64,000 bases of DNA from Chloroflexota bacterium. GTDB lineage: Bacteria > Chloroflexota > Dehalococcoidia > JACPEP01. Positions 1 through 64,000 of the stretch are shown in pieces. The position numbers and the translations under genes were made by a program. The DNA is taken from contig JACPEP010000042.1 in the NCBI GenBank assembly GCA_016183425.1, positions 87,794 through 151,793 on the forward strand. Reading direction: 5' to 3'. The first letter of the stretch is position 1. Each line of letters starts with the position of its first letter. The notes under the pieces are model-generated. The model made no database searches, was not told the DNA's origin, and worked only from the letters and a program-made list of their open reading frames with translations.

Positions 1-1
1 T

Positions 2-469
2 CCCGCTCACCAACCCAACACGGTCATCATCTCCAATGGTTTCGCCTCTATGGGCATAGGCTTGCCGGGGGCTATTGCCGCCAAGTTGGTATATCCGGAG
101 CGGCGGGTCGTGGTGGTGGTGGGGGACGGTGGGTTCCTAATGAACTGTCAAGAAATGGAAACGGCGCGACGCCTTGGAGTGCCTCTGGTGGTGGTGGTGT
201 GGGTAGATGGAGCCTACGGCGTAGTAGAGTGGAACCAGAAGCGCCACTACGGAGAGACCTTCGGCGTCTCCTTCTCTAACCCCGATTTTGTGCGTCTGGC
301 ACAGGCTTTCGACTTCGAAGCCTATAAACCTCAGACGGCGACTGATTTTTTACCCTTGCTCCAACATTGCCTGGAATCCCAAGGACCCTGTCTCATCGAA
401 GTGCCCATCGACTACGGGCAGAATCAATGGCTTACGGAACGACTGGGAAGTATTATCCAGCCTTTGTAA
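2..469 (+). CDS. acetolactate synthase-like TPP enzyme, C-terminal part (cut by window edge)
   Basis: The reading frame is open from base 2, so the gene begins before the window; 155 residues of the C-terminal thiamine-diphosphate domain are visible. The TPP/Mg motif starts at GDGGF and continues to the N of MNCQE. The preceding SNGFASMGIGLPGAIAAKL block closely matches catabolic (AlsS-type) acetolactate synthases, which condense two pyruvates into acetolactate. A second TPP enzyme lies at 11169. The substrate cannot be settled without the N-terminal half. It converges on the enoyl-CoA hydratase gene 55 bp downstream. Confidence 0.8.
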   Translation, partial: PAHQPNTVIISNGFASMGIGLPGAIAAKLVYPERRVVVVVGDGGFLMNCQEMETARRLGVPLVVVVWVDGAYGVVEWNQKRHYGETFGVSFSNPDFVRLAQAFDFEAYKPQTATDFLPLLQHCLESQGPCLIEVPIDYGQNQWLTERLGSIIQPL

Positions 470-524
470 TAGATGGTGGTTTTCCCCTGGTAAACCATAA
501 GGTTAGCCCAGCCAGCTATCGAAT

Positions 525-1355
525 TTAGATGCCGCCCCAGGGTTCGTTCAATTTCTTGAGACCATCGGCCAGGCCATATTTTTCCACGGCCTCTCGATAG
601 CCATAGCCCTGGCCGAAATGGCTCAGGCTATCGAACTCGCCGCCGTACTCCAGGGATAGCCGAAAACCCATGGCATCGAAGGTGCGGCTCACCACTCGTT
701 TGGAGAGAGATAAAAGCTCGGGATGCATGCCGGCGATGCGTTTGGCGATCTTGCTGGTCTCCTCTTCCAGCTTGTCTTTGGAAAAACAGTAGTTGGCGAA
801 GCCGTAGCGGAGGCACTCCTCGCCGCTGAGGATGCGACCGAAGGACATCTCCTTGGCTATCTTGAGGCCAGCGTGCCACGAATAGATGGCGATGGTATCT
901 CCGCTGGCCATCCACCGCGTGGGCGGATAGCCATAGCGCAGGTCGTCGGACACCACCATCAGGTCGCAAATGGCGGCCAACTCGCTGGCTCCGGCCAGAC
1001 AATAGCCGTGCACCTGGGCGATAACCGGCTTCCACAGGTTCCAGATATTAAACCAGTACTCGATATGGCCTTGAACGTGAGCCCGACTGTTCCAGATACT
1101 CCGGCCATACTCCTTCCGCCCCCGCGGCCCGGTGAGCCCCTCCCCGCTTCCCAGGTCGTAGCCAGCCGAGAAGCAACGCCCGGCACCCTTAATAATGATC
1201 ACCCTGACATTGCCATCCCGCTCCGCCTCCTTCAAGGCGTTGTCTAGCTCCGCCAGCAGAGGCCACCCCAGGGGGTTCATCCGCTGAGGGTCGTTTAGGG
1301 TGATGCGGCAAACGCCATCCCCGTCCACCTCGTAGATAATCTTCTCGTAAGCCAT
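525..1355 (-). CDS. enoyl-CoA hydratase/isomerase family protein
   Basis: A 276-residue crotonase-fold protein. Visible features are an oxyanion-hole block around FSAGYDLG (about residue 63) and the second backbone amide in HGYCLAGASELA (about residue 115), which together bind the CoA thioester. The usual catalytic acids of classical hydratases are not evident: the loop expected to hold them reads YGYPPTRWMASG. The reaction may therefore be an isomerase, hydrolase or decarboxylase variant rather than plain hydration. The ATG at 1355 is preceded by a purine-rich site (GAAAGGAGAAG). It appears to be transcribed alone. Confidence 0.85.
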   Translation of the reverse strand: MAYEKIIYEVDGDGVCRITLNDPQRMNPLGWPLLAELDNALKEAERDGNVRVIIIKGAGRCFSAGYDLGSGEGLTGPRGRKEYGRSIWNSRAHVQGHIEYWFNIWNLWKPVIAQVHGYCLAGASELAAICDLMVVSDDLRYGYPPTRWMASGDTIAIYSWHAGLKIAKEMSFGRILSGEECLRYGFANYCFSKDKLEEETSKIAKRIAGMHPELLSLSKRVVSRTFDAMGFRLSLEYGGEFDSLSHFGQGYGYREAVEKYGLADGLKKLNEPWGGI

Positions 1356-1393
1356 TCCTCTTCTCCTTTCAAATCGGAATTAAAACTGCCGTG

Positions 1394-1419
1394 CCTAAGG
1401 AAAGACGCCCCTCCTTAGG
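1394..1419. other. inverted repeat in intergenic region
   Basis: Arms CCTAAGGA and TCCTTAGG are perfect over 8 bp with a 10-nt loop and are nested inside a wider CCGTGC/GCACGG pair. The region lies between the hydratase start and the end of the glycosyltransferase operon. No U-tract follows, so it could be a weak terminator for the leftward operon or an operator for the hydratase. Nothing else was recognised in 1356-1594. Confidence 0.4.
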
Positions 1420-1594
1420 AGGGCAATTTAGCACGGCCTCCCTGCTCTGTCAACCTGCCCACGGAACGGAACTGGCGCTGAGGGGGAACCCTTGCTTTTT
1501 AGCCATTTCACTCTTCCCGTATATGCCAGAGAGTGACATAAGAGCGAGGAGGGAGGTCGCTGCGTAAGAGAGGGCCGGAAGGGTTGAGTACACC

Positions 1595-2896
1595 CTATTG
1601 TAGAAAGGGAATCAAACGCCGGGCCACATCTCCCTCCAAAAGGAACAGGCCGCCAAAGAGAAGGATGAATAGAAGGCTCTGGTGCCGAGTAGAAAGCAGC
1701 TCTCTAAGTCCCAAGACTGAGAAAAGGGAGAGGGGTACCAGGGCGGGGAAGAGGTAACGCCCTTGAGGCTGGATGTAGCGAAGATTGTAATATAACATGC
1801 TCAAGAACACCAGTGCTATGGTAGCTATCATGATGAGAAGGGCCGATCTTTGAAGAGATGTCATGGTTTCGGAGCGCGCCCTGGCGAGGAAAAGTATGCA
1901 TCCCAAAAGGGCCACCACACTAAGGAGGCCAAAGACAATGTAGGTGCCTCTGTCCGCGGGAACGCCCATCCAGCCCAACTGCACCCAGAAGCTTTTGAAG
2001 CCCACGGTGACAAGGTGCCGGGCCATGGCCAGGTCGAAGACGCCTGGGATGGGCTGCCCCACCACCACCATGTCGTGACGGGTCAATCCCGTGAGATCGG
2101 CCAGTCCGTATATCAAAACGTTTCGCAAAAACCACCATCCCGAGATCCCCAGCCCCAGGAGATAGATCCCCCCCAGGCGGAGCCAGTGGCTCTGGGAAGG
2201 TGCACGCCCCGCACCTAACACGAAAGGAAGGGGCACCAGGAGGAGAACAATGTAGATGGTGGTCTTGGTGAGGAGAGCCAGACCCAGTGTAAGGCCCAGA
2301 GCCAAACTTGTCCCTTCCTTTATTCTCCCTTGTCGCTGCTCTTGCAACGCTGTGACGGCCAGGAAAAGAAAGGTAGCCAGCACCAGCTCCGCCAAGGTGT
2401 CGTTGTTTATGGCGGCGGTCATGGCGGTGTGCTGGGGCACCGCCGCCATAAAGGCGGCGGTGCCTAGGGCAACGAGGTTGGGAAACACCCTGGCTGCCAA
2501 AACATAGGCCATCACCAGAAGGAGCGCCCCTAAAACGAGGGAAAGGAGACGCAGGGCCACTACCTGTTGCTCCAGAGAAAGAAAGGTGGTAAGTCGGTAT
2601 ACCGGAGCGGCCAAAAGATAGTAAAGGGGAGGTTGATGGGACTCGTAACGGATAGCGTCGATGGACATTTGGGGGGGAAAGCGAGCCGCCTTTAGCGCCT
2701 CTAGGTAGGCTTGGTCATAGTCGCCTACCTTCAGAACGGGCAGCCCCTGTCCGGTAGCCACGTCTCGGATATAGTTGAAGTGGGCCGGCTCATCCGGGGC
2801 CTGCCAGGAAGGTGTCCTTACGGCAAAGGTTATTCCCAGAAGCAGGTAGACGAGGATAATGCCGCTCAGCCAGAGAGAAGGATGAGAAAGGCGCAG
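1595..2896 (-). CDS. PMT/ArnT (GT39)-like membrane glycosyltransferase
   Basis: A polytopic membrane protein with about ten hydrophobic segments and the PMT_2-type N-terminal loop SWQAPDEPAHFNY after the first helix; the D-E pair is the usual catalytic/metal site of lipid-linked sugar transferases (GT-C fold). The nearest conventional start, GTG 2761, would remove that helix and motif. The frame is open back to a CTG at 2896, just past the upstream gene's stop, so the true start is probably there or is an overlapping rare codon. It is the last gene of the rmlD-GT2-GT2 operon and probably transfers a sugar from a polyprenyl-phosphate carrier on the outer face of the membrane. Confidence 0.75.
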   Translation of the reverse strand: MRLSHPSLWLSGIILVYLLLGITFAVRTPSWQAPDEPAHFNYIRDVATGQGLPVLKVGDYDQAYLEALKAARFPPQMSIDAIRYESHQPPLYYLLAAPVYRLTTFLSLEQQVVALRLLSLVLGALLLVMAYVLAARVFPNLVALGTAAFMAAVPQHTAMTAAINNDTLAELVLATFLFLAVTALQEQRQGRIKEGTSLALGLTLGLALLTKTTIYIVLLLVPLPFVLGAGRAPSQSHWLRLGGIYLLGLGISGWWFLRNVLIYGLADLTGLTRHDMVVVGQPIPGVFDLAMARHLVTVGFKSFWVQLGWMGVPADRGTYIVFGLLSVVALLGCILFLARARSETMTSLQRSALLIMIATIALVFLSMLYYNLRYIQPQGRYLFPALVPLSLFSVLGLRELLSTRHQSLLFILLFGGLFLLEGDVARRLIPFLQ

Positions 2897-2897
2897 G

Positions 2898-4076
2898 TCA
2901 CTCCCTTCCGTAGAGCCAAAAATAGAGGCGGTGCCACCAGGCTTCTCCTGAGATGGGCATTTGGATAATACGGCCTCGCCACCTCGTGGTATAGCTGCCG
3001 CCAGGCTTCATGAAGCTGGTGATGTAGGCGAGAGCAAAGAGTAGAGCAGCCAGGACAAGGACCCACTGAAACAGCGTCGGCAATAACACCTTTACCAGCA
3101 GACTCACCACCGCCAGGGCAAAGCTGGCCAACATTAGCTGCCCAGGGGAGGAAGGGCGGAGACGTTGTAACCCCCAAGGAATGCCAGTAAAAGGAGCCCC
3201 TTTCCTTCTCCGGGGGCTGTCCATTTTTTGTAACAGGTCTTCCAATTGCTGGCGGAACTTGGGGGACATCCCCATGGCTGCCTCCTGCTCCGTTACCTGC
3301 CTAGAGGACACATTATATTTTAGCACCTGGGATGGCGCGCCGCTACCTGGTTCGGTTCTCTGCCCCCGATATCGCCACCACAGGCCGACCACACGGGCCA
3401 ACATGGATAGGGAATCCCGAATCGGGTTCACCTTGCTTTCGGCATGATGCCAGTAGGGAACCGGAATCTGGACTACGGTAAAGCCTCGATTCCGGGCTAA
3501 AAAGAGCACCTCCACATCATAGGCGAAGCCGTTAATAGTTACCTGGGAGAAGATGCTGTAGGCCACCTCCCGAGAAAAGGCTTTGAAGCCGCTTTGGGTA
3601 TCCTGCACTCCTGGTATGACCAGAAGTTGCACCAAGAGATTGAAGGCCCGACCTAAAATATGGCGATAAAAGGGCTCATGGATACGCCGGGCTCCGGCCA
3701 CCTCTCTTGAGGCGATGACCACCGGGTATCCCTCCTTCAGAAGGGCCACGAAGCGGTCTATCTCTTCCACGGGCACCGGGAGATCGGCATCGCATTGGAG
3801 GACGAATTCCCCCCGGGCGGCCAGCATCCCGGTCTTGACGGCATATCCCTTGCCTCGGTGTGGGTTGGAGAGGAGGCGAATATTGGGGTGCTGCTGGGCG
3901 AAACGCGCCACCAGCCCTGCCGTGTCGTCGCGGCTGCCGTCGTCCACCACCATCACCTCCGTCGAATATGCCTTTTTCTCCAAATAGCTGGTGATGGCTT
4001 CCAAGGTAGTCTGAATCCGCTTCTCCTCGTTGTAAGCTGGGATGACCACAGAGACCTGGATGGGTGGGGAGGACAT
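2898..4076 (-). CDS. GT2 glycosyltransferase (dolichol/polyprenyl-phosphate sugar synthase type) with C-terminal membrane domain
   Basis: The first ~250 residues are a GT-A domain like DPM1 or GtrB: SVVIPAYNEEKR at the start, VVDDGSRDDT, and the metal-binding DAD of QCDADLPVP. It probably loads a sugar onto polyprenyl phosphate for the GT39-like enzyme encoded next. After residue ~290 comes an unrelated tail with two hydrophobic segments and a short soluble end, which looks like a fused small membrane protein. The ATG at 4076 lies 2 bp after the stop of the upstream GT2 gene; the longer open frame upstream lies over that gene and is spurious. Confidence 0.85.
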   Translation of the reverse strand: MSSPPIQVSVVIPAYNEEKRIQTTLEAITSYLEKKAYSTEVMVVDDGSRDDTAGLVARFAQQHPNIRLLSNPHRGKGYAVKTGMLAARGEFVLQCDADLPVPVEEIDRFVALLKEGYPVVIASREVAGARRIHEPFYRHILGRAFNLLVQLLVIPGVQDTQSGFKAFSREVAYSIFSQVTINGFAYDVEVLFLARNRGFTVVQIPVPYWHHAESKVNPIRDSLSMLARVVGLWWRYRGQRTEPGSGAPSQVLKYNVSSRQVTEQEAAMGMSPKFRQQLEDLLQKMDSPRRRKGAPFTGIPWGLQRLRPSSPGQLMLASFALAVVSLLVKVLLPTLFQWVLVLAALLFALAYITSFMKPGGSYTTRWRGRIIQMPISGEAWWHRLYFWLYGRE

Positions 4077-4078
4077 AG

Positions 4079-5038
4079 TCAAGGTCTTGGTCCGTTGCCG
4101 GGTGCGCTGAGGCGGGACTCTATTTCCTCTATAGAAACGCGCCGCTGGGCCTGAATGTGTTGTCGCTTGACCAGCATTCGGGGGAGCATGGTCAGGGCCG
4201 CCAGTTGGCCCCGCAGCCGCGCTCGAGCGGCGGGCTCTCTCCAATGGCGCAGGGACTGGCTGACGTAGCCTAGCTGAGCGCCCAGGATGTCCCGCCAGTA
4301 GCGACGCAGTAGAGGAGAGGGCATATCCTTGACGATGACATTGATGAAGTTTTGGCCGCACAGGAAGCTGGCCAAAGGCCCCCCGCCGGTGGCGCTCAGG
4401 TGATGATACACCCGGGCGGAAGGGATGAAAGCGCAGCGATAGCCCCGCAATTGTCCCCGAAAAGCCAGGTCCACGTCCTCGCAGTAGCCCTTGAAGTCCT
4501 CGTCGAAAAGGCCGATGTCATCCAGCATACGGCGCTGGTAAGCCGCCGCCCCCCCGCAAGGGCCAAAAACCTCTTCCACTATATCGTACTGGCCGTTATC
4601 CCGCTGCCAAACACCCCGGTTGCCGGGCACTCCATCACGACCGTAGAAGTCTCCGGCGGAGTGTAGGATACCCCGCTGCCGAAAAAGGAGCAGCTTGCTG
4701 GCCGCCATCCCCGCCTCCGAGTGTGCCTCCAGTCCCCTTACCAACTCCTCCAGCCAAGTAGGCTCTGCTTCAGTATCGTTGTTGAGGAGGACGACCACCT
4801 CACCCTGGGAACAGCGGATGCCTTGGTTCACAGCGCCGGCGAAGAAACGATTGCTGGGCAGGGGGATGACCTGCACTTCTGGGAACTCACGCAGCAAAGC
4901 CAGGCTCTGATCATGAGAGCCATTGTCCACCACTACCACCTGGAAGTCGTTGTAGGTCTGTCTCCGTAAAGAGTCCAGGCATACCGCCAGATAGGGGGCA
5001 CCGTTCCAGTTAGGGATGATAACGGAGACGCGGGGCAT
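4079..5038 (-). CDS. GT2 family glycosyltransferase (rhamnosyltransferase-like)
   Basis: A 319-residue GT-A enzyme. Visible motifs are VSVIIPNWNGAPYL, VVVDNGSHDQS, the NND metal site in VVLLNNDTEAEP, and an acceptor-side block GYCEDVDLAFR. Proteins of this type add rhamnose or similar sugars to cell-surface polysaccharide. It lies 4 bp downstream of rmlD, which makes dTDP-rhamnose, supporting a rhamnosyltransferase role; the donor remains inferred. Confidence 0.85.
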   Translation of the reverse strand: MPRVSVIIPNWNGAPYLAVCLDSLRRQTYNDFQVVVVDNGSHDQSLALLREFPEVQVIPLPSNRFFAGAVNQGIRCSQGEVVVLLNNDTEAEPTWLEELVRGLEAHSEAGMAASKLLLFRQRGILHSAGDFYGRDGVPGNRGVWQRDNGQYDIVEEVFGPCGGAAAYQRRMLDDIGLFDEDFKGYCEDVDLAFRGQLRGYRCAFIPSARVYHHLSATGGGPLASFLCGQNFINVIVKDMPSPLLRRYWRDILGAQLGYVSQSLRHWREPAARARLRGQLAALTMLPRMLVKRQHIQAQRRVSIEEIESRLSAPGNGPRP

Positions 5039-5042
5039 GGCG

Positions 5043-5894
5043 TCAGCCTTTCTGGTAGAGAACCTGTTCGGCTATGAAATGACGGAGGGCCTCCTGCCAC
5101 GGCCGAAGGGCAATGCCCAACTGGGCACCACAATAGTTGTGAAGACGGCTCTGGAGGGGAGGTCGAGAGGGCCGAACGTACTCGGCGGCGGAAATGGGCA
5201 CCAGCTCCACATGCTCCCTCCCCGCCAGCTTCAATATTGTTTGAGCATACTCAAAGCGGGAGCAGCCGCCGCTGTTGGTCAGATGGTAAGTACCATATAC
5301 CCTAAGGTCTAGCAATTGTCCTATGGCCTGGGCCAGGTCGGGAGCATAGGTGGGGGAGGCTACCTCGTCCATGACCATAGGAAGGCGGCTCTCGCCCTGC
5401 GCCTTCTCCAAAATCTTAAGGACGAAGTTGCGGCCGCCGCGCCCGAAGAGCCAGGAGGTGCGCACAACGTAGAACCTGTGCAGCAATTGCCGGACGTAAT
5501 CCTCCCCTGCCAGCTTAGAAGCCCCGTAGGGATTTACAGGATGAGGGGTATCGAATTCCCAGTAGGGAGAATCCTTGGCACCGTCGAATACCTCGTTGGT
5601 GCTAATGTAGACCAACTCTGCCCTGGCCCTTAAGCAACCCAGGGCCACATTGCGGGTGCCTAGAGCGTTGACCTCCAGGGCGCGTTGAGGATCCAGGGCG
5701 CAGCCATCTACATGAGTCATGGCGGCACAGTGAATAACCACCTCGGGCTCGCTGTCAGCGATAGCCTGGCTCACCTCCCTTTTGGTAATATCGTATTCCG
5801 GTTTGTCCAGGGCGATAACCTGGTGCCTTTCGGACAGAACCTCTTTTAGCTCCTGGCCCAGTTGCCCCCGACTGCCCGTGATGGCGATACGCAC
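5043..5894 (-). CDS. rmlD: dTDP-4-dehydrorhamnose reductase
   Basis: A 283-residue extended short-chain dehydrogenase. It has the N-terminal nucleotide site TGSRGQLG, the catalytic YGASK pair (about residues 158-162) and a family-typical HVDGCALDP block. RmlD performs the last step of dTDP-L-rhamnose synthesis. rmlA, B and C are not in the window. It is the first gene of the leftward polysaccharide operon, with a strong GC-rich hairpin upstream separating it from the cytochrome gene. Confidence 0.9.
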   Translation of the reverse strand: MRIAITGSRGQLGQELKEVLSERHQVIALDKPEYDITKREVSQAIADSEPEVVIHCAAMTHVDGCALDPQRALEVNALGTRNVALGCLRARAELVYISTNEVFDGAKDSPYWEFDTPHPVNPYGASKLAGEDYVRQLLHRFYVVRTSWLFGRGGRNFVLKILEKAQGESRLPMVMDEVASPTYAPDLAQAIGQLLDLRVYGTYHLTNSGGCSRFEYAQTILKLAGREHVELVPISAAEYVRPSRPPLQSRLHNYCGAQLGIALRPWQEALRHFIAEQVLYQKG

Positions 5895-5949
5895 TTACCA
5901 CCTTCCTTTATATGGCCAATTATACCCTAAGCACGCGGCACCAGAAAGT

Positions 5950-5988
5950 GGGGGCGGCCCCCCCGCCATAGGCAGGGGGGCCGCCCCC
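5950..5988. terminator. GC-rich hairpin between cytochrome gene and rmlD
   Basis: Perfect 14-bp arms (GGGGGCGGCCCCCC and its complement) with an 11-nt loop. It lies 28 bp past the stop of the leftward cytochrome c gene and upstream of rmlD, so it probably ends the first transcript. There is no clear U-tract. Confidence 0.6.
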
Positions 5989-6016
5989 GAGATGCTTCTG
6001 TTCAGACCAAAGCCGG

Positions 6017-7855
6017 TTATTGAGCCAGGCTCTGAACAAAGGCGATTATCGCCCGCATTTCGGTGTCAGTGAGACTGAAGGGAGGCATAATGCCGCTCCC
6101 CTTGCTCACCGCAGATTGGATGACGTCGGCTTCGTGCCAGTGGGTCAGCCGGGGTCCAATTCCCCCTTCGCCAGCGGGGCCATGACAGGCCGCGCAGCCC
6201 TTGCTGGTGAAAAGGGCGCTTCCTTGAGCCACCAGAGCGGCATCCAGAGATGGTCGAGCCGTAACGGGAGGCATGGCAGGCATACCCGGCATCTCCGGCG
6301 CTGCGGGCATCGCCGCTGGAGGCATGACGGGCGGCGCCGCCGGTCGACGGGGTTCGATGGACTCGTAGAACTCGTGGGTCAGGTCGTGGAAAGCCTCGGA
6401 GACCTTAGTAATCGCCCCCTGGGTGGCCGCCAGGTCCTGGGCCCTGAGTCCCTTTTCCACACCATGGATAGCTTCTTCCAGCTCGCCGATGGGGTGCTTC
6501 ATCTCCTTAGGCCAGTCCACGTGGCCGAAGAGAGCCTCCAGGCGGTCCACCTTCTCCAGGCCGATGCGCCGCCCCGAGTCCTGCCCCTTGGCCCAGTTGG
6601 CCACCTGATCTCGAAGGTCGTTGACGTTGCCCCAGATGTCCTGATAGGTGACGTGGACGACGGCGTGGGCTTTCATGCCCCGCCGCCCGGCTATCCACCT
6701 GTCGTAGAAGTCGTGGGTGAGGCTGTGGGAGGCCTCGGAAACCTTTGCCAGGGCTGCTTGAGTGGCCGCCACATCCTTAGCTTGGAGACCCTCCTTCACT
6801 GCCCCCAGGGCCTCCTTAAGCTCCACCACCGAGCCCACCATGATCCCCGGCCAGACAATGTGGGGTATCACCCAGCCCATGCGATCCACCTTTTCCAACG
6901 AGATGCGCCGCCCCAGATCGTCCCCCGCGGCCCAGTTGGCCACCTGGGTTCGAAGATCGGCGATGTTAGCAGAAATATCTACATAGCCGATATGGGGCAT
7001 CACGTGGCCCACCACGCCTTGAGTCCCGGCCACCCAGTCGTCATAAAAGGCATGGGTCAGGTCATGAAAGGCATTGCTCACCTTCTGCAGGGCTGCTTGA
7101 GTGGCCGCCACGTTCTGAGCCTTGAGACCATCCTCCACCGGATGGAGCCCTTCGTGCATCCCCGTGGCTGCCATGTCCAGCTTGGCGGTGGGCCAGGGCA
7201 CATGGTGGAGAGTAGCCTCTAAACGCTCTATCTTCTCCAGAGCGATGCGCCGTCCTGAATCCTGTCCCTGGGCCCAGTTGGCCACCTGATCCCGAAGGTC
7301 GTTAAAGTTGCGCCAGGTGCCGTAGTACTCGATATGAATCAGGCCCCGTTTTTCCTCCGCGTCGGATATAATGGTTGCCGGAGGCGTCATGGGGTTTTGC
7401 ATCACCAGGGGATCCGATACGGCGTTGCCACCCCGCCACTGCGTCCAGGCGTAGGCGGAGACAGTTCCGTGAGGATGGTCAGGGTTCCATGGGTCAACTT
7501 GTACCACGACGACAAAGGGGCCTTCCGATGCTCCCGCCGCGACGCTATCATGGTACCACGACACATCTCGGCCATCAAAGGTGCCCCGGTTAACATTGGG
7601 GACTCCCGCCCAGGTTTCCACCAGTTTGGTTGCGTGAGGTACTCTAAACCTCAGATCTATGGCTTGTACCTTGCCATCGCTCTTGTTCTGGAGCCAGATA
7701 AGGTAGGTAATCTGGTCGCCCTTAACCTTCGCCGTCACCTTCGGCTGAAGGGGAGGCCACACCTCGTGGGCCGAGATACGGCTTGCGATGCCGCCGATGC
7801 TTGTCATGATGAAGAGTAATATGCCGATGACAAGCGCCCTTCTTTTCACTGACAT
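6017..7855 (-). CDS. exported cytochrome c with three ~114-residue helical repeats
   Basis: 612 residues. The N-terminus is a signal peptide or anchor (to about residue 29), followed by a beta-rich domain (35-150). Three repeats follow at about 175-275, 290-390 and 405-500; each begins DLRxQVANWA, continues GRRIxLEKxxR, and two of three end in a histidine-containing FHDLTH segment. A Pro/Met/Ala-rich linker (501-535) leads to a C-terminal class I cytochrome c with CAACH (554-558) and a likely axial Met near 590 in GIMPPF. The protein is exported and probably electron-carrying. The repeat domain was not recognised; its conserved His could bind another cofactor. The ATG follows a GGGGGGAAA site. 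Confidence 0.85.
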   Translation of the reverse strand: MSVKRRALVIGILLFIMTSIGGIASRISAHEVWPPLQPKVTAKVKGDQITYLIWLQNKSDGKVQAIDLRFRVPHATKLVETWAGVPNVNRGTFDGRDVSWYHDSVAAGASEGPFVVVVQVDPWNPDHPHGTVSAYAWTQWRGGNAVSDPLVMQNPMTPPATIISDAEEKRGLIHIEYYGTWRNFNDLRDQVANWAQGQDSGRRIALEKIERLEATLHHVPWPTAKLDMAATGMHEGLHPVEDGLKAQNVAATQAALQKVSNAFHDLTHAFYDDWVAGTQGVVGHVMPHIGYVDISANIADLRTQVANWAAGDDLGRRISLEKVDRMGWVIPHIVWPGIMVGSVVELKEALGAVKEGLQAKDVAATQAALAKVSEASHSLTHDFYDRWIAGRRGMKAHAVVHVTYQDIWGNVNDLRDQVANWAKGQDSGRRIGLEKVDRLEALFGHVDWPKEMKHPIGELEEAIHGVEKGLRAQDLAATQGAITKVSEAFHDLTHEFYESIEPRRPAAPPVMPPAAMPAAPEMPGMPAMPPVTARPSLDAALVAQGSALFTSKGCAACHGPAGEGGIGPRLTHWHEADVIQSAVSKGSGIMPPFSLTDTEMRAIIAFVQSLAQ

Positions 7856-7969
7856 GATTTCCCCCCTTTTTTCTTAGCTAGTACTACTTTATGGCCCAGC
7901 CTTCGAGGGAATGTACCTGAGGGGATACATCCGAAAGGTTCCAGGCGAGGCCAAAGACGCGGAAAAGCC

Positions 7970-8362
7970 CTAGCCAAGCAAACCGGTGCGCGGGGGCATC
8001 GGAGAGGGGTTTACGAACATCTCCTGAGGAAGAATATATGTAGAAGGTGTTAAGTAGACCAGGTTGGAGGTGGCTACACCTGGTAATTCGATGGAGATCA
8101 ACATGGAGAAGAACCTGCAGTTGATAGCAAGACCATGCCGCCCACACTTGCTAGAGACCTGATCCCCGCTGTCATCGGGTTTGGGACTTCCCACGGAAGG
8201 AAGAGGAGCGCCGTCCTTTTGTACTTCCTCAAGGGTGGCGCTACGAAAATGCCGACATTGAGATGTGAAGTGCTGACAGTGGGGCAGGAAAGAGGATAGG
8301 AAGAAGGAAGTGACCACTAACGGTATTAGCAGCCACGTTGCTCCGCCACGCTCCAGAGTCAC
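7970..8362 (-). CDS. possible exported small protein (uncertain)
   Basis: A 130-residue frame starting with GTG, preceded by AAGGAG at a plausible distance and by a strong promoter at 8428-8456. The first ~25 residues contain a hydrophobic segment (LLIPLVVTSFFLSSFL) like a signal peptide. The rest has no recognisable family and unremarkable composition, and a second frame overlaps its 3' part, so a decayed or frameshifted gene is possible. It may be the first gene of the cytochrome transcript. Confidence 0.35.
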   Translation of the reverse strand: MTLERGGATWLLIPLVVTSFFLSSFLPHCQHFTSQCRHFRSATLEEVQKDGAPLPSVGSPKPDDSGDQVSSKCGRHGLAINCRFFSMLISIELPGVATSNLVYLTPSTYILPQEMFVNPSPMPPRTGLLG

Positions 8363-8427
8363 TTGCCCCCCGCTCCTTCCAAGTGGTCTCGTTCCGTAAC
8401 GGCTACCTCTGCTTCTTAAGTAGTGCT

Positions 8428-8456
8428 ATATTATGATGTTCACATAGTACTGTCAA
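8428..8456 (-). promoter_or_regulatory. sigma70-type promoter (leftward)
   Basis: On the minus strand TTGACA and TAATAT are separated by exactly 17 bp. It should drive the small frame at 8362 and perhaps the cytochrome c gene at 7855. Confidence 0.7.
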
Positions 8457-8624
8457 GTACTTCACAAATCTCCCTTTTAGTGAAGAGTGCTTGGTTACTT
8501 TCAAACCGCCAGCCGAAGGCGTCGGCAGGTGGGTTCCGAATGTATAGCTTCAGACTTATGGTGGTTTGCTAAACAACGTAAATGCCCACGGCACCCATCG
8601 CCGGCAAGGAGCCGGGAGGAAATG

Positions 8625-8653
8625 GCGACAAAAGAGCCGCTTTCTGATACAAT
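8625..8653 (+). promoter_or_regulatory. probable promoter of the Lon-family gene
   Basis: GCGACA and TACAAT with a 17-bp spacer, 38 bp before the ATG at 8692. The -35 matches only its GACA half. Confidence 0.5.
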
Positions 8654-8691
8654 CCCCTTTGAGTGGAATGAAGCGACGTTAGGAGGGGAAA

Positions 8692-11148
8692 ATGCCATCA
8701 TCGTTGACACCGGACAGGTTACGTAAGACTTGTGACCCCCAGAAGTTCACCTTTGAGACCACGGAGGAGATGGCCTGTATCGAGGGGATAGTGGGCCAGG
8801 CCAGGGCGGTGCAGGCCCTTAATTTCGGTCTGGGCATGTTCCAGCCGGGGTTCAATATCTATATGGCCGGGCCAGCCGGTACCGGCAAAACCACCTTCAT
8901 CACTACCTTCCTTCAGGATCTGGCCCCTTCCAAGGAAACGCCCAGCGATTGGTGCTATGTGAACAATTTTCGAGACCCTTATCGTCCCCATGCCTTGAAG
9001 CTGCCACCGGGGGTGGGGCGACAGCTTCGGGAGGATATGCGCCGCCTGGTGGAGGCGGCCAAGAAAGACATCCCTCGTTCCTTTGAGAGCGATGAGTATG
9101 TGAGCCAGCGGGAGAGCACCATCAGCGCCTTTCAAAAGCAACGGGAGGAGAGCTTTGCTCGTCTGGGTGAGAAGGCCCAGGCCCAGGGCTTCGCCCTCCA
9201 GAGCAGCCACATGGGCTTTCTTCTCATCCCTTTGGCCGAGGAGGGCCGCCCTATGGAAAGCCACGAGTACCAGGCGCTGTCTGCGGAGATCAAAGAAGAG
9301 ATCCAGCGCCGACGGGAGGTGGTGGACAATGAGGTGAAAGCCACCTTAAAACAGCTTCGAACGGCCGAGAAGGAGACTAACGAGAGCCTGGAACACCTGG
9401 ATCGGGAGGTGGCTACCTTCTCCGTGGGACACCTGGTGGAAGATCTCCTGGAGAAGTATACCCCCTATCCCCAGTTGCTGGACTACCTTAATTCAGTGAT
9501 GCAAGACATTATCGAGAATGTGGATCAATTTCGCCAGCCACCACCCCAATCACAGGCCCAGACCCCCTTCACGGGTATGGCCGGCCGGGATAGGGATTTT
9601 CACCGCTATGAGGTTAACGTAGTGGTGGACAACTCCGGACTCAAGGGGGCACCCATTGTCTCCGAGCTGAACCCTAGCTATCCCAATCTCTTCGGCCGCA
9701 TAGAGAAGGAAGCCCAGTTTGGTGCCCTGGTCACCGACTTCACCATGGTTCGGGGCGGCGCTCTGCACCGGGCCAACGGCGGCTATCTTCTCCTTCAGGC
9801 GGCGGCCCTGTTAAGCAACCCCTTCTCGTGGGAGGGACTTAAGCGTGCCATCCGCTGTGGAGAAATATCGGTGGAGGAGATGGCGGAGTGGTTGGGATTT
9901 ACCACCACTAAGACCCTCCGCCCGGAACCCATCCCCCTGGACGCCAAGCTAATTCTCATCGGTAACCCCTGGCTCTACTACCTCCTTCTCACCATGGACG
10001 AGGATTTTAATGAGCTGTTCAAGGTTAAGGCCGACTTCGATACCCGGATGGATCGCGATGTAGAGAACGAGATGAACTATGCCGCCTTCGCCTGCACTCT
10101 TTGTACCAAGGAGAATCTGAAGCCCTGCGACCGGGCGGCGGTGGCGAAACTGGTGGAGTATGGTTCCCGCTTGGCGGAGGATCAGGAGAAGCTCTCTACC
10201 AAATTTGGTGAAGTGGCTGACCTCATGCGAGAGGCTCACTTTTGGGCCCAACAGGACGGCTCCCAGTACGTCAGCGGCAGCCATGTGAGAAAGGCGGCGG
10301 AGGAAAAGGTATACCGTGCTAACCTGATCCAGGAGCGTATCAAAGAGATGATTCAGCGGGGCACGATAAAGATCGACACCATCGGCCAGGTGGTGGGCCA
10401 GGTAAATGGCCTGGCTGTGATGGGATTGGGAACCTTCGCCTTCGGTCGTCCCTCTCGTATCACCGTCGCCCTGGGCCTGGGGCGAGAGGGTTTGATGGAT
10501 ATCGAACGGGAGTCCCGACTGGCGGGACGCATCCATACCAAAGGGGTAATGATCCTGGGGGGATACCTGACGGAGAAATATGCTCAGGATAAGCCCCTTA
10601 CTCTGTCCGCCCGCCTGGTCTTCGAACAGAGCTATGAGGAGATAGAAGGGGACAGTGCCTCCAGTACCGAGCTGTACGCCCTCCTCTCCCGCCTCTCCAG
10701 TCTCCCCATAAAGCAGGGCATCGCCGTTACCGGCTCCGTGAACCAAAAGGGAGAGGTTCAAGCCATCGGCGGCGTCAACGAGAAGATAGAAGGCTTTTAT
10801 GAGGTGTGCAAGGCTATTGGCTTTACGGGAGAGCAGGGGGTGGTCATTCCGGAGAGCAACGTGGCCCATCTCATGCTCAAGGAGGAGGTGGTGGAGGCGG
10901 TGGAAGCGGGTCGCTTCCACGTTTATCCTGTAACTACCATTGACCAGGGGATAGAGGTCCTCACCGGCGTCTCCGCCGGAGAGCGCCAGCAGGATGGCAC
11001 CTATCCCACCGATACCGTCCACGCTCGGGTAGATGCCCGTCTTAGAGAAATCGCAGAAGGGCTACGGAAATTCGGCCGTGATGAGGGGGATAGGGAAAAG
11101 AAGAAAGAGACTCCGGAGGACAAGGAAGACACTCCAAAAAGCACTTAA
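8692..11148 (+). CDS. ATP-dependent Lon-family protease (AAA_32/LonB-like)
   Basis: 818 residues, preceded by a good ribosome site (AGGAGGGG). The N-terminal AAA part carries the Walker A GPAGTGKTT at about residue 61, a long coiled insertion (about 150-260) and a LID-like region. The C-terminal S16 protease domain has the catalytic Ser in EGDSAS (about residue 655) and the catalytic Lys in GGVNEKI (about 698). It resembles the bacterial LonH/YcbZ-like group rather than classical LonA: no LAN substrate domain is present. Expected role is cytoplasmic protein quality control. The TPP enzyme gene follows after 20 bp. Confidence 0.9.
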   Translation: MPSSLTPDRLRKTCDPQKFTFETTEEMACIEGIVGQARAVQALNFGLGMFQPGFNIYMAGPAGTGKTTFITTFLQDLAPSKETPSDWCYVNNFRDPYRPHALKLPPGVGRQLREDMRRLVEAAKKDIPRSFESDEYVSQRESTISAFQKQREESFARLGEKAQAQGFALQSSHMGFLLIPLAEEGRPMESHEYQALSAEIKEEIQRRREVVDNEVKATLKQLRTAEKETNESLEHLDREVATFSVGHLVEDLLEKYTPYPQLLDYLNSVMQDIIENVDQFRQPPPQSQAQTPFTGMAGRDRDFHRYEVNVVVDNSGLKGAPIVSELNPSYPNLFGRIEKEAQFGALVTDFTMVRGGALHRANGGYLLLQAAALLSNPFSWEGLKRAIRCGEISVEEMAEWLGFTTTKTLRPEPIPLDAKLILIGNPWLYYLLLTMDEDFNELFKVKADFDTRMDRDVENEMNYAAFACTLCTKENLKPCDRAAVAKLVEYGSRLAEDQEKLSTKFGEVADLMREAHFWAQQDGSQYVSGSHVRKAAEEKVYRANLIQERIKEMIQRGTIKIDTIGQVVGQVNGLAVMGLGTFAFGRPSRITVALGLGREGLMDIERESRLAGRIHTKGVMILGGYLTEKYAQDKPLTLSARLVFEQSYEEIEGDSASSTELYALLSRLSSLPIKQGIAVTGSVNQKGEVQAIGGVNEKIEGFYEVCKAIGFTGEQGVVIPESNVAHLMLKEEVVEAVEAGRFHVYPVTTIDQGIEVLTGVSAGERQQDGTYPTDTVHARVDARLREIAEGLRKFGRDEGDREKKKETPEDKEDTPKST

Positions 11149-11168
11149 CCCAGAGAAGGAGAACTGCC

Positions 11169-12833
11169 ATGGCTCTGGTGGATGGGGGATGCCTGGCTAT
11201 CAACGCCTTGAAAAGGGAGGGGGTGCGGCACGTCTTTGCCCTGGCTGGGGGCCACGTGGAGCCTTACTTCCAGGGATGTCTAGATGAGGGAATGCGTCTT
11301 ATCGATACCCGCCACGAGGCAGCCACTGTTCACCTGGCCGAAGGTTGGGCTAGAGCTACCGGCCAGTTAGGAGTAGCCATCATCACCGCCGGCCCCGGCG
11401 TAACCAACAGTCTCACCGGACTGGCCAACGCCTTCTGGAGCGCCAGCCCGGTGCTGGTGATGGGAGGACGCAGCTCCTTGGCCGACTTCGACCTGGGGGC
11501 TCTTCAAGAGATGGTGCCCTCTCCCGTCGTCCCCTTCACCAAGTGGCACCGCACTGGCTACGATGTAAAACGAGTTCCCGAATATCTCTCCATGGCGGTG
11601 CGCCATGCCCTTTCCGGTCGGCCGGGGCCGGTATACCTGGAGTTTCCCCAGGATGTCCTCAAGGGTATGGCGGATCCGGAGGAGGTGGTTTTTCCCACCG
11701 GCTACCGTACCACCGCCCGCCCCGCCGGCGAACCGGCCGCCATCCAACGCGCCGTGGACCTTCTGGTGAAAGCAGAGCGGCCGCTAGTCATCGCCGGCAG
11801 TGGCATCTTCTGGTCCCAGGCCGGGACTGAACTTCAGGAGCTCATAGAAACGGTGCGCATTCCTCTCTTTCTTATGACCAAGGGTCGGGGCTGCGTCCCC
11901 GACGACCATCCTTTGTGTTTTGGCCCCACCCGGATAGGGACACGGGACGCCGATGTAGTCCTTTTGGTAGGAACGCGCCTGGACTATAACCTGGCCTATG
12001 GCCGACCGCCCCTCTTCAGCCCCACCGCCCGCTGGATCCAAGTCGACATCCATGCCGAGGAGATCGGACGCAACCGGCCCATCGAAGTGGGTATTGTGGG
12101 GGATGCCAAGATGGTTTTGGCCCAGATGGTGGAGGCGGCCTTGCCATCGTGTCGGGGTCGGCGGGACAGTCCTTGGGTGGAGGCCTGCCGCCATTACCTA
12201 GTAGGCCGTCGGGAGGCGATCCGGGGCGAGCTGACCTCCGATGCCGTGCCCATCCACTCCGCTCGTCTATGCCAGGAGGTGGCCAACTTTCTGGACCGGG
12301 ACGCCACGGTGGTGGTAGACGGCGCCGACATCGGCGACTGGGCGGCCACTGTTCTACGCTGCTATCATCCCGGCCACTGGCTGGACGTCCAGCCCAACGG
12401 CTGCCTGGGTTCGGGAATATCCTTCGCTATGGCTGCCCAACTGGCCTGGCCTCAGAGTCAGGTGGTGGTCATCCACGGCGATGGCAGCTTCGGCCTCAAC
12501 GCTATGGAGTTCGATACTGCTGTGAGGCACCATATCCCCTTTGTTTCCGTCATCGGCAACGACGGCGCCTGGGGGCAGGTAAAGAACCTGCAACTGGAGA
12601 AAGGGCCTGACCGAGTTATCGGCACCGAGCTGGGCTTCACCCGCTACGACCTGGTAGTGGAGGCGTTGGGGGGACACGGGGAGTATGTAGAAAAACCGGA
12701 GGATATTCGCCCCGCCCTGGAGCGGGCCTTCGCCTCCGGCAAGCCTGCCTGCGTCAACGTGAGGGTGGACCCCGAGGCAGCCAGCGCCCGACGGACGAAG
12801 GGCAGAACGGCCACACCCAAAGGAAAAGGATAG
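11169..12833 (+). CDS. thiamine-diphosphate-dependent enzyme (acetolactate synthase/benzoylformate decarboxylase superfamily)
   Basis: 554 residues with the full three-domain architecture: the PYR domain with catalytic Glu in DTRHEAATVHLAEG (about residue 46), a central domain, and the PP domain with GDGSFGLNAMEFDTA (about 438-452). AAGGAG precedes the ATG. Family members make or break C-C bonds next to a keto or acyl-CoA group (acetolactate synthase, 2-oxoacid decarboxylases, oxalyl-CoA decarboxylase). The gene lies next to a UbiD decarboxylase and a molybdenum hydroxylase, which suggests a catabolic rather than a branched-chain biosynthetic role; no regulatory subunit (ilvH) is nearby. Substrate unknown. 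Confidence 0.85.
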   Translation: MALVDGGCLAINALKREGVRHVFALAGGHVEPYFQGCLDEGMRLIDTRHEAATVHLAEGWARATGQLGVAIITAGPGVTNSLTGLANAFWSASPVLVMGGRSSLADFDLGALQEMVPSPVVPFTKWHRTGYDVKRVPEYLSMAVRHALSGRPGPVYLEFPQDVLKGMADPEEVVFPTGYRTTARPAGEPAAIQRAVDLLVKAERPLVIAGSGIFWSQAGTELQELIETVRIPLFLMTKGRGCVPDDHPLCFGPTRIGTRDADVVLLVGTRLDYNLAYGRPPLFSPTARWIQVDIHAEEIGRNRPIEVGIVGDAKMVLAQMVEAALPSCRGRRDSPWVEACRHYLVGRREAIRGELTSDAVPIHSARLCQEVANFLDRDATVVVDGADIGDWAATVLRCYHPGHWLDVQPNGCLGSGISFAMAAQLAWPQSQVVVIHGDGSFGLNAMEFDTAVRHHIPFVSVIGNDGAWGQVKNLQLEKGPDRVIGTELGFTRYDLVVEALGGHGEYVEKPEDIRPALERAFASGKPACVNVRVDPEAASARRTKGRTATPKGKG

Positions 12834-12910
12834 TCACCACTATTCTCATTCCCCGTGCCTACCCTGTATAATGCCACGTAGTTAGTTAGCCTGGATACAA
12901 GGAGCGAAGA

Positions 12911-14368
12911 TTGGAACAAAAAGCACTTTCAGAGATGAAGGACCTCAGAGACTGGCTGGAGCTGATGGAAGGCCTGGGCCAGCTCCGGCGGGTGGAGGGA
13001 GCGGATTGGAACCTGGAGCTGGGAGCCATCACGGAGCTGAATAGCCATATCCGGGGCGCGCCGGCTCTCCTCTTTCAAAGCATAAAAGATTATCACTCCC
13101 ACTATGGCATCGTTACCGGAACGACCTCTAACGCCACCCGTCTAGGGGCGACGCTGCGACTGAGCACGTCCCTGGACGATATGGGTTTGGTTAAGGCACT
13201 GAGAGGCAAGAGCATCCAGTGGGAGACAGAGGCTGAGAACTATGCCCCTCACCTGGTGGAGGAGGGGCCGGTGCAGGAGAACGTCCAACGTGGCTCCCAG
13301 GTGGATTTAACCCAGTTCCCCGCTCCCAAGTGGCACGAGAGGGACGGCGGCCGCTACCTGGGTACGGGCTGTGTCGTGGTCACCAAGGATAGAGATACGG
13401 GGTGGATTAACGTGGGCGTCTACCGCATGATGCTCCAGGATGAGCGGAGCCTCACCCTCCACATGGTGGCCGGGAAGCACGGCCGTCAGCAGATAGAAAG
13501 GTACTTCGCCCTGGGAGAGCCCTTCCCCGTGGTGGTCTCCCTGGGCCACGACCCCCTTCTCTTTCTCATCGCCGGCCTGGAAGTGCCTTACGGAATCTCC
13601 GAATACAACTATGTGGGAGCCATTCTGGGACAGCCGCTGGAGGTTGTTCGAGGAGAGGTGACCGGCCTCCCTATGCCTGCCTACAGCGAGGTAGTGCTGG
13701 AGGGGTGGTGCCGCCCGGGCAATCTGAAGAATGAGGGCCCCTTCGGAGAGTTCACCGGCTATTACAGCTACAGCGAGACTCCCCAGCCAGTGATGGAGGT
13801 GGAGCGGGTCTACTTCCGCAACGACCCCATTATCCTGGGAGCGCCCCCTGGCCGTCCTCCCCACGACTTCTCCTACTACAAGGCGGTGATGCGCTCCGCC
13901 ATGCTCCACGATGCCCTGGAGAAGGCGGGGGTTCCTGGTGTCCAGTCCTGCTGGGCCGACGAGGTGGGGGGCTCTCGTCAGCTTCTGGTGGTCTCCATCC
14001 AGCAGCGCTACCCCGGCCACTCCCGACAGGCCGCCTTCGTCGCCTCTCAGTGCCAGGTGGGGGCCTACCTGGGGCGCTACGTCATCGTGGTGGACGAGGA
14101 TATCGACCCGGCTAACCTCCAGGACGTAATTTGGGCCGTAGTCACCCGGGCCGATCCGGAGCGGGATATCGAGATCTTCCGCAAGGCCTGGGGCAGCAAG
14201 GCCGACCCCATGAACGTAACCTTCAATCAAAAAGTGGCTTACAACTCCCGGGCCATCATCGATGCCTGCCGGCCCTACGAATATCGAGACGTTTTCCCTC
14301 CTGTGGCCGAGTGCAGCCCAGAGTATCGGCAACAGGTGCTGCAAAAGTGGGCGCACCTCTTCGAGTAG
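12911..14368 (+). CDS. UbiD family decarboxylase (prenylated-FMN dependent)
   Basis: 485 residues. The NVGVYRM block near residue 167 and the long EGPFGEFTGYYS segment near 286 are hallmarks of UbiD-fold (de)carboxylases using prenylated FMN. I place the start at TTG 12911 because AAGGAG sits at the right distance; ATG 12935 is the alternative. A possible -10 TATAAT lies at 12867-12872. Relatives act on 4-hydroxybenzoate, phenylphosphate, heteroaromatic or polyprenyl-aromatic acids. No UbiX (flavin prenyltransferase) is in the window. Catabolic neighbours point to aromatic or heteroaromatic acid metabolism; substrate inferred only in kind. Confidence 0.9.
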   Translation: MEQKALSEMKDLRDWLELMEGLGQLRRVEGADWNLELGAITELNSHIRGAPALLFQSIKDYHSHYGIVTGTTSNATRLGATLRLSTSLDDMGLVKALRGKSIQWETEAENYAPHLVEEGPVQENVQRGSQVDLTQFPAPKWHERDGGRYLGTGCVVVTKDRDTGWINVGVYRMMLQDERSLTLHMVAGKHGRQQIERYFALGEPFPVVVSLGHDPLLFLIAGLEVPYGISEYNYVGAILGQPLEVVRGEVTGLPMPAYSEVVLEGWCRPGNLKNEGPFGEFTGYYSYSETPQPVMEVERVYFRNDPIILGAPPGRPPHDFSYYKAVMRSAMLHDALEKAGVPGVQSCWADEVGGSRQLLVVSIQQRYPGHSRQAAFVASQCQVGAYLGRYVIVVDEDIDPANLQDVIWAVVTRADPERDIEIFRKAWGSKADPMNVTFNQKVAYNSRAIIDACRPYEYRDVFPPVAECSPEYRQQVLQKWAHLFE

Positions 14369-14659
14369 AAGGGTGTTTATCTATCTAGCTGGGTCATTGT
14401 CACGGAAGTTTGGGGGTCCAGGGAGCGGTGCCACCTGGCGGGGGTCTGGGGGCCTGCCCTGAGCCGCTCGGCTGAGCGTTCGACTGAGCTCACGCCGAAG
14501 GCTCACGACGAAGCCTGCCGAAGAGGTGTCCCCCAAATCCTATAAATTTTCTCCCTCTCGCCCGTCAGAGGCGGGGAAGAGGGAGACCGAGAGGGTGAGG
14601 GCTTAGAACACATTTTTTTGAGTAACGGGTTCAATGTCTAGGAAGGAGATGACGACACG
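14369..14659. other. intergenic region with degenerate repeat sequence
   Basis: 291 bp without a gene. It contains a GCTCGGCTGAGCG imperfect palindrome and a tract (14547-14620) resembling the sequence at 15158-15220, with the shared end GGTGAGGGCTTAGA. This is dispersed intergenic repeat material. A ribosome site AAGGAGATG precedes the cupin start. Confidence 0.5.
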
Positions 14660-15037
14660 ATGAAGATTCTAACTTGGGAAGAGGGGCACGAGTTCAGGGG
14701 CATGGGCGGCGTGATGAAATGGATCTTTTGGCCCCAGAATGGATGCAACCAGGTGACACTGCACTATGCCATCAGGCAACCAGGAGAAGCAATGCCCCTC
14801 CATTCCCACGAGTTCTCCGATGATATCGTCTCCATCATCCAGGGGCGGGGCAAGGTCGTCACCGACCAGGGAGAGTTCGACATCCAGGCAGGGCAGTCGG
14901 TGTGGGTGCCCGCCAAAGAGCGGCACGGCTTCAAGAACACCGGAGACGCGCCCCTGGTCACCCTGGGCTCCCAGGGCCCTCCCGACCCTCAGATATACCA
15001 GCGCGCCGGCTTTCGTTTCGACATAAAAGGACGCTAG
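14660..15037 (+). CDS. small cupin-domain protein
   Basis: 125 residues, a single Cupin_2 barrel. Motif 1 is around PLHSHEFSDDIVSIIQG (H-x-H near residues 48-50) and motif 2 around VPAKERHGFKN (His near 93), giving the usual His metal ligands. Single cupins of this type act as dioxygenases, isomerases or binding proteins for small organic molecules. It lies between the UbiD gene and the molybdenum hydroxylase genes. Function unassigned. Confidence 0.8.
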   Translation: MKILTWEEGHEFRGMGGVMKWIFWPQNGCNQVTLHYAIRQPGEAMPLHSHEFSDDIVSIIQGRGKVVTDQGEFDIQAGQSVWVPAKERHGFKNTGDAPLVTLGSQGPPDPQIYQRAGFRFDIKGR

Positions 15038-15345
15038 GGGCTCTATCATCAATCAGAAAAAAGAACAGGTGTTGGAGATTGTTTAATAACGGGGGTTACA
15101 AGGGGCGAAGCCCCCTTTGACGGGGGTCTGGGGGTGTCCCCTAGATCCTCCGAATCTCCCCCTCTCCCGCTACCCAGCGGGAGAGGGGGACCAAGGGGGT
15201 GAGGGCTTAGAGCGCATTTTCATCCTTTGTGGTGCCCTACGCAAGTGGGGCATGGACGATTCTGAGCCGAAGCGTAGCGGAGACGAAGAATCTTGATTAG
15301 CACGCTCAAGCCGCCGAAAGAACGAATAATATCGAGGAGCAACGG
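15038..15345. other. intergenic repeat-rich region
   Basis: 308 bp without a gene. The first part (about 15080-15137) matches, in inverted orientation, the sequence at about 31308-31363 (GTTTAA-AACGGGG, then a GGGGCGAAGCCCC hairpin). The second part carries the 15158-15189 hairpin and the GTGAGGGCTTAGA tract shared with 14547-14620. No start or RNA gene was seen. Confidence 0.5.
15158..15189. terminator. hairpin downstream of the cupin gene
   Basis: Perfect 13-bp arms (CCCCCTCTCCCGC and complement) with a 6-nt loop. It could end the cupin transcript but belongs to repeat-like sequence and has no U-run. Confidence 0.4.
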
Positions 15346-15807
15346 ATGAAACGGCTCATAACCTTGACCGTCAACGACCAGGAATACCAACTGGAGGTGC
15401 CCGCCTACCGCCTGCTGGTGGATGTGCTACGGGAAGACCTGGAGCTCACGGGTACCAAGGAGGGCTGCGGCATCGGCGTTTGTGGCGCTTGCACCGTCCT
15501 TCTGGATGGGAAACTGGTGAGCTCTTGCCTCACCCTGGCGGCCAAGGCCGACGGCAGTAGGATCACCACCATCGAAGGCTTGGGCAAAAATGGAGCGCTA
15601 CATCCTCTCCAGCGCAGCTTCATCGAACACGGCGGCTTTCAGTGCGGCTTTTGTACGCCGGGCCAGATCATCACGGCAAAGGCATTGCTTGACATAAACC
15701 ATAACCCCACGGAGGAAGAGGTCAAAGAGTGGATGTCCGGCAACCTGTGTCGCTGCACCGGCTACTACAAGATTCTCGAGTCCATACTGGCTGTGGCTCG
15801 GGCATGA
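15346..15807 (+). CDS. molybdenum hydroxylase small subunit, two [2Fe-2S] clusters
   Basis: 153 residues, standard length for the CoxS/XdhC-type subunit. The plant-type ferredoxin domain has Cys 41, 46, 49 and 61; the helical second-cluster domain has Cys 100, 103, 135 and 137 (GFCTPG and CRCTGY). It passes electrons from the molybdenum site to the FAD subunit. It lies 9 bp before the large-subunit gene and belongs with the FAD subunit at 22038. Confidence 0.95.
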   Translation: MKRLITLTVNDQEYQLEVPAYRLLVDVLREDLELTGTKEGCGIGVCGACTVLLDGKLVSSCLTLAAKADGSRITTIEGLGKNGALHPLQRSFIEHGGFQCGFCTPGQIITAKALLDINHNPTEEEVKEWMSGNLCRCTGYYKILESILAVARA

Positions 15808-15816
15808 GGAGGCATC

Positions 15817-18096
15817 ATGGCAACTGAGTTCGCCGTTGTGGGCAAGCGGCTGCCTCGATTTGAGGGCAATGAGAAGGTCACCGGAGAGGCCCGCTACATA
15901 GCCGATATAACTCTCCCTGGCGTCATCCAAGGCAAAATTCTGCGTAGCCCGTATCCCCATGCCCGCATCCTGAATATCGATACCAGTCGCGCCCGGCGTC
16001 TGCCCGGGGTGCGAGGGGTAGTCACCGCCCAAGATACCCTAAAGCGTCGCTGGGGGGCCTTTCAACAAGATCAGCCCGTTCTGGCCATAGATAAGGTGCG
16101 CTACGTGGGGGAGGAGGTGGCGGCGGTGGCCGCGGTGGACGAGGAGACTGCCCTGGAGGCCCTGAGCCTCATCGACGTGGAATATGAGGAGTTGCCGCCG
16201 GTTTTCGATCCCGAGGCGGCCATGGAGCCGGACGCTCCCCTGGTTCACGAAGACAAAGAGCGGAACATCGCCATGCGTATCAACGTGGAGCGGGGCGACG
16301 TCGCCCAGGCCTTCGCCCACGCCCACTGCGTCGTTGAAGAGGCCTTTCAGAGCACCCTCCACTGGCACGCCGCCATAGAGACCATCGGTAGCGTGGCCCA
16401 CTTCAGCGGCGGTAAGCTGACCCTGTGGATGAACACCCAAACCCTGTTCATGGCCCGCCATCGGGTGGCCTGGGCCATGGGCCTTCGAGAGGGGGATGTG
16501 CGCATCATCCAATCGGCAGTGGGGGGTGGCTTCGGGGGCAAGTCCTGCGATGACAACAACGCCATGGTCTGCGCCCTCCTGGCCATGAAGACAGGCCGCC
16601 CCGTGCGCATAATCAACGAGCGGGAAGAGGAGTTTCTCGCCGGCTCCCGCCCCAGAGTCCCCATGAAGGTCTACATTAAGATGGGCTTCCGGAGGGACGG
16701 CCTTATCCTGGCCAAGGAGCTCCGTATTATTGCTGACAACGGGGCCTACACCGGCAAGGCGGCGGGCATTCTCAGCGTGGCTGCTCTGCGCCACGACACC
16801 TGCTACAAGTTCGAGAACGTCAAGACCGATGCCTATCTGGTCTACACCAACAAGATTCCCACCGGGGCCTTCCGGGGCTTCGGCAACCCCTCCATCGAGT
16901 TCGCCCTGGAGCAGGCCCTGGATATGGGGGCGGAGAAGCTGGGCCTCGACCCGGTGGCGGTGGCCCGCCTCAACGCCGCCGAGCCGGGGTACGTTTCCCC
17001 CCACGGCAATCGGGTAGGAAGCTGCGAGCTTAAAAAGTGCATCGACGAGGCGGCCCGGCTCATCGGTTGGGAGGAGAAACAAAAGCACAAGGTCTTAGGC
17101 CGGGGGCTGGGCGTGGGCTGCACGGCCCACGTCAGCGGCAAACGCCACTTCGGCGACTATGACGGCGGATCAGCCCTCATAAAGGTAAACGAGGATGGCA
17201 AGGTCTACATCTGGTCGGGGGAGGGGGAGATCGGCCAGGGTACCAACACCGTTCTATGTCAGATCGCCGCCGAGGAGCTAGGGGTGCCCATCGAAGATGT
17301 GGAAATATCTACCGCGGACACGGACCTTACCCCTTACTGCCACGGCGCCTACGCCAGCCGCCTGACCTACATCGCCGGCAACGCCGTCAAGGCGGCGGCG
17401 GCGGAAGCCAAGCGGCAGCTTCTGGAGGTAGCCGGGGAGAGCCTGGAGGCCAACCCCCAGGACCTGGAGATCCAGGGGGGACGCATCTATGTTCAGGGTG
17501 CCCCCGAAGGCCGTTCCACGACGGTGGCCGAGGCGGCCTACTCCCGGCTCTTCCGGCGGGGTGGCGCTCCCATCGTGGGCTTCGGCAGCTTCGACCCGGA
17601 CTCTCAGCTCTCGGACCAAAACCGCTACGGCAACGAGTCCGGGGCCTACAACTTCGCCTGCCAGGCGGCGGAGGTGGCCGTAGACACAGAAACGGGCCAG
17701 GTGAAGGTACTGAGCTACGTCTCCGTGGCCGACTGCGGCACCGTGGTGAACCCTGTAGGGGCGGAGGGACAACTGGAGGGCTCCATCGCCCAAGGCCTGG
17801 GCTACGCCCTGGCCGAGGGCCTGACCATGGAGGAGGGCCGGCCCCTGAACCCAAACTTCCACGACTACAAAATTCTCACCATGGCCGATATGCCCCCCTT
17901 CCAGCGGGACTTTGTCCCCTCCTATGAACCCACCGGCCCCTTTGGAGCCAAGGGGCTGGGGGAGTTGGGCATGGACCCGGTGGCCGCCGTCATCGCCAAC
18001 GCCATCAACGACGCCGTGGGGGTAAGGATAACCACTCTCCCCATCACGCCGGAGAAGGTTCTCAAGGCCCTCAGGGAGAAGGGAAAAACGGGCTGA
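15817..18096 (+). CDS. molybdenum hydroxylase large (molybdopterin-binding) subunit
   Basis: 759 residues. Molybdopterin-binding GGGFGGK is at 236-242, the active-site loop GAFRGFG at 350-356, and the catalytic Glu is 716 in GAKGLGELG. The loop is of the xanthine dehydrogenase/aldehyde oxidase type and lacks the AYxCSFR signature of form I CO dehydrogenase, so this is a hydroxylase of an N-heterocycle, aldehyde or aromatic substrate rather than a CO oxidiser. With the small subunit and the FAD subunit it would form an (alpha-beta-gamma)2 enzyme. Its substrate is unknown; the LeuCD-like, RraA-like and UbiD neighbours suggest one multistep degradation route. Confidence 0.92.
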   Translation: MATEFAVVGKRLPRFEGNEKVTGEARYIADITLPGVIQGKILRSPYPHARILNIDTSRARRLPGVRGVVTAQDTLKRRWGAFQQDQPVLAIDKVRYVGEEVAAVAAVDEETALEALSLIDVEYEELPPVFDPEAAMEPDAPLVHEDKERNIAMRINVERGDVAQAFAHAHCVVEEAFQSTLHWHAAIETIGSVAHFSGGKLTLWMNTQTLFMARHRVAWAMGLREGDVRIIQSAVGGGFGGKSCDDNNAMVCALLAMKTGRPVRIINEREEEFLAGSRPRVPMKVYIKMGFRRDGLILAKELRIIADNGAYTGKAAGILSVAALRHDTCYKFENVKTDAYLVYTNKIPTGAFRGFGNPSIEFALEQALDMGAEKLGLDPVAVARLNAAEPGYVSPHGNRVGSCELKKCIDEAARLIGWEEKQKHKVLGRGLGVGCTAHVSGKRHFGDYDGGSALIKVNEDGKVYIWSGEGEIGQGTNTVLCQIAAEELGVPIEDVEISTADTDLTPYCHGAYASRLTYIAGNAVKAAAAEAKRQLLEVAGESLEANPQDLEIQGGRIYVQGAPEGRSTTVAEAAYSRLFRRGGAPIVGFGSFDPDSQLSDQNRYGNESGAYNFACQAAEVAVDTETGQVKVLSYVSVADCGTVVNPVGAEGQLEGSIAQGLGYALAEGLTMEEGRPLNPNFHDYKILTMADMPPFQRDFVPSYEPTGPFGAKGLGELGMDPVAAVIANAINDAVGVRITTLPITPEKVLKALREKGKTG

Positions 18097-18111
18097 TACT
18101 GGAGCTTCAAC

Positions 18112-19536
18112 GTGCTTTTACCCTGTAAGCATGATGCCAGTGCTGTCGATCAGGTCGAACCAGCCATTGATCTTTTGCGGCATTTAGATGGTCAACATCC
18201 AGATGTTCTAAAGGCTCATGGGCTAGAACCAGCCGATTATCATTCGAAGCTGGTCTTCCGATCTGCTATTGAGAGCATAAGAGGAACATACATAGCTTCG
18301 TCCCTGACGCAAAGGCAAGGGCTAGTAGCAGATGTTCTTGAAACAATGAAGCAGAACGACCTTATTGAAGATAGCATGCTGGAGAGCAAGCAACTAAGCC
18401 TATTCGAAGAGTCGGATCATGTCGAGTTAGATGCTCGCCTGTGGGGTGGCTCCTTCAATGCCAAAGAAAGTTCGTTGCACCAGCTAGCTCCTTATGTGGG
18501 GAAGCTGAAATCAGGGATGGTTCGTGTGCTAATTGATTTGTATTCTCGACCCGGCGATGTCGTCTTCGACCCGTTTTGTGGCTCCGGAGTAGTACCGCTT
18601 GAATGTGTTCTTCTTGGCCGTCATGCAATAGCGAATGACCTTAGCCCATACGCTTACGTCATAACGCGCGGGAAACTTTCAGCCCCGGATAGTAAACACG
18701 ATGCTTTGCTGGAAGCGGAGGATGTTATTAGGGAAGTTGAACTTCGGAAATCTTCAATTGATCCAGAGATTGCACCGGATTGGGTTCGCAGGTTTTTCCA
18801 CCCTGAAACCTTTAAAGAGGTTCGTGCCGCCTTTCAGGTATTGAAGGAGCGGCAAAATTACTTCTTGATGGCTTGTCTTTTGGGCATATTGCACCATGTG
18901 CGCCCCGGTTTTCTTTCCTATCCAGCGAGCCACCTCACTCCTTACCTGCGTCCTAAGATGTATCCTCCTGAAAAGTTCCCTCATATGTATTCATACCGCG
19001 ATTTGAAGTCCAGGCTCCTTGCCAAGGTTGAACGAGCCTATCGGCGAAGCATGTTTACACATTTGAGGGATCAACCTACTTGGACGGTATTACAAGAGAA
19101 TACGATGAACCTATCCATACCCAGTGCTTCTGTGAATACTGTTATTTCAAGCCCGCCTTACTTTGGTGCCCTAGATTATGCAAGGGATAACAGACTCAGA
19201 TTGTGGTTCCTCGGTGTGCCTGATTGGAAGCAATTGGATCGTTCATTAACAGCGAGCGATCAAGTGTATGTTCCTCAGATGACGCAGTGTCTAAAAGAGC
19301 TCGACAGGGTTTTGAGAGACGGCGGCTATTGCGTTCTTGTATTAGGTGATGTTGAGCGGAACGGTTCAAAAAAGCATACAGCTAATATCGTTTGTGAATT
19401 GGCTCGAGAGGTAAGCAATGGCCGTATGATAACGAAGTTCATTTATGTCGACGAGATACCAGATATTAGGCGCTCAAGGCGTAGAACTAGGACAACAAAA
19501 TGCGAGCAGATACTCGTGATGCAAAAAATCGAATAA
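18112..19536 (+). CDS. DNA methyltransferase (N4/N6 amino-methylase type)
   Basis: 474 residues. The SAM-binding motif DPFCGSG (about residue 150) comes before the catalytic motif SSPPYFG (about 344), the alpha or gamma motif order. SPPY is typical of N4-cytosine and some N6-adenine enzymes. GTG start with GGAG 7 bp upstream. No restriction endonuclease lies beside it, so it looks like an orphan methylase. It is visibly richer in A/T than the flanking hydroxylase and hydro-lyase genes and breaks an otherwise metabolic operon, which suggests later insertion. Confidence 0.85.
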   Translation: MLLPCKHDASAVDQVEPAIDLLRHLDGQHPDVLKAHGLEPADYHSKLVFRSAIESIRGTYIASSLTQRQGLVADVLETMKQNDLIEDSMLESKQLSLFEESDHVELDARLWGGSFNAKESSLHQLAPYVGKLKSGMVRVLIDLYSRPGDVVFDPFCGSGVVPLECVLLGRHAIANDLSPYAYVITRGKLSAPDSKHDALLEAEDVIREVELRKSSIDPEIAPDWVRRFFHPETFKEVRAAFQVLKERQNYFLMACLLGILHHVRPGFLSYPASHLTPYLRPKMYPPEKFPHMYSYRDLKSRLLAKVERAYRRSMFTHLRDQPTWTVLQENTMNLSIPSASVNTVISSPPYFGALDYARDNRLRLWFLGVPDWKQLDRSLTASDQVYVPQMTQCLKELDRVLRDGGYCVLVLGDVERNGSKKHTANIVCELAREVSNGRMITKFIYVDEIPDIRRSRRRTRTTKCEQILVMQKIE

Positions 19537-19564
19537 CCAGGGATAAACAAGAGGTCAAACAGCC

Positions 19565-20830
19565 ATGGCCATGACCCTCTCTGAGAAAATACTGGCCCGA
19601 GCGGCGGGACGGGCGGAGGTGTCTCCCGGAGAGATCGTGGAGGTGCCCGTAGATGTGGCTATGATCCACGAGGGCACCGGTCCCCTGGCCCTCAAGTCCT
19701 TCCGCAGCCTGGGACTGGAAAAGGTCTGGGACCCCAGCAAGGTGGTGGTCATCCTGGATCACTACGCGCCCTCCCCATCGGAGGCGGCGGCGGAGAACCA
19801 GAAGATGCTCCGAGACTTTGCCAAGGAGCAAGGCATCGCCGCCTTCTACGATATCGACCAGGGGATCTGTCACCAGGTGCTGCCGGAGAAAGGCCACGCC
19901 CTGCCCGGACAAATCCTGGTGGGCACCGACTCCCATACCTGCACTGCCGGCGCCCTGGGCGTATTCGCCACCGGCATCGGCTCCACGGAGATGGCCGGCG
20001 TCTTCGCCACCGGACGCATCTGGTTCAAGGTGCCCGAAAGCCTGAAGCTGGTGTATCGCGGCTCTATTCCCCCTTACATCACACCCATGGACATTATTCT
20101 GGCCACCATGAAGCGGCTCACCTCGGAGGGAGGCAACTACAAGGCCCTGGAGTTCGCCGGCCCCGTGGTGGAGGCCATGACCGTGGGCCAGCGCATGACC
20201 CTGTGCAACATGGCCATCGAGATGGGGGGTAAGGTGGGCATGGTGGCTCCCGATGCGGTGACCTTGGCCTACCTTCGGGATCGAGCGAAGGAGCCTTTCC
20301 AGGCGCTGGCTCCCGACGCTGACGCCACCTACGAAGAAACCATAGAGTTCGACATCTCCCGCCTGGTGCCCCAGGTGGCCTGCCCCCACAGCGTGGACAA
20401 CGTTCGGGACATAGGGGAGGTGGAGGGCACCACTATCCACCAGGCTTTCCTGGGCACCTGCACCAACGGCCGCCTGGAAGACCTACGCCTGGGAGCGGCG
20501 GTGGTGAAAGGCAAAAAGATACCCCCGTCGGTGCGGATGATAGTCATCCCCGCCTCTCGGGAGGTTTTTCTGGGGGCGCTCAAAGAGGGGCTGGTGCAGA
20601 CCTTTGTGGAGGCAGGGGCCATCGTCGCCAACCCCAACTGCGGCCCCTGCTGCGGCAACCACCAGGGGATCCTGGCTCCGGGGGAGGTGTGCCTCTCTAC
20701 CGCCAATCGCAACTTCTCGGGGCGCATGGGACGGGGAGCCCAGCTATATCTCGCCTCCCCCCAGGTGGTGGCCGCCTCGGCGGTGGCGGGAAGGATAGTC
20801 CACCCCGCCCGCCTCTGGCAGGCCGGATAA
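19565..20830 (+). CDS. aconitase superfamily hydro-lyase, large subunit (LeuC-like)
   Basis: 421 residues, the length of the single-domain prokaryotic isopropylmalate/homoaconitate isomerase large subunit. The [4Fe-4S] ligands are Cys 299 (GTCTNGR), 359 and 362 (NCGPCCG); DSHTCTAGALG near residue 122 is a family signature. With the next gene it would isomerise or hydrate a hydroxy-di/tricarboxylate. No leuA or leuB is close, and the surroundings are catabolic, so leucine synthesis is not the obvious role; 2,3-dimethylmalate, homoaconitate or citramalate-type substrates are alternatives. Confidence 0.9.
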   Translation: MAMTLSEKILARAAGRAEVSPGEIVEVPVDVAMIHEGTGPLALKSFRSLGLEKVWDPSKVVVILDHYAPSPSEAAAENQKMLRDFAKEQGIAAFYDIDQGICHQVLPEKGHALPGQILVGTDSHTCTAGALGVFATGIGSTEMAGVFATGRIWFKVPESLKLVYRGSIPPYITPMDIILATMKRLTSEGGNYKALEFAGPVVEAMTVGQRMTLCNMAIEMGGKVGMVAPDAVTLAYLRDRAKEPFQALAPDADATYEETIEFDISRLVPQVACPHSVDNVRDIGEVEGTTIHQAFLGTCTNGRLEDLRLGAAVVKGKKIPPSVRMIVIPASREVFLGALKEGLVQTFVEAGAIVANPNCGPCCGNHQGILAPGEVCLSTANRNFSGRMGRGAQLYLASPQVVAASAVAGRIVHPARLWQAG

Positions 20831-20842
20831 GGGAGAAGACGT

Positions 20843-21337
20843 ATGCCTATCACGGGGCGGGCCTGGGTATTCGGGGACAAGGTAGACACCGACGTTATTC
20901 TGCCGGGGAAGTACCTGGTGCTCTCCGATGAAGGAGAGCTGGGCAAGCACGCCTTGGAAGGTTTCGACCCGGGATTTGTCACCAAGGTACAGCCGGGGGA
21001 CATCATCGTCGGCGGGCGCTATTTCGGCTGCGGCTCCAGCCGAGAGCAGGCCCCCGTGGCCCTCAAAGGGGTCGGCATCGCCGCCGTGGTCGCCGAGACC
21101 TTTGCCCGCATCTTCTACCGAAACGCCCTGAACATCGGCCTGCCTGCTCTAGAGTGCCGGGCGCGGCACCTCTTCCAAGATGGAGACCCGGTGTCCTTGA
21201 ATCTAGAGACCGGAGAGATACGCAATCTAAGGACTGGACAGATGGCCCAGGCCAAGCCCATCCCTCCCTTCATGATGGACATCATCGCCGCCGGCGGACT
21301 GATGAACAAGATCAGGGTATCGTTGCCAAAGGGCTGA
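20843..21337 (+). CDS. aconitase superfamily hydro-lyase, small subunit (LeuD-like)
   Basis: 164 residues, the swivel domain partner of the preceding gene 12 bp upstream. VDTDVILPGKYL (near residue 14) and GCGSSREQAPVAL (near 60) are the substrate-binding signatures. GGGAGAAG precedes the ATG. Confidence 0.92.
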   Translation: MPITGRAWVFGDKVDTDVILPGKYLVLSDEGELGKHALEGFDPGFVTKVQPGDIIVGGRYFGCGSSREQAPVALKGVGIAAVVAETFARIFYRNALNIGLPALECRARHLFQDGDPVSLNLETGEIRNLRTGQMAQAKPIPPFMMDIIAAGGLMNKIRVSLPKG

Positions 21338-21364
21338 CCCGGGTGTAGAAAGGGGTTTTTAAGT

Positions 21365-22006
21365 ATGCAGTTTCCCAGGCTGTCTGCAGAGCTTATTGAA
21401 GAGCTAAAGAAGTATGACACCTCGGGTTTCTCCGACGCCTTCGACGAGCTGGGTATCCAGGGGGTCATTACCGGTATCTTGCCTTTGACGCCGGGGATGA
21501 AGGTAGTGGGGCCGGCGGTGACCACCCGCTCTCGGGATGTGCGTCCCTCCGCCCCCACCGCCGATCTGGGGAAGGTAGTCATGGCCTGCCAGTCGGGGGA
21601 CGTGGTGGTGGTGGATGCCTCAGGCGCCGAGGCCGGCACCTGGGGCGGCCTTATGACCCTCATCGCCCAGAACCGGGGCGTGGCCGGCGTCATCATCGAT
21701 GGCTGCACCCGGGACGCTGCCGAAATCAGGGAGGCCCAGTTTCCTTGCTGGACTACCGGGGTTGTCCCCTACTCCGTGGTCACCCGCCTCAAGACCCTGT
21801 CCATCAACGAGCCGGTGACCGTTAGGGGAGTGACCGTTTACCCCGGCGATATCATCCTGGCCGACGACGATGGCGCGGTGGTGGTACGGCCGCAGCAGTT
21901 GGAAGAGGTTCTGCCCCGAGTACGGGCTCACTACGAATGGGAGCAGAAAACCAAAGACGAGCTTCGTCGGGGCATCTTCGACTCTATTAAGAAGCGGGTC
22001 ACCTAG
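21365..22006 (+). CDS. RraA-like / 4-hydroxy-4-methyl-2-oxoglutarate aldolase family protein
   Basis: 213 residues. The family signature is the GGLMTLIAQNRG segment and DGCTRD (about residues 116-121), where Arg and Asp bind the pyruvate moiety and metal in HMG/CHA aldolases. Family members are class II pyruvate aldolases and oxaloacetate decarboxylases of aromatic degradation, or RNase E inhibitors. Position after a hydro-lyase in a catabolic block favours the aldolase/decarboxylase role. Confidence 0.88.
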   Translation: MQFPRLSAELIEELKKYDTSGFSDAFDELGIQGVITGILPLTPGMKVVGPAVTTRSRDVRPSAPTADLGKVVMACQSGDVVVVDASGAEAGTWGGLMTLIAQNRGVAGVIIDGCTRDAAEIREAQFPCWTTGVVPYSVVTRLKTLSINEPVTVRGVTVYPGDIILADDDGAVVVRPQQLEEVLPRVRAHYEWEQKTKDELRRGIFDSIKKRVT

Positions 22007-22037
22007 AGTCCTTGCCGCCTTTGAAGAAGGAGTAGCA

Positions 22038-22892
22038 GTGAAGTTTGACCTTCTTGAGCCCAACTCAGTAGCCGAGGCCTGCTCCATGCTCGCCCAGCAT
22101 GGGGAGGAAACCAAAGCCATAGCTGGCGGCACCGCCCTGCTTCAGTTCCTGAAGCAAGGGCTTCTCCATCCCACACACCTGGTGAACCTCTCCCGTCTGC
22201 GCGAGCTAGATGGTATCGTGTACGATGTGGACAAAGGGCTGCGCATCGGCGCCCTGTCTACCCACGCCGCCCTGGAGAGCTCCCCTCTGCTTCGCCGCCG
22301 TTTTCTCCTTTTGGCGGAGGTTGCTCACCGGGTGGCCTCACCTCGCATCCGCAACATGGCCACCCTAGGTGGTAGCCTGTGCCACGGCGACCCCAACCAG
22401 GACACCCCGGCTGCCCTTATGGCTCTGGACGCCCAGGTGAGGCTGGTGGGCCCCCAGGGGGAAAGACAGGTAGCCCTGGAGGACTTTTTGGTGGACTATT
22501 ATGAGACCGCCCTCGCCGAGGGGGAAATTCTCGCCCAGGTTCTGGTGCCCGATGTCTCCCCCGATACCCGCTGGTGCCACATCAAGTATACCCCCCGCTC
22601 CACTCAGGACTTCGCCACAGTGGGGGTGGTGGTGGCTCTCCGGATGAATGAGCGCCGGGTGGAAGGGGCGAGGATCGTCCTCAACGCCGTCGCTCATCGG
22701 GTGATGAGGGCCCGCCGAGCGGAAGCTCTCCTCCTGGGCCAGTCCCCAGAGGACGACCTCCTGGCAGCCGCCGGGCGAGAGGCCGCCACCGAAGTTGAGC
22801 CCCTCAGCGACATCCGGGGCTCCGCAGGGTACAAGCGGGAGATGGTGGCCGTCTTCGTCCAGCGGTCACTGCGGCAGGCCCTGGGGGTATAA
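22038..22892 (+). CDS. molybdenum hydroxylase FAD-binding (medium) subunit
   Basis: 284 residues from a GTG preceded by GAAGGAG; the longer frame upstream overlaps the previous gene and is not expected to be real. The FAD motifs are AGGTALL (about residue 32) and RNMATLGGSLCHGDP (about 106). This is the CoxM/XdhB-type partner of 15346-18096, though placed 3.9 kb downstream after a methylase, two hydro-lyase genes and an aldolase-like gene. No other FAD subunit is in the window, so these three probably form one enzyme. Confidence 0.9.
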   Translation: MKFDLLEPNSVAEACSMLAQHGEETKAIAGGTALLQFLKQGLLHPTHLVNLSRLRELDGIVYDVDKGLRIGALSTHAALESSPLLRRRFLLLAEVAHRVASPRIRNMATLGGSLCHGDPNQDTPAALMALDAQVRLVGPQGERQVALEDFLVDYYETALAEGEILAQVLVPDVSPDTRWCHIKYTPRSTQDFATVGVVVALRMNERRVEGARIVLNAVAHRVMRARRAEALLLGQSPEDDLLAAAGREAATEVEPLSDIRGSAGYKREMVAVFVQRSLRQALGV

Positions 22893-22914
22893 AATAAAAA
22901 AGGAGCATCAAAAT

Positions 22915-23091
22915 ATGGATAAACGTGACCCCACGATTGTTTGGATAGTAGTAAAGGTTGAAAGCGGTATTCCTGTATGCGCTGAAGCCTTTCACCATCA
23001 ATCTTCTGCTCAAGAAAGAGAAGCACAACTGCGGGCTGAGTTGAATGTCGAAAGTGATGAGGTGGGACTATTTGCCTCAATAACAGCCTAA
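22915..23091 (+). CDS. small hypothetical protein (58 aa)
   Basis: Starts at ATG 22915 after AAAAGGAG, 22 bp downstream of the FAD subunit. The start IVWIVVKVESGIP resembles a beta strand and the rest is charged and helical with a QxREAQLRAEL stretch. No family recognised. Good ribosome site and operon position make it plausible. Confidence 0.55.
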   Translation: MDKRDPTIVWIVVKVESGIPVCAEAFHHQSSAQEREAQLRAELNVESDEVGLFASITA

Positions 23092-23124
23092 TCAGGCGAA
23101 ACTACGAAAGGAGGACTGACTGCC

Positions 23125-23214
23125 ATGACCCTTATCCTGAACAACGACGAGATCCAGCAGATGCTCACCATGGACACCTGCCTCTATGTATCGGAGGACA
23201 TAAAATCGGTATAA
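23125..23214 (+). pseudogene. 5' fragment of an ornithine cyclodeaminase-like gene
   Basis: The first 20 codons are about 87% identical in DNA to the start of the intact gene at 23916 (both begin MTLILNN and include TMDTCL), including an upstream AGGAGG. The match then breaks with an internal deletion and the frame stops after 29 codons. The divergence suggests an old paralogue remnant rather than a recent duplication. The DUF4258/YgiT module lies between fragment and intact copy. Confidence 0.8.
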
Positions 23215-23298
23215 AATATTGGTATTAGGTTTTTCGGAGACTGCTACAGCTAGTTATCTATAGGGAGAATCGTCGCAAAGAAAACGCTTGGAGGCTGT

Positions 23299-23625
23299 TT
23301 GGAAAAGACGCTGCTTGAGGGAATCCAGGCCGGGGTTAAAAAGAGAGATTACCGTTTCACACTTCATGCCGGGGATCGCATGACGGAAGGGCACATTTCT
23401 GTGAGAGAGACTGAGGAAGCCCTCTTGAGCAGTGATGCAGAGATGATAGAGGATTATCCCGAAGACCGCCGCGGCCTCAGTTGTCTTATTTTGGGCATAA
23501 CTGGAGGCCGTCGGCCATTGCATATACAATGCACCTATCCACCCAATGTGGTGGTTATAACCGCCTACGAGCCGAAGGCTGAGGAGTGGATAGACTGGAA
23601 GGTAAGGAAGGGGGGCAAAGGATGA
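23299..23625 (+). CDS. DUF4258 domain protein, probable toxin-type partner
   Basis: 108 residues from a TTG start after GGAGG. The HAGDRMTEGHISVRETEEAL block, the EDYPEDRRG turn and PLHIQCTY match DUF4258, small proteins commonly encoded directly before YgiT-like zinc-finger proteins. The overlapping ATGA with the next gene shows translational coupling. Toxin activity is inferred from this arrangement, not from residues. Confidence 0.75.
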   Translation: MEKTLLEGIQAGVKKRDYRFTLHAGDRMTEGHISVRETEEALLSSDAEMIEDYPEDRRGLSCLILGITGGRRPLHIQCTYPPNVVVITAYEPKAEEWIDWKVRKGGKG

Positions 23626-23858
23626 AAAGGTGTCCATTATGTGGTGGTGAGCTAGAGGAGAGGACGATTACTCACCCCCAGGAGTATAAGGAGAGAATCA
23701 TCATTCTGGAGAATGTGCCTGCGGAAGTATGTCGCCAGTGTGGTGAGGTGCTGCTGCGCCCCGATGTCCTCGAGAGGGTGCAGGAAGTGGTGTGGTCTGA
23801 TACGGCACCCAAGCGCATGACCTCCGTGCCTGTTTATGACCTGGCAGAGGTAGGTTAG
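23622..23858 (+). CDS. YgiT-type zinc-finger protein (MqsA N-domain-like antitoxin candidate)
   Basis: 78 residues with CPLCGGEL at the N-terminus and CRQCGEVLL about 35 residues later, a CxxC/CxxC zinc site as in the N-terminal domain of MqsA-family antitoxins. It lacks the C-terminal HTH of full MqsA. Start overlaps the DUF4258 stop by 4 bp. Confidence 0.8.
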   Translation: MKRCPLCGGELEERTITHPQEYKERIIILENVPAEVCRQCGEVLLRPDVLERVQEVVWSDTAPKRMTSVPVYDLAEVG

Positions 23859-23915
23859 AACCAAGGGAACACATAACGTAATCTGGCTGAAACTGTTAGA
23901 GGAGGCCTAATCGTC

Positions 23916-24998
23916 ATGACCCTTATCCTGAACAACGAAGAGATCGAAAAAGTGCTTACCATGGACACCTGCCTTCAAGTGCTGGAGGATATGTATCGGG
24001 AGCTGGGCACCGATCGAGCCATTAACATCCCCCGCTCCGACCTCATCGTCCCTTCGGATCACCCCGATCGCGTCCACGCCTTCAAGACCATGAGCGGCGG
24101 CGTGCCCAAAATAGGGGTCACCGCTCTGCGCCTTAACTCCGACATCGTTAACTGGCCGGAGCGCCAGGGAACGCGGCGCCGAGAAAAGGTGCCCGCGGCA
24201 CCAGGGGGCAAATGGCTGGGGCTCATCCTCCTCTTCAGCAACCAGAACGGCGAGCTTCTCTCCATCTTCCCCGATGGTATTGTGCAGCGAATGCGGGTGG
24301 GGGCCACCAACGGCCTGGGGGCCAAGTACCTGGCCCGCAAGGATGCCGCCACCGTCGGCCTCCTGGGGTCAGGGTGGCAGGCGGGGACCCAGCTCATGGC
24401 CTTTTGCGGCGTGCGCCAGATTCGCCTCATCAAAGTCTTCAGCCCCAACCCCGACCACCGCCAGGCCTTCGCCCGGGAGATGAACGAAACATTGGGGGTG
24501 CCCGTCCGCCCCGTAGACAGCGCCGAGGAGGCGGTGAAGGATGTGGACATCCTGGCCGCCGCCACCAACGCCATCCGACCCGTGATAAGGCCGGAGTGGC
24601 TGGCTCCGGGAATCCATGTCAGCGCCATCAAACGGCAGGAGGTGGACGAGACTATCTTCCAGGGCTGCCACCCTATTTTCTTCCACACCACGGAGTATCT
24701 GGGCGAGGCGAACTATGCCCTCAAAGAGGTAGAACCTCGCATCCCCGAAATCCACGGGGGCTGGTGGCAGGAGCCGGAAAAGATAATGGCCCGGTGGGAG
24801 ATTCACGACCTCAAAGAGCTGGTCACGGGAAGGCTCCTCGGCCGCACCGATGACGGGCAGACCACCTGCTTTCTCAACAACATCGGGATGGGCGTCCAGT
24901 TCGCCGCTGTGGGAGCCAGGGTCTATCAACTGGCCCGAGAGAAGGGCCTGGGGCGGGAGATAGACACCGACTGGTTTCTGCAAACGGTACACCCCTAG
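23916..24998 (+). CDS. ornithine cyclodeaminase/mu-crystallin family protein
   Basis: 360 residues, slightly longer than typical. The Rossmann signature GLLGSGWQAG is at 148-157, followed by a region for NAD(P). RMRVGATNGLGAKYLAR before it is the family substrate/hydride region. Members are ornithine cyclodeaminases, ketimine reductases, or amino/imino acid dehydrogenases. AGAGGAGG precedes the ATG. It sits at the end of the catabolic block, just before the island bordered by fragments of the methyltransferase gene. Confidence 0.88.
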   Translation: MTLILNNEEIEKVLTMDTCLQVLEDMYRELGTDRAINIPRSDLIVPSDHPDRVHAFKTMSGGVPKIGVTALRLNSDIVNWPERQGTRRREKVPAAPGGKWLGLILLFSNQNGELLSIFPDGIVQRMRVGATNGLGAKYLARKDAATVGLLGSGWQAGTQLMAFCGVRQIRLIKVFSPNPDHRQAFAREMNETLGVPVRPVDSAEEAVKDVDILAAATNAIRPVIRPEWLAPGIHVSAIKRQEVDETIFQGCHPIFFHTTEYLGEANYALKEVEPRIPEIHGGWWQEPEKIMARWEIHDLKELVTGRLLGRTDDGQTTCFLNNIGMGVQFAAVGARVYQLAREKGLGREIDTDWFLQTVHP

Positions 24999-25115
24999 AA
25001 GCCATGATGGACCTAGCCCTCGTTCAGGAGGTCAACGACCTCTTTTCGCCCTTCTACCCCTATGTGGCCCGCCAGATCGCCCACGCCTACGGGCGAGAAG
25101 AGGGCCAGACTAGCC
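24999..25115 (+). pseudogene. 5' fragment of the methyltransferase gene (left direct repeat of the island)
   Basis: About 110 bp, beginning GAAGCCATGA and coding QEVNDLF-PFYPYVARQIAHAYG, is about 91% identical to 29053-29155, the start of the intact methyltransferase gene. Similarity ends near 25115 and the continuing frame is unrelated. With the intact copy it forms a direct repeat around the 25.1-29.0 kb island. Confidence 0.8.
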
Positions 25116-25217
25116 AGGTGGTGGCTCGGGGAGGGTGGCCGGAGGGGGGATCAACCCCGCCTCGATGGCGATGTCTCCCCCGTTGGCGATGGTCACGCGG
25201 ACCGCCATACGCCATTG

Positions 25218-26168
25218 TTACGGAGCTTTCAAAGCCGCCCGAACTTGCACGAAAGGTGCCATCTCCTGGAAACGGTAAAAGGCCTGGCGCGGATTCAAGT
25301 TCTCATCGCACAGACCAAAGTTTGCGAAGGGAACATCTGCGATGGTATTGTAAGCGGCCATCAGGATCCACGGACGATTAAAGCGGAGCTTCCCCAGAGC
25401 ATCCTGAATCCGTGCCGCCTGCGTCGCCTCGTCCATATCCTCTGGAACTTTCCAACTACCATACTCGGTGACCCAAATCAGCTTATTTTCATCACCGTTG
25501 GCCTCCATGTTAGCCCGAAGATTGTCCAGACCGGTGGCATCCAAAGGATTGCTTTTGGGATCCGGGTAAGGGTGAACCGCCACGGCATCATAGTATGGCT
25601 GTCCCCCATTAGCTCGAATATCGTCTAGGTAGCCCGTATCTGCCCCATCGAGGCCCCCAATGGATACCACGGCGTTCGGATTGCCCACCTTTACGCCTTG
25701 ATAGCAGCGCTGGAGCCACTTGGTATACTCCGCTGGGTCTCGGGTATGCCATCCGTTTGCATTCTCCTCATTCCAATACTCCCAGTATTTGATCCGGCCC
25801 AGGAAGTGCGCCGCCACCTCAGCGCAAGCATCGATAAAAGCCTGAGCGTACTGTTCGTCGGGAGGCCACTGGTAATTATTGTCCGCCCCTGGTGGCAAGG
25901 CCCAGTTTGGTGTGGTAGCAATTTGCCCAATGACCTCAAAACCATGGACAATAGAGATATCCACCGCCTCGTCATAGGTGACACCAATATCTGGGTTTAT
26001 GGCGCTCCAATTGTATTGCCCCACGCCGGTCCAGATGTGTACGAGGTCAATACCGTCTCTGGTACTGGTGCAGTGGGCCTCCTTCATCTTGTCCGCCTGA
26101 GCTTGACGAGAAGCGCCTGGAGTAATAGGCTTCCCGTAGTCCATCCCGAAGATCAAATGGCCTGGCAC
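25218..26168 (-). CDS. clan GH-A glycoside hydrolase-like protein
   Basis: 316 residues with a TIM-barrel hydrolase pattern. The acid/base is the Glu of EYWNEENANGW (about residue 134) and the nucleophile the Glu of WVTEYGSW (about 233), spaced as in GH39/GH5-like enzymes; PNWALP and HPYPDP loops fit the active site. No signal peptide is visible, unusual for a polysaccharide hydrolase, but the gene follows a lipoprotein gene. Last gene of the leftward island operon. Exact GH family uncertain. Confidence 0.75.
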   Translation of the reverse strand: MPGHLIFGMDYGKPITPGASRQAQADKMKEAHCTSTRDGIDLVHIWTGVGQYNWSAINPDIGVTYDEAVDISIVHGFEVIGQIATTPNWALPPGADNNYQWPPDEQYAQAFIDACAEVAAHFLGRIKYWEYWNEENANGWHTRDPAEYTKWLQRCYQGVKVGNPNAVVSIGGLDGADTGYLDDIRANGGQPYYDAVAVHPYPDPKSNPLDATGLDNLRANMEANGDENKLIWVTEYGSWKVPEDMDEATQAARIQDALGKLRFNRPWILMAAYNTIADVPFANFGLCDENLNPRQAFYRFQEMAPFVQVRAALKAP

Positions 26169-26203
26169 TTCACCCTCCTTTCCGCTAAATAAACGTTGAA
26201 TTC

Positions 26204-27121
26204 CTACGAAGGCAGAAACTCCAGCCGAAAGCGTGCACTAAGAACCTTTACCCCCGGGTAAAGATAATCACCTCTTCCCCAAAAAAAGATGAAATAGCGC
26301 CCGGGCATGATCGTCCATTGATACTCAGTGGCCGGAGGATCCCAGTGTTTGGCTAGACAGGGGAAAAAAGCCGTAGCCTCGGGATAAACTCTCTCACAAG
26401 GGTCCGGGCCAACATAGTGATATTCATACTCTTGCCTGGGCAGGATATCTTCATAGTGTTTATAGAGTTGAATACGCCAAAGGTTAACGTCTTCCGGGGC
26501 CGAATATTCTACTGCACCTGGTTCTCTTTTCTGGATCCGAACATTTTCCAAGGTTATCTTCAGAACTCGCCCCTCCCATTCGTCTGGAAAGTAAAGACGA
26601 TAAAACAGACCAGTGACAGTGGCCAAAGGACTGCCTTGAAGTATTATCCAGTCTTCCTGACCGACCTCAAAGGTGCCGGCTTTGGGCAAAGGAAAGGGGG
26701 GGGTAGCCGTGGGAGGAACTGGCGTAAAGGTAGGAACAGGCGTGGCAGTAGGGGGTACAGGCGTTGGTTCTGGTGGCGCAGGGGTGGCGGTGGGCAAGGG
26801 CGTCGGTGTGTCCGTGGGCGTAGCAGCGAAGGTTGGCGTCGGTCTCGGGGTTTGGGTAAAGGTAGAGGTGGCAGTGGGAGTTGCGGTTGTGGTAGGAGTG
26901 GGGGTAGAGGTGGAAGTTGCTTTCGGGGTTGGGGTTAGGGTGGAAGCGGAAGTAGGAGACGCCGTGAACCTAGGAATAGGAGCAGGGGTTGTGGTGTGAG
27001 TGGCCGTAGGCAGTGGGGTACTGGTGACTACCACCGGCGTGGGAGTGTGAGCGGTGCTGCCAACACAACCCGCGGCCAGTAGGAACGCGAGAGCCATGAG
27101 CAACCACTTCACCACCCACAC
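26204..27121 (-). CDS. lipoprotein with long Thr/Pro-rich linker
   Basis: 305 residues. The signal peptide ends in a lipobox LLAAGC (Cys near 19), followed by about 130 residues dominated by TPTP/TATP repeats, then a C-terminal beta-rich domain of ~155 residues beginning FEVGQEDWIIL. The repetitive linker would hold the C-terminal domain away from the membrane. The domain was not assigned. It lies between the tail-fibre-like gene and the hydrolase gene. Confidence 0.8.
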   Translation of the reverse strand: MWVVKWLLMALAFLLAAGCVGSTAHTPTPVVVTSTPLPTATHTTTPAPIPRFTASPTSASTLTPTPKATSTSTPTPTTTATPTATSTFTQTPRPTPTFAATPTDTPTPLPTATPAPPEPTPVPPTATPVPTFTPVPPTATPPFPLPKAGTFEVGQEDWIILQGSPLATVTGLFYRLYFPDEWEGRVLKITLENVRIQKREPGAVEYSAPEDVNLWRIQLYKHYEDILPRQEYEYHYVGPDPCERVYPEATAFFPCLAKHWDPPATEYQWTIMPGRYFIFFWGRGDYLYPGVKVLSARFRLEFLPS

Positions 27122-27129
27122 CCCCCGGG

Positions 27130-28572
27130 CTAGGCCCAGGCTACTACCTTCGCCTGGCCGCTAGTTACCCAGTCATTACCAGCATCGTTTAAGCCAATCT
27201 TGTTTCGAACTACCACCTGCAAAGCAGTAGAGGTGATGGCCCGCACGTAAGCCCCGTACTCCGTCGGCTGTTCACCCCACAGGAAGGCCTCGAGAACCAT
27301 GAAATGAGATGATGCCGACGACGCTCGGAAAAAGAGCTGAATGAGATTGGGGACAACGCCTAATGTGTGTGTCAGATTGTAAGTGCCTAACGCTGCTACA
27401 TCAAACCAGCCGCTGTCCCAAACTTTGATGTTGTTGGCGGCGGTAAGGTTCCCAGGTATTGTCAGGTTGCCGCTGGCGTCCATGGACATCACCTCAGTAT
27501 AGGCCGCTTGCTTGTTGAACACTTTGAACCTGGCATTGGCCCCCGAAAATACCACCTCGGCCTGGCCGGGCGCCGTAGCGTGGAACAGGCCATAGGCATT
27601 GAAATAGGCGCCGCCATCAATGCTATCCCCACCCAGAAGGGCCAGAGCCTGAGCGCCATCGGGGCGCTTCAGGTAAGTGCTGCCAACGATCAGATCGCCG
27701 TCGAGCCTCACGTCCCCTGCTACATGGAGCTTGGCCTGGGGATTGGTGATACCAACGCCGACGTAGCCGCCTGATGTAACTCTTAGAACTTCCCCAGAAA
27801 TTCCATAAACTTCCAGTGGATTTGAAGGCTCACCCACACTTGAATCACCTACCCTTAGACCGGTATCGATGGAGAGTTTTCCAGTAGCGCCGCCCGAGCC
27901 GTAAATCCTCATGACCAAATTTGAATCGGAAACGATATCCAGTGAACCTGTCCCGATTCCTATGTCGGCAGTTAATCCGCCAGGGTGAGTTAATCGCAGT
28001 TGAGGATAAGCCTTATTGATTGTCAGGGGTAATCCCGGCGACGTTGTTCCAATGCCGACCTTTCCGCCGATGTAGACATCCCCCGCGAAATACCCCGACC
28101 AGTTCACGACGCCGCCGCTGGGGGCCTCGGCGTAGACGCCGTAATGCTCATCTCCTCCTATGGGGGCAGCGGCATAAAGGCTGTAGTTCTTGGCTCCTAC
28201 TGCCCCACTCCTGGCTCGTCCCCACACGCCGTAGGCCTGCATGCCGTTGATAGCTTCCCCATGAACACCATAAGCGCCGTAGTTGCCCTGGCTCACGCCC
28301 CGGACACCAACAGTATTGAAGTAGTTTCCGCGGCCCTCGCCGTAGACCCCCACCGACCACTGGGTCGCCGAACCTGATGGAGTCTCCGCTACACCATAGA
28401 CACCATAAGCGGTGGCAACACCGGAAGGCTGGCGATAGCCGTAGAGGGCCGCCTGGCCCGAGGGTGGCACCCCGCCCACAGACAGGTGGGCCGTAGACGC
28501 CGGCGGCGAGGTTCCCTGCTTGAACCAGCTTTGGCCGCTGACCACCAGGTCATCATCTATCAGGTACGTCAT
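27130..28572 (-). CDS. tail-fibre/adhesin-like repeat protein
   Basis: 480 residues. The N-terminal third has repeated GVYG/GVWG/GVHG turns (about residues 45-160), the middle carries VGIGTTSPG- and VGVGITNPQAKLHV-type repeats typical of trimeric beta-fibres in phage tail proteins and large surface proteins, and the C-terminal ~90 residues form a separate beta domain. No signal peptide or membrane segment. It could be a phage- or tailocin-derived fibre, or a surface protein. The ATG overlaps the stop of the small upstream gene by 4 bp. Confidence 0.75.
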   Translation of the reverse strand: MTYLIDDDLVVSGQSWFKQGTSPPASTAHLSVGGVPPSGQAALYGYRQPSGVATAYGVYGVAETPSGSATQWSVGVYGEGRGNYFNTVGVRGVSQGNYGAYGVHGEAINGMQAYGVWGRARSGAVGAKNYSLYAAAPIGGDEHYGVYAEAPSGGVVNWSGYFAGDVYIGGKVGIGTTSPGLPLTINKAYPQLRLTHPGGLTADIGIGTGSLDIVSDSNLVMRIYGSGGATGKLSIDTGLRVGDSSVGEPSNPLEVYGISGEVLRVTSGGYVGVGITNPQAKLHVAGDVRLDGDLIVGSTYLKRPDGAQALALLGGDSIDGGAYFNAYGLFHATAPGQAEVVFSGANARFKVFNKQAAYTEVMSMDASGNLTIPGNLTAANNIKVWDSGWFDVAALGTYNLTHTLGVVPNLIQLFFRASSASSHFMVLEAFLWGEQPTEYGAYVRAITSTALQVVVRNKIGLNDAGNDWVTSGQAKVVAWA

Positions 28573-28805
28573 GTTGCGCCTCCCTCTCGGTTCTCCTGGG
28601 GGCCGAAGACCAGGTAGAAGTGTTCTCCGTCCTCGAAGGCCTGCACATCGGCGACGTTGGGGACGTATATCTTTAGGGCCGCCACCAGATCCGCCTTGTT
28701 TATCACCACCCCGGAGAGGTTGAGGGGTGGGATAGGGACTACCTGGCGCTCCGCCTCTCTTGTCGCCACTCTTCTCTCCGTGCTCTTCAGCCTGGGTCTA
28801 GCCAA
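28569..28805 (-). CDS. small hypothetical protein, first gene of the island operon
   Basis: About 78 residues if it starts at TTG 28805 after GAGGGGAAA; GTG 28769 is an alternative. The frame also runs to ATG 28838, but that ATG lies inside the promoter's TATAAT and would not be transcribed. The C-terminal half (NLSGVVINKADLVAALKIY onward) looks like a folded alpha/beta domain. No family recognised. Its stop overlaps the fibre gene start, so the two are translationally coupled. Confidence 0.55.
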   Translation of the reverse strand: MARPRLKSTERRVATREAERQVVPIPPLNLSGVVINKADLVAALKIYVPNVADVQAFEDGEHFYLVFGPQENREGGAT

Positions 28806-28836
28806 TTTCCCCTCGGTTCCTCTGTTGTGATGGCCC

Positions 28837-28867
28837 ATTATACCCCCCCCCCCCCAGCATTTGTCAA
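28837..28867 (-). promoter_or_regulatory. consensus promoter with a G13 tract in its spacer
   Basis: On the minus strand a perfect TTGACA (28862-28867) and perfect TATAAT (28837-28842) are 19 bp apart; 13 consecutive G (28843-28855) make up most of the spacer and directly abut the -10. Loss of two G would give the optimal 17 bp. This architecture is known from phase-variable promoters such as Neisseria porA. It precedes the fibre/lipoprotein/hydrolase operon. Confidence 0.8.
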
Positions 28868-29057
28868 GGGGTTTTGTCGAAGACTCGACTCTGGCGAGGG
28901 GAAAATGTCAGAAAAATACCAATGACTTATTCCCTTGAATTTATCACACCTCTGCCCCATCCTTCTGGACAAGGAAGGGGGGTGGTGGTATATTGGGGCC
29001 CACAGATTAGTGACCTGGTCAATTTGAGAACGCTGGTGGCCCACACTGATGGAAGCC

Positions 29058-29669
29058 ATGACGGACCTTATTCAGGAGGTCAACGACCTCTTTTTGCCCT
29101 TCTACCCCTATGTCGCCCGCCAGATCGCCCACGCCTACGGGATGCAAGAGGGCCAGGCCCTGGAGGTAGGACCCTACGCCCCGGGCATATCCATCCAGCT
29201 TGCCTCTCTCTGCCCTGAGTTGGAGATAACGGTGGGGGACGACTTCCCGGGCATCCTGAGCTACTTCAGAGAGCAGATTGAAGCGGCCTCCCTTGCCCAC
29301 CGCATCCAGGTGAGGGAGGTGGACAAGAGGAACCTCCCCTTCGGCGACGATACCCTTGATCTGGTTTACTTTCGAGGCGCCCTCTTCTTCTGGGAGGAGC
29401 AGGAGAGGATTCTCAAAGAGGCCTATCGGGTGCTGAAGAGGGGTGGGGTAGCGGTGATGGGGGGCGGCTTCGGCGCCGAGGCTCCCGACGCTCTTATCAA
29501 CTCCCACCTCCCCCGCTCCCGGGAACTAAACCGACGCCTCCAAAAAAAGGTGCTCTCCTTGGAGGAGTTGGAGGCTATTCTCTCTCGCGCTTCCCTTGCC
29601 CCCCACGCCTTCATCGACCACCGGCACGGCCTGTGGGTTGTGCTAAGAAAGCCGCCTACTCCGCGATGA
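29058..29669 (+). CDS. class I SAM-dependent methyltransferase
   Basis: 203 residues from ATG 29058 (ATG 29049 possible; the fragment at 25004 is conserved from the later ATG). Motif I is LEVGPYAPGISIQLA (about residue 36), followed by acidic EITVGDDFPG and LVYFRGALFFW, the Methyltransf_11 pattern. The glycine motif is unusual (GPYAPG in place of GxGxG). Substrate unknown. Its 3' end overlaps the convergent MFS gene by 14 bp. Confidence 0.8.
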   Translation: MTDLIQEVNDLFLPFYPYVARQIAHAYGMQEGQALEVGPYAPGISIQLASLCPELEITVGDDFPGILSYFREQIEAASLAHRIQVREVDKRNLPFGDDTLDLVYFRGALFFWEEQERILKEAYRVLKRGGVAVMGGGFGAEAPDALINSHLPRSRELNRRLQKKVLSLEELEAILSRASLAPHAFIDHRHGLWVVLRKPPTPR

Positions 29670-30867
29670 CACTTCCCACCCTCATCCGGTAGCTGGCTCG
29701 ACGCCACAGGTAGATGGCGAGGCCAAAAACCAGCAACCCCACCACAGCTAGGGAGTAGAAGATCCAGTTGGTGCCCAGCCTCTCTGCCACCAGACCCGAG
29801 AACCCAGCGGCGAAAGACCCCAGCCCGAAGGAGCAAAAGAAGGAGATGCCGAAGCTACGCCCCTGGAAGTGGGCCGAGCTGTACTCCGCCACCAGAGCAT
29901 TGTAAATGGGCTGAGCCATAAAGTAGGTGAAGGTGAAGGCAGCGGTGCTAACCAGCAGCAAGCCGTCTCGGGTGCCGCCCACCAGGAAAAGGGTGGGCGC
30001 CAAAGCCCCCGCCAAAGGGAGGATAACCCCCTCCATAGACATGCGCTGGGCCAAGGCACCGCCCAAGTATTGCCCTACCACGCCGCACATCAGGGCCAGA
30101 GAGGCTAAGGAACCCGCCAGGGCCACCGGGTCAATGTTGAGGATACTGAAGCTAATCCGCTCCGCCATGTAGGCGGGAAGAAAGGTCATCGTCCCTCGAA
30201 AGATGAAGCCATTGAGGGTGAAGGCGGCATAGACCGCCAGTAAAGGTATCAAAGCGGGACCTAGACCAACCTTTCCCTTTGCAGTTGGCACTGATTCAGG
30301 GGATGGAGAAGGGGCTGCCGTGGGTAGGGGGGCAAACCGCAGCGCTCCCGCCAGGAGAAGCGCCACCACTGCTAGAAAGACATAGGCCCCTCGCCAGCCT
30401 ACCAACCAGGCGATGCTCCCCGCTAGGAGAGGGGCCATAGCCATCCCTAGGTTTCCCATCATGCCGTGGTAGCCCAGGGCCAGAACCCGCTGTCTCACCC
30501 CCCGGGAGATAAGGGACATCCCCGCTGGATGATACAAGCCTATAGCCAGCCCCAGGCCAGTCAGAGCCACGGCCAGGAGATATACCGTAGGGGAAAAGAC
30601 GACGACGAAAGCGGCAACGGCAGACGCCAAAAGACACACTGTCACCAATCGCTGCGAGCCCACTCGATCCGACAAAACCCCGGCGGGAAGGGCCGCCAGC
30701 CCATAGGCCAGGGCAGCCACGTTGGCCACCAGCCCCAGCAGGAAGAGGCCACTGCCGAACTCCTGAGATATGCGTATCAGAACCGCGGCATAGGTCAGCT
30801 CCAGGGCGTGAACCAGGAAGTGGGCCGCCGAGGCATACCCCGTTACCAGTCGCTCCTGGCTATTCAC
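29656..30867 (-). CDS. MFS transporter
   Basis: 403 residues with twelve predicted membrane segments and the cytoplasmic loop motif GVLSDRVGSQR between helices 2 and 3, typical of the major facilitator superfamily. Proton-coupled uptake or efflux of a small molecule is expected; the substrate is not readable from sequence. Confidence 0.88.
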   Translation of the reverse strand: MNSQERLVTGYASAAHFLVHALELTYAAVLIRISQEFGSGLFLLGLVANVAALAYGLAALPAGVLSDRVGSQRLVTVCLLASAVAAFVVVFSPTVYLLAVALTGLGLAIGLYHPAGMSLISRGVRQRVLALGYHGMMGNLGMAMAPLLAGSIAWLVGWRGAYVFLAVVALLLAGALRFAPLPTAAPSPSPESVPTAKGKVGLGPALIPLLAVYAAFTLNGFIFRGTMTFLPAYMAERISFSILNIDPVALAGSLASLALMCGVVGQYLGGALAQRMSMEGVILPLAGALAPTLFLVGGTRDGLLLVSTAAFTFTYFMAQPIYNALVAEYSSAHFQGRSFGISFFCSFGLGSFAAGFSGLVAERLGTNWIFYSLAVVGLLVFGLAIYLWRRASYRMRVGSVIAE

Positions 30868-30921
30868 GGCCCACCTTTAGGGGAGCATATTCCAAATTAT
30901 GTTGCTTTCATCAGGGTGTGC

Positions 30922-31239
30922 CTATCCCCTCGCCTCCACCACCTCGTCCAACCAACGCAGGGCGGCGATCATGCCGGGAAAGCCGATGGTGGTCATGCTC
31001 AGGAGAACGGCGTGGCGTACCTCCTCAGGCGAAACGCCCATTTCCATAGCCCGACGGGCGTGGGATTTAACGGCCCCCTCAGATTGACACCCGATGGCGA
31101 TGCCCAGCTTCACCAATCGGCGCGCCCGCTCGTCCAGGGGCCCGGCGCTATGACACGCCAAGGCCAGGCTGTGGTAGACCTCGTTCAGATGGGGAAACTC
31201 CTTCTGAAACTTGGTGTAGGGCTTCGGCAGGTAATTCAT
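30922..31239 (-). CDS. carboxymuconolactone decarboxylase (AhpD-like) family protein
   Basis: 105 residues; ATG 31239 follows GGAGGTG, so the longer frame is rejected. The helical core CQSEGAVKSHARRAMEMGVSPEEV matches the family, but only one of the two redox Cys of AhpD (CxxC) is present, so peroxidase-reductase activity is unlikely. Could be a lactone decarboxylase-like or an uncharacterised member. Confidence 0.8.
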   Translation of the reverse strand: MNYLPKPYTKFQKEFPHLNEVYHSLALACHSAGPLDERARRLVKLGIAIGCQSEGAVKSHARRAMEMGVSPEEVRHAVLLSMTTIGFPGMIAALRWLDEVVEARG

Positions 31240-31307
31240 GATACACCTCCTACTTGCCAGACTAGCAGCCATTAGAGGAGCCGTTTAGCAGTGTCGTCAA
31301 GTAAACT

Positions 31308-31363
31308 ACCCCCGATCCCCCTGCCAAAGGGGCTTCGCCCCTCTAGACTCCCCGTTGTTAAAC
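31308..31363 (-). repeat. dispersed intergenic repeat, inverted copy of 15080-15137
   Basis: Read on the minus strand it shows GTTTAA-AACGGGG, then the GGGGCGAAGCCCC hairpin and CTTTG, as at 15080-15137. It occupies much of the space between ComM and the carboxymuconolactone decarboxylase family gene. Confidence 0.55.
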
Positions 31364-31463
31364 ACCCTCCTACTGCAATCTACATCCCAAGTATACCAAC
31401 GGCGTCAAGGGAAAAACCACCTCGTTCAGCTTGCGATAAACCGAGGTGCGCTCAGTAACCAGC

Positions 31464-32987
31464 TTACATCAGGCTCCGGGGCCGGTACTGAAGGGCCTCC
31501 GCCACATGAGGGGTGCCGATGGCTTCTGCTCCCGCCAGGTCGGCAATGGTGCGGCTCAGCTTGAGGATGCGATGAAAGGCTCGGGCCGAGAGGAGCATTC
31601 GCTTCATGGCTGCCCGAAGTAGGCTCTGGGCAGCCTCCTCCAAGGGGCAGTAGTCCCTCACCTCAACGGGAGTCATCTCAGCGTTACAGGTGATGCCCGT
31701 GTTACCAAAGCGGTGTCTTTGCCTCTCCCGGGCCGCCTCCACCCGTTCCTGCACCGACTGGGAGCTTTCCCCTCTGGTGTCGTCGGCCAGCTTGTCGTAA
31801 TCTACTCGGGGCACCTCCACGAAGATATCTATTCTATCTATAAGGGGGCCGCTGATACGCTTTTGGTAACGGGTAACCGCCGAAGGGGGGCAGGTGCACT
31901 GCTTTTGGGGGTCGCCGTAGAAGCCGCAGGGGCAGGGATTCATCGCCGCCACCAGGGTGAAGTTGGCCGGGAAAGTGACGGTGCCTTGGGCTCGGCTGAT
32001 GGTCACCACCCGGTCCTCTAGGGGCTGGCGAAGCACCTCTAGCCCCGCCTGGCCAAACTCAGGCAGCTCATCCAGAAAGAGGACACCCCGATGGCTGAGG
32101 GTAATCTCCCCCGGCCGAGGCCAGCGGCCACCTCCCACCAGCCCCGCCTGGGAGATGGTGTAGTGGGGTGCCCGAAAAGGGCGCTGATTGATGAGAGGAG
32201 TGTCTGAAGGAAGGAGGCCGCCGACGCTGTAAATCTTGGTCACCTCTAGGGCCTCCTGGGGAGACATGGCAGGCAGTATGGAAGGCAGGGATCGAGCCAG
32301 AAGGGTCTTGCCGCTCCCGGGTGGGCCGATCATGACGAGGTTGTGACTTCCGGCCGCCGCAACCTCCAGAGCCCGCTTAGCGTGTTCTTGCCCCTTTATG
32401 TGGCACAGATCGATACCCCTTCCCAAAGATAGAACTGATTTCTTGTCTTCCGGCAGGGGCTGATAGCTGGCTATCCTGGCCTCTCCCTGGAAGTGCATGG
32501 CTAACTCTTTTAGAGAGCTAACCGGAAAGATGTCCACCCCTCCTACCAGGGCCGCCTCCGGGGCGTCGGCGTTAGGCAGGTAAACGATGGTCATCCCCTT
32601 GGTCTTAGCCACGGCTACCATAGGCAAGATACCCTGGGTATGGCGCAAGCTGCCATCCAGAGAGAGCTCCCCCAAAAGGAGGGAGGGCGACTCGTCGGGG
32701 GGAACCTGCTGGGAGCTGACCAGGATGGCCAGAGCGATGGGCAGGTCATAGGCCGGGCCGACCTTCTTCAAGTCGGCAGGAGCCAGGTTAACGGTAATAC
32801 GCCTCATGGGAAAGGTAAAGCCGGAATTGCGGATGGCGGCCCGAATACGCTCTCGAGCCTCCTGGACGGCGGCATCGGGCAGCCCTACGATGGTGAAGGA
32901 AGGGAGCCCAGGGGCGATATCCGCCTCCACCTCCACCAACTCCCCGTCCAGCCCCACGATGGCACATGTGGTTACCTTAGCCAGCAT
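31464..32987 (-). CDS. comM: ComM/YifB-type Mg-chelatase-like ATPase
   Basis: 507 residues with the three-part YifB/ComM layout: an N-terminal Lon-protease-like fold (ChlI, starting MLAKVTTCAIVGLDG), a central AAA+ Mg-chelatase domain with Walker A GPPGSGKT (about residue 218), and a C-terminal domain. In naturally transformable bacteria ComM is a hexameric helicase promoting branch migration during recombination. A CxC-C cluster near 344 (CPCGFYG, CTC) is normal for the family. Confidence 0.92.
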   Translation of the reverse strand: MLAKVTTCAIVGLDGELVEVEADIAPGLPSFTIVGLPDAAVQEARERIRAAIRNSGFTFPMRRITVNLAPADLKKVGPAYDLPIALAILVSSQQVPPDESPSLLLGELSLDGSLRHTQGILPMVAVAKTKGMTIVYLPNADAPEAALVGGVDIFPVSSLKELAMHFQGEARIASYQPLPEDKKSVLSLGRGIDLCHIKGQEHAKRALEVAAAGSHNLVMIGPPGSGKTLLARSLPSILPAMSPQEALEVTKIYSVGGLLPSDTPLINQRPFRAPHYTISQAGLVGGGRWPRPGEITLSHRGVLFLDELPEFGQAGLEVLRQPLEDRVVTISRAQGTVTFPANFTLVAAMNPCPCGFYGDPQKQCTCPPSAVTRYQKRISGPLIDRIDIFVEVPRVDYDKLADDTRGESSQSVQERVEAARERQRHRFGNTGITCNAEMTPVEVRDYCPLEEAAQSLLRAAMKRMLLSARAFHRILKLSRTIADLAGAEAIGTPHVAEALQYRPRSLM

Positions 32988-33034
32988 CGGCCAACGCCAC
33001 CTCCTGACAAGAAGTGTTTTGCGGTAATCTGCCC

Positions 33035-33062
33035 ATTATGGCAAAATGCCTCTGCATGTCAA
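33035..33062 (-). promoter_or_regulatory. promoter of comM
   Basis: Minus strand TTGACA and CATAAT, 16-bp spacer, about 48 bp before the comM start. Confidence 0.65.
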
Positions 33063-33082
33063 TATAACGGAAAGCGCGCTTT

Positions 33083-33111
33083 TTGACAAATCAAACTACG
33101 GGTGCTAGAAT
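33083..33111 (+). promoter_or_regulatory. promoter of the PIN/TRAM-isp-cys operon
   Basis: TTGACA and TAGAAT separated by 17 bp, divergent from the comM promoter. The leader to the ATG at 33227 is about 110 nt. Confidence 0.75.
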
Positions 33112-33226
33112 AAAGTAACAAAGGACGAGTTTCCACGGCTTGCAGAAGAGCTCATAAATATGGTGGTCGAGAGTTCTATCATGTACAAAAGTACATCTTT
33201 CCTTATGTTAAGGGGGATGATTTGGA

Positions 33227-34273
33227 ATGGGAAAGGGAGATATAATAGTCCGTATTCTCAGTGGGGGATTTCTTGCTCTGGCAGCATGGCAAGTGGCTTT
33301 ATGGGTAGCGGGGGGCGTTTCGTGGCCCTGGATTCTGGCTGCCACCGCGTTGGGGGGCCTCTTAGGCCTGGTTTTGGGACCCTATGTTACGATAAAGCCT
33401 TTTCGCCGAATTAAACAAAGGGTATATCATATCCCGGGGCACACCTTCTTTCTTGCCCTCCTGGGGTTGATAATGGGCCTGGCAGTATCGGCCTTTCTGG
33501 CACTGCCGTTATCCCTGGTGCCCGGGCCTTTCGGGCGTATCATTCCCTCTATCACCAGCGTAATATTGGCCTATCTGGGCGCCTCCATAATGGTGATGAG
33601 GGAGAAGGACCTGGAGCACATGCTGGCTCATTACCTCGGGCGGCCGGACGATGGCGTTCATGGTGGGGATATTGACAACCACAAGCTTCTCGTGGACACT
33701 AGCGCTATCATTGATGGGCGCATCGCCGATATCAGCCAGACGGGCTTTATCCAGGGAACCATGATTATCCCTCGCTTTGTCTTGGACGAGCTTCGCCACA
33801 TCGCCGACTCAGCGGACTCGGTACGCCGTAATCGGGGCCGTCGCGGCCTGGATATGCTCAAGAAACTCCAGAAGGAGTCCGACGTCCCCATTCAGTTTGC
33901 CGAACTGGATGTAGACAATGGCTATGAGGTGGATACCAAGCTGGTAAAACTGGCCAAGAGCCTGCGCTGCCCCATCATTACCAACGATTTCAATCTAAAT
34001 CAGGTGGCCGAGCTTCAAGGGGTGCGCGTCCTCAATGTAAACGAGCTGGCCAACGCGGTGCGGACGGTGGTCCTGCCCGGCGAAGAGATGAGCGTCAAGA
34101 TTATCCAAGAGGGGAAAGAGCTGGGCCAGGGGGTCGGCTTCTTGGACGACGGCACCATGGTAGTGGTGGAGGGGGGCAAGCGGTATCTCAATAGCTCCCT
34201 GGATGTGATGGTGACCCGGGTGCTCCAGACGGTGGCGGGCCGGATGATTTTTGCTCAGCCCAAGTCTTACTAA
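33227..34273 (+). CDS. PIN/TRAM domain membrane protein (YacL-like)
   Basis: 348 residues: four hydrophobic segments in the first ~130, then a PIN nuclease domain starting KLLVDTSAIIDGRIADI with acidic active-site residues (DTS, DELRH, NDFNLNQVA), and a C-terminal TRAM RNA-binding domain from about residue 285. Same architecture as Bacillus YacL, usually encoded next to ispD as here. Likely a membrane-bound ribonuclease. Confidence 0.92.
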   Translation: MGKGDIIVRILSGGFLALAAWQVALWVAGGVSWPWILAATALGGLLGLVLGPYVTIKPFRRIKQRVYHIPGHTFFLALLGLIMGLAVSAFLALPLSLVPGPFGRIIPSITSVILAYLGASIMVMREKDLEHMLAHYLGRPDDGVHGGDIDNHKLLVDTSAIIDGRIADISQTGFIQGTMIIPRFVLDELRHIADSADSVRRNRGRRGLDMLKKLQKESDVPIQFAELDVDNGYEVDTKLVKLAKSLRCPIITNDFNLNQVAELQGVRVLNVNELANAVRTVVLPGEEMSVKIIQEGKELGQGVGFLDDGTMVVVEGGKRYLNSSLDVMVTRVLQTVAGRMIFAQPKSY

Positions 34274-34276
34274 ACC

Positions 34277-35002
34277 TTGGACGCTCCCCAGAGCTGGTTT
34301 TATGTTGGGAATCCGCCGCATCCGAAAGCCGGAGCGATAATTGTAGCCGCTGGCCAGGGCCGCCGCATGGGTGGCACAAGTAAAGCCTTTATTCTCCTGG
34401 GTGGCAAAGCCCTCTTGGCCACCACAGTGGGCCCTTTCGAGGAATGTTCGCTCGTTGACCAGATAGTCCTCGTGGTTTCCCAAGAGGACGTAGAGCGATG
34501 CTGGCAACTGGTGAGGGACGAGGGCTGGACCAAGGTTGCCGCAGTAAAAGAGGGAGGGCCTCGGCGACAGGATTCAGTGGCCCAGGGGCTACGGGCACTT
34601 TCACCATGTCAATGGGTGGTAGTACACGACGGCGCTCGCCCCCTGGTCAGTGTACAGCTCATCCAAGCGGGCCTGGAGGCGGCCCGAGAGACGGGGGCAG
34701 CGGTGGCGGGCGTTCCCGTGGTGGATACCATAAAGGTGGTGGGAGAGGGGGATCTGGTGGGGGACACTCCTCCTCGGGAATCCCTTAGGGCGGTGCAAAC
34801 GCCCCAGGTCTTCCGCTACGACCTTTTGCGCCAGGCCCATTACCAGGTGACCCAAGACGTCAGCGACGACGCTGCTATGGTGGAGGCCCTGGGCCATAGG
34901 GTAAGGGTCTACCCCGGCTCCCCCACCAACATAAAGATAACTACACCAGGGGACTTGACCGTGGCCGAGCTGTTCCTTAAGATAAGAGCCTCGGTGGGGT
35001 AG
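34277..35002 (+). CDS. ispD: 2-C-methyl-D-erythritol 4-phosphate cytidylyltransferase
   Basis: 241 residues. Nucleotide-binding AAGQGRRMGG near residue 17, then the DGARPLV block near 116 and a NIKITTPGDL end typical of IspD. It makes CDP-ME in the MEP isoprenoid pathway. TTG start, 3 bp after the stop of the PIN/TRAM gene; the first ~12 residues precede the usual family start. Confidence 0.93.
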   Translation: MDAPQSWFYVGNPPHPKAGAIIVAAGQGRRMGGTSKAFILLGGKALLATTVGPFEECSLVDQIVLVVSQEDVERCWQLVRDEGWTKVAAVKEGGPRRQDSVAQGLRALSPCQWVVVHDGARPLVSVQLIQAGLEAARETGAAVAGVPVVDTIKVVGEGDLVGDTPPRESLRAVQTPQVFRYDLLRQAHYQVTQDVSDDAAMVEALGHRVRVYPGSPTNIKITTPGDLTVAELFLKIRASVG

Positions 35003-35010
35003 GGATTGCC

Positions 35011-35481
35011 GTGCCGGTGGGAGTGGGCTACGATGTTCACCGCTTAGTGAAGGGACGCCCCTTGGTTCTGGGTGGAGTGGAGATACCCTTCCCCCGGGGT
35101 CTCCAGGGGCACAGCGATGCTGATGTCCTCATCCACGCCATTATGGACGCCTTGTTGGGGGCGGCGGCCCTGGGGGATATCGGACAGCTCTTTCCTGATA
35201 GCGACCCTCACTACCAGGGGGCTTCCAGCCTGGGGCTTTTGCAGCAGGTGGGGCAGATGATAGATAGCCACGGCTGGCGCGTCGACAACATCGACGCCAC
35301 GGTGGTGGCCGAGGAACCGAGACTGGCTTCATACATTCCTCAGATGAAGGCGAAGATAGCCCAGACCTTGGGGATGTCCCGGGTGGGGATAAAAGCCACC
35401 ACCAGCGAGGGCCTAGGGTTCGTCGGCAGGGGCGAGGGCATCGCTGCCCTGGCGGTGGCTTCCCTGGAGAGAAGCAAATAG
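35011..35481 (+). CDS. ispF: 2-C-methyl-D-erythritol 2,4-cyclodiphosphate synthase
   Basis: 156 residues, GTG start 8 bp after ispD. Zinc ligands are in GYDVHRL (D8, H10) and a His in LIHAIMDAL near 42; GHSDADV and KATTSEGLGFVGRGEG are family signatures. Forms the cyclodiphosphate that follows IspE in the MEP pathway. Confidence 0.95.
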   Translation: MPVGVGYDVHRLVKGRPLVLGGVEIPFPRGLQGHSDADVLIHAIMDALLGAAALGDIGQLFPDSDPHYQGASSLGLLQQVGQMIDSHGWRVDNIDATVVAEEPRLASYIPQMKAKIAQTLGMSRVGIKATTSEGLGFVGRGEGIAALAVASLERSK

Positions 35482-35487
35482 GAGGGG

Positions 35488-36171
35488 ATGAAGGTGTCCC
35501 TCTGGAGTAGCGTAAAAGGCGATGTGCGAGCCGCTCTGGAGCGGGATCCGGCGGCCAGAAACGTTTGGGAGGTGGTCTTAGCTTACCCCGGCTTTCATGC
35601 CCGCCAGATACATCGTCTGGCCCACACCCTTCATCGCTGGCGCGTGCCCCTCCTGCCTCGCCTCATTTCCCATTTCGGCCGCTTTCTCACCGGAATAGAG
35701 ATTCACCCCGCCGCCCGTATCGGGGAAAGGCTTTTCATCGACCACGGCATGGGCGTGGTCATCGGAGAGACGGCGGAGATCGGGGATGATGTCACCCTAT
35801 ATCAGGGGGTGACCCTGGGAGGCACCAGCCGCCTGAGAAGAAAACGCCACCCTACTCTAGGCAACAACGTGGTGGTGGGCGCGGGGGCGCGTCTCATCGG
35901 CGCCATAGTCATCGGCGACAATGTTAAAATCGGCGCTGGCTCAGTGGTGGTCACCTCGGTGCCCTCCAACGCCACTGTGGTGGGAGTACCGGGACGAGTG
36001 GTGGCCATCCGTGACCCGGAAAACGATACCTTAGAGCGGCTACCCGATCCGGAGGGGGACATGATTCAGAGCCTGGAACGAAGGGTCAGGCTTCTGGAAA
36101 AAAAACTGGCTCGTCTCAACGGCCAACTGCCCATGGACAAAGACCTGGCCCAAGAGGTGGGTGAGTGGTAA
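35488..36171 (+). CDS. cysE: serine O-acetyltransferase
   Basis: 227 residues: helical N-terminal part, then a left-handed beta-helix of hexapeptide repeats ([19 protein letters not shown], about residue 90 on) with the catalytic His of FIDHGMG. Makes O-acetylserine for cysteine synthesis. A charged extension of ~40 residues follows the helix. Overlaps cysS by 7 bp. Confidence 0.92.
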
Positions 36172-37547
36172 AAGTCTTCAACACCATCTCCGGCCAAAAG
36201 GAAGAGTTCACCCCTCTGGGCCCCAGCGTAACCATGTATGTGTGCGGCGTCACTCCCTACGACGCCATGCATGTGGGCCATGCCATGAGCTACATCTCCT
36301 TCGATGCCATTCGGCGCTATCTGGAGTTTCGCGGCCACCGGGTGAAACACGTCCAGAACTTTACCGATGTGGATGACAAAATAATCGCCCGGGCCCGGGA
36401 AAGGGGCCTTTCTCCCCAAGAGCTAGCGGAGACGTACATCCTCCAATACTACGCCGATACGGCCGCCCTAAACATCCGACCCGCCCATTTGTACCCTCGG
36501 GCTACCCAGGAAATTCCTCAGATCATCCACATCGTCTCCCAGCTTATAAGCCAGGGCTATGCCTACGCCGTTGCTGGCGATGTCTACTTTCGGGTCTCCC
36601 GCTTTCCCCGCTACGGCCGCTTGAGCAAGCGGAGGCAAGAGGATATGGAGGCCGGGGCCAGAGTGGAGGTGAGCGAGGCCAAGGAGAACCCATCCGATTT
36701 CGCTCTGTGGAAGGCATCCAAGGCGGGAGAACCGGCTTGGCTCAGCCCCTGGGGAGACGGGCGGCCGGGGTGGCATATCGAATGCACCGCCATGGCCCTC
36801 CACTACCTGGGGGAAACGGTGGACATCCATGGCGGCGGCCAGGACCTGGTCTTCCCCCACCATGAAAATGAGATCGCTCAATCGGAGGCCTTCACCGGCA
36901 AAGAGCCTTTCGTCCGCTACTGGATTCATAACGGTCTTCTTCTCATGGACGAGGAGAAGATGAGCAAGTCCCTGGGCAATCTAGTGACGGTGAAAGAGGT
37001 TCTCTCCCGGCATAGCGCCGATGCTCTTCGTCTCCTGGTTCTCAGCTCCCACTATCGCAGTCCCCTCCGCTATACCGAGGCGGCTCTGGCCGGAATGGAG
37101 CGGGGCGTGGAGCGCCTGCGCCAGGCCGCCGTCTCCGGGCCAGCCCAGGGTGAGATATTGGAAGAGTACCAGGAGCAGTTTATGGCGGCCATGGACGATG
37201 ATTTCAATACCCCCCAGGCGGTGGCTGTCCTTTTCGACCTGGCCCGGGAGATAAACCGGGGGCAGGAGGCAGGGGCACCGGTGGTCAAGGCGAAGGCAAC
37301 CTTGCGCCGTTTGGCCGGTGTGCTGGGGTTTACCCTGGAGGAGACATCCCTGGCGGCGCCCCTGGTGGAGCCTTTGATTCAGCTCCTGGTCCAGGTTCGA
37401 GGCGAACTGAGGAAAGCTCGCCAGTGGGCGCTGTCGGATACCATTCGTAGCCAGTTGGAAGAGCTGGACATCGCCCTGGAGGATACATCCCAGGGTACAC
37501 TGTGGAGGCGGCGAGCCGCCAAAGAACAGAACGAGCCACCAGACTAA
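36165..37547 (+). CDS. cysS: cysteinyl-tRNA synthetase
   Basis: 460 residues, GTG start inside cysE. Class I signatures HVGH (in [12 protein letters not shown]) and KMSKS; zinc ligands are Cys of YVCGVTPYD, Cys of WHIECTAMA and the His/Glu of HHENE. Charges tRNA-Cys. The coupling of cysE to cysS links cysteine supply and use. Confidence 0.95.
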
Positions 37548-37568
37548 CAAGGCGCCTGGCCTTCACCG

Positions 37569-37715
37569 CTAGTACTTGGTTGCGTAGAAGTCTAAACATT
37601 TCCTCGCCCCTCTGTGGGAGAGGATTAAGGTGAGGGGGCTTCAATTTCACCCTCACCCGGACCTCTCCCATCAAGGGAGAGGTGATTCTTCTTATCGATT
37701 AGACATTTATGCAAG
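37569..37715. repeat. 147-bp dispersed repeat, copy A
   Basis: About 97% identical (five differences seen) to 51104-51250 in the same orientation. Contains two hairpin-forming parts (CCTCTGTGGGAGAGG and ACCTCTCCC-GGGAGAGGT). Intergenic here, between cysS and a GT2 gene. Confidence 0.85.
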
Positions 37716-37809
37716 CAGGCTATAAGGCACTCATTTCCCATCAAGGCAGCGGGTCAACTCCCCCTCCATCCTCTTTTGTGGTAGACTCTAACCGGCTTTG
37801 CGCTGCATC

Positions 37810-38745
37810 ATGGCCGGAAAATTAAGCGTCGTCCTCGTCAGCTTCAATACCAGGCAGCTCTTAGAGGAATGCCTGGCCTCTCTCTTTCCTGAGCTGAACG
37901 ACCTGGCGGAGGATGGCGGGGTGGTGGTGGTGGACAACGCCTCCGCCGACGGCAGCGCGGATAGGGTCAGAGAGCGCTTTCCCCAGGCCGTGGTAGTGAA
38001 GAATCCAACCAATCGGGGCTTCGCCGCCGCCGTCAACCAGGGTATCGCCCTCAGCCGGGGAGAGTACGTCCTTCTCCTGAACCCGGATACGACGATTCTT
38101 AACGGGGCGGTGGCCGCCCTGGTGAGCTTTCTTGACGCCCATCCCCAGGTGGGGGTGGTGGCTCCTCGCCTGCTGAACCCCGACGGCTCCCACCAGCACA
38201 GCGCCTTCCGCTTCCCCAGCCTGTGGATGAGCTTCCTGGACTTCTTTCCCTTGAACCATAAGCTTGTCTCCTCCCCCCTCAACGGCCGTTATCCACCCCG
38301 GGCCTATCTCGCTCCTTTCCCCGCCGACCACCCCTTAGGAGCCTGCTTTCTGATACGGCGGCGAGTGGTGGAGGAGGTAGGCCCCCTGTCTGAGGACTAC
38401 TTCATGTACTGCGAGGAGATCGACTGGTGCCTGCGCATCAAAAGGGCGGGCTGGCTCATCTACTGCCAGCCCCAGGCCCAGGTCATCCACTACGGCGGCC
38501 AGAGCACCCGGCAGGTATGGCCCGCTATGTTCTACGAGCTTCACCGTAGCCGACTTCTCCTCTTCCGCAAGCACTACTCTGTCCCTTTTAGCCTCCTGGC
38601 GCGGTGCATCGTGGCCCTGGGGGTAAGCTGGGAGATGTTTCGGGGGCTGCGGGACTACAGAAGGAGAGCTATCACACAGACAGAGCTGAAGACAAGAGAA
38701 GGGGCGTACCGTCGCGTCCTTAGGCTGGTGACTCGGGATGCCTGA
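37810..38745 (+). CDS. GT2 family glycosyltransferase
   Basis: 311 residues from ATG 37810 (TTG 37798 possible). GT-A motifs: SVVLVSFNTRQLL, VVVDNASADGS, LLNPDTTI as metal site, and MYCEEIDWCLRI in the acceptor region. Similar to rhamnosyl- or galactofuranosyl-transferases of surface glycans. Overlaps the next GT2 gene by 8 bp. Confidence 0.85.
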   Translation: MAGKLSVVLVSFNTRQLLEECLASLFPELNDLAEDGGVVVVDNASADGSADRVRERFPQAVVVKNPTNRGFAAAVNQGIALSRGEYVLLLNPDTTILNGAVAALVSFLDAHPQVGVVAPRLLNPDGSHQHSAFRFPSLWMSFLDFFPLNHKLVSSPLNGRYPPRAYLAPFPADHPLGACFLIRRRVVEEVGPLSEDYFMYCEEIDWCLRIKRAGWLIYCQPQAQVIHYGGQSTRQVWPAMFYELHRSRLLLFRKHYSVPFSLLARCIVALGVSWEMFRGLRDYRRRAITQTELKTREGAYRRVLRLVTRDA

Positions 38746-39484
38746 CATATCGGCCATCGTCATCACCAAGAACGAGGCGCGCCACATCGGTGCCTGCCTG
38801 GCCGGGCTCGCCTGGGCCGACGAAATCCTAGTTCTGGACTCCTTCAGCACCGACGCCACCGTGGACATCGCCCGGCGCTTCACCCCCCACGTCCATCAGC
38901 GTCCCTTCCAGGGATTTCCTCGCACCCGCAACGCCGCCCTGGACCTGGCCCAGGGGGATTGGGCCTTCTTCCTGGACGCCGACGAGCGCACCACGCCAGA
39001 GCTAGCGGAGGAGATTCGCAATCGGGTGAGAGAGAGCGCCTCCCTATCGGGATACTGGGTGCCGCGGCGGAACTACATACTGGGGAGATGGATGAAACAC
39101 GCCGGCTGGTCCCCGGATTATCAGATGCGCCTTTTCCGGAGGGATAGAGGTCGCTACGACGAGGCCCGTGATCCCCACGAGGTGGTGGTGCTGAAGGGGG
39201 AGACGGGCTATCTGCAAAACCCCATCATCCATTACAACTACGAGTTTGTGGGCCAGCTTTTCGCCAAGCAGAACCTCTACTCCACCCTCCAGGCCCACAC
39301 CCTCCACGCCGCGGGCCTCCGCCCCCGCCCCCGGGACTTCTTTGCCCGACCCCTCAGGGAGTTCACAAGGCGGTATATAGAGGAGCAGGGCTACCGGGAG
39401 GGTTTCCACGGCCTCTTCTTGAGCCTGCTCCTGGCGGGGTACGAGCTGGTGACCTACGCTAAGCTGGCGCGGATAAAAAGCTGA
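38738..39484 (+). CDS. GT2 glycosyltransferase, WaaE/KdtX-like
   Basis: 248 residues. ISAIVITKNEARHIGACL start, VLDSFSTDAT, and FLDADERTTPEL as the metal site are those of WaaE/KdtX-like beta-1,4-glucosyltransferases of surface oligosaccharides. Forms a two-gene unit with the preceding GT2 gene. Confidence 0.87.
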   Translation: MPDISAIVITKNEARHIGACLAGLAWADEILVLDSFSTDATVDIARRFTPHVHQRPFQGFPRTRNAALDLAQGDWAFFLDADERTTPELAEEIRNRVRESASLSGYWVPRRNYILGRWMKHAGWSPDYQMRLFRRDRGRYDEARDPHEVVVLKGETGYLQNPIIHYNYEFVGQLFAKQNLYSTLQAHTLHAAGLRPRPRDFFARPLREFTRRYIEEQGYREGFHGLFLSLLLAGYELVTYAKLARIKS

Positions 39485-39494
39485 AGCTGGGGTT

Positions 39495-39923
39495 TCAGGT
39501 TGCCATCTCGATACACGGGCAGATGGTTGCCTCGGGCAGGCTAGCAGGCTGGCAGCATGTTTCTTCCCACCGGGCCAGAACCCCGGCTAGCCGCTCACGG
39601 GACTGGCGAAGCCTTGCCATCTCCTCATCCAGCCCGGCGATCTTCTCTTTAACAAGCTGCCCGACGTAATCGCACGGCCACCCTTCCCGCCGGTGGTCGA
39701 GAATATCCTTAATCTCGGCCAGCTTCAGGCCCAGGCCTTGGGCAATGCGAATGAAGCGCAGAAGCTCGACTGCTTCAGAGGGATAGAGGCGATAGCCCCC
39801 CTCACTACGGTAGGGTCTGGGCAAGAGCCCTACTTCCTCATAGAATCGGATAGCCTTGGGGCTAACGCCGGTCTGTCGAGCCAGGTCACCTATCAACATT
39901 GTCCTGCCCTTGTGTACTGCCAT
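39495..39923 (-). CDS. MerR family metal-responsive regulator
   Basis: 142 residues from ATG 39923 (after GAGAGGTG). Winged HTH starts LIGDLARQTGVSPKAIRFYEE; a long dimerisation helix follows; the C-terminal metal loop has CCQP and CPC. Resembles CueR/ZntR/CadR/ArsR-type MerR sensors; the metal cannot be told from these cysteines alone. A dyad that fits a MerR operator lies upstream of the neighbouring Cys-rich gene. Confidence 0.88.
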   Translation of the reverse strand: MAVHKGRTMLIGDLARQTGVSPKAIRFYEEVGLLPRPYRSEGGYRLYPSEAVELLRFIRIAQGLGLKLAEIKDILDHRREGWPCDYVGQLVKEKIAGLDEEMARLRQSRERLAGVLARWEETCCQPASLPEATICPCIEMAT

Positions 39924-39938
39924 TGCACCTCTCAAGCT

Positions 39939-39956
39939 TAGGGGGCCAGACCCTAC
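39939..39956. promoter_or_regulatory. second partial copy of the MerR-type operator
   Basis: The sequence GGGGGCCAGACCC, which forms the core of the 40225-40243 dyad, recurs here just before the merR start with arms TAGGG/CCCTA. No -35/-10 pair at suitable spacing was seen, so it may be a repressing site. Confidence 0.4.
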
Positions 39957-39993
39957 CTTACCAGTTTATCTATAGTTGTTAGTTGTTGCAAGC

Positions 39994-40200
39994 CTACTGG
40001 CAGCCGCAGCCGCAATCACACTGAACCGCCTCCAATTTCCCTTCTTGGATAGCCTCCACCAGACGGTTCCACTCCTCCTTCTTCAACCAGACCTGGTTCC
40101 CCTCTTCACCGATATGCACTGCCTCCTCATAGATGTCCACGGTAGGGCACTCAGTGCAGTCGGGGCACAGGACATAGCTACGCACGATCTTCTTTTCCAC
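39994..40200 (-). CDS. small Cys-rich protein, candidate metal binder
   Basis: 68 residues with seven Cys: C12, C15, C18 (CPDCTEC) and C61, C63, C65, C67 (CDCGCGC at the C-terminus). The middle is a charged helical stretch. AGGAGGTG precedes the ATG. It is cotranscribed with merR and behind a MerR-type promoter, so it probably binds or buffers the sensed metal. No named family recognised. Confidence 0.7.
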   Translation of the reverse strand: MEKKIVRSYVLCPDCTECPTVDIYEEAVHIGEEGNQVWLKKEEWNRLVEAIQEGKLEAVQCDCGCGCQ

Positions 40201-40217
40201 AAGACACCTCCTAACAC

Positions 40218-40250
40218 GTTATCAAAGGGGGTCTGGCCCCCTTGAGTCAA
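40218..40250 (-). promoter_or_regulatory. MerR-type promoter/operator
   Basis: Minus strand TTGACT (40245-40250) and TGATAA/GATAAC (40218-40224) with a 20-21 bp spacer, longer than the normal 17 as in MerR-activated promoters. The spacer holds a perfect dyad, AAGGGGG-5 nt-CCCCCTT (40225-40243). Drives the Cys-rich gene and probably merR. Confidence 0.72.
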
Positions 40251-40342
40251 CGTACACCCTCCACTAAGGGGGAATGTCAATAGGATTTTAGGCGAGATCT
40301 CCCAGAGAGTTCGGAAAAAGCTGACAGCATCACCCCTGCCCC

Positions 40343-43300
40343 CTATTGACGCACTAAGTCAATGGGGCCAGTGCGTAGATAGTTTTTGGCCAGGAGACCG
40401 AAGTCGCCGATATTTGTCTGACCGCTCCAGTCGAAGTCCGTCCAACAGTTGTAGGTGCGTACCGTCTTTATCCATGGTGTACCACCCGCGGCGATCCAGT
40501 CCAGGAACTCGGGGCGGCACCCATAGGGGTCGCCCGAGGTCAGGTAGTGCTTCACCAGAATGCCAAAGTCAGAGATGTTCACCTGGTTATCCATGTTGAC
40601 GTTCCCTTCTGAAAGGGTGCCCATGTTGACAGTCACAGTGGGTGGCGCGACTACTAGGTCCCTCTTTCGGTTTATCAGGTTGTGGGGGCCGACGATGGTT
40701 ACAGTATAAGTACTGGAAATGATCCCAGGAATGGTAAAGGCGCCGTTGTCTGTCGTGGTAACCACGTAGGCGACACTCGGATTGCCACCCAGGGTCACGC
40801 TGAGAGGTATTACCCATCCCGTGATGGGCCGCAGGCTGCCATCCAGGGTCACCTGGCCAAGAAGCATGGCCGTAGCGACTCCGCCAGGTACAATCGAAAG
40901 ATTGTAATTGGTTCCACAGCCACCTACGTTAGGGTTCCAGTGCTGCACCAGTACATAATACGTTCCGGTTACTGGCGCCATCCACTCGATCTGGGAAGCC
41001 AGAGTACCGCCGTAGTCGTCATTAGACGCCAGTAGCGTTGTGCGATCTCTATCGTACAGATAGAGAAATGTGTCAGATGCAGCACCAAGGCTAGAAGTAC
41101 GTAACGTGTACGTCACTCCTCCCGGGGCGTCGAATTTCATCCAGTCATGGTCGCCAGGGGCGCTAAAGTTGTGCGTTTGTGGGCTGCCTATGGTGATGGG
41201 CTTGGCGTTTTCACTGGTATCATCGCCTTCGTAGGCGTCAGGATTGGCAAGGCAGATTCCCGTGCCCGCTGAGTAAATGTTGTTGCCTTTACTCGTTTCA
41301 CTAACCGCGCCTGTAGAATCCACCTGGACATAGAGTGTGCCGGTGATCTCGCTCGCTGGCGTAAGAGTTTGCGCGCTCAGCCCGCTCAGACTGGCCAGGT
41401 CTGTGATGACTGTGGTCAGTGTGACCCTCGCACCAGCAGTGATGGGATCGTTCACCCAGAACCGGATGGTGCCAGTGTAGTCACCGGTTCCAGTGGGCCT
41501 GTGATTCAAATAAAGGTCAGTGTAGAAGCCATTCCCCGTATTGAGGGTGCCTGTGTTCACAACCACTGCCTCCACGAGGGCCCCATTGCCGGAATTGGGG
41601 TACGTGGCCAGATTGAGCACCGCCAAGTCTCTGGTGCCACTAATTGGCGGGTTAACAGAAGTGCCGACGGCAACGGAAGGCTCATTGGTGATGTCTGCGA
41701 ACTGGCCGTAAGAGAAATTGGTGCGTACGATGTTCGACAAAGCGAAGCCGCTCATATAACCGGCGAGGCGGTGGGTATTATATGCGTTGTTACCCAGTCG
41801 CAACGGCGCAACCGCAGGGTCGACGTTCCCAGTGCTCATGGTGCGGACACTATCCAGCCGTCCATCGATGTAGAAGCGTACTTCGCCACTGCAACTATGC
41901 GTTACGGCAACATGATGCCAGTCGGAAAAGAAGGTCGGCGCGCTGAGCGTTCCATCACTCCGAACACTCCCACTAGTGCCCATGACACTTAGCTCGAGGC
42001 GCTCATCGGAAATCGCAAAATCCCAACGCCAGGGATTGGGGCCACCAATCTCCTGCTGCGCGAGTTCCCCATTATACTGGTGACCAGTCAGCCGCTTAAG
42101 CCACAACTCAGCAGTGAAGTCGCACGCCGGCTGTGGGCCGATGCCGGCATACACCGCGGGCCGCGGTTCGGGGGTTCGATCTCCGGGGAATAACAGCGCC
42201 GGACCAAACTTACCTGAGGGATCCCAACTCAATTCCGAGGCTATGGTTGCATCAACCCCGCCCGCGAGGTCATGCAATGTTGATCCCGTACCCTCGCGCA
42301 TATCGAATACACGTAGATGATTGCTATCGAGCACGGGATAAAGCACCTGGTTACGACCGGCAGGCGGGCTACCGGCGGTAGCGTTTCCATAGTAGAGTTG
42401 ATGGGCAGTGTTGTTAGACGATCCTCCTGAGATGACTACCTGGGTGCGGAACCAGATATCTATCGTGCTGCTACTGCAGTTGTCCACCAGACGATCCAAC
42501 TCGGTGGCATCGTTGTAGACGATGCGCAAGTCATTGCACTTCGGGCTGGACAGCGACGCATTGTAGATGTCAGCCGCACTCGGCGTCGTGGTGCTATCAA
42601 AGTGCAGACGTACTGGGTAGCCTGCTGTCATAGTTATGCTCGGCATATTGTCAAGAATAGTGATGTTGCGCTTGCCGATGTAGGCCGCGTTCCACCACGG
42701 CGTCGGCGGCCTGGTATCGGGGTCAACTTTGATAGACGTATCGGCGGTTCCTGGATAGCTGCCGGTGTTGCCTGCGTTGTCAGTGGCGCGGGAGCGGAAA
42801 GAGTAGGTATGGCCAGGTTGGCCGGTAAATAGGTCGTATGTCTTGCTCACCGGAACACTCGTCAACCAGTCAACCCACGTGCCCCTGCTTGAGTCCATGT
42901 ACTGAATGTCGTAACTGCGGATGCCAGCACGATTGTCCGAGCCGCTCCAGTTGACCTGGAAGACGCTTTCATATGTTGTCGAAGGGAGAGTCTGAACAGA
43001 GGAGGTTGGTGCCACTCGGTCGATGCCGAACCAGGGTGTGTTGCCGGTGTCAGCGGAGCCAACGCTATTGGTCGCTTTTACGCTCCAATATAGCTTGTCG
43101 TAGTCGTGGCCAAAGGTGTAGGTATAGGCAGTGGTGGTGCCGGAAAGGTTAACATCCAAGATTGGCGATGTGTCATTCCAGATGTCGCTGCTGGTGCTCG
43201 CCCTTAGCTTGAAATTGTCAGCGCGCAGGGCGGCAGTCCATTGGAAGTTGATAGAGAGGTTATTCCAGAACGTTCCGTTGTTGTCGAATGTGGACGGAGC

Positions 43301-45910
43301 GACCGGTTGGAAGTCGCTAGGGCGGATGTACGCAATGTCAAAGGTGAGGCTTTTGGTGGCGCTGGAGCCCGAGTCTCTCTTGGTGGCTGTGACCCTGAGT
43401 ACATGCTGGCCCGTAACGTATTCGGGTGATCGAATCCAGAAGCCGTGAACGGGAGCAAGAGGATCTCTGGAATCACGCCGGTCACAGTCGGGCCCTGCAT
43501 CGGGACCGTAGTGATCCAATAGTCGCCACTCGCCACTCTCCGACCCATCGGCCTTCCGGTTGACCCACGCGTATACATCAGGTGCGATAATTCCCCCATA
43601 GGATACTGGCACGCAGATGTGGGTGTTATTAGTATTCGGCTCATAGAAGATGGGGGGCCAGATGATGGTCACGTGGTTGTCAGCGACGCTGAAGTTCCAG
43701 GTATCCAGGCTCCAAGCAGACTCATTGGTGCCGTCGCCCGCCTTCACCTTCCAAGAGTAGATCCCGGGCGACAGGGTAGGCTCCCAGCAAGTGCTGGTGA
43801 TCCATCCGCTGTTTGATACCGGATCGCCGATCTGATTCTGAAGTTGGAAATAGTACTTAACGACGTCGCCATCTGGGTCGGTGGAGGTGTACGCACACAT
43901 CCTGACTGACGCGTTTGCTCCGCCTGCATCCTTGAGGTACCAGTTGTAAGGTTCCTTCAAGACCGGACGTTCTGGGGGATGGCCTATGGGTGTTGGGGTC
44001 CCGGTCAAGGTGTAGTTTTTGACCAGGCGCTCGGCGTCGGCCCAATCGGGCTTGCTTTTGCTGGAGACCTCGAAGGATATGGCGTAATTGCCACGAGGCA
44101 GACCTCCCGTCTCCCAGTCGGCGCTGATCTGCCACTGGTCCCCGATGGAAACGATGTTGGTCATCTCCATCTGCTGACTGCCAGCAACGAAGCGCATGGA
44201 TCGGAAGTCATCGAAGCGCTTAGCGCGTCCCACCAGGTGGACCCTGGGTTCGCTGGAAGGCGACGCCGGGGTGATATCAAAAAGGATGATATTGACGGTG
44301 GGCGTGCTCGTCTTGACCTGGATGATGATCCATATCACCGGCCCGAAGTAGGTGCCCGATGGGTTGCGCAGTTGCCAGCGACCGACGTGTTGGCCCTCGG
44401 TGGAGGGCGCCGTAAGATTCACGCTGATATCGGCAGTGCTGCCCGGAGCGGTGGTGGGCACGTTGACCGCGCTGGGGGCTCCCATCTGCTCCCCGCTCAC
44501 AAACGCCAGTTGATAGCCAGACCCCCAGGTGGTTCCCCCTGTATCTCGCATTCGCCAGGTCTTGACCAACGCTTGGCCGGGGGAGACGAAAGTGCCGTCG
44601 GTGAGGGTGACATCGGTGATGAAGGTTGCCGAGTCTGTACCGGGCGGGGGAGGTGGAGTGGGCCATACGGGTACGTTCGAGGACACAAGTCTTCCTCGCG
44701 CGCTCCCCATTGCCGAAACGCGCCCGCTCGACTGTGCATCTTGCTCAGGAACAAACACGCCGTTGCCGGCGAACTGCGTGCCGGGATTAGCATAGGGGTC
44801 GGAGTTGTGCTCACAGTCGACAGCTTCAATTGGACCCGTGCACCTGTCAAGAACGTTGAACGATACGTCGACGATTGCCACCGCGACCGTTCTGCCGACC
44901 GTTGCGACTGGCTCATTCTGTTTGGGTAGCGCCTTGTCAATGTAGCGGAACGTGTCATACAGAACTCGCGTTTCGCCACGCACTGCCGAGCCATCATAGT
45001 TGTAGGTGCCTGCATCTGTGTCCGCTTTGTCTCGATAGCCGGCGATCCTGTAACCGTCCACAAGAGGCATCAGATCATCCCACCCGATCGGGTTGCCCCA
45101 CAGCCCATCAGCGAGGCATCTCTCGCTCACCATGCACACACCGCCGTCACGCAGCTCAATGTGTAGGTGCACGGGCCACATGTGAGAGTCCACAGGACGG
45201 CCACCTGTTCCCCCTGCCTTTCCCAGCACGCTTCCTTGGACTACTGGGTAGTCTTTCTGGACGGGGCTGTCCGGGACCAGGTGCCCATCGATGATGACCG
45301 AGGCCAGGTGCCCATATACAAGGACACTCCCCCCCACGGTGTGGCGAACTGCCACCACGCAACCTAGCCCGAGCGTGCCGTCGCAGTCTGCCTTGACAAC
45401 TGTGCCAGCAGCCATCGCCTCGACGACGAACGTTTGCGTGCCGTCGATGGCGAAGTCCAAGCCGGAGCCCTCTCCGGACGGGAACTTCTCGAGACCTTTC
45501 GTCAAGTTCCATGCATGGGGGCCGCCAGTCCATACTACCTGATCGCTTGAATACGGGAGTTTGAAGTCAGGGAGTACAGACGGGCCAGAACTAACCAGAA
45601 GTGGCCCTCCTTGCGGCGCGCCAAGAGGAAGGTTACTTTTGTTAACCTCTGGAAGGGGTGGAGGCATGATATGCAACTCGCCCTCCCCACGACCTTCACT
45701 TAAAAAGGGAAGCAAGCTGACATCGACCGTGCCCGCAAGTGAAATTCTCTCGAGAACGCCAGTCTCCGCATTTGTTATCGGAGAACCCCCAGTTAGAGCC
45801 CCCGCTAGCGGGGCAGGTGAAGAACTGATAAGCACTAATAAGATAGCCGAAGCAAAAAAGGTGATTGAAAGGCCTCTAAACACCCGTCCCATGCGTCGTT
45901 CCTCCTCCAC
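40343..45910 (-). CDS. giant secreted multidomain protein: M23 peptidase-like, NBR1-Ig, DUF2341, LamG, CARDB, PPC, dockerin
   Basis: 1855 residues with a signal peptide/anchor (about 10-40). Domains by position: M23/LytM-like (about 115-290; SGLDFAIDG near 153 and HLHIEL near 248 as metal-site parts); NBR1-type Ig (about 423-530); fibronectin-like modules (about 640-1060); DUF2341 (about 1073-1180); LamG-like lectin (about 1190-1400); CARDB (about 1423-1540); PPC (about 1556-1680); a carboxypeptidase-regulatory-like fold; and a dockerin pair at the end (NVNMDNQVNISDFG and FDWSGQTNIGDFG). The first M23 ligand His appears replaced by Ser, so peptidase activity is doubtful. The dockerin implies a cohesin partner elsewhere. 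GGAGGAGGAA ribosome site. Confidence 0.88.
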   Translation of the reverse strand: MEEERRMGRVFRGLSITFFASAILLVLISSSPAPLAGALTGGSPITNAETGVLERISLAGTVDVSLLPFLSEGRGEGELHIMPPPLPEVNKSNLPLGAPQGGPLLVSSGPSVLPDFKLPYSSDQVVWTGGPHAWNLTKGLEKFPSGEGSGLDFAIDGTQTFVVEAMAAGTVVKADCDGTLGLGCVVAVRHTVGGSVLVYGHLASVIIDGHLVPDSPVQKDYPVVQGSVLGKAGGTGGRPVDSHMWPVHLHIELRDGGVCMVSERCLADGLWGNPIGWDDLMPLVDGYRIAGYRDKADTDAGTYNYDGSAVRGETRVLYDTFRYIDKALPKQNEPVATVGRTVAVAIVDVSFNVLDRCTGPIEAVDCEHNSDPYANPGTQFAGNGVFVPEQDAQSSGRVSAMGSARGRLVSSNVPVWPTPPPPPGTDSATFITDVTLTDGTFVSPGQALVKTWRMRDTGGTTWGSGYQLAFVSGEQMGAPSAVNVPTTAPGSTADISVNLTAPSTEGQHVGRWQLRNPSGTYFGPVIWIIIQVKTSTPTVNIILFDITPASPSSEPRVHLVGRAKRFDDFRSMRFVAGSQQMEMTNIVSIGDQWQISADWETGGLPRGNYAISFEVSSKSKPDWADAERLVKNYTLTGTPTPIGHPPERPVLKEPYNWYLKDAGGANASVRMCAYTSTDPDGDVVKYYFQLQNQIGDPVSNSGWITSTCWEPTLSPGIYSWKVKAGDGTNESAWSLDTWNFSVADNHVTIIWPPIFYEPNTNNTHICVPVSYGGIIAPDVYAWVNRKADGSESGEWRLLDHYGPDAGPDCDRRDSRDPLAPVHGFWIRSPEYVTGQHVLRVTATKRDSGSSATKSLTFDIAYIRPSDFQPVAPSTFDNNGTFWNNLSINFQWTAALRADNFKLRASTSSDIWNDTSPILDVNLSGTTTAYTYTFGHDYDKLYWSVKATNSVGSADTGNTPWFGIDRVAPTSSVQTLPSTTYESVFQVNWSGSDNRAGIRSYDIQYMDSSRGTWVDWLTSVPVSKTYDLFTGQPGHTYSFRSRATDNAGNTGSYPGTADTSIKVDPDTRPPTPWWNAAYIGKRNITILDNMPSITMTAGYPVRLHFDSTTTPSAADIYNASLSSPKCNDLRIVYNDATELDRLVDNCSSSTIDIWFRTQVVISGGSSNNTAHQLYYGNATAGSPPAGRNQVLYPVLDSNHLRVFDMREGTGSTLHDLAGGVDATIASELSWDPSGKFGPALLFPGDRTPEPRPAVYAGIGPQPACDFTAELWLKRLTGHQYNGELAQQEIGGPNPWRWDFAISDERLELSVMGTSGSVRSDGTLSAPTFFSDWHHVAVTHSCSGEVRFYIDGRLDSVRTMSTGNVDPAVAPLRLGNNAYNTHRLAGYMSGFALSNIVRTNFSYGQFADITNEPSVAVGTSVNPPISGTRDLAVLNLATYPNSGNGALVEAVVVNTGTLNTGNGFYTDLYLNHRPTGTGDYTGTIRFWVNDPITAGARVTLTTVITDLASLSGLSAQTLTPASEITGTLYVQVDSTGAVSETSKGNNIYSAGTGICLANPDAYEGDDTSENAKPITIGSPQTHNFSAPGDHDWMKFDAPGGVTYTLRTSSLGAASDTFLYLYDRDRTTLLASNDDYGGTLASQIEWMAPVTGTYYVLVQHWNPNVGGCGTNYNLSIVPGGVATAMLLGQVTLDGSLRPITGWVIPLSVTLGGNPSVAYVVTTTDNGAFTIPGIISSTYTVTIVGPHNLINRKRDLVVAPPTVTVNMGTLSEGNVNMDNQVNISDFGILVKHYLTSGDPYGCRPEFLDWIAAGGTPWIKTVRTYNCWTDFDWSGQTNIGDFGLLAKNYLRTGPIDLVRQ

Positions 45911-45953
45911 TGCAAATAAGACTATGAAATACTTGAAATATTTATCGCGCCCC

Positions 45954-45984
45954 CCTCTACCCCCCCCCCCCCCGAAATTGTCAA
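45954..45984 (-). promoter_or_regulatory. putative promoter with a G14 tract in its spacer
   Basis: Minus strand TTGACA (45979-45984), then ATTTC and 14 G (45960-45973), then TAGAGG (45954-45959), 19 bp from the -35. The -10 is weak (3 of 6). The leader to ATG 45910 would be about 37 nt. The layout and 19-bp spacing match the 28837-28867 promoter. Confidence 0.55.
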
Positions 45985-46130
45985 GTACATTTCACTAAGA
46001 AATGTAAAAATCCTTCAAAAATTTCTTGGGAAAACCTTAACATCCTCCCCGCCCGAAAGGCCTAACCCTACCCTTCCCCCCTCATCCGTGCTATCATATG
46101 GGAACTAGAAACATACTAAAGATGCTACTT

Positions 46131-47666
46131 ATGGACTACGAAACCGTTATCGGCCTGGAGGTTCACGCCCAGCTTCTCACCCGGAGCAAGATATTCTGCC
46201 CCTGTAGCGCCGACTACGCCGGCGCGGAGCCCAATACCCACGTCTGTCCGGTATGCCTGGGCTTGCCCGGCGTCCTGCCCACCATCAACTGGCAGGCTAT
46301 GGAGTACGCCGTGATGACCGCCCTGGCCCTCAACTGCGCCATTCCGGAGTACACCAAGTTCGACCGCAAGAACTACCCCTACCCCGACCTGATGAAGGGC
46401 TACCAGATCTCCCAGTACGATGCCCCCTTATCCCGCGATGGCTGGATAACCATCCCTCTCAACGGCCAGCAGAAGCACATCGGCATCACCCGGGTGCATA
46501 TGGAGGAGGATACCGCCAAGCTCCTTCACCGTACCCCGCCTAAGGCGGGGGGGGAGACCTACAGCCTGGTGGACGTCAACCGCTCCGGAGTGCCCCTCAT
46601 GGAGATCGTCAGCGAGCCCGATATGCGCTCCCCGGAAGAGGCCCGCCAGTACCTCATCCAGCTTCGCGACATCCTGCTCTACCTGGGGGTCAGCACCGGC
46701 AACATGGAAGAGGGCAGCTTCCGCTGCGATGCCAACGTCAGCTTGCGCCCGGTGGGGACTTCTCAGCTCCTCACCAAGGTGGAAGTAAAGAACATGAACA
46801 GCTTTCGGGCGGTGTACCGGGCCCTGGCCTATGAGGTGGAGCGGCAAAGGGCCGTCCTGGAGCGGGGGGGAACCATCGTCCAGGAGACGCGGGGCTGGGT
46901 GGATGATAAAGGGATCACCGTCTCCCAGAGAAGCAAGGAATTCGCCCATGACTACCGCTACTTCCCGGAGCCAGACCTGCCTCCCATGGTCTTTAGCCGG
47001 GAGTGGGTTGAGGAGCTGCGGGCGCGGCTGCCGGAGTTCCCCCAGGCCCGCCGTCAGCGCTTCATGACCTACTACGGCCTCTCCAGCTCCGAAGCCGACG
47101 TTCTTACCGCCTCCCGAGACATGGCCGACTACTTTGAGGCCTGCCTGAAGGCTTTGGGCGTCCCCACCTCCAAAGGGAAGGGCCACGGGGACATTCTGCC
47201 GCCTCTGGATGCCTCCGGCCAGAAGCGGGCCAAATCGGTGAGCAACTGGCTCCTGGGGGAGTTCTCTCGCCTTCTCAACGCCACCGGCCAGGACATATCT
47301 CAAGCCCAGGTCACCCCGGAAAACCTGGCTCAGATGCTGAACCTGATGGAAAAGGGCACCATCAGCGGCAAGATGGCCAAAGAGGTATTCGAGGAGATGT
47401 TCCGCAGCGGCCGTTCGGCGGAGGAGATCGTCTCTGGAACCGCTTATACGCAGATCAGCGACGCCGGCGAGGTGGAGTCCGTGGTGGAGCGGGTACTGGC
47501 CGCCAATTCCCGGGCGGTGGAGGACTTCCGCCAGGGCAAGGCCCAGGCCCTCACCTTCCTGGTGGGTCAGGTGATGAAGGAGTCGAAAGGCAGGGCCAAC
47601 CCATCGTTGGTCAATTCCCTGCTGCGGCAGAAGCTGGAGGTGCAAGATGAGCCCAGCCATGGTTAA
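46131..47666 (+). CDS. gatB: aspartyl/glutamyl-tRNA amidotransferase subunit B
   Basis: 511 residues from ATG 46131 ([15 protein letters not shown]); earlier in-frame ATGs are outside the family start. Zinc ligands in FCPCSADY and CPVCLGLPG, and the conserved [14 protein letters not shown] and [19 protein letters not shown]-terminal GatB/YqeY domain from about residue 360. Transamidates Glu-tRNA-Gln/Asp-tRNA-Asn with GatA and GatC, which are not in the window. Confidence 0.95.
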
Positions 47667-48138
47667 GAAGACGCCTTCCACTACTGTGGCCTACCTATCC
47701 GCCAACGGGCCATACTCCCAGATAGGCGCCGCCATGGGCCAGCTCTTGGCCGCCATGAGAGAGACGGGGCTGGAACCCGTGGGTCCCCCCTCGGGCGTCT
47801 ACTTCAATAGCCCGAAGGAGGTTCCCCCGGAGGAGTTGCGGTGGGAGATCCGCTGCCCGGTGGCGGACACCACCCCCCAAGCGCTCCCTGACCAGAGGGG
47901 CGTGGCCGTCAAGTCGGTGGCGGAGGTGGAGGTGGTGGCCGACATCCATAGGGGCCCCTACCAGGAGGTGGAGAGAACCTACCAGGCCCTCTACTACTGG
48001 ATCGAGGCCAAAGGCTATGCCATCGTCGGCCCGCCGGAGGAGGTATACCTGAGCAACCCCGACGCCACCCCGCCCCAGGATCTCCTCACCGAGATCCGTA
48101 TCCCCGTTAAGAGGGTGCGCGACCTGGTGACCCCTTGA
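47647..48138 (+). CDS. GyrI-like small-molecule-binding domain protein
   Basis: 163 residues, overlapping gatB by 20 bp. Two similar halves ([21 protein letters not shown] and [21 protein letters not shown]) form the duplicated effector-binding fold of GyrI/Rob/BmrR C-domains. No DNA-binding domain is attached. Stand-alone members bind or hydrolyse small hydrophobic compounds. Confidence 0.85.
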
Positions 48139-48155
48139 GGCCGATATACCCTTCT

Positions 48156-48704
48156 ATGAAAGGCCTAGACCACCCAGAGGCGTTGAAGCTGGACCTCCAT
48201 ACCCACCTTCTGGAGGCATTGCGACTGCGCATGCCCACGCTAGAGGCAGTGGGCCGCATCGTGGCCCGAGTGGAGGCGGCGGGGCTGGACGGTATCGCCA
48301 TCACCGAGCACGATGATGCCCAGGGAGCTTTCCGTGTTAAAGAGATGGTGGATGAGCACTTTGACGGCCGCATTCTGGTCATCCCCGGCCAGGAGATAGA
48401 CGTTCCTCCGGAGCAGATAGTGGAGCTCTATCTTCCGGGGGGGATCACCTTCCGCTTCCTGGCCCACCCCTGTCACATGAATCGCCCGCCGCCGGTCGAT
48501 GACAGCCTTCACGGCATCGAGATCGCCAACTGGCTCCACGACTGGCACATCAACCAGGATGTGGTGGTGGAGGTAGCCGCCAAGCACAACCTTATCATTC
48601 TTCGGAACAGCGATGCCCACCACCTGGAGCAGGTGGGCCGCTACCACAACCTGGTCTCCCTGGAGGAGCTGGCGGCCAGGGCCCAGAAGACGGCCATAAA
48701 ATAA
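48156..48704 (+). CDS. PHP domain metal-dependent phosphoesterase-like protein
   Basis: 182 residues from ATG 48156 (TTG 48135, overlapping the previous stop, is possible). Metal-site motifs LDLHTH, ITEHDD, PGQEIDV, AHPCHMN and SDAHHLE are in the order of a PHP domain. Stand-alone PHP proteins hydrolyse nucleotide or sugar phosphates. Third gene of the gatB unit. Confidence 0.88.
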   Translation: MKGLDHPEALKLDLHTHLLEALRLRMPTLEAVGRIVARVEAAGLDGIAITEHDDAQGAFRVKEMVDEHFDGRILVIPGQEIDVPPEQIVELYLPGGITFRFLAHPCHMNRPPPVDDSLHGIEIANWLHDWHINQDVVVEVAAKHNLIILRNSDAHHLEQVGRYHNLVSLEELAARAQKTAIK

Positions 48705-49029
48705 TAGACTTCTTTAACCTGTTTCTATATCATCCCCACAAAAGAAAACACTTAAGAACTGCTATATGCCAACAATCGGTTTTCAGCCGCATGATGCACC
48801 GCCTTGGGCGCAGAATCTATTCCGTGCGGAGCCAGTATACCCCGGAAGCCGTAGGGTGGGTGAAGTGAAACGAAACCCACCATTAAGATGTGCCGGTGGG
48901 TTGCGCTGTGCTACACCCACCCTACTTCCTTGTCCAGAAGGGTGGGCCAATTGGCTCCCTTGACAATCATCAGCCAACGGTCTATGCTACTTATGAAGTT
49001 CGGAAAGTATGACTTTAGGAGTTCAGCTT
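48705..49029. other. intergenic region with palindromic repeat
   Basis: 325 bp without a gene; holds the 48851-48925 palindromic element. AGGAG precedes the antitoxin ATG at 49030. Confidence 0.6.
48851..48925. repeat. palindromic intergenic repeat, copy 1
   Basis: 75 bp, starting GTAGGGTGGGTGAAGTGAAAC and ending in its imperfect complement (TGCTACACCCACCCTAC). Folds into a long hairpin. Two further copies at 49819 and 53127. Resembles the REP-type GTAGGGTGGGT repeats common in bacterial genomes. Confidence 0.85.
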
Positions 49030-49323
49030 ATGTCAGAGCGCAAGCTTGTCCGTATCCAGGAAAAAGGCCAGGTCACCCTTCCTGCTGACATTCGTCGGAA
49101 ACTTGGCCTTAAAAAAGGGGACCTGGTGGCTATTATCGAGACGGATGAGGGGGCCCTCATTACCCCTCAGGAGGTTATTGCTACCAAAGCCCTGGACCGC
49201 ATTGGCCAGATCCTCAAAGAAAAAGGGCTAACTCTTGAGGAACTCATCGAATCGGGAAGAGAAGAGCGTGGCCACCTAATTGAGGAGCGTTACGGCATTC
49301 CTGCCGACGAGCAGGATGACTAG
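49030..49323 (+). CDS. AbrB/SpoVT-type antitoxin
   Basis: 97 residues from ATG 49030 (AGGAG at the right distance; ATG 49009 rejected). N-terminal swapped-hairpin DNA-binding domain: VRIQEKGQVTLPADIRRKLGLKKGDLV. The C-terminal helical extension (about 50-97) would bind the toxin. Overlaps the PIN gene by 8 bp. Confidence 0.88.
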   Translation: MSERKLVRIQEKGQVTLPADIRRKLGLKKGDLVAIIETDEGALITPQEVIATKALDRIGQILKEKGLTLEELIESGREERGHLIEERYGIPADEQDD

Positions 49324-49735
49324 GGTTTTTATTGACTCCAGCGTCCTCATCGCGGCGGCCATCTCCGCTAAGGGAAAAGCCAGGGACCTCATCCTCTCTT
49401 CCCTGTGCGGCCAGTTTACCCTTTGCCTTAGCGATTTGGTTTTGGACGAGACTGAACGAAACCGTAAAGCACCCGCCGCCCTTACCACCTTCCAGCTCCT
49501 CCGCGAGGTATTGGATGTAGACGTCAGCGTTCCCTCTAAGTCTCTCGTCTTAAGAGTGGCCAATGTGGTGAAGCTTAAAGACGCACCTATTGTCGCAGGC
49601 GCTATTCGAGCCCGGGCCGAATACCTTGCTACCTACGACCGAAAGCACCTCTTAAGCCCGAAAGAGGCGATTAAGATGCGTTTCGGAATTATCGCGGCGA
49701 CCCCCGACGACATCCTGGACTTTACCGCCAGATAG
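49316..49735 (+). CDS. PIN domain toxin (VapC-like)
   Basis: 139 residues from ATG 49316. Begins RVFIDSSVLIAAA with the first acidic residue, then LVLDETERN and KDAPIVAGAI, ending ATYDRKHLL: the PIN arrangement of acidic residues for Mg-dependent RNA cleavage. Forms a toxin-antitoxin pair with the AbrB-type gene. The pair is bracketed by two palindromic repeats. Confidence 0.85.
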   Translation: MTRVFIDSSVLIAAAISAKGKARDLILSSLCGQFTLCLSDLVLDETERNRKAPAALTTFQLLREVLDVDVSVPSKSLVLRVANVVKLKDAPIVAGAIRARAEYLATYDRKHLLSPKEAIKMRFGIIAATPDDILDFTAR

Positions 49736-49818
49736 TCCTCAGGCAAGAGATCCCTACCCTCCTATTATGTTATGGTGCCCAGGCGGGTTCCGAATCGTTA
49801 GCGCAGTAGTTAGAGGAC

Positions 49819-49890
49819 GTGGGGTGGGTGAAGTGAAACGAAACCCACCCACCCTGAAGGTGGGTTCCGCTATGCTACACCCACTCTACT
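49819..49890. repeat. palindromic intergenic repeat, copy 2
   Basis: 72 bp, same element as 48851-48925. It ends 10 bp from the stop codon of the leftward beta-propeller gene. Confidence 0.85.
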
Positions 49891-49899
49891 CGCTGCGTA

Positions 49900-51060
49900 T
49901 CATGGCGACCAGGCCGGTTCGTAGTCAAAACTGGGGTTGCTGGTGAGTCTGGTCTGCCCCGTGCCATCGCTGTTCATGACGTATATCTCCCGGTTGCCGT
50001 CGCGTTCGGAGTAGAAGGCGATGCGCCGGCCGTCGGGCGACCAGGCCGGGCCCCAGTCAGGACTGGGGTTGTTGGTGAGTCTGGTCTGCCCGGTGCCGTC
50101 GCTGTTCATGACGTATATCTCCCCGTTACCGTCGCGACCGGAGGCAAAGGCGATGCGCCGGCCGTCGGGCGACCAGGTCGGGCCCCAGTCAGAACTGGGG
50201 TTGTTGGTGAGTCTGGTCTGTCCCGTGCCATCGCTGTTCATGACGTATATCTCCCGATTGCCGTCGCGGTTGGAGTCGAAGGCGATGCGCCGGCCGTCGG
50301 GCGACCATGCCGGGCCCCAGTCAGGACTGGGGTTGTTGGTGAGTCTGGTCTGTCCCGAGCCGTCGCTGTTCATGACGTATATCTCGTCGTTGCCGTCGCG
50401 GTCGGAGTGAAAGGCGATGCGCCGGCCGTCGGGCGACCAGGCGGGCCTCCCGTCATAGCTGGGGTTGTTGGTGAGTCTGGTCTGCCCGGTGCCATCGCTG
50501 TTCATGACGTATATCTCATTGTTGCCGTCGCGATTGGAGGTGAAGGCGATGAGCCGGCTAACGGGTACAGAGGTCGGCACAGACGGGCATTGCTCAATGA
50601 CCTCCCATGTGTACTTGCCGTCAGACCATTCGCTGACTGCGCGAACTCCCCCACATTCCATCCTTTCAGTGTAAGACCGAAGGACATAAGGTGCAGGGGT
50701 GGGTGATGGAATAGGAGTTGGGGTAGGTGGTGGCGGCGTTGGCGTAGGTGATGGCCTTGGCGTCAGGGTAGATGTGGGATTAGGAGTGCTGGTTGAGGTT
50801 GAGGTAGGCAGTGACGTTAGGTTGAGGGGCGGCGTTGTCAGAGGCACAGGGGTTGATGTAAAGAAGGCCCTTGCCAGGGCTGTTGGCGTAGCGGCAGCCC
50901 CGTCTAGCTGGCGTTCGTCTCCAGGAGAGATGATGGTAAAGCGAAGGACGATGATGGCGAAGATAAAAGCGGCGCCGATAAGGTATTGAGAAGCCTTGGC
51001 ACCGGCCCACCTCTTTAAGTTTGTCCAGAAGGGAAAGGAGGCTTTCACTGCTGCATCCAA
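49900..51060 (-). CDS. membrane-anchored beta-propeller (TolB/PD40-like) with Thr/Pro linker
   Basis: 386 residues: a membrane anchor (about 25-45), a Thr/Pro-rich linker (about 65-125), a short beta domain, then five 44-residue repeats each with [23 protein letters not shown] and [15 protein letters not shown]. The frame stops in the sixth AWSP, so the last blade is cut short and the propeller has too few complete blades for a usual six-bladed TolB fold. The palindromic repeat begins immediately downstream. Confidence 0.88.
49931..50590. repeat. five tandem 132-bp coding repeats
   Basis: Units start at 49931, 50063, 50195, 50327 and 50459, each exactly 132 bp, with few DNA differences, mostly at the variable S-x-R and Y/W positions. 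High DNA identity implies recent duplication or gene conversion. Confidence 0.9.
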
Positions 51061-51103
51061 TAACCTTGCTGTCTAAGAATCACGATGGCGCATGTCGGGC
51101 TTA

Positions 51104-51250
51104 CTAGTACCTGGTTGCGTAGAAGCCTAAACATTTCCTCGCCCCTCTGTGGGAGAGGATTAAGGTGAGGGGGCTTCAATTTCACCCTCACCCGGACCTC
51201 TCCCATCAAGGGAGAGGTGATTCTTCTTATCGACTAGGGATTTATGCAAG
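51104..51250. repeat. 147-bp dispersed repeat, copy B (encodes the vWA protein C-terminus)
   Basis: Same orientation and ~97% identical to 37569-37715. The leftward vWA gene runs about 90 bp into it and stops inside it. Confidence 0.88.
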
Positions 51251-51981
51251 AAAGTACCGGAGCCAGAAGGTAGCCGCAGGCCCACTTCGACGGTCACATC
51301 AGCCACTCTTTGGAAGAGCTTATTGAGGATGCCCAGAAAGTCCGTCCCGGCAGAGATTAGAAACCAATCGCCCTTTGTTTCCTTTGCCAACCTTTTGAAT
51401 CCCTCGTCAGGCCCAGTTATGCAGAAGCATACGATTTGCCGTTTCTTGAACTCTTGAATAGTATAGGCCATAGTGCGCTGCTTGGTATCAGGGTCCAGGG
51501 GCGGTTCGTCGGTGAACAGGAGGAACACCTTTACGGCATCCTGGCGGAACCGGAATCCCTCCGCAGCCTGCCAAAGTGCATCAACTGATGACTCACCCGT
51601 ATTGCCGCCTCCGGAGGTACGGTGTTTTTCTAGGACCTCGCCAAAAGCGTGGGCAATGCGTTGAGCGTTTGCTATCAATGGAAATGCCACCATCTTATCC
51701 GGCGGCTGGATTGTTAAGTCGCCGAAAGCCACGATCCCCATGCGATAGTCGATATTTCTCTGGGCGACGGCGTTGGCAAACTTCTCGCAGGTCTTCATCA
51801 AACCTACGATTTCATGGTCCATGCTTCCTGTGGTATCAATGACGAAGACGAAGTCGGCCTTGATAACCCTGTTGTTCGGAGTTGGTAAATCAGTTTTCCG
51901 TCGAATCTCCAGGCCGCCCTCAGACATGACTGTCTGATAGTCCTCAGAATCCTTAAACACCTTCAGGCCGTCTTCTGGCAT
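51160..51981 (-). CDS. von Willebrand factor A domain protein with repeat-derived C-terminus
   Basis: 273 residues. MIDAS motif DTTGSMD (about 50-56) replaces the canonical DxSxS with DxTxS; TSGGGNTGESS and LLFTDEPP supply the other metal-binding loops. The last ~30 residues (from about LHKSLVDKK) are encoded by the 147-bp repeat and are probably not native. Ends in the same operon as the DnaJ-membrane gene. Confidence 0.85.
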   Translation of the reverse strand: MPEDGLKVFKDSEDYQTVMSEGGLEIRRKTDLPTPNNRVIKADFVFVIDTTGSMDHEIVGLMKTCEKFANAVAQRNIDYRMGIVAFGDLTIQPPDKMVAFPLIANAQRIAHAFGEVLEKHRTSGGGNTGESSVDALWQAAEGFRFRQDAVKVFLLFTDEPPLDPDTKQRTMAYTIQEFKKRQIVCFCITGPDEGFKRLAKETKGDWFLISAGTDFLGILNKLFQRVADVTVEVGLRLPSGSGTFLHKSLVDKKNHLSLDGRGPGEGEIEAPSP

Positions 51982-51991
51982 GGCACCACTC

Positions 51992-52999
51992 CTATGCTTT
52001 TACTAGCCTTGCGGCGGCGGCTGACGCAATTCCCACCAGCACAAGCAATCCTAAGGTCACGGGACCCCAAAATACGAATTCAGCAATCGCCGTCAAAAGT
52101 CCCGCGAATATGGTAGCCGCTCCAACGACCTTCACGATAGAGTTGGCGCTCGACACCTGTTTCAACCAGTTGGTTTCCGTTAACGAATATAAAGTTGTAC
52201 CTATTATAGCTACCCCGGGGATGGTAAACCACGGATTCGGATGGAATATAAGCTGAATGCCACCCACCGCGGCTGAGAGGGCAAGAAATAGCTGCCACCC
52301 AGGCGCCAGCCAAGAAAAAAACCAGCCAGCGGATGGTTTAGGTGCGATGTCATCAGCGGGTGCAGCAACGGTAACTGAGACATCGACCTTCGCCGTCTCA
52401 TCGTCAAGGCTAACGATTACCTCAGCGTGGTGGAGCAGGCCTTCTCGCAAGCCTGCGGTCTCCACCTTCAGTCTCACTCGGAGGGGAAGCTTGCTGGGAG
52501 GGTACAGAGCCTCAGAGCTATACATACTTAGCCAATGGTGAGGGTCATACTTGGGATGCTTTGGATCTCTTGGGATGCAAACGCCCAAGCTAGTCCACGG
52601 GCCGCCGCTATTTTTGATCACGAAAGCAATTATTGGGCTGTCCCCCTTCGGAAGGTCACGCAGCTCTATTGCCGGGGGATCGATCTCCACCTTGGGCTTG
52701 GGGGGCTTAGGTGGGGGAGGCGGCTTTGGCCGTGGGGGTGTCTTGGGGGTTGATGAAGCACCCATCTTGTAGTCCCATGCCGCATCGTAGCTCTCTTTAC
52801 GTCTGGCATCGCTCAGGACTTCAAAGGCTTCGTTAAATTCGAGCATTCGACGGTTTGCGTCCGGCCCTCGGTTGACATCGGGATGATATTTCCTCGCGAG
52901 GCGGTTGTAAGCGGCTTCGATGACCTCAGGCTCTGCTTTCCGGCTTATCTGAAGAATTGCGTAGTAGTCTTTCCACTCTAAGTCCCATTGCTCCCGCAC
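51992..52999 (-). CDS. DnaJ-domain membrane protein
   Basis: 335 residues: J-domain (about 8-75) with the essential HPD in ARKYHPDVN; a Pro/Lys-rich linker (about 85-105); a beta-rich middle domain; and three or four hydrophobic segments in the last ~110 residues. The J-domain would face the cytoplasm and recruit an Hsp70. Located 10 bp upstream of the vWA gene, which suggests joint action. Confidence 0.82.
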   Translation of the reverse strand: MREQWDLEWKDYYAILQISRKAEPEVIEAAYNRLARKYHPDVNRGPDANRRMLEFNEAFEVLSDARRKESYDAAWDYKMGASSTPKTPPRPKPPPPPKPPKPKVEIDPPAIELRDLPKGDSPIIAFVIKNSGGPWTSLGVCIPRDPKHPKYDPHHWLSMYSSEALYPPSKLPLRVRLKVETAGLREGLLHHAEVIVSLDDETAKVDVSVTVAAPADDIAPKPSAGWFFSWLAPGWQLFLALSAAVGGIQLIFHPNPWFTIPGVAIIGTTLYSLTETNWLKQVSSANSIVKVVGAATIFAGLLTAIAEFVFWGPVTLGLLVLVGIASAAAARLVKA

Positions 53000-53126
53000 G
53001 AGGCTCGTCCCTCCAGTGTAAAGATCGGGTTCCTCAGGTTATCTCTACCTTCCCGATGTCTATTTCTGCATTACCCGACGTATCTTACCATATCATCTGT
53101 GAGGGGACAACCGTTCTAATTGAGTC

Positions 53127-53196
53127 GTAGGGTGGGTGAAGTGAAACGGACCCGCCCCTACTGAAGGTGGGTTTCGCTATGCTACACCCACCCTAC
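53127..53196. repeat. palindromic intergenic repeat, copy 3
   Basis: 70 bp, same element as 48851 and 49819. Lies between the larA-like gene's 3' end and the DnaJ gene start. Confidence 0.85.
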
Positions 53197-53206
53197 TACT
53201 GTCGCC

Positions 53207-54487
53207 TCAGCCGCCGCTGGCGGCAACATAGGGAATAGTCATGGGCCCCTGGGGGAAGACGGCCACGGTGGGAGAAGCGCCGTGCCTTTGGCGATACTCC
53301 TTTACCAGGGCCCGAAGGGTGTCCTCTATGCTGGGGCAGGGGAGGAGGCCGGCCAGCCTGGTTTCTTCGTCGGGTAAAGAAGAATGCAGGAAGACCCGCT
53401 TCTGGAGCAGGATCTGGGATTGAAGCTGCACCGCCCATTGGTCGAACATGGCGAAGCCGGGGCGGTTTATCATGTCTAGCAGCTCCTGGGGGGAGGAACC
53501 CATGCGGAGAAGCTGCACGTAGCGCTCCAGCCCCAGCCCCTCGGAGCATTGGCAGGCCATGATGATGGCTCCCCCATCTTTAGTCACCTGGGCGGCGGCG
53601 GACATGCCTTTGATGCCCTGGTAGAGGTTCAGGTCCAGGGGGTAGCCGGAGTTGGTGGTGACAGCGATGTCCAGGGGCTGGGGGAGGGGCTGCATGGCAC
53701 TTCGGCGGGCGAAGGCGATGCCGGCATCGTGGGCCGCCGCCAGCTCGCCGGCGAAGACGCCGGTGATCTCCTGGTCTCCATTCACGGTGACGTTGAGGAG
53801 GAAGGTAGGGCGGGTCATCAGGGCCGCCTCCCGGGCCTCGGCGAAGATGGGGTTCTCCATAGTCAGGCCCCAGGTGGCCTGGGGGTGGTTCAGCATCGGG
53901 GCGCTGTGGTTGCTCATGATGGTGCTGCTGCCGGCGATGCCGGGGAGCACCCCCTTGCCCCCGCCGCTAAAGCCAGCGAAGATGTGGGGCTCGATGAGGC
54001 CGGTGAGGATACGTACATCAGCCTCCAGATAGGCCGGGTTGATCCATAGGGGGCTGCCGAAACTGCTCTCGCCCAGATAGCGCATCTGAGCGTCGGCGTC
54101 GTGGTTCAAGATGGGGTAGCCCTCCGCCATCTCTCGTCCCAGCATGGCGACCAGCTCCTGGGGTGTGTTGGGGCGGTGCATCCCACAGGCGTTGATGAGA
54201 AGGATGTGGCTCCGGGGTATCCCCGCCGCCTCTATCTCCGCCAGAAGGGGGGGTAGCACCTGGTGGTTGGGGATGGGGCGGGTGAGATCGCTGAAGACCA
54301 CGGCTACTTTGTGTCTTGGAGAAAAGAGCTGTCGTAGAGGAGGGCTGTCTATGGGCTGTCTCAGGGCGCTGGCGATGGCGTGGTAGGGGTCGGGAAGGGT
54401 GGGGAGGTGCGCCGGCTCCACCACCCGGGTGTCCTGGGGCACATCTACCCATAAGCCACTCCTGCCATAAGCCAGTTTTATGCGCAC
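53207..54487 (-). CDS. LarA-like nickel-pincer racemase/epimerase family protein
   Basis: 426 residues. Family hallmarks: GMHRPNTPQE (His near 107), GLIEPHIFAGFSGGGKGVLPGI (His and Lys near 165-180, the cofactor-attachment Lys region) and SNHSAPMLNH. LarA racemises lactate with a nickel pincer nucleotide made by LarB, C and E, none of which is in the window. Relatives act on other 2-hydroxyacids; substrate unknown. It follows the nitrogenase-like operon but is separated by a hairpin and a palindrome. Confidence 0.88.
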   Translation of the reverse strand: MRIKLAYGRSGLWVDVPQDTRVVEPAHLPTLPDPYHAIASALRQPIDSPPLRQLFSPRHKVAVVFSDLTRPIPNHQVLPPLLAEIEAAGIPRSHILLINACGMHRPNTPQELVAMLGREMAEGYPILNHDADAQMRYLGESSFGSPLWINPAYLEADVRILTGLIEPHIFAGFSGGGKGVLPGIAGSSTIMSNHSAPMLNHPQATWGLTMENPIFAEAREAALMTRPTFLLNVTVNGDQEITGVFAGELAAAHDAGIAFARRSAMQPLPQPLDIAVTTNSGYPLDLNLYQGIKGMSAAAQVTKDGGAIIMACQCSEGLGLERYVQLLRMGSSPQELLDMINRPGFAMFDQWAVQLQSQILLQKRVFLHSSLPDEETRLAGLLPCPSIEDTLRALVKEYRQRHGASPTVAVFPQGPMTIPYVAASGG

Positions 54488-54598
54488 CGCTCTCCCTCAC
54501 AGCCAGTTGGATGAAAGGAATACTATCTTCCCTGGATAGCCAAGTCAAGGGGAAGTCTTCGGAGTGTTGGGAGGTATCTTCCTGCCCTGCCCTGAAGT

Positions 54599-54634
54599 AT
54601 TCCTAGCCCTGTCCTTAAGGACAGGGCTAGGAAT
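54599..54634. other. 36-bp perfect palindrome
   Basis: Arms of 18 bp meet without a loop at CTTAAG; core CCTAGCCCTGTCC. Lies between larA-like (start 54487) and the last nitrogenase-like gene. Could be a terminator-like hairpin or a dimeric regulator site for larA. Confidence 0.7.
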
Positions 54635-54705
54635 TCATCCGTAGTCTCGCCCTTTGAGGCGGCGACAGGGGACTCTCTTGCCTTTGGTTCGAGGCATCGA
54701 AGACA

Positions 54706-54735
54706 AAGGGGGGACGCCGTTAGGCGTCCCCCCTT
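54706..54735 (-). terminator. terminator hairpin of the nitrogenase-like operon
   Basis: Perfect 13-bp stem (AAGGGGGGACGCC) with a 4-nt loop, 28 bp after the NifH-like stop and followed by a short U-rich run on the minus strand. Confidence 0.7.
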
Positions 54736-54762
54736 AACACACGGTCTCCGTAAAGTGGGTTT

Positions 54763-55629
54763 TTAGGCCCTGGCCCCCACCAGCTCGCCGGGGGCGAAGC
54801 TGGTGGAATACTTGGCGACGATGGGTTTGATGTCATCCATAAAAATGGGCCGGGGCAGGTAGGTGTCCCTGTTGTTGAGGATCTTCAGGGCCAGGGTGCG
54901 ATATTCCTCGGCTTGGGCGGAGTTGGGGGCGGCCTGGATAACCGTCTGTCCCTTCAGTTCCGCCTCCTGGACGGTGCGGGAGCGCGGGATGTGGTGAATG
55001 ACAGGAAGGCCCATGAGCTCGGCCACCGCCTCCACGATCTTCTCCTCGTTAGGCACCCCCCGCATGTTGTTGATAATGCCGGCGACGGAGGTGTCGGCCC
55101 CGGCCTCATTCATGGTCAGCACAGCGCGCGCGATGTTGCTCATCTGCAGAAGGGTGAGGGCTTCGCCGCAGGTGACAATATACATCTCCCGCGCAAAGCC
55201 GGCCCGGATAGGCTGGCTAAAGCCGCCGCACACCACGTCTCCCAGAACGTCAAAGAGAGCGAAATCGATGTTGTGGCGTTCAAAGACCTTGAATTTGTTG
55301 AGGAACTCCAGGGCTACCATCACCCCTCGTCCGGCGCAGCCGGTGCCTGGCTTGGGACCGCCGGACTCTACCCCCAGTATGCCGTTGTAACCCTGGTGCA
55401 CGCAGCTCAGAATAACCTCTTCCGTGATCCCCCGCTTCCTCGTTTCGTCGAGGACGGTGGGCTTCAGTTTACCACCACAGAGGGTAGCGATGGAGTCTCG
55501 TTTGGGGTCGCACCCTACCTGCATCACCTTGAGACCCATGTGAGACAGGGCGGCGCTGATGTTGGACGAGGTGGTGGATTTGCCAATACCACCCTTGCCG
55601 TATACGGCGATGGTTCTCATTTCGGCCAT
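54763..55629 (-). CDS. NifH-like nitrogenase reductase-type protein, copy H1
   Basis: 288 residues. P-loop GKGGIGKSTT (11-20), switch I CDPKRD (C40, D41), [4Fe-4S] ligand Cys 98 in TGCAGRG and Cys 134 in DVLGDVVCGG. All NifH/BchL/CfbC catalytic residues are present, so it should be an ATP-dependent Fe protein donating electrons to a NifDK-like partner. Last gene of the four-gene operon, 45 bp after the other NifH-like gene. Not the classical NifH: overall sequence is divergent and no nif assembly genes are near. Confidence 0.9.
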   Translation of the reverse strand: MAEMRTIAVYGKGGIGKSTTSSNISAALSHMGLKVMQVGCDPKRDSIATLCGGKLKPTVLDETRKRGITEEVILSCVHQGYNGILGVESGGPKPGTGCAGRGVMVALEFLNKFKVFERHNIDFALFDVLGDVVCGGFSQPIRAGFAREMYIVTCGEALTLLQMSNIARAVLTMNEAGADTSVAGIINNMRGVPNEEKIVEAVAELMGLPVIHHIPRSRTVQEAELKGQTVIQAAPNSAQAEEYRTLALKILNNRDTYLPRPIFMDDIKPIVAKYSTSFAPGELVGARA

Positions 55630-55674
55630 TTTGATGATACCCCCTCTCTATCCTTCTCTAAGAATGACCCGTAC

Positions 55675-56508
55675 CTAATTTAGAGCCTGGTACTTTACCA
55701 GGAGTTGGATTATGTTTTCGATGGTGGTCGGAGTGGGGACCACGGCCCCGGGGTCTTCCCGAAGGCGGCGGGCCAGGGCACGGAAGACTTCCGCCTCCTG
55801 GGACTGAGGCCGTTTCTCCATAACGGTTCCTCCCTCCCCCTCTGCCTCCTGAAAGATACGGCTGCGAGGGATGTGGGCCAACACCGGAACGTGAAGCATC
55901 TCGCTGAACTCGGCCACCAGCTCTTCCTCCTGAGCGACGCCCCGCATGTTGTTGATAAAACCGCCCACCTTCACCTTAGCTGTCTTGGTGTTGGCCATTT
56001 CCTCGATGGCGATGCAGATGTTGTTGGCGGAGTACAGGGACATGAGCTCTCCGCTGGTGACGATATAGACCTGGTCGGCGAACCCACCCCTCATGGGCTG
56101 GGCGAAGCCGCCGCAAACGATGTCCCCCAAGACATCGTAAATAGCGAAGGTGGTGGCCATCTCTTCAATAAGCTTATATTTGGCCAGGTACTCCAGGGCC
56201 ATGGATACCCCGCGGCCAGCGCAGCCCGTGGCTGGCGGCGGCCCCCCCGACTCGGCGCACAAAACGCCCCGGTAGCCTTCCAAGATACAGTCCCTGACCG
56301 TCTCTCTGGAGACGCCCTTCACCCGGGTGTATTCCAGGATGTTTTTGTCCAGAAGGTCTCCTCCGTGGAGGAAGGAGGTAGAGTCTCCTTTGGGGGAGCA
56401 GCCCACCTGGAGTACCCTCTCTCCCGCTTCTACCAGGGCGACGGCCAGGTTGGCAGCCACCAGGGACTTTCCGATGCCCCCCTTGCCGTAGATGGCTATC
56501 TGTCTCAT
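55675..56508 (-). CDS. NifH-like nitrogenase reductase-type protein, copy H2
   Basis: 277 residues. P-loop GKGGIGKS (8-15), [4Fe-4S] ligands Cys 96 (TGCAGRG) and Cys 132 (DVLGDIVCGG). Switch I reads CSPKGD: the Asp equivalent to NifH Asp39 is Ser38, confirmed in the codons (TCC), while the second Asp is kept. The protein could bind nucleotide yet differ in hydrolysis or gating. It is clearly a paralogue of H1 but well diverged. The two genes are encoded side by side. Confidence 0.9.
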   Translation of the reverse strand: MRQIAIYGKGGIGKSLVAANLAVALVEAGERVLQVGCSPKGDSTSFLHGGDLLDKNILEYTRVKGVSRETVRDCILEGYRGVLCAESGGPPPATGCAGRGVSMALEYLAKYKLIEEMATTFAIYDVLGDIVCGGFAQPMRGGFADQVYIVTSGELMSLYSANNICIAIEEMANTKTAKVKVGGFINNMRGVAQEEELVAEFSEMLHVPVLAHIPRSRIFQEAEGEGGTVMEKRPQSQEAEVFRALARRLREDPGAVVPTPTTIENIIQLLVKYQALN

Positions 56509-56549
56509 GGGAACGCCTCCTCTCGTATGATTTGTTGTCTACCCATTTT

Positions 56550-57893
56550 TCAGCGCTTTCTCTTCGGTGGCGCTGGTGGACCGGTTCGGCTGAGGGGATC
56601 CCTTAGACGGTCTTCAAAGAGCTGATACATGGGCCGGTTTCCCTCGCGAAGACCCTGGAGAAGCTCTTTGACGAGGGTGGGGATGCCCCGAAAGCCCATG
56701 AAAGGCTCGCTGCCGCGCACCCGTAAGGGTTCCACGGGGATGGCCACCGGAACCAGGGGCACGTTGTACATATCGGCCAGGGCCAGATGGTTCCAGCTAC
56801 TGCCTCCCAGAAGGAGGTCCGGCTTGTCCTCTTTGAGCACTTCCTCAATCTGGAAGAGGTTGATGTGCACGTTTACCTGGGGGTTTATGCCTTTTTCCCG
56901 GATGACCTTTTGCAGCAGCTCGTCCGCCTGCTCGCTGGTGCCACTGGAGGTGCCCACTAAGATTGGCTCCACGCCTAGCTCACACAGGAAGTTGGTTAGG
57001 GCAATGGCTCGCTCAACGGCGGCGACGATGGCCACTCGCTTTCCTTTAAGCTGGCCGTCGAGCCGAGCCACCTCTTCTCGGGCCACGGCGGATTCTCGGG
57101 CGATGAGAGCCTCGACTTCCTTTTCGCGACCGGTGGCCCTGGCTATCTCCCGTAGCCAGGTGGCGGTGGCCTCAAAGCCATAAGGGGCCAAAGAATCGTG
57201 GCCTACGTAAGGTACGCCCCAGCGCTCTTTCATGGTGTGAGCGATGCTAGAGGCGGCGGGCTCGCAGAGGAGTACCCCCAAGGAAGCCTGGGACGCTCTC
57301 TGGATGTCCTCTAACGTGGTTCCGGAGGTGAAGACGCAACGGATGTGGAGTCCCAGCTCTTTGATGAGCCGCTCTATCTCCTCCAGGTTGGAGTCGTCGC
57401 TGAAGTAGCCCAGAAGGTTGATACTGTTCTCTTCTCTGGTTTCCGGCTCCTCCACCAGGGCATCTACTAACCGCTCCAGAGCCATGCGGTAGCCATCCAC
57501 CAGGTCTCCCTCGTAGCCACAGGTGGGTACGGCGATGAGCTTGGCGTTGACGTCGTACTGCACCTGCTGAACGATGTCTTCGATGTCCTCGCCGATGGTC
57601 TTGCTGGCGCAGGCGTTGAGGACGGCCATGACCCGGGGTTCGAACTGCCTGTCCGCCTGACGGATGTATGCCTTGGCCTTGTCCTCGGCGCCAAAGATGA
57701 CGTCGTTCTCCGAAAGGAGGGTACATTTCAGGTTCATTTTCCGGCCTCGGCCCACGGCGTTAATGGTGTTGAGGTAGGCCACGCAGCCGGGAGGGGAGTG
57801 CACCAGAACCAGGCTTTCTTTTATGGCATCCATGGCCTCCATGGCCCCCAGGGTCATGCAGGGGGCCTGGGCTTCAGAAAGTACCGTCGCCAT
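56550..57893 (-). CDS. nitrogenase-like component, K/N/B-type subunit
   Basis: 447 residues. Cluster-type Cys 12 (APCMT), 37 (SPPGC) and 95 (LNACASKTIGED), the triplet used for the P-cluster or a bridging [4Fe-4S] in NifDK/BchNB; Cys 210 (VLLCEP) aligns with the cofactor-ligand region of D-type subunits. The VIFGAEDKAKAYI segment is family-typical. Should pair with the D-like subunit. The C-terminus is Arg/Pro-rich. AGGGGGAGGTGA precedes the ATG. Confidence 0.88.
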   Translation of the reverse strand: MATVLSEAQAPCMTLGAMEAMDAIKESLVLVHSPPGCVAYLNTINAVGRGRKMNLKCTLLSENDVIFGAEDKAKAYIRQADRQFEPRVMAVLNACASKTIGEDIEDIVQQVQYDVNAKLIAVPTCGYEGDLVDGYRMALERLVDALVEEPETREENSINLLGYFSDDSNLEEIERLIKELGLHIRCVFTSGTTLEDIQRASQASLGVLLCEPAASSIAHTMKERWGVPYVGHDSLAPYGFEATATWLREIARATGREKEVEALIARESAVAREEVARLDGQLKGKRVAIVAAVERAIALTNFLCELGVEPILVGTSSGTSEQADELLQKVIREKGINPQVNVHINLFQIEEVLKEDKPDLLLGGSSWNHLALADMYNVPLVPVAIPVEPLRVRGSEPFMGFRGIPTLVKELLQGLREGNRPMYQLFEDRLRDPLSRTGPPAPPKRKR

Positions 57894-57912
57894 TTCTCAC
57901 CTCCCCCTTTAC

Positions 57913-59595
57913 CTACTTGTCTTTCTTTTCGAGGCGGATTCGAATCTCATCGGGGTTTCGGGAGCCGTAGGCCCGCTGGGCGAAATCCCAGACGGGATGA
58001 TCCGGGGAATACCTTTGGGAGGCCTTGGGCTGGTAACGCCATACCATATGTTGCGGCGTATAGACCACCTCTCGGATGAGGTCGATCTCCGGGGGCAACT
58101 CTACGGTGCCCTCGGGTAGCCCTATTCCTCGGCCAATGTCCCGAACGAATTTAACTGCCCCATTAAAGCCGTACCACGGCTCCTCATATTCCATGAGGGT
58201 GAGAAGACAGGGTTGGTATTCCTGTATTACCTCGGAGCGGGCAATCACAGCCTGAAGGTCGATGGGGTTGCCCACACCAGACTGGCCGGCCACTCCGGCA
58301 CCAAAGCTGCCGTGGTAGACGCGCTCCTGTCCCTTGCCGCCCTTGAGGGGAACCGGGGAGCCGCCGATGAGGAGCTCCGGTTGCAGGGTGTTAAAGACCT
58401 CCCGGATGGTCTCCTCTTTCATGCGGTCTCGAACGATCATCACGGGCGGCTCCAGGCCGTGCTGGGCGGCGATCTGCTTGATGCGCTCTGTGCGCTTACC
58501 CCAACCACCGGAGATGCGCAGGATAACGGGGTTCATCCCCAGCTCGGCGCAGTAGCGGTACATGGCCATGGGGTGGCTGATGCCGGAGCAGATGGAGACC
58601 TTCCTTCCCTTGAGGAACTTCTTGGCCTCGGCTATGCGTGCCTCTGAGCGGGCGGTCAGCTCCGCGCACAGCTCCCGGGCCTGTTTTTCTTTACCGAAGA
58701 AGCTGGCGATGCCCATGACCCAGTCGTTCATCACCCCCAGGCCCAAAGGAGACATCTCGATGCTGTAGTAGGGGATGTCGTACTTTTCTTTCATCAGCTC
58801 CGCCAGCTTGAGAACAGTGCTCTCGCACTTAAGAGCGTTGAGGTTGGCCTCGGCGGCGTGTTGGATGTCCTCTAGGGTGGCCTCAGCGGTGAAGACGCAG
58901 TTGATGTCAATGCCCAGCATTCTCAGGGGCCACTTAAGCTCCTCTATCTCCAATCGCCAGGGGTTGTGCTCCCCCAGGATGTTTACGGAATACTCCTTCT
59001 TCACCTTGGGGGGCTCGATGAGGTTGTTGAAAATGGCTTCATAGAGGCTCCAGTAGTCGGTGCGCTCGTCGGTGAGACAGAAGGCCCGGTAGCGATAGCC
59101 GCCGGCCTTCACCGCCACCACCTTCACGGGGATCTTTTTCATCACCCGTTGGGCCGCCAACTGTATGTCCTCGCCGATGAGGTCGGCGGCACAGGCGGCG
59201 AAGACGAAGACCATCTCCGGAGGCTTACCTGTGTCCTCGGGAAACATGGGATAGGAGCGGACGGTTTCGTAGGCCTCAATGATGGTCTTTTCCAGCTTCT
59301 CGCTAGCGCCAAAGACCACATCGTCTCGCTGCATATCGGTGGTGAAGATACGGGCAGCGGTGGGGTAGGGAGGGCCAGTGCTGTGGAACATGGTGAAGAA
59401 CTCGCCGGGTCCCCAGCCACAGCCTTTGGGTCCGTGAATGACCACTACGCTACGGTGCATAATGGCGGCCACGCGGCTGACGAACCATAGCCAGCAGGTG
59501 TCGTTGGGCATGCGCCATGGCAGTTCGCCCAGCTCGGTGGGGTCCTGGACGACGCAGGTAGCCCACTCCTGTCGCAGTTCCTCTAGTGCCTTCAT
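57913..59595 (-). CDS. nitrogenase-like component, D-type subunit
   Basis: 560 residues, longer than BchN/CfbD. Cluster-type Cys 34 (NDTCW), 59 (GPKGCG) and 135 (FAACAADLIGED). Cys 257 in LNALKCEST aligns with the NifD Cys275 FeMo-co ligand, whereas the position of His442 falls at about Thr466 in the LLTLMEYEEPWYGFNG block. So an active-site metal cofactor or a substrate held by Cys is possible, but canonical FeMo-co ligation is not complete. The last ~80 residues are an extra, basic extension. First gene of the operon, after GAAGGGAGGG. Confidence 0.9.
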   Translation of the reverse strand: MKALEELRQEWATCVVQDPTELGELPWRMPNDTCWLWFVSRVAAIMHRSVVVIHGPKGCGWGPGEFFTMFHSTGPPYPTAARIFTTDMQRDDVVFGASEKLEKTIIEAYETVRSYPMFPEDTGKPPEMVFVFAACAADLIGEDIQLAAQRVMKKIPVKVVAVKAGGYRYRAFCLTDERTDYWSLYEAIFNNLIEPPKVKKEYSVNILGEHNPWRLEIEELKWPLRMLGIDINCVFTAEATLEDIQHAAEANLNALKCESTVLKLAELMKEKYDIPYYSIEMSPLGLGVMNDWVMGIASFFGKEKQARELCAELTARSEARIAEAKKFLKGRKVSICSGISHPMAMYRYCAELGMNPVILRISGGWGKRTERIKQIAAQHGLEPPVMIVRDRMKEETIREVFNTLQPELLIGGSPVPLKGGKGQERVYHGSFGAGVAGQSGVGNPIDLQAVIARSEVIQEYQPCLLTLMEYEEPWYGFNGAVKFVRDIGRGIGLPEGTVELPPEIDLIREVVYTPQHMVWRYQPKASQRYSPDHPVWDFAQRAYGSRNPDEIRIRLEKKDK

Positions 59596-59658
59596 GGGCC
59601 CTCCCTTCTATGCCTTCGGTTAAAGGTTACCTGTTTTAAAAATGCTAGGAACGGCATC

Positions 59659-59687
59659 ATCGTATCATGGCAGAGAAGCTTTGTCAA
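59659..59687 (-). promoter_or_regulatory. promoter of the nitrogenase-like operon
   Basis: Minus strand TTGACA and TACGAT with a 17-bp spacer, about 64 bp upstream of the D-like start. No sigma54 (GG-N10-GC) element is obvious. A direct repeat AATGTT-CTA-AATGTT lies upstream of the -35 (near 59720-59735) and could be a regulator site. Confidence 0.72.
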
Positions 59688-59776
59688 GTGATTAAAGTAA
59701 AAAATGGGCAAATAATTGTAACATTTAGAACATTGTCGCATAGATAAAGCGTCAAAAATGTCTCATGGGGGGGGGC

Positions 59777-59805
59777 TTGACGGCGGTTGGTGACTCCTCT
59801 ATAGT
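59777..59805 (+). promoter_or_regulatory. promoter of the cupin pair
   Basis: TTGACG and TATAGT, 17-bp spacer, about 85 bp before ATG 59890, divergent from the nitrogenase-like promoter about 90 bp away. A run of 9 G (59767-59775) lies directly upstream of the -35. Confidence 0.72.
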
Positions 59806-59889
59806 AGTGCCGTCGTTGGAGGAGGGGCTTCTCATTCTCCGGCCCCTCAGAAGAGCAAAGTACCGTGATCCATAGAAGGAGGAGTACGC

Positions 59890-60387
59890 ATGGGAAAGAA
59901 AGACGATCGGGTATACGTTCGCGGCATCACCAGCGCTGACTACGGGCTGGAAGGAGAGCGGCAGCGCATGCTCAAAGCCCCCCGGGTGGTTAAGGGCAAG
60001 GATCAGGAATGGGAGGGAGGGCCTCTTCACTGGAACAAGACCATAATCTGTCCCCAGACCGTTCCCGCCCAGACCCTGTATATGCATGTGGAGGCCATGG
60101 CTCCGGGTGCCCACTCTCAAAAACACGGGCACCAGAACGAAGCCATGTTTTACATTCTGGATGGAAAGGGATACGAGATCCACGACGGTAAGCGCTACGA
60201 ATGGCAGGCCGGGGACGCCGTGGTCGTCCACGCCGGCTGTGTCCATCAGCACTTCAATGCCGATCCCAACAAGCCGGCCCGCATGCTGGTCATCAAGACC
60301 AAGCCCATGTACAACTTCATGAATCTCAACGAGCAGGGCCTGGTGGAGCCGGGTCCCCAAGGCCCTCCCTTCGATCCCGACGCCTAG
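59890..60387 (+). CDS. cupin protein 1 next to the nitrogenase-like operon
   Basis: 165 residues. Motif 1 SQKHGHQNEAMFYILDG (H-x-H and Glu) and motif 2 VHAGCVHQHFNAD (His) are a complete cupin metal site. A short Met/Arg-rich N-terminal part precedes the barrel. GAAGGAGGAG ribosome site. Paralogous to the next gene in the last part of the fold (both end HQHFNAD). Divergent with, and possibly coregulated with, the nitrogenase-like genes. Confidence 0.85.
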   Translation: MGKKDDRVYVRGITSADYGLEGERQRMLKAPRVVKGKDQEWEGGPLHWNKTIICPQTVPAQTLYMHVEAMAPGAHSQKHGHQNEAMFYILDGKGYEIHDGKRYEWQAGDAVVVHAGCVHQHFNADPNKPARMLVIKTKPMYNFMNLNEQGLVEPGPQGPPFDPDA

Positions 60388-60428
60388 GTCCGGGGCTTGT
60401 TACATTAAAGAAAAGAAGGAGAAACATC

Positions 60429-60980
60429 ATGCCGCACGAGGAATCGCAGCGCTCCCAGCTCAGCAAGGCCGCCGCTTCATATTACCAAGAGAGACTGAAG
60501 CAGGCTCAGGAAGACAAGGTCAGGGACGATAGCCTGAAAAAGGTGGTGAAGGCCGAGGAGATGCCCTGGGAGAACTCCCCCCAGGGCCGCATCAAGCATG
60601 TGATGAACGAAACCACTGGTGCCCGGGTCAAGACGGTGGATGCCTTTATCCTGGAGTTGCCCCCAGGGGGACGCTCCGGTAAGCACCGCCATTTTGCGGA
60701 GGAATGCTTCTTCGTCCTGGAGGGGAGGGGGTACGACCTTCACTGGGACGTGGATGTGGAGCTAAAAGACAAGTACTATCGGAAGGCGCAGGACAAAAGC
60801 CAGCGCTTTGACTGGGAAGAAGGGGACTGCGTTTACATTCCGGTGAACACGGTGCACCAGCACTTCAACGCCGATGCCGGAAAGCCAGCCCGCATCATCT
60901 GTGCCACGAATCGGGCCTACCGGCTGGTGGGCTACGGCGATATTGAGCAGCTAGAGAACGCACCGGATTATAAGCCCTGA
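60429..60980 (+). CDS. cupin protein 2
   Basis: 183 residues from ATG 60429 (GAAGGAGAAA). A helical N-terminal region (about 1-60), then the barrel with SGKHRHFAEECFFVLEG and PVNTVHQHFNAD. The extra DLHWDVDVELKDKYY insertion makes it larger than cupin 1. Probably a metal-dependent oxygenase/isomerase or binding protein for an organic acid. Confidence 0.85.
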   Translation: MPHEESQRSQLSKAAASYYQERLKQAQEDKVRDDSLKKVVKAEEMPWENSPQGRIKHVMNETTGARVKTVDAFILELPPGGRSGKHRHFAEECFFVLEGRGYDLHWDVDVELKDKYYRKAQDKSQRFDWEEGDCVYIPVNTVHQHFNADAGKPARIICATNRAYRLVGYGDIEQLENAPDYKP

Positions 60981-61007
60981 GTTGGAGACCCGTCAAAAAC
61001 TGCCTCT

Positions 61008-62006
61008 CTAGACCTGCAACACTCCCGCCCCCTGGATTTTGCCCTCCTTGAGTTTTCGCAGGGCTTGATTGGCCTGCGACAGGGGAAATACTTCCACCTG
61101 AGTGTGCAGGGGTATCTCCGCTGCCAAGTGGAGAAGCTCTCGGGCATCCTCGCGAGTGCTGTTGGTCACGGTGCGTACCGTCTTTTCGTAATAGAGGTGG
61201 GTGGGGTAGTCCAGTTCCGGGATGGGGGTCATATAGATACCGGCCAGAGCCAAAGTGCTGCCTCTCTCCAAAACCTGCAAAGCCTGGGGCACTTGCTCTC
61301 CGGCGGGGGAGAAGATTACGGCGCCGTGAAGTTTGGTGGGGGGCGTCTCCCCAGGCTCACCCGTCCAGACAGCGCCCAGGCGGGTGGCCAGGCGGCGGTG
61401 TTCCTCGCCTCGGGAAAAGACGTACACTTGGCATCCCCAATGACGGGCCACCTGAATGACGATGTGGGCCGAGGCGCCAAAGCCGTAAAGGCCCAGTCGT
61501 TCTCCCCTCTCTATCCCCGATAGTCGCAGGGCGCGAAATCCGACGATGCCCGCGCAGAGGAGGGGTGCCGCTTCTAGGTCTGAGAAGTTCTCCGGAAGAG
61601 GAAAGACGAAGTCCTCACAGGCAATGGCTTCTGTGGCGTATCCCCCATCAACGTCCCGTCCGGTAAAGCGAGCCTGGAGGCACAAGTTCTCCTGGCCGCG
61701 GCGGCAGAAAGAGCAGTGGCCACAAGTGGAATGAAGCCAGGCGACCCCTACCCGATCCTCAGGTCGGAAATGCCGCGCTCCCTGTCCAACGCTTTCCACC
61801 CGTCCCACAATCTGGTGCCCAGGAACTATAGGGAGCTTGCCGGGAGAAACTTCCCCTTCTACGATATGAAGGTCGGTGTGGCAGATGCCGCAAGCGGAAA
61901 CGGCGATACGGATCTCCCCCGGGCCTGGCGATGGGCGAGGAAACTCCGCCTCTTCCAGGGGCGCTTCTTCTATGGGACGGGGTTGCTTGAGCGTCATGGC
62001 TTTCAC
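61008..62006 (-). CDS. zinc-dependent alcohol dehydrogenase (MDR family)
   Basis: 332 residues from GTG 62006 (VKAMTLKQ); the longer frame is not supported. Catalytic zinc site CGICHTDLH and the PGHQIVG loop; structural zinc CGHCSFCRRGQENLC (about residues 90-104); nucleotide site GLYGFGASAH. Of the propanol-preferring/AdhP type, oxidising primary alcohols or reducing aldehydes with NAD(H). Converges on cupin 2. Confidence 0.92.
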   Translation of the reverse strand: MKAMTLKQPRPIEEAPLEEAEFPRPSPGPGEIRIAVSACGICHTDLHIVEGEVSPGKLPIVPGHQIVGRVESVGQGARHFRPEDRVGVAWLHSTCGHCSFCRRGQENLCLQARFTGRDVDGGYATEAIACEDFVFPLPENFSDLEAAPLLCAGIVGFRALRLSGIERGERLGLYGFGASAHIVIQVARHWGCQVYVFSRGEEHRRLATRLGAVWTGEPGETPPTKLHGAVIFSPAGEQVPQALQVLERGSTLALAGIYMTPIPELDYPTHLYYEKTVRTVTNSTREDARELLHLAAEIPLHTQVEVFPLSQANQALRKLKEGKIQGAGVLQV

Positions 62007-62181
62007 GACTATCCACCAGAATCCTTTGCATTGGGAGGGAACCAGTCGTCCCACTGTCAGTAAATGAATAGTCCTATTTTAGCTTTCAATAAGGTGTGCA
62101 TCAAGGGTGGGTTTATTCTCCGACGGCGGGCGGGGACTTCTGGAACAATAAAGTTTCTAGTACAATAATATTTGTATCTCT

Positions 62182-63378
62182 ATGGGACAAGGTTTTCTGG
62201 GTAGCCATTTGAGACGTCTTACTGTTGCGCTGGCGGCCGTCTTGATCTTGGGCCTTTTGGTGGCGCAATTCTTTTATGTGGGTAAGGAACGTCCCCTCTA
62301 TGTGCCCGTCATCCCAGCTTTGCCCATCATCTCCGCCGGTTTGCTTCCTTTGTTTGCCCCCTCACCCTCGCCTACCTCCCTCTCTGGGAGCCTACCAGAC
62401 CCCTTTATTGCTTTGGCAGTTCCCCCCGTGGGGATGCCCCCTGTTATCACGCCTACTGCTTCCCCGACGCCTCTTCCCACTTTCACTCCCACTCCTCGCC
62501 CCACCCCACCTCTCCCGACGCCGGTTCCCACGCCAACCCCGAGAAAGCCGGTGGAAAAGATCACCAAAATAGGGGTGGGGATCTACAATCATGGCGGTGG
62601 TCACGACATCAACATGCTTTTCCGGCTTAAGCCCACCATTATCCTACTCACGGAGCCGGACATGGACTTTGCTAAAGAGGTGAGGCACTGGTTCCCCAAG
62701 TCTTTCATCGTTGGGCGGCGTTTTGTGACCCAGCAGCCCTTGGACAATCCTCAGGAGCGGGGCCGGCAATTTGCCGACTACGTGGCCCAATTGGCCGTTC
62801 CTCTCCGGGGGTACGTAGATGCTTGGGTCAGCTACAACGAGCCTATCTCTGCGGGCAACTATGAGGACTACAAGGCCTACAATGCCTTTCAGGTAGCCTT
62901 TGCCCGGCGTCTTCAAGGAACCCATGGCATAGCCGCCGTGGCGGGCAACGATGCGGTAGGGGTTATTCAGCCTCAGGACTATGCCCGTTACTTTGCCGAA
63001 GCCATCGGAGAGAGTCGCTATTTCGCCCTTCATGCCTATGCCCCGCCCCGGGCCGCTTCCCTGCGTCAAGACGCGGAATGGTTTGTTTTGCGCTATCGGC
63101 TAGTCCACAAGGCCCTTCAAGAGGCGGGAGTGCGCCATGGGCCCATGATTCTTACCGAGTCCGGGCTGTGGGCGGGATGGCGGGGGGTGGTTAACGATGA
63201 GCAAATGGCGCGCGATTTTGTCTGGCTTACCGACGAGCTGGAGAAGGATCCCTATGTGTTGGGCCACGCTATCTTCGGCATCTTCGACAACGGTACCTGG
63301 CCCGACTTTGACATCTCCAATACCTCTATCCTGGACCGTTTGGGGGAATACCAGCCCCCGCCTTTAGGGGGCTCCTGA
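62182..63378 (+). CDS. membrane-anchored GH-A-like protein with Thr/Pro linker
   Basis: 398 residues: an N-terminal hydrophobic anchor (about 11-33), a Pro/Thr/Ser-rich linker (about 50-125), then a TIM-barrel-like domain. Possible acid/base Glu in WVSYNEP (about 211) and nucleophile Glu in ILTESGLW (about 325) give the GH-A geometry; HAYAPP fits an active-site loop. Probably an exported hydrolase held at the surface. A TACAAT just upstream could be its -10, but no -35 was recognised. Confidence 0.75.
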   Translation: MGQGFLGSHLRRLTVALAAVLILGLLVAQFFYVGKERPLYVPVIPALPIISAGLLPLFAPSPSPTSLSGSLPDPFIALAVPPVGMPPVITPTASPTPLPTFTPTPRPTPPLPTPVPTPTPRKPVEKITKIGVGIYNHGGGHDINMLFRLKPTIILLTEPDMDFAKEVRHWFPKSFIVGRRFVTQQPLDNPQERGRQFADYVAQLAVPLRGYVDAWVSYNEPISAGNYEDYKAYNAFQVAFARRLQGTHGIAAVAGNDAVGVIQPQDYARYFAEAIGESRYFALHAYAPPRAASLRQDAEWFVLRYRLVHKALQEAGVRHGPMILTESGLWAGWRGVVNDEQMARDFVWLTDELEKDPYVLGHAIFGIFDNGTWPDFDISNTSILDRLGEYQPPPLGGS

Positions 63379-63763
63379 GGCGGTTTCTCAGCGCGATCCA
63401 GAAGTAAATGACCACCCCGAGAAGGCTGATACCGGTTATGGCGGCCCCGGTGTAGAAACTCCAGGGCCGGAAGCGAAACTCTACGTCGTGCTGTCCTTTG
63501 TCCGAGTATACGGCCCTGAAGGCGTAGTTGGCGCGATAGATTTTGGCTTCCTGGCCGTCCACATAGGCCTGCCAGCCCGGGTAATATAGCTCGCTGAGCA
63601 CCAGGAAACCGGGCGCCTGGGAATCGACCTTTACAGTCACTTTGTTGGGTGAGAAATAAGCGATTTCTGCTTCCGCTATTGGGGGGTGAGTAGATTTGGC
63701 CTGTATTGACGATAGTGTGTCCGAGAATTGCCGAAATTGCAGGTTCCTTGAGGTATCCTTAGT
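63326..63763 (-). pseudogene. C-terminal remnant of a YfhO-family membrane protein gene
   Basis: The frame is open from 63763 (after an in-frame stop) to 63326 without a good start. SELYYPGWQAYVDGQEAKIYRANYAFRAV and a following membrane helix are the C-terminal end of YfhO-type polytopic proteins; the N-terminal membrane part is absent, with IS sequence on that side. The frame overlaps the convergent GH-A-like gene by 53 bp. Confidence 0.7.
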
Positions 63764-63871
63764 TTAGCACAGCAGAGGCGGTAAGGGCAGTGGGCCAGGG
63801 GGCAACTGGTTTTTCCTAGGGGAGCCTACTACTGTTAACTCGGCAATAAACCGGCACATCAGTCTGGAGTA

Positions 63872-64000
63872 GGCTCTACGTCAATAAGTGTGATGGGCCT
63901 CGTGCAGCCTAGGGATTGACCTCCTTATGGTTGCTGAGGAGGACCCTCAGCCTGAAGTTTCTATTGTTTCGGTAGCCATAGGCGATACGCTTGATGACCC
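63872..64000 (-). mobile_element. end of an ISL3-like insertion sequence (cut by window edge)
   Basis: GGCTCTACGTCAATAAGTG at 63872 resembles an ISL3-type terminal repeat. A minus-strand frame (63909-64000, running off the window) ends IKRIAYGYRNNRNFRLR, like the C-terminus of ISL3 transposases. Sequence 63764-63871 shows nothing recognisable. Confidence 0.6.
63909..64000 (-). CDS. ISL3-like transposase, C-terminal end (partial)
   Basis: About 30 residues are visible, ending KEVNP. The AYGYRNNRNFRLR block is the usual C-terminal motif of ISL3 transposases. The rest lies beyond the window. Confidence 0.6.
   Translation of the reverse strand, partial: VIKRIAYGYRNNRNFRLRVLLSNHKEVNP

Follow-up and report, generated by a model that had tools for sequence, protein, structure and literature searches.

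The described systems closest to the locus considered here are nitrogenases and nitrogenase-like reductases with a single Fe protein. Methylthio-alkane reductase (MarHDK with the NifB-like MarB) contains a P-cluster and an [Fe8S9C]-cluster and does not reduce N2 (PMC12552129); like our system, it combines a NifB-type maturase, six P-cluster cysteines and an Fe1-ligating cysteine in a non-nitrogenase, but it has one MarH and its MarD piece belongs to another clade. Isethionate reductase IsrBHDK, a Group IV nitrogenase-like enzyme, also has a radical SAM partner (PMC11423573); however, it has one IsrH, and IsrB is not NifB. In Roseiflexus sp. RS-1, which belongs to the same phylum, active NifDK is obtained with NifH and NifB alone (PMC11573651), so that NifB is present and NifEN absent as in our genome, whereas the surroundings of FeMo-co are conserved and NifH is single. 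DPOR (BchLNB) and CfbCD share the fold and the ATP-driven Fe protein but differ in the homodimeric BchL, in having [4Fe-4S] clusters only, and in the tetrapyrrole substrate.

The window, that is, the whole stretch of 64,000 nucleotides that was analyzed, contains, as proposed in the first-pass annotation, a leftward operon with the gene order D-K-H2-H1, a promoter and a terminator hairpin; the intergenic gaps are 19, 41 and 45 bp:

59659-59687, minus strand: sigma-70-type promoter of the operon, TTGACA-17-TACGAT with TG, 10/12
57913-59595, minus strand: D, 560 aa, NifD/NifE-type catalytic subunit; PF00148 (Oxidored_nitro), 217 bits
58825-58827, minus strand: codon of D Cys257, which aligns with NifD Cys275
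56550-57893, minus strand: K, 447 aa, second catalytic subunit, of D-type or K-type origin; PF00148, 325 bits
57264-57266, minus strand: codon of K Cys210, which aligns with NifD Cys275; the K of the second operon has Ala here
55675-56508, minus strand: H2, 277 aa, Fe-protein paralog with a switch-I Asp to Ser change (GCSPK); PF00142 (Fer4_NifH), 283 bits
56395-56397, minus strand: codon of H2 Ser38, the diagnostic residue, from alignments and the motif count
54763-55629, minus strand: H1, 288 aa, Fe-protein paralog with canonical GCDPK; PF00142 (Fer4_NifH), 299 bits
54708-54733, minus strand: terminator hairpin 3' of H1, 11-bp G+C-rich stem, -27.2 kcal/mol, followed by TTTGTCTT

The operon order of methylthio-alkane reductase is H-D-K. 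A promoter scan of positions 54400-60000 picked out 4 promoter-like sites, whereas the expectation from shuffled sequences is 1.5; the terminator pattern scan listed 5 other hairpins against 4.8 expected, and the one at 54708-54733 was absent from its list. The neighboring LarA gene was ruled out as an operon member, since it is separated from the four genes by the hairpin and by its own promoter-like site. Within the window, there was no Rfam match at the gathering score, and the tRNA search found none.

The three cluster-type cysteines per catalytic subunit that had been read from the sequence are present in D (C34, C59, C135) and in K (C12, C37, C95), each accompanied by a fourth that had escaped listing (D C257, K C210). 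Together, the two subunits hold the full set of six P-cluster cysteines and the equivalent of the cofactor ligand Cys275 that characterize Mo-nitrogenase. With these six cysteines and the FeMo-co-type cysteine, D-K likely binds two kinds of center, a P-cluster and an [Fe8S9C]-type cluster derived from NifB, similarly to methylthio-alkane reductase. The equivalent of His442 is, depending on the alignment, Thr or Met in the window D and Asp or Met in the D of the second operon, and the replacing residue varies among these two proteins and P0003, with no consistent His442. The AF2 model of D (mean pLDDT 74) has its best fold matches in NifEN, DPOR and VnfD chains, all within 1 Z; its residues 419-457, which bear on a comparison with Arg428-His429 of loop I in methylthio-alkane reductase, are of low confidence. 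The model of K (mean pLDDT 83) is nearest to DPOR chains, followed by a NifEN chain, AnfK, VnfK and NifK; VnfD and NifD rank below these. The best NCBIfam model for K is NifE (K 194 and D 142 bits, cut-off 505).

H1 and H2 are 48% identical, and both retain the P-loop and the two [4Fe-4S] cysteines (C98 and C134 in H1, C96 and C132 in H2). The proposed pair of unlike NifH paralogs next to one catalytic pair holds. In the 29-row tree, the H1 and H2 clades received support values of 100/96 and 96/88, respectively; they are also separate in the 67-row quick tree (SH-aLRT 99 each), on which a single change suffices to account for the Asp to Ser label. The switch-I change from GCDPK to GCSPK (Ser38 in H2, Asp41 in H1) is diagnostic for H2, being found in 4 of the 29 alignment rows, which are exactly those of the H2 type, and in 82 of the 120 H2 database matches listed, with named holders in several phyla, among them Tectomicrobia, KSB1 and Latescibacteria. 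H1 and H2 represent separate, old clades. Local duplication as the source of the pair was ruled out, the two clades being separate and having members in other genomes. Relatives with a single H gene (H3 type) also exist.

The same D-K-H2-H1 order recurs elsewhere, namely in a second operon of the same genome, which is 47-74% identical to that in the window, and in a third operon, in G023, from another family of the class; H2 adjoins H1 in all three operons seen. Sulfur genes are located near one of the three only. The two-reductase arrangement is not the local duplication that would have spoken against the first-pass annotation: it is found in the second operon, in another family and in fused genes, the pattern being H2 (GCSPK) and H1 (GCDPK) adjacent or fused, with H2 first. 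Natural fusions of H2 to H1 were detected four times, and three of these are partial; they fall into two groups and all keep the order of the operon. The G007 fusion is a 605-aa frame with an H2 half followed by an H1 half; the partial fusions are P0189, P0211 (KSB1) and P0214. The H1 halves of the fusions form two distinct groups within the H1 clade of the 67-row quick tree; as this tree does not settle the fork that unites both, a single fusion followed by splitting may also account for them. The G007-type fusion has Thr in place of the signature Lys in its C-terminal half, and additional switch residues are altered in its N-terminal half, so this branch may be special; the 14 kb around the G007 fusion yielded neither D nor K, and the estimated contamination of this genome is 9%. 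A precedent from DPOR is a BchL dimer that was linked artificially and retains activity, with both ATP sites being required (PMC7948495); it provides a model for the natural H2-H1 fusions.

A D search of 5.8 billion proteins (7995 candidates scored) recovered only the two copies of this genome, P0003 (42%) and two matches at 25%; scans of genomes and viral contigs with D yielded none that were confirmed, and in the K search the K of the second operon was absent from the best 120 of 161 matches. The possibility that the system is a rare orphan was set aside, considering that the H2 search reaches several phyla, a result that suggests that the D search reached too little, not that the system is rare. 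In a scan of 400 genomes of the phylum with H2, the H2s of this genome itself score 544-545 bits and no other genome gave a match above 303 bits; G023 and G007 were not among the matches listed.

The absence of nifE, nifN and nifB had been taken from the sequence of the window. NifEN is indeed absent genome-wide and nifB is absent from the window, but a NifB gene (532 bits, cut-off 343.65) resides outside the operon on another contig (37 kb), beside cobyrinate synthase. The genome search found no NifDK and only two D-K pairs, and the best NifV (homocitrate synthase) score in the genome is 312 (cut-off 463). All 3 genomes with H2 and H1 have a NifB match, compared with 0 of 18 chosen control genomes of the class that lack a D match. 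At E 1e-30, NifB is missing from 4 of 13 other genomes of the class with a D-type match, and G015 (85% complete) encodes a D-K pair without a NifB match.

Tree, profile, cysteines and fold point both ways as to whether K is a second D-type subunit or a true K-type one. The D-profile scores of the two Ks of this genome are 214 and 183 bits, the next score outside the D group being 174.5; D, K and P0007 fall together on one side of the trees (90/52 and 94/90), and trees constrained to unite K with the K-types are rejected (p 0.019 and 0.030). Cys210 also counts for a second D-type subunit. Against it count the constraint in which P0007 moves along with K (p 0.074), the cysteine spacing of K (25/58), which is that of NifK, and the fold, nearest to DPOR chains with VnfD and NifD lower. 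For the 74-row set, a quick tree was used.

Given the H2-H1 fusions in operon order, the separate old clades and the H2-specific Asp to Ser change, we read H1 and H2 as partners and not as donors that alternate, most likely within one heterodimeric Fe protein. The fusions point to one heterodimer where the first-pass annotation had suggested alternating or dedicated Fe proteins. On balance, we lean slightly towards a nitrogenase-like reductase in which the ATP-driven donor would be an H1-H2 heterodimer instead of the usual homodimer; no description of a heterodimeric Fe protein was found in the open-access literature searched. In the model that we propose, H1 and H2 would each contribute two cysteines to a single [4Fe-4S] cluster that bridges them. 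Docking of this dimer on the D-K face would take place in one fixed orientation, so that each of its two ATP sites, and likewise each of its two switch-I contacts, would have a job of its own. Electrons would then pass to an all-cysteine P-cluster at the D-K interface and on to an [Fe8S9C]-type cluster, derived from NifB, that D Cys257 and perhaps also K Cys210 would hold. Since there is no NifEN, no NifV over the cut-off and no conserved His442, this cluster would stay all-iron or take an unknown apical metal. The D-K enzyme would reduce an organic substrate, and by analogy with methylthio-alkane reductase we tentatively suggest, with considerable doubt, that the reaction might be the reductive cleavage of a C-S bond or of another bond between carbon and a heteroatom, a guess based on this analogy and on sulfur genes near one of the three operons.

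The main competitor of the heterodimer, which we regard as rather unlikely though worth serious consideration, would be two separate homodimeric Fe proteins, one for catalysis and the other for maturation of the P-cluster or cofactor, a role that NifH also serves in nitrogenase. The P-loop and cluster cysteines that a homodimer needs are retained in each of H1 and H2, single-H relatives of the H3 type exist, the switch-I change of H2 could weaken ATP-coupled turnover yet spare a maturation role, and a fusion can also join subunits of separate homodimers; nevertheless, fusions in two groups and adjacency in three operons are better explained by a joint complex.

All four proteins score below every curated NCBIfam cut-off, which places them outside the characterized clades that could be tested, as anticipated. 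A NifEN-less nitrogen-fixing enzyme with a spare NifH appears highly improbable, even with NifB present, NifEN absent and the precedent of NifDK activity with NifH and NifB alone in Roseiflexus, of the same phylum (PMC11573651): H1 and H2 score 317 and 298 bits against the NifH cut-off of 394, D scores 123 against 654 for NifD, no consistent His442 or NifV over the cut-off was found, and the trees, among whose rows no Roseiflexus sequence is named, place D outside the NifD/NifE clade. The earlier doubt about nitrogen fixation by this system is hence upheld. A tetrapyrrole reductase akin to BchLNB or CfbCD, with the NifB of the genome serving something else, is equally improbable: H1 and H2 score 195 and 192 bits for BchL (cut-off 345), 176 and 156 for BchX (331) and 309 and 286 for CfbC (402), K and D reach 59 and 45 for CfbD (268), and the set of six P-cluster cysteines and FeMo-co cysteine seen here is incompletely conserved in BchNB and CfbD, according to PMC12552129. 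An ordinary methylthio-alkane or isethionate reductase with an acquired second H gene would share the cluster cysteines and the NifB-type partner and is the best biochemical analogue. We consider it only marginally less improbable, given that D does not join the MarD clade, the MarD piece (residues 86-374) belonging in the quick tree to another clade, of 12 rows, with an SH-aLRT of 100, that the operon is without a NifB-like gene, and that the H2 family extends over several phyla.

The Fe proteins NifH, BchL and MarH are described as homodimers, which makes the job of each ATP site hard to assign. If the H1-H2 heterodimer is real, ordinary mutants could separate the two ATP sites and the direction of docking because one half carries a fixed residue change. 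More speculatively, and with a probability that we put slightly lower than that of separate homodimers, the locus might represent a widespread, undescribed branch of the nitrogenase superfamily with an obligate H2-H1 heterodimer, split ATP-site roles, one-way docking, and two D-descended or D-like catalytic subunits, each able to hold a NifB-derived cluster. The system would, if the prediction is true, join nitrogenase and methylthio-alkane reductase as a further NifB-dependent enzyme, with implications for how these clusters evolved prior to nitrogen fixation. The search named H2-family members in several phyla that are largely uncultured, and the substrate may therefore be relevant to the turnover of carbon or sulfur under anaerobic conditions.

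The operon in the window consists of four genes read leftward, separated by intergenic gaps of 19, 41 and 45 bp and flanked by a promoter-like site and a strong hairpin. These genes and their neighbors are as follows.

57913-59595, minus strand: D, nitrogenase component 1-type subunit
56550-57893, minus strand: K, nitrogenase component 1-type subunit
55675-56508, minus strand: H2, NifH-type Fe-protein paralogue
54763-55629, minus strand: H1, NifH-type Fe-protein paralogue
53207-54487, minus strand: LarA-like nickel racemase gene, 3' of the terminator hairpin, with its own promoter-like site (443 bits, slightly below the cut-off of 460)
59890-60387, plus strand: cupin gene, divergent from the operon promoter region
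60429-60980, plus strand: second cupin gene, likewise divergent

By Pfam, D and K are nitrogenase component 1 family proteins, and both H proteins fall in the NifH family. None of the four proteins reaches a curated NCBIfam cut-off, the best scores being NifH for H1 (317 bits, cut-off 394) and H2 (298, cut-off 394), NifE for K (194, cut-off 505) and an alpha-chain subfamily for D (171, cut-off 486). The whole genome (G000; 2.70 Mb, 52 contigs, completeness 95%) encodes two pairs of component 1 proteins and four strong NifH matches, which belong to the window operon and to a second operon with the same gene order on contig C1; identity between the two operons is 47% for D, 50% for K, 74% for H1 and 65% for H2.

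In a 29-row tree, H1-type and H2-type proteins form separate clades (support 100/96 and 96/88, respectively), and a fusion protein from G007, another genome of the class, has an H2-type N-terminal half and an H1-type C-terminal half. All four H2-type rows of this alignment contain the motif GCSPK, and the remaining 25 contain GCDPK. The Asp-to-Ser position in H2 is the first residue of switch I, Asp39 in the usual Fe-protein numbering. According to PMC7963043, switch I comprises Fe protein residues 39-69, and the nucleotide state acts on docking through it. An H2-profile search covered 5.8 billion proteins, with 8000 candidates scored and the best 120 listed; among these 120, GCSPK is found in 82, GCDPK in 31 and another form in five (GCNPK in two, GLSPK in two, GASPK in one), and the motif is absent from two. 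Named holders of GCSPK among the matches listed include Tectomicrobia, Latescibacteria, Eiseniibacteriota, Schekmanbacteria, Clostridia and Chloroflexota. In both archaea named as Halobacteriota the motif reads GCDPK. A 67-row quick tree, combining the 29 rows with 33 of the best 120 (hand-picked for spread) and five fusion fragments, supports the H2 and H1 groups at 99 each, with a single change of the GCSPK/GCDPK label. Three GCDPK proteins from the H2-profile search (P0228, P0232 and P0234) possess an altered P-loop, GKAGIGKS; P0228 and P0234 are placed in the H1 clade.

A D-profile search of 393 genomes of the class identified matches in 15, including G000. One of these, G023, carries D-K-H-H in the order of the window operon, its first H showing 51-53% identity to H2s and its second 56-59% to H1s. 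Elsewhere in G023, four further places (L094, L096, L097 and L098) hold D or D-K genes, with no H on the fetched stretches, and a third H is located on a separate contig; the extra loci may represent an expansion of catalytic subunits, perhaps served by one H set. In G533 and G636 (L087 and L089), the order is D-K-H-NifB-like with a single H, and the NifB-like proteins are short (255-257 bits, below the cut-off of 343.65). G007 encodes D-K-H at the end of a contig and, on another contig, a single 605-aa frame with two H domains; the 14 kb retrieved around this frame yielded neither D nor K. The protein P0223, annotated by NCBI as Chloroflexota, matches contig C175 of G007 exactly after trimming of five residues from either end, which places G000, as a member of the same class, in the Chloroflexota. 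A third H type with GCDPK (L099 and L135, in G007 and G023) falls within the larger group that holds H1 and H2; one copy follows D-K, and the other lies close to an ABC permease of the peptide type. The proteins P0142 (H2) and P0003 (D), for both of which the longest contig is 11083, suggest one further linked pair.

Three partial H2-H1 fusions were detected among the best 120 matches of the H2 search, namely P0189, P0211 (KSB1) and P0214. P0137 likewise contains two H segments, but it resembles NifH and part of it is repeated, and it was left out. Since the H1 halves of these three and of the G007 fusion form two groups inside the H1 clade of the quick tree, two fusion events, both in operon order, are suggested. 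Alternatively, there may have been one fusion followed by splitting, the fork that joins both fusion groups being open. Because H1 and H2 adjoin each other in each of the three operons observed and are joined into a single protein in four cases, they are most likely partners in one complex. An Fe protein functions as a dimer that holds one cluster and has two sites for ATP, and the simplest such complex would be an H1-H2 heterodimer. PMC7948495 reports that an engineered linked BchL dimer is active and requires ATP at both sites; a fused Fe-protein dimer is therefore workable. In the literature on Fe proteins that we searched, we found no description of a heterodimeric Fe protein or of an H2-H1 fusion.

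With Rahnella NifD/K/E/N as the named reference, D retains three P-cluster cysteines and the cofactor cysteine of NifD. K has three P-cluster cysteines, and a cysteine at the cofactor position is present in the window K, not in that of the second operon. Numbers of nitrogenase residues follow Azotobacter. The position of the cofactor histidine in the window D is occupied by Thr466 in a profile alignment with Clostridium NifD and by Met in the MAFFT alignment, with no His either way; the corresponding residue is Asp or Met in the second-operon D and His or Met in P0003. Cys463 of D (within window 58198-58209), common to both G000 D proteins, lies three residues before the Thr/Asp aligned to His442 in the profile alignment and is a possible other cluster ligand. 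With regard to the origin of K, the evidence is divided between D-type and K-type: sequence trees draw it to the D side, and the fold comparison and cysteine spacing are K-like.

A NifB gene is present in G000 as one frame on contig C22 (277-1809, L068; 532 bits versus the cut-off of 343.65), and the genes that follow include cobyrinate a,c-diamide synthase (544 bits versus 254). Beyond the latter, ORF reading suggests an adenosyltransferase-like gene and a putative B12/iron-type ABC transporter. No NifV match above its cut-off was detected in G000. All three genomes with H2 and H1 have a NifB match, as opposed to none of 18 chosen control genomes of the class without a D match. Among 13 D-positive genomes of the class besides G000 (G023 and G007 included; G552, with a weak D match, left out), nine have a NifB match at E 1e-30, two of them above the cut-off, and none was found at this E value in G015, G087, G517 and G589.

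The genomic neighborhoods differ. The window operon is bordered by the LarA-like racemase and the cupins, and the second operon has a binding protein of the peptide type nearby. Close to the operon of G023 are a sulfur transporter, ThiF and an enzyme of the PALP (cysteine-synthase) type, and the G007 fusion is surrounded by thiolases and ChsH2-like proteins; no gene was seen to recur beside these four. PMC12552129 describes methylthio-alkane reductase as containing a P-cluster and an [Fe8S9C]-cluster in a reductase without N2 reduction. By analogy, D-K is likely to carry the same set, a P-cluster and an [Fe8S9C]-cluster, and C-S cleavage would be a first guess at its substrate chemistry.
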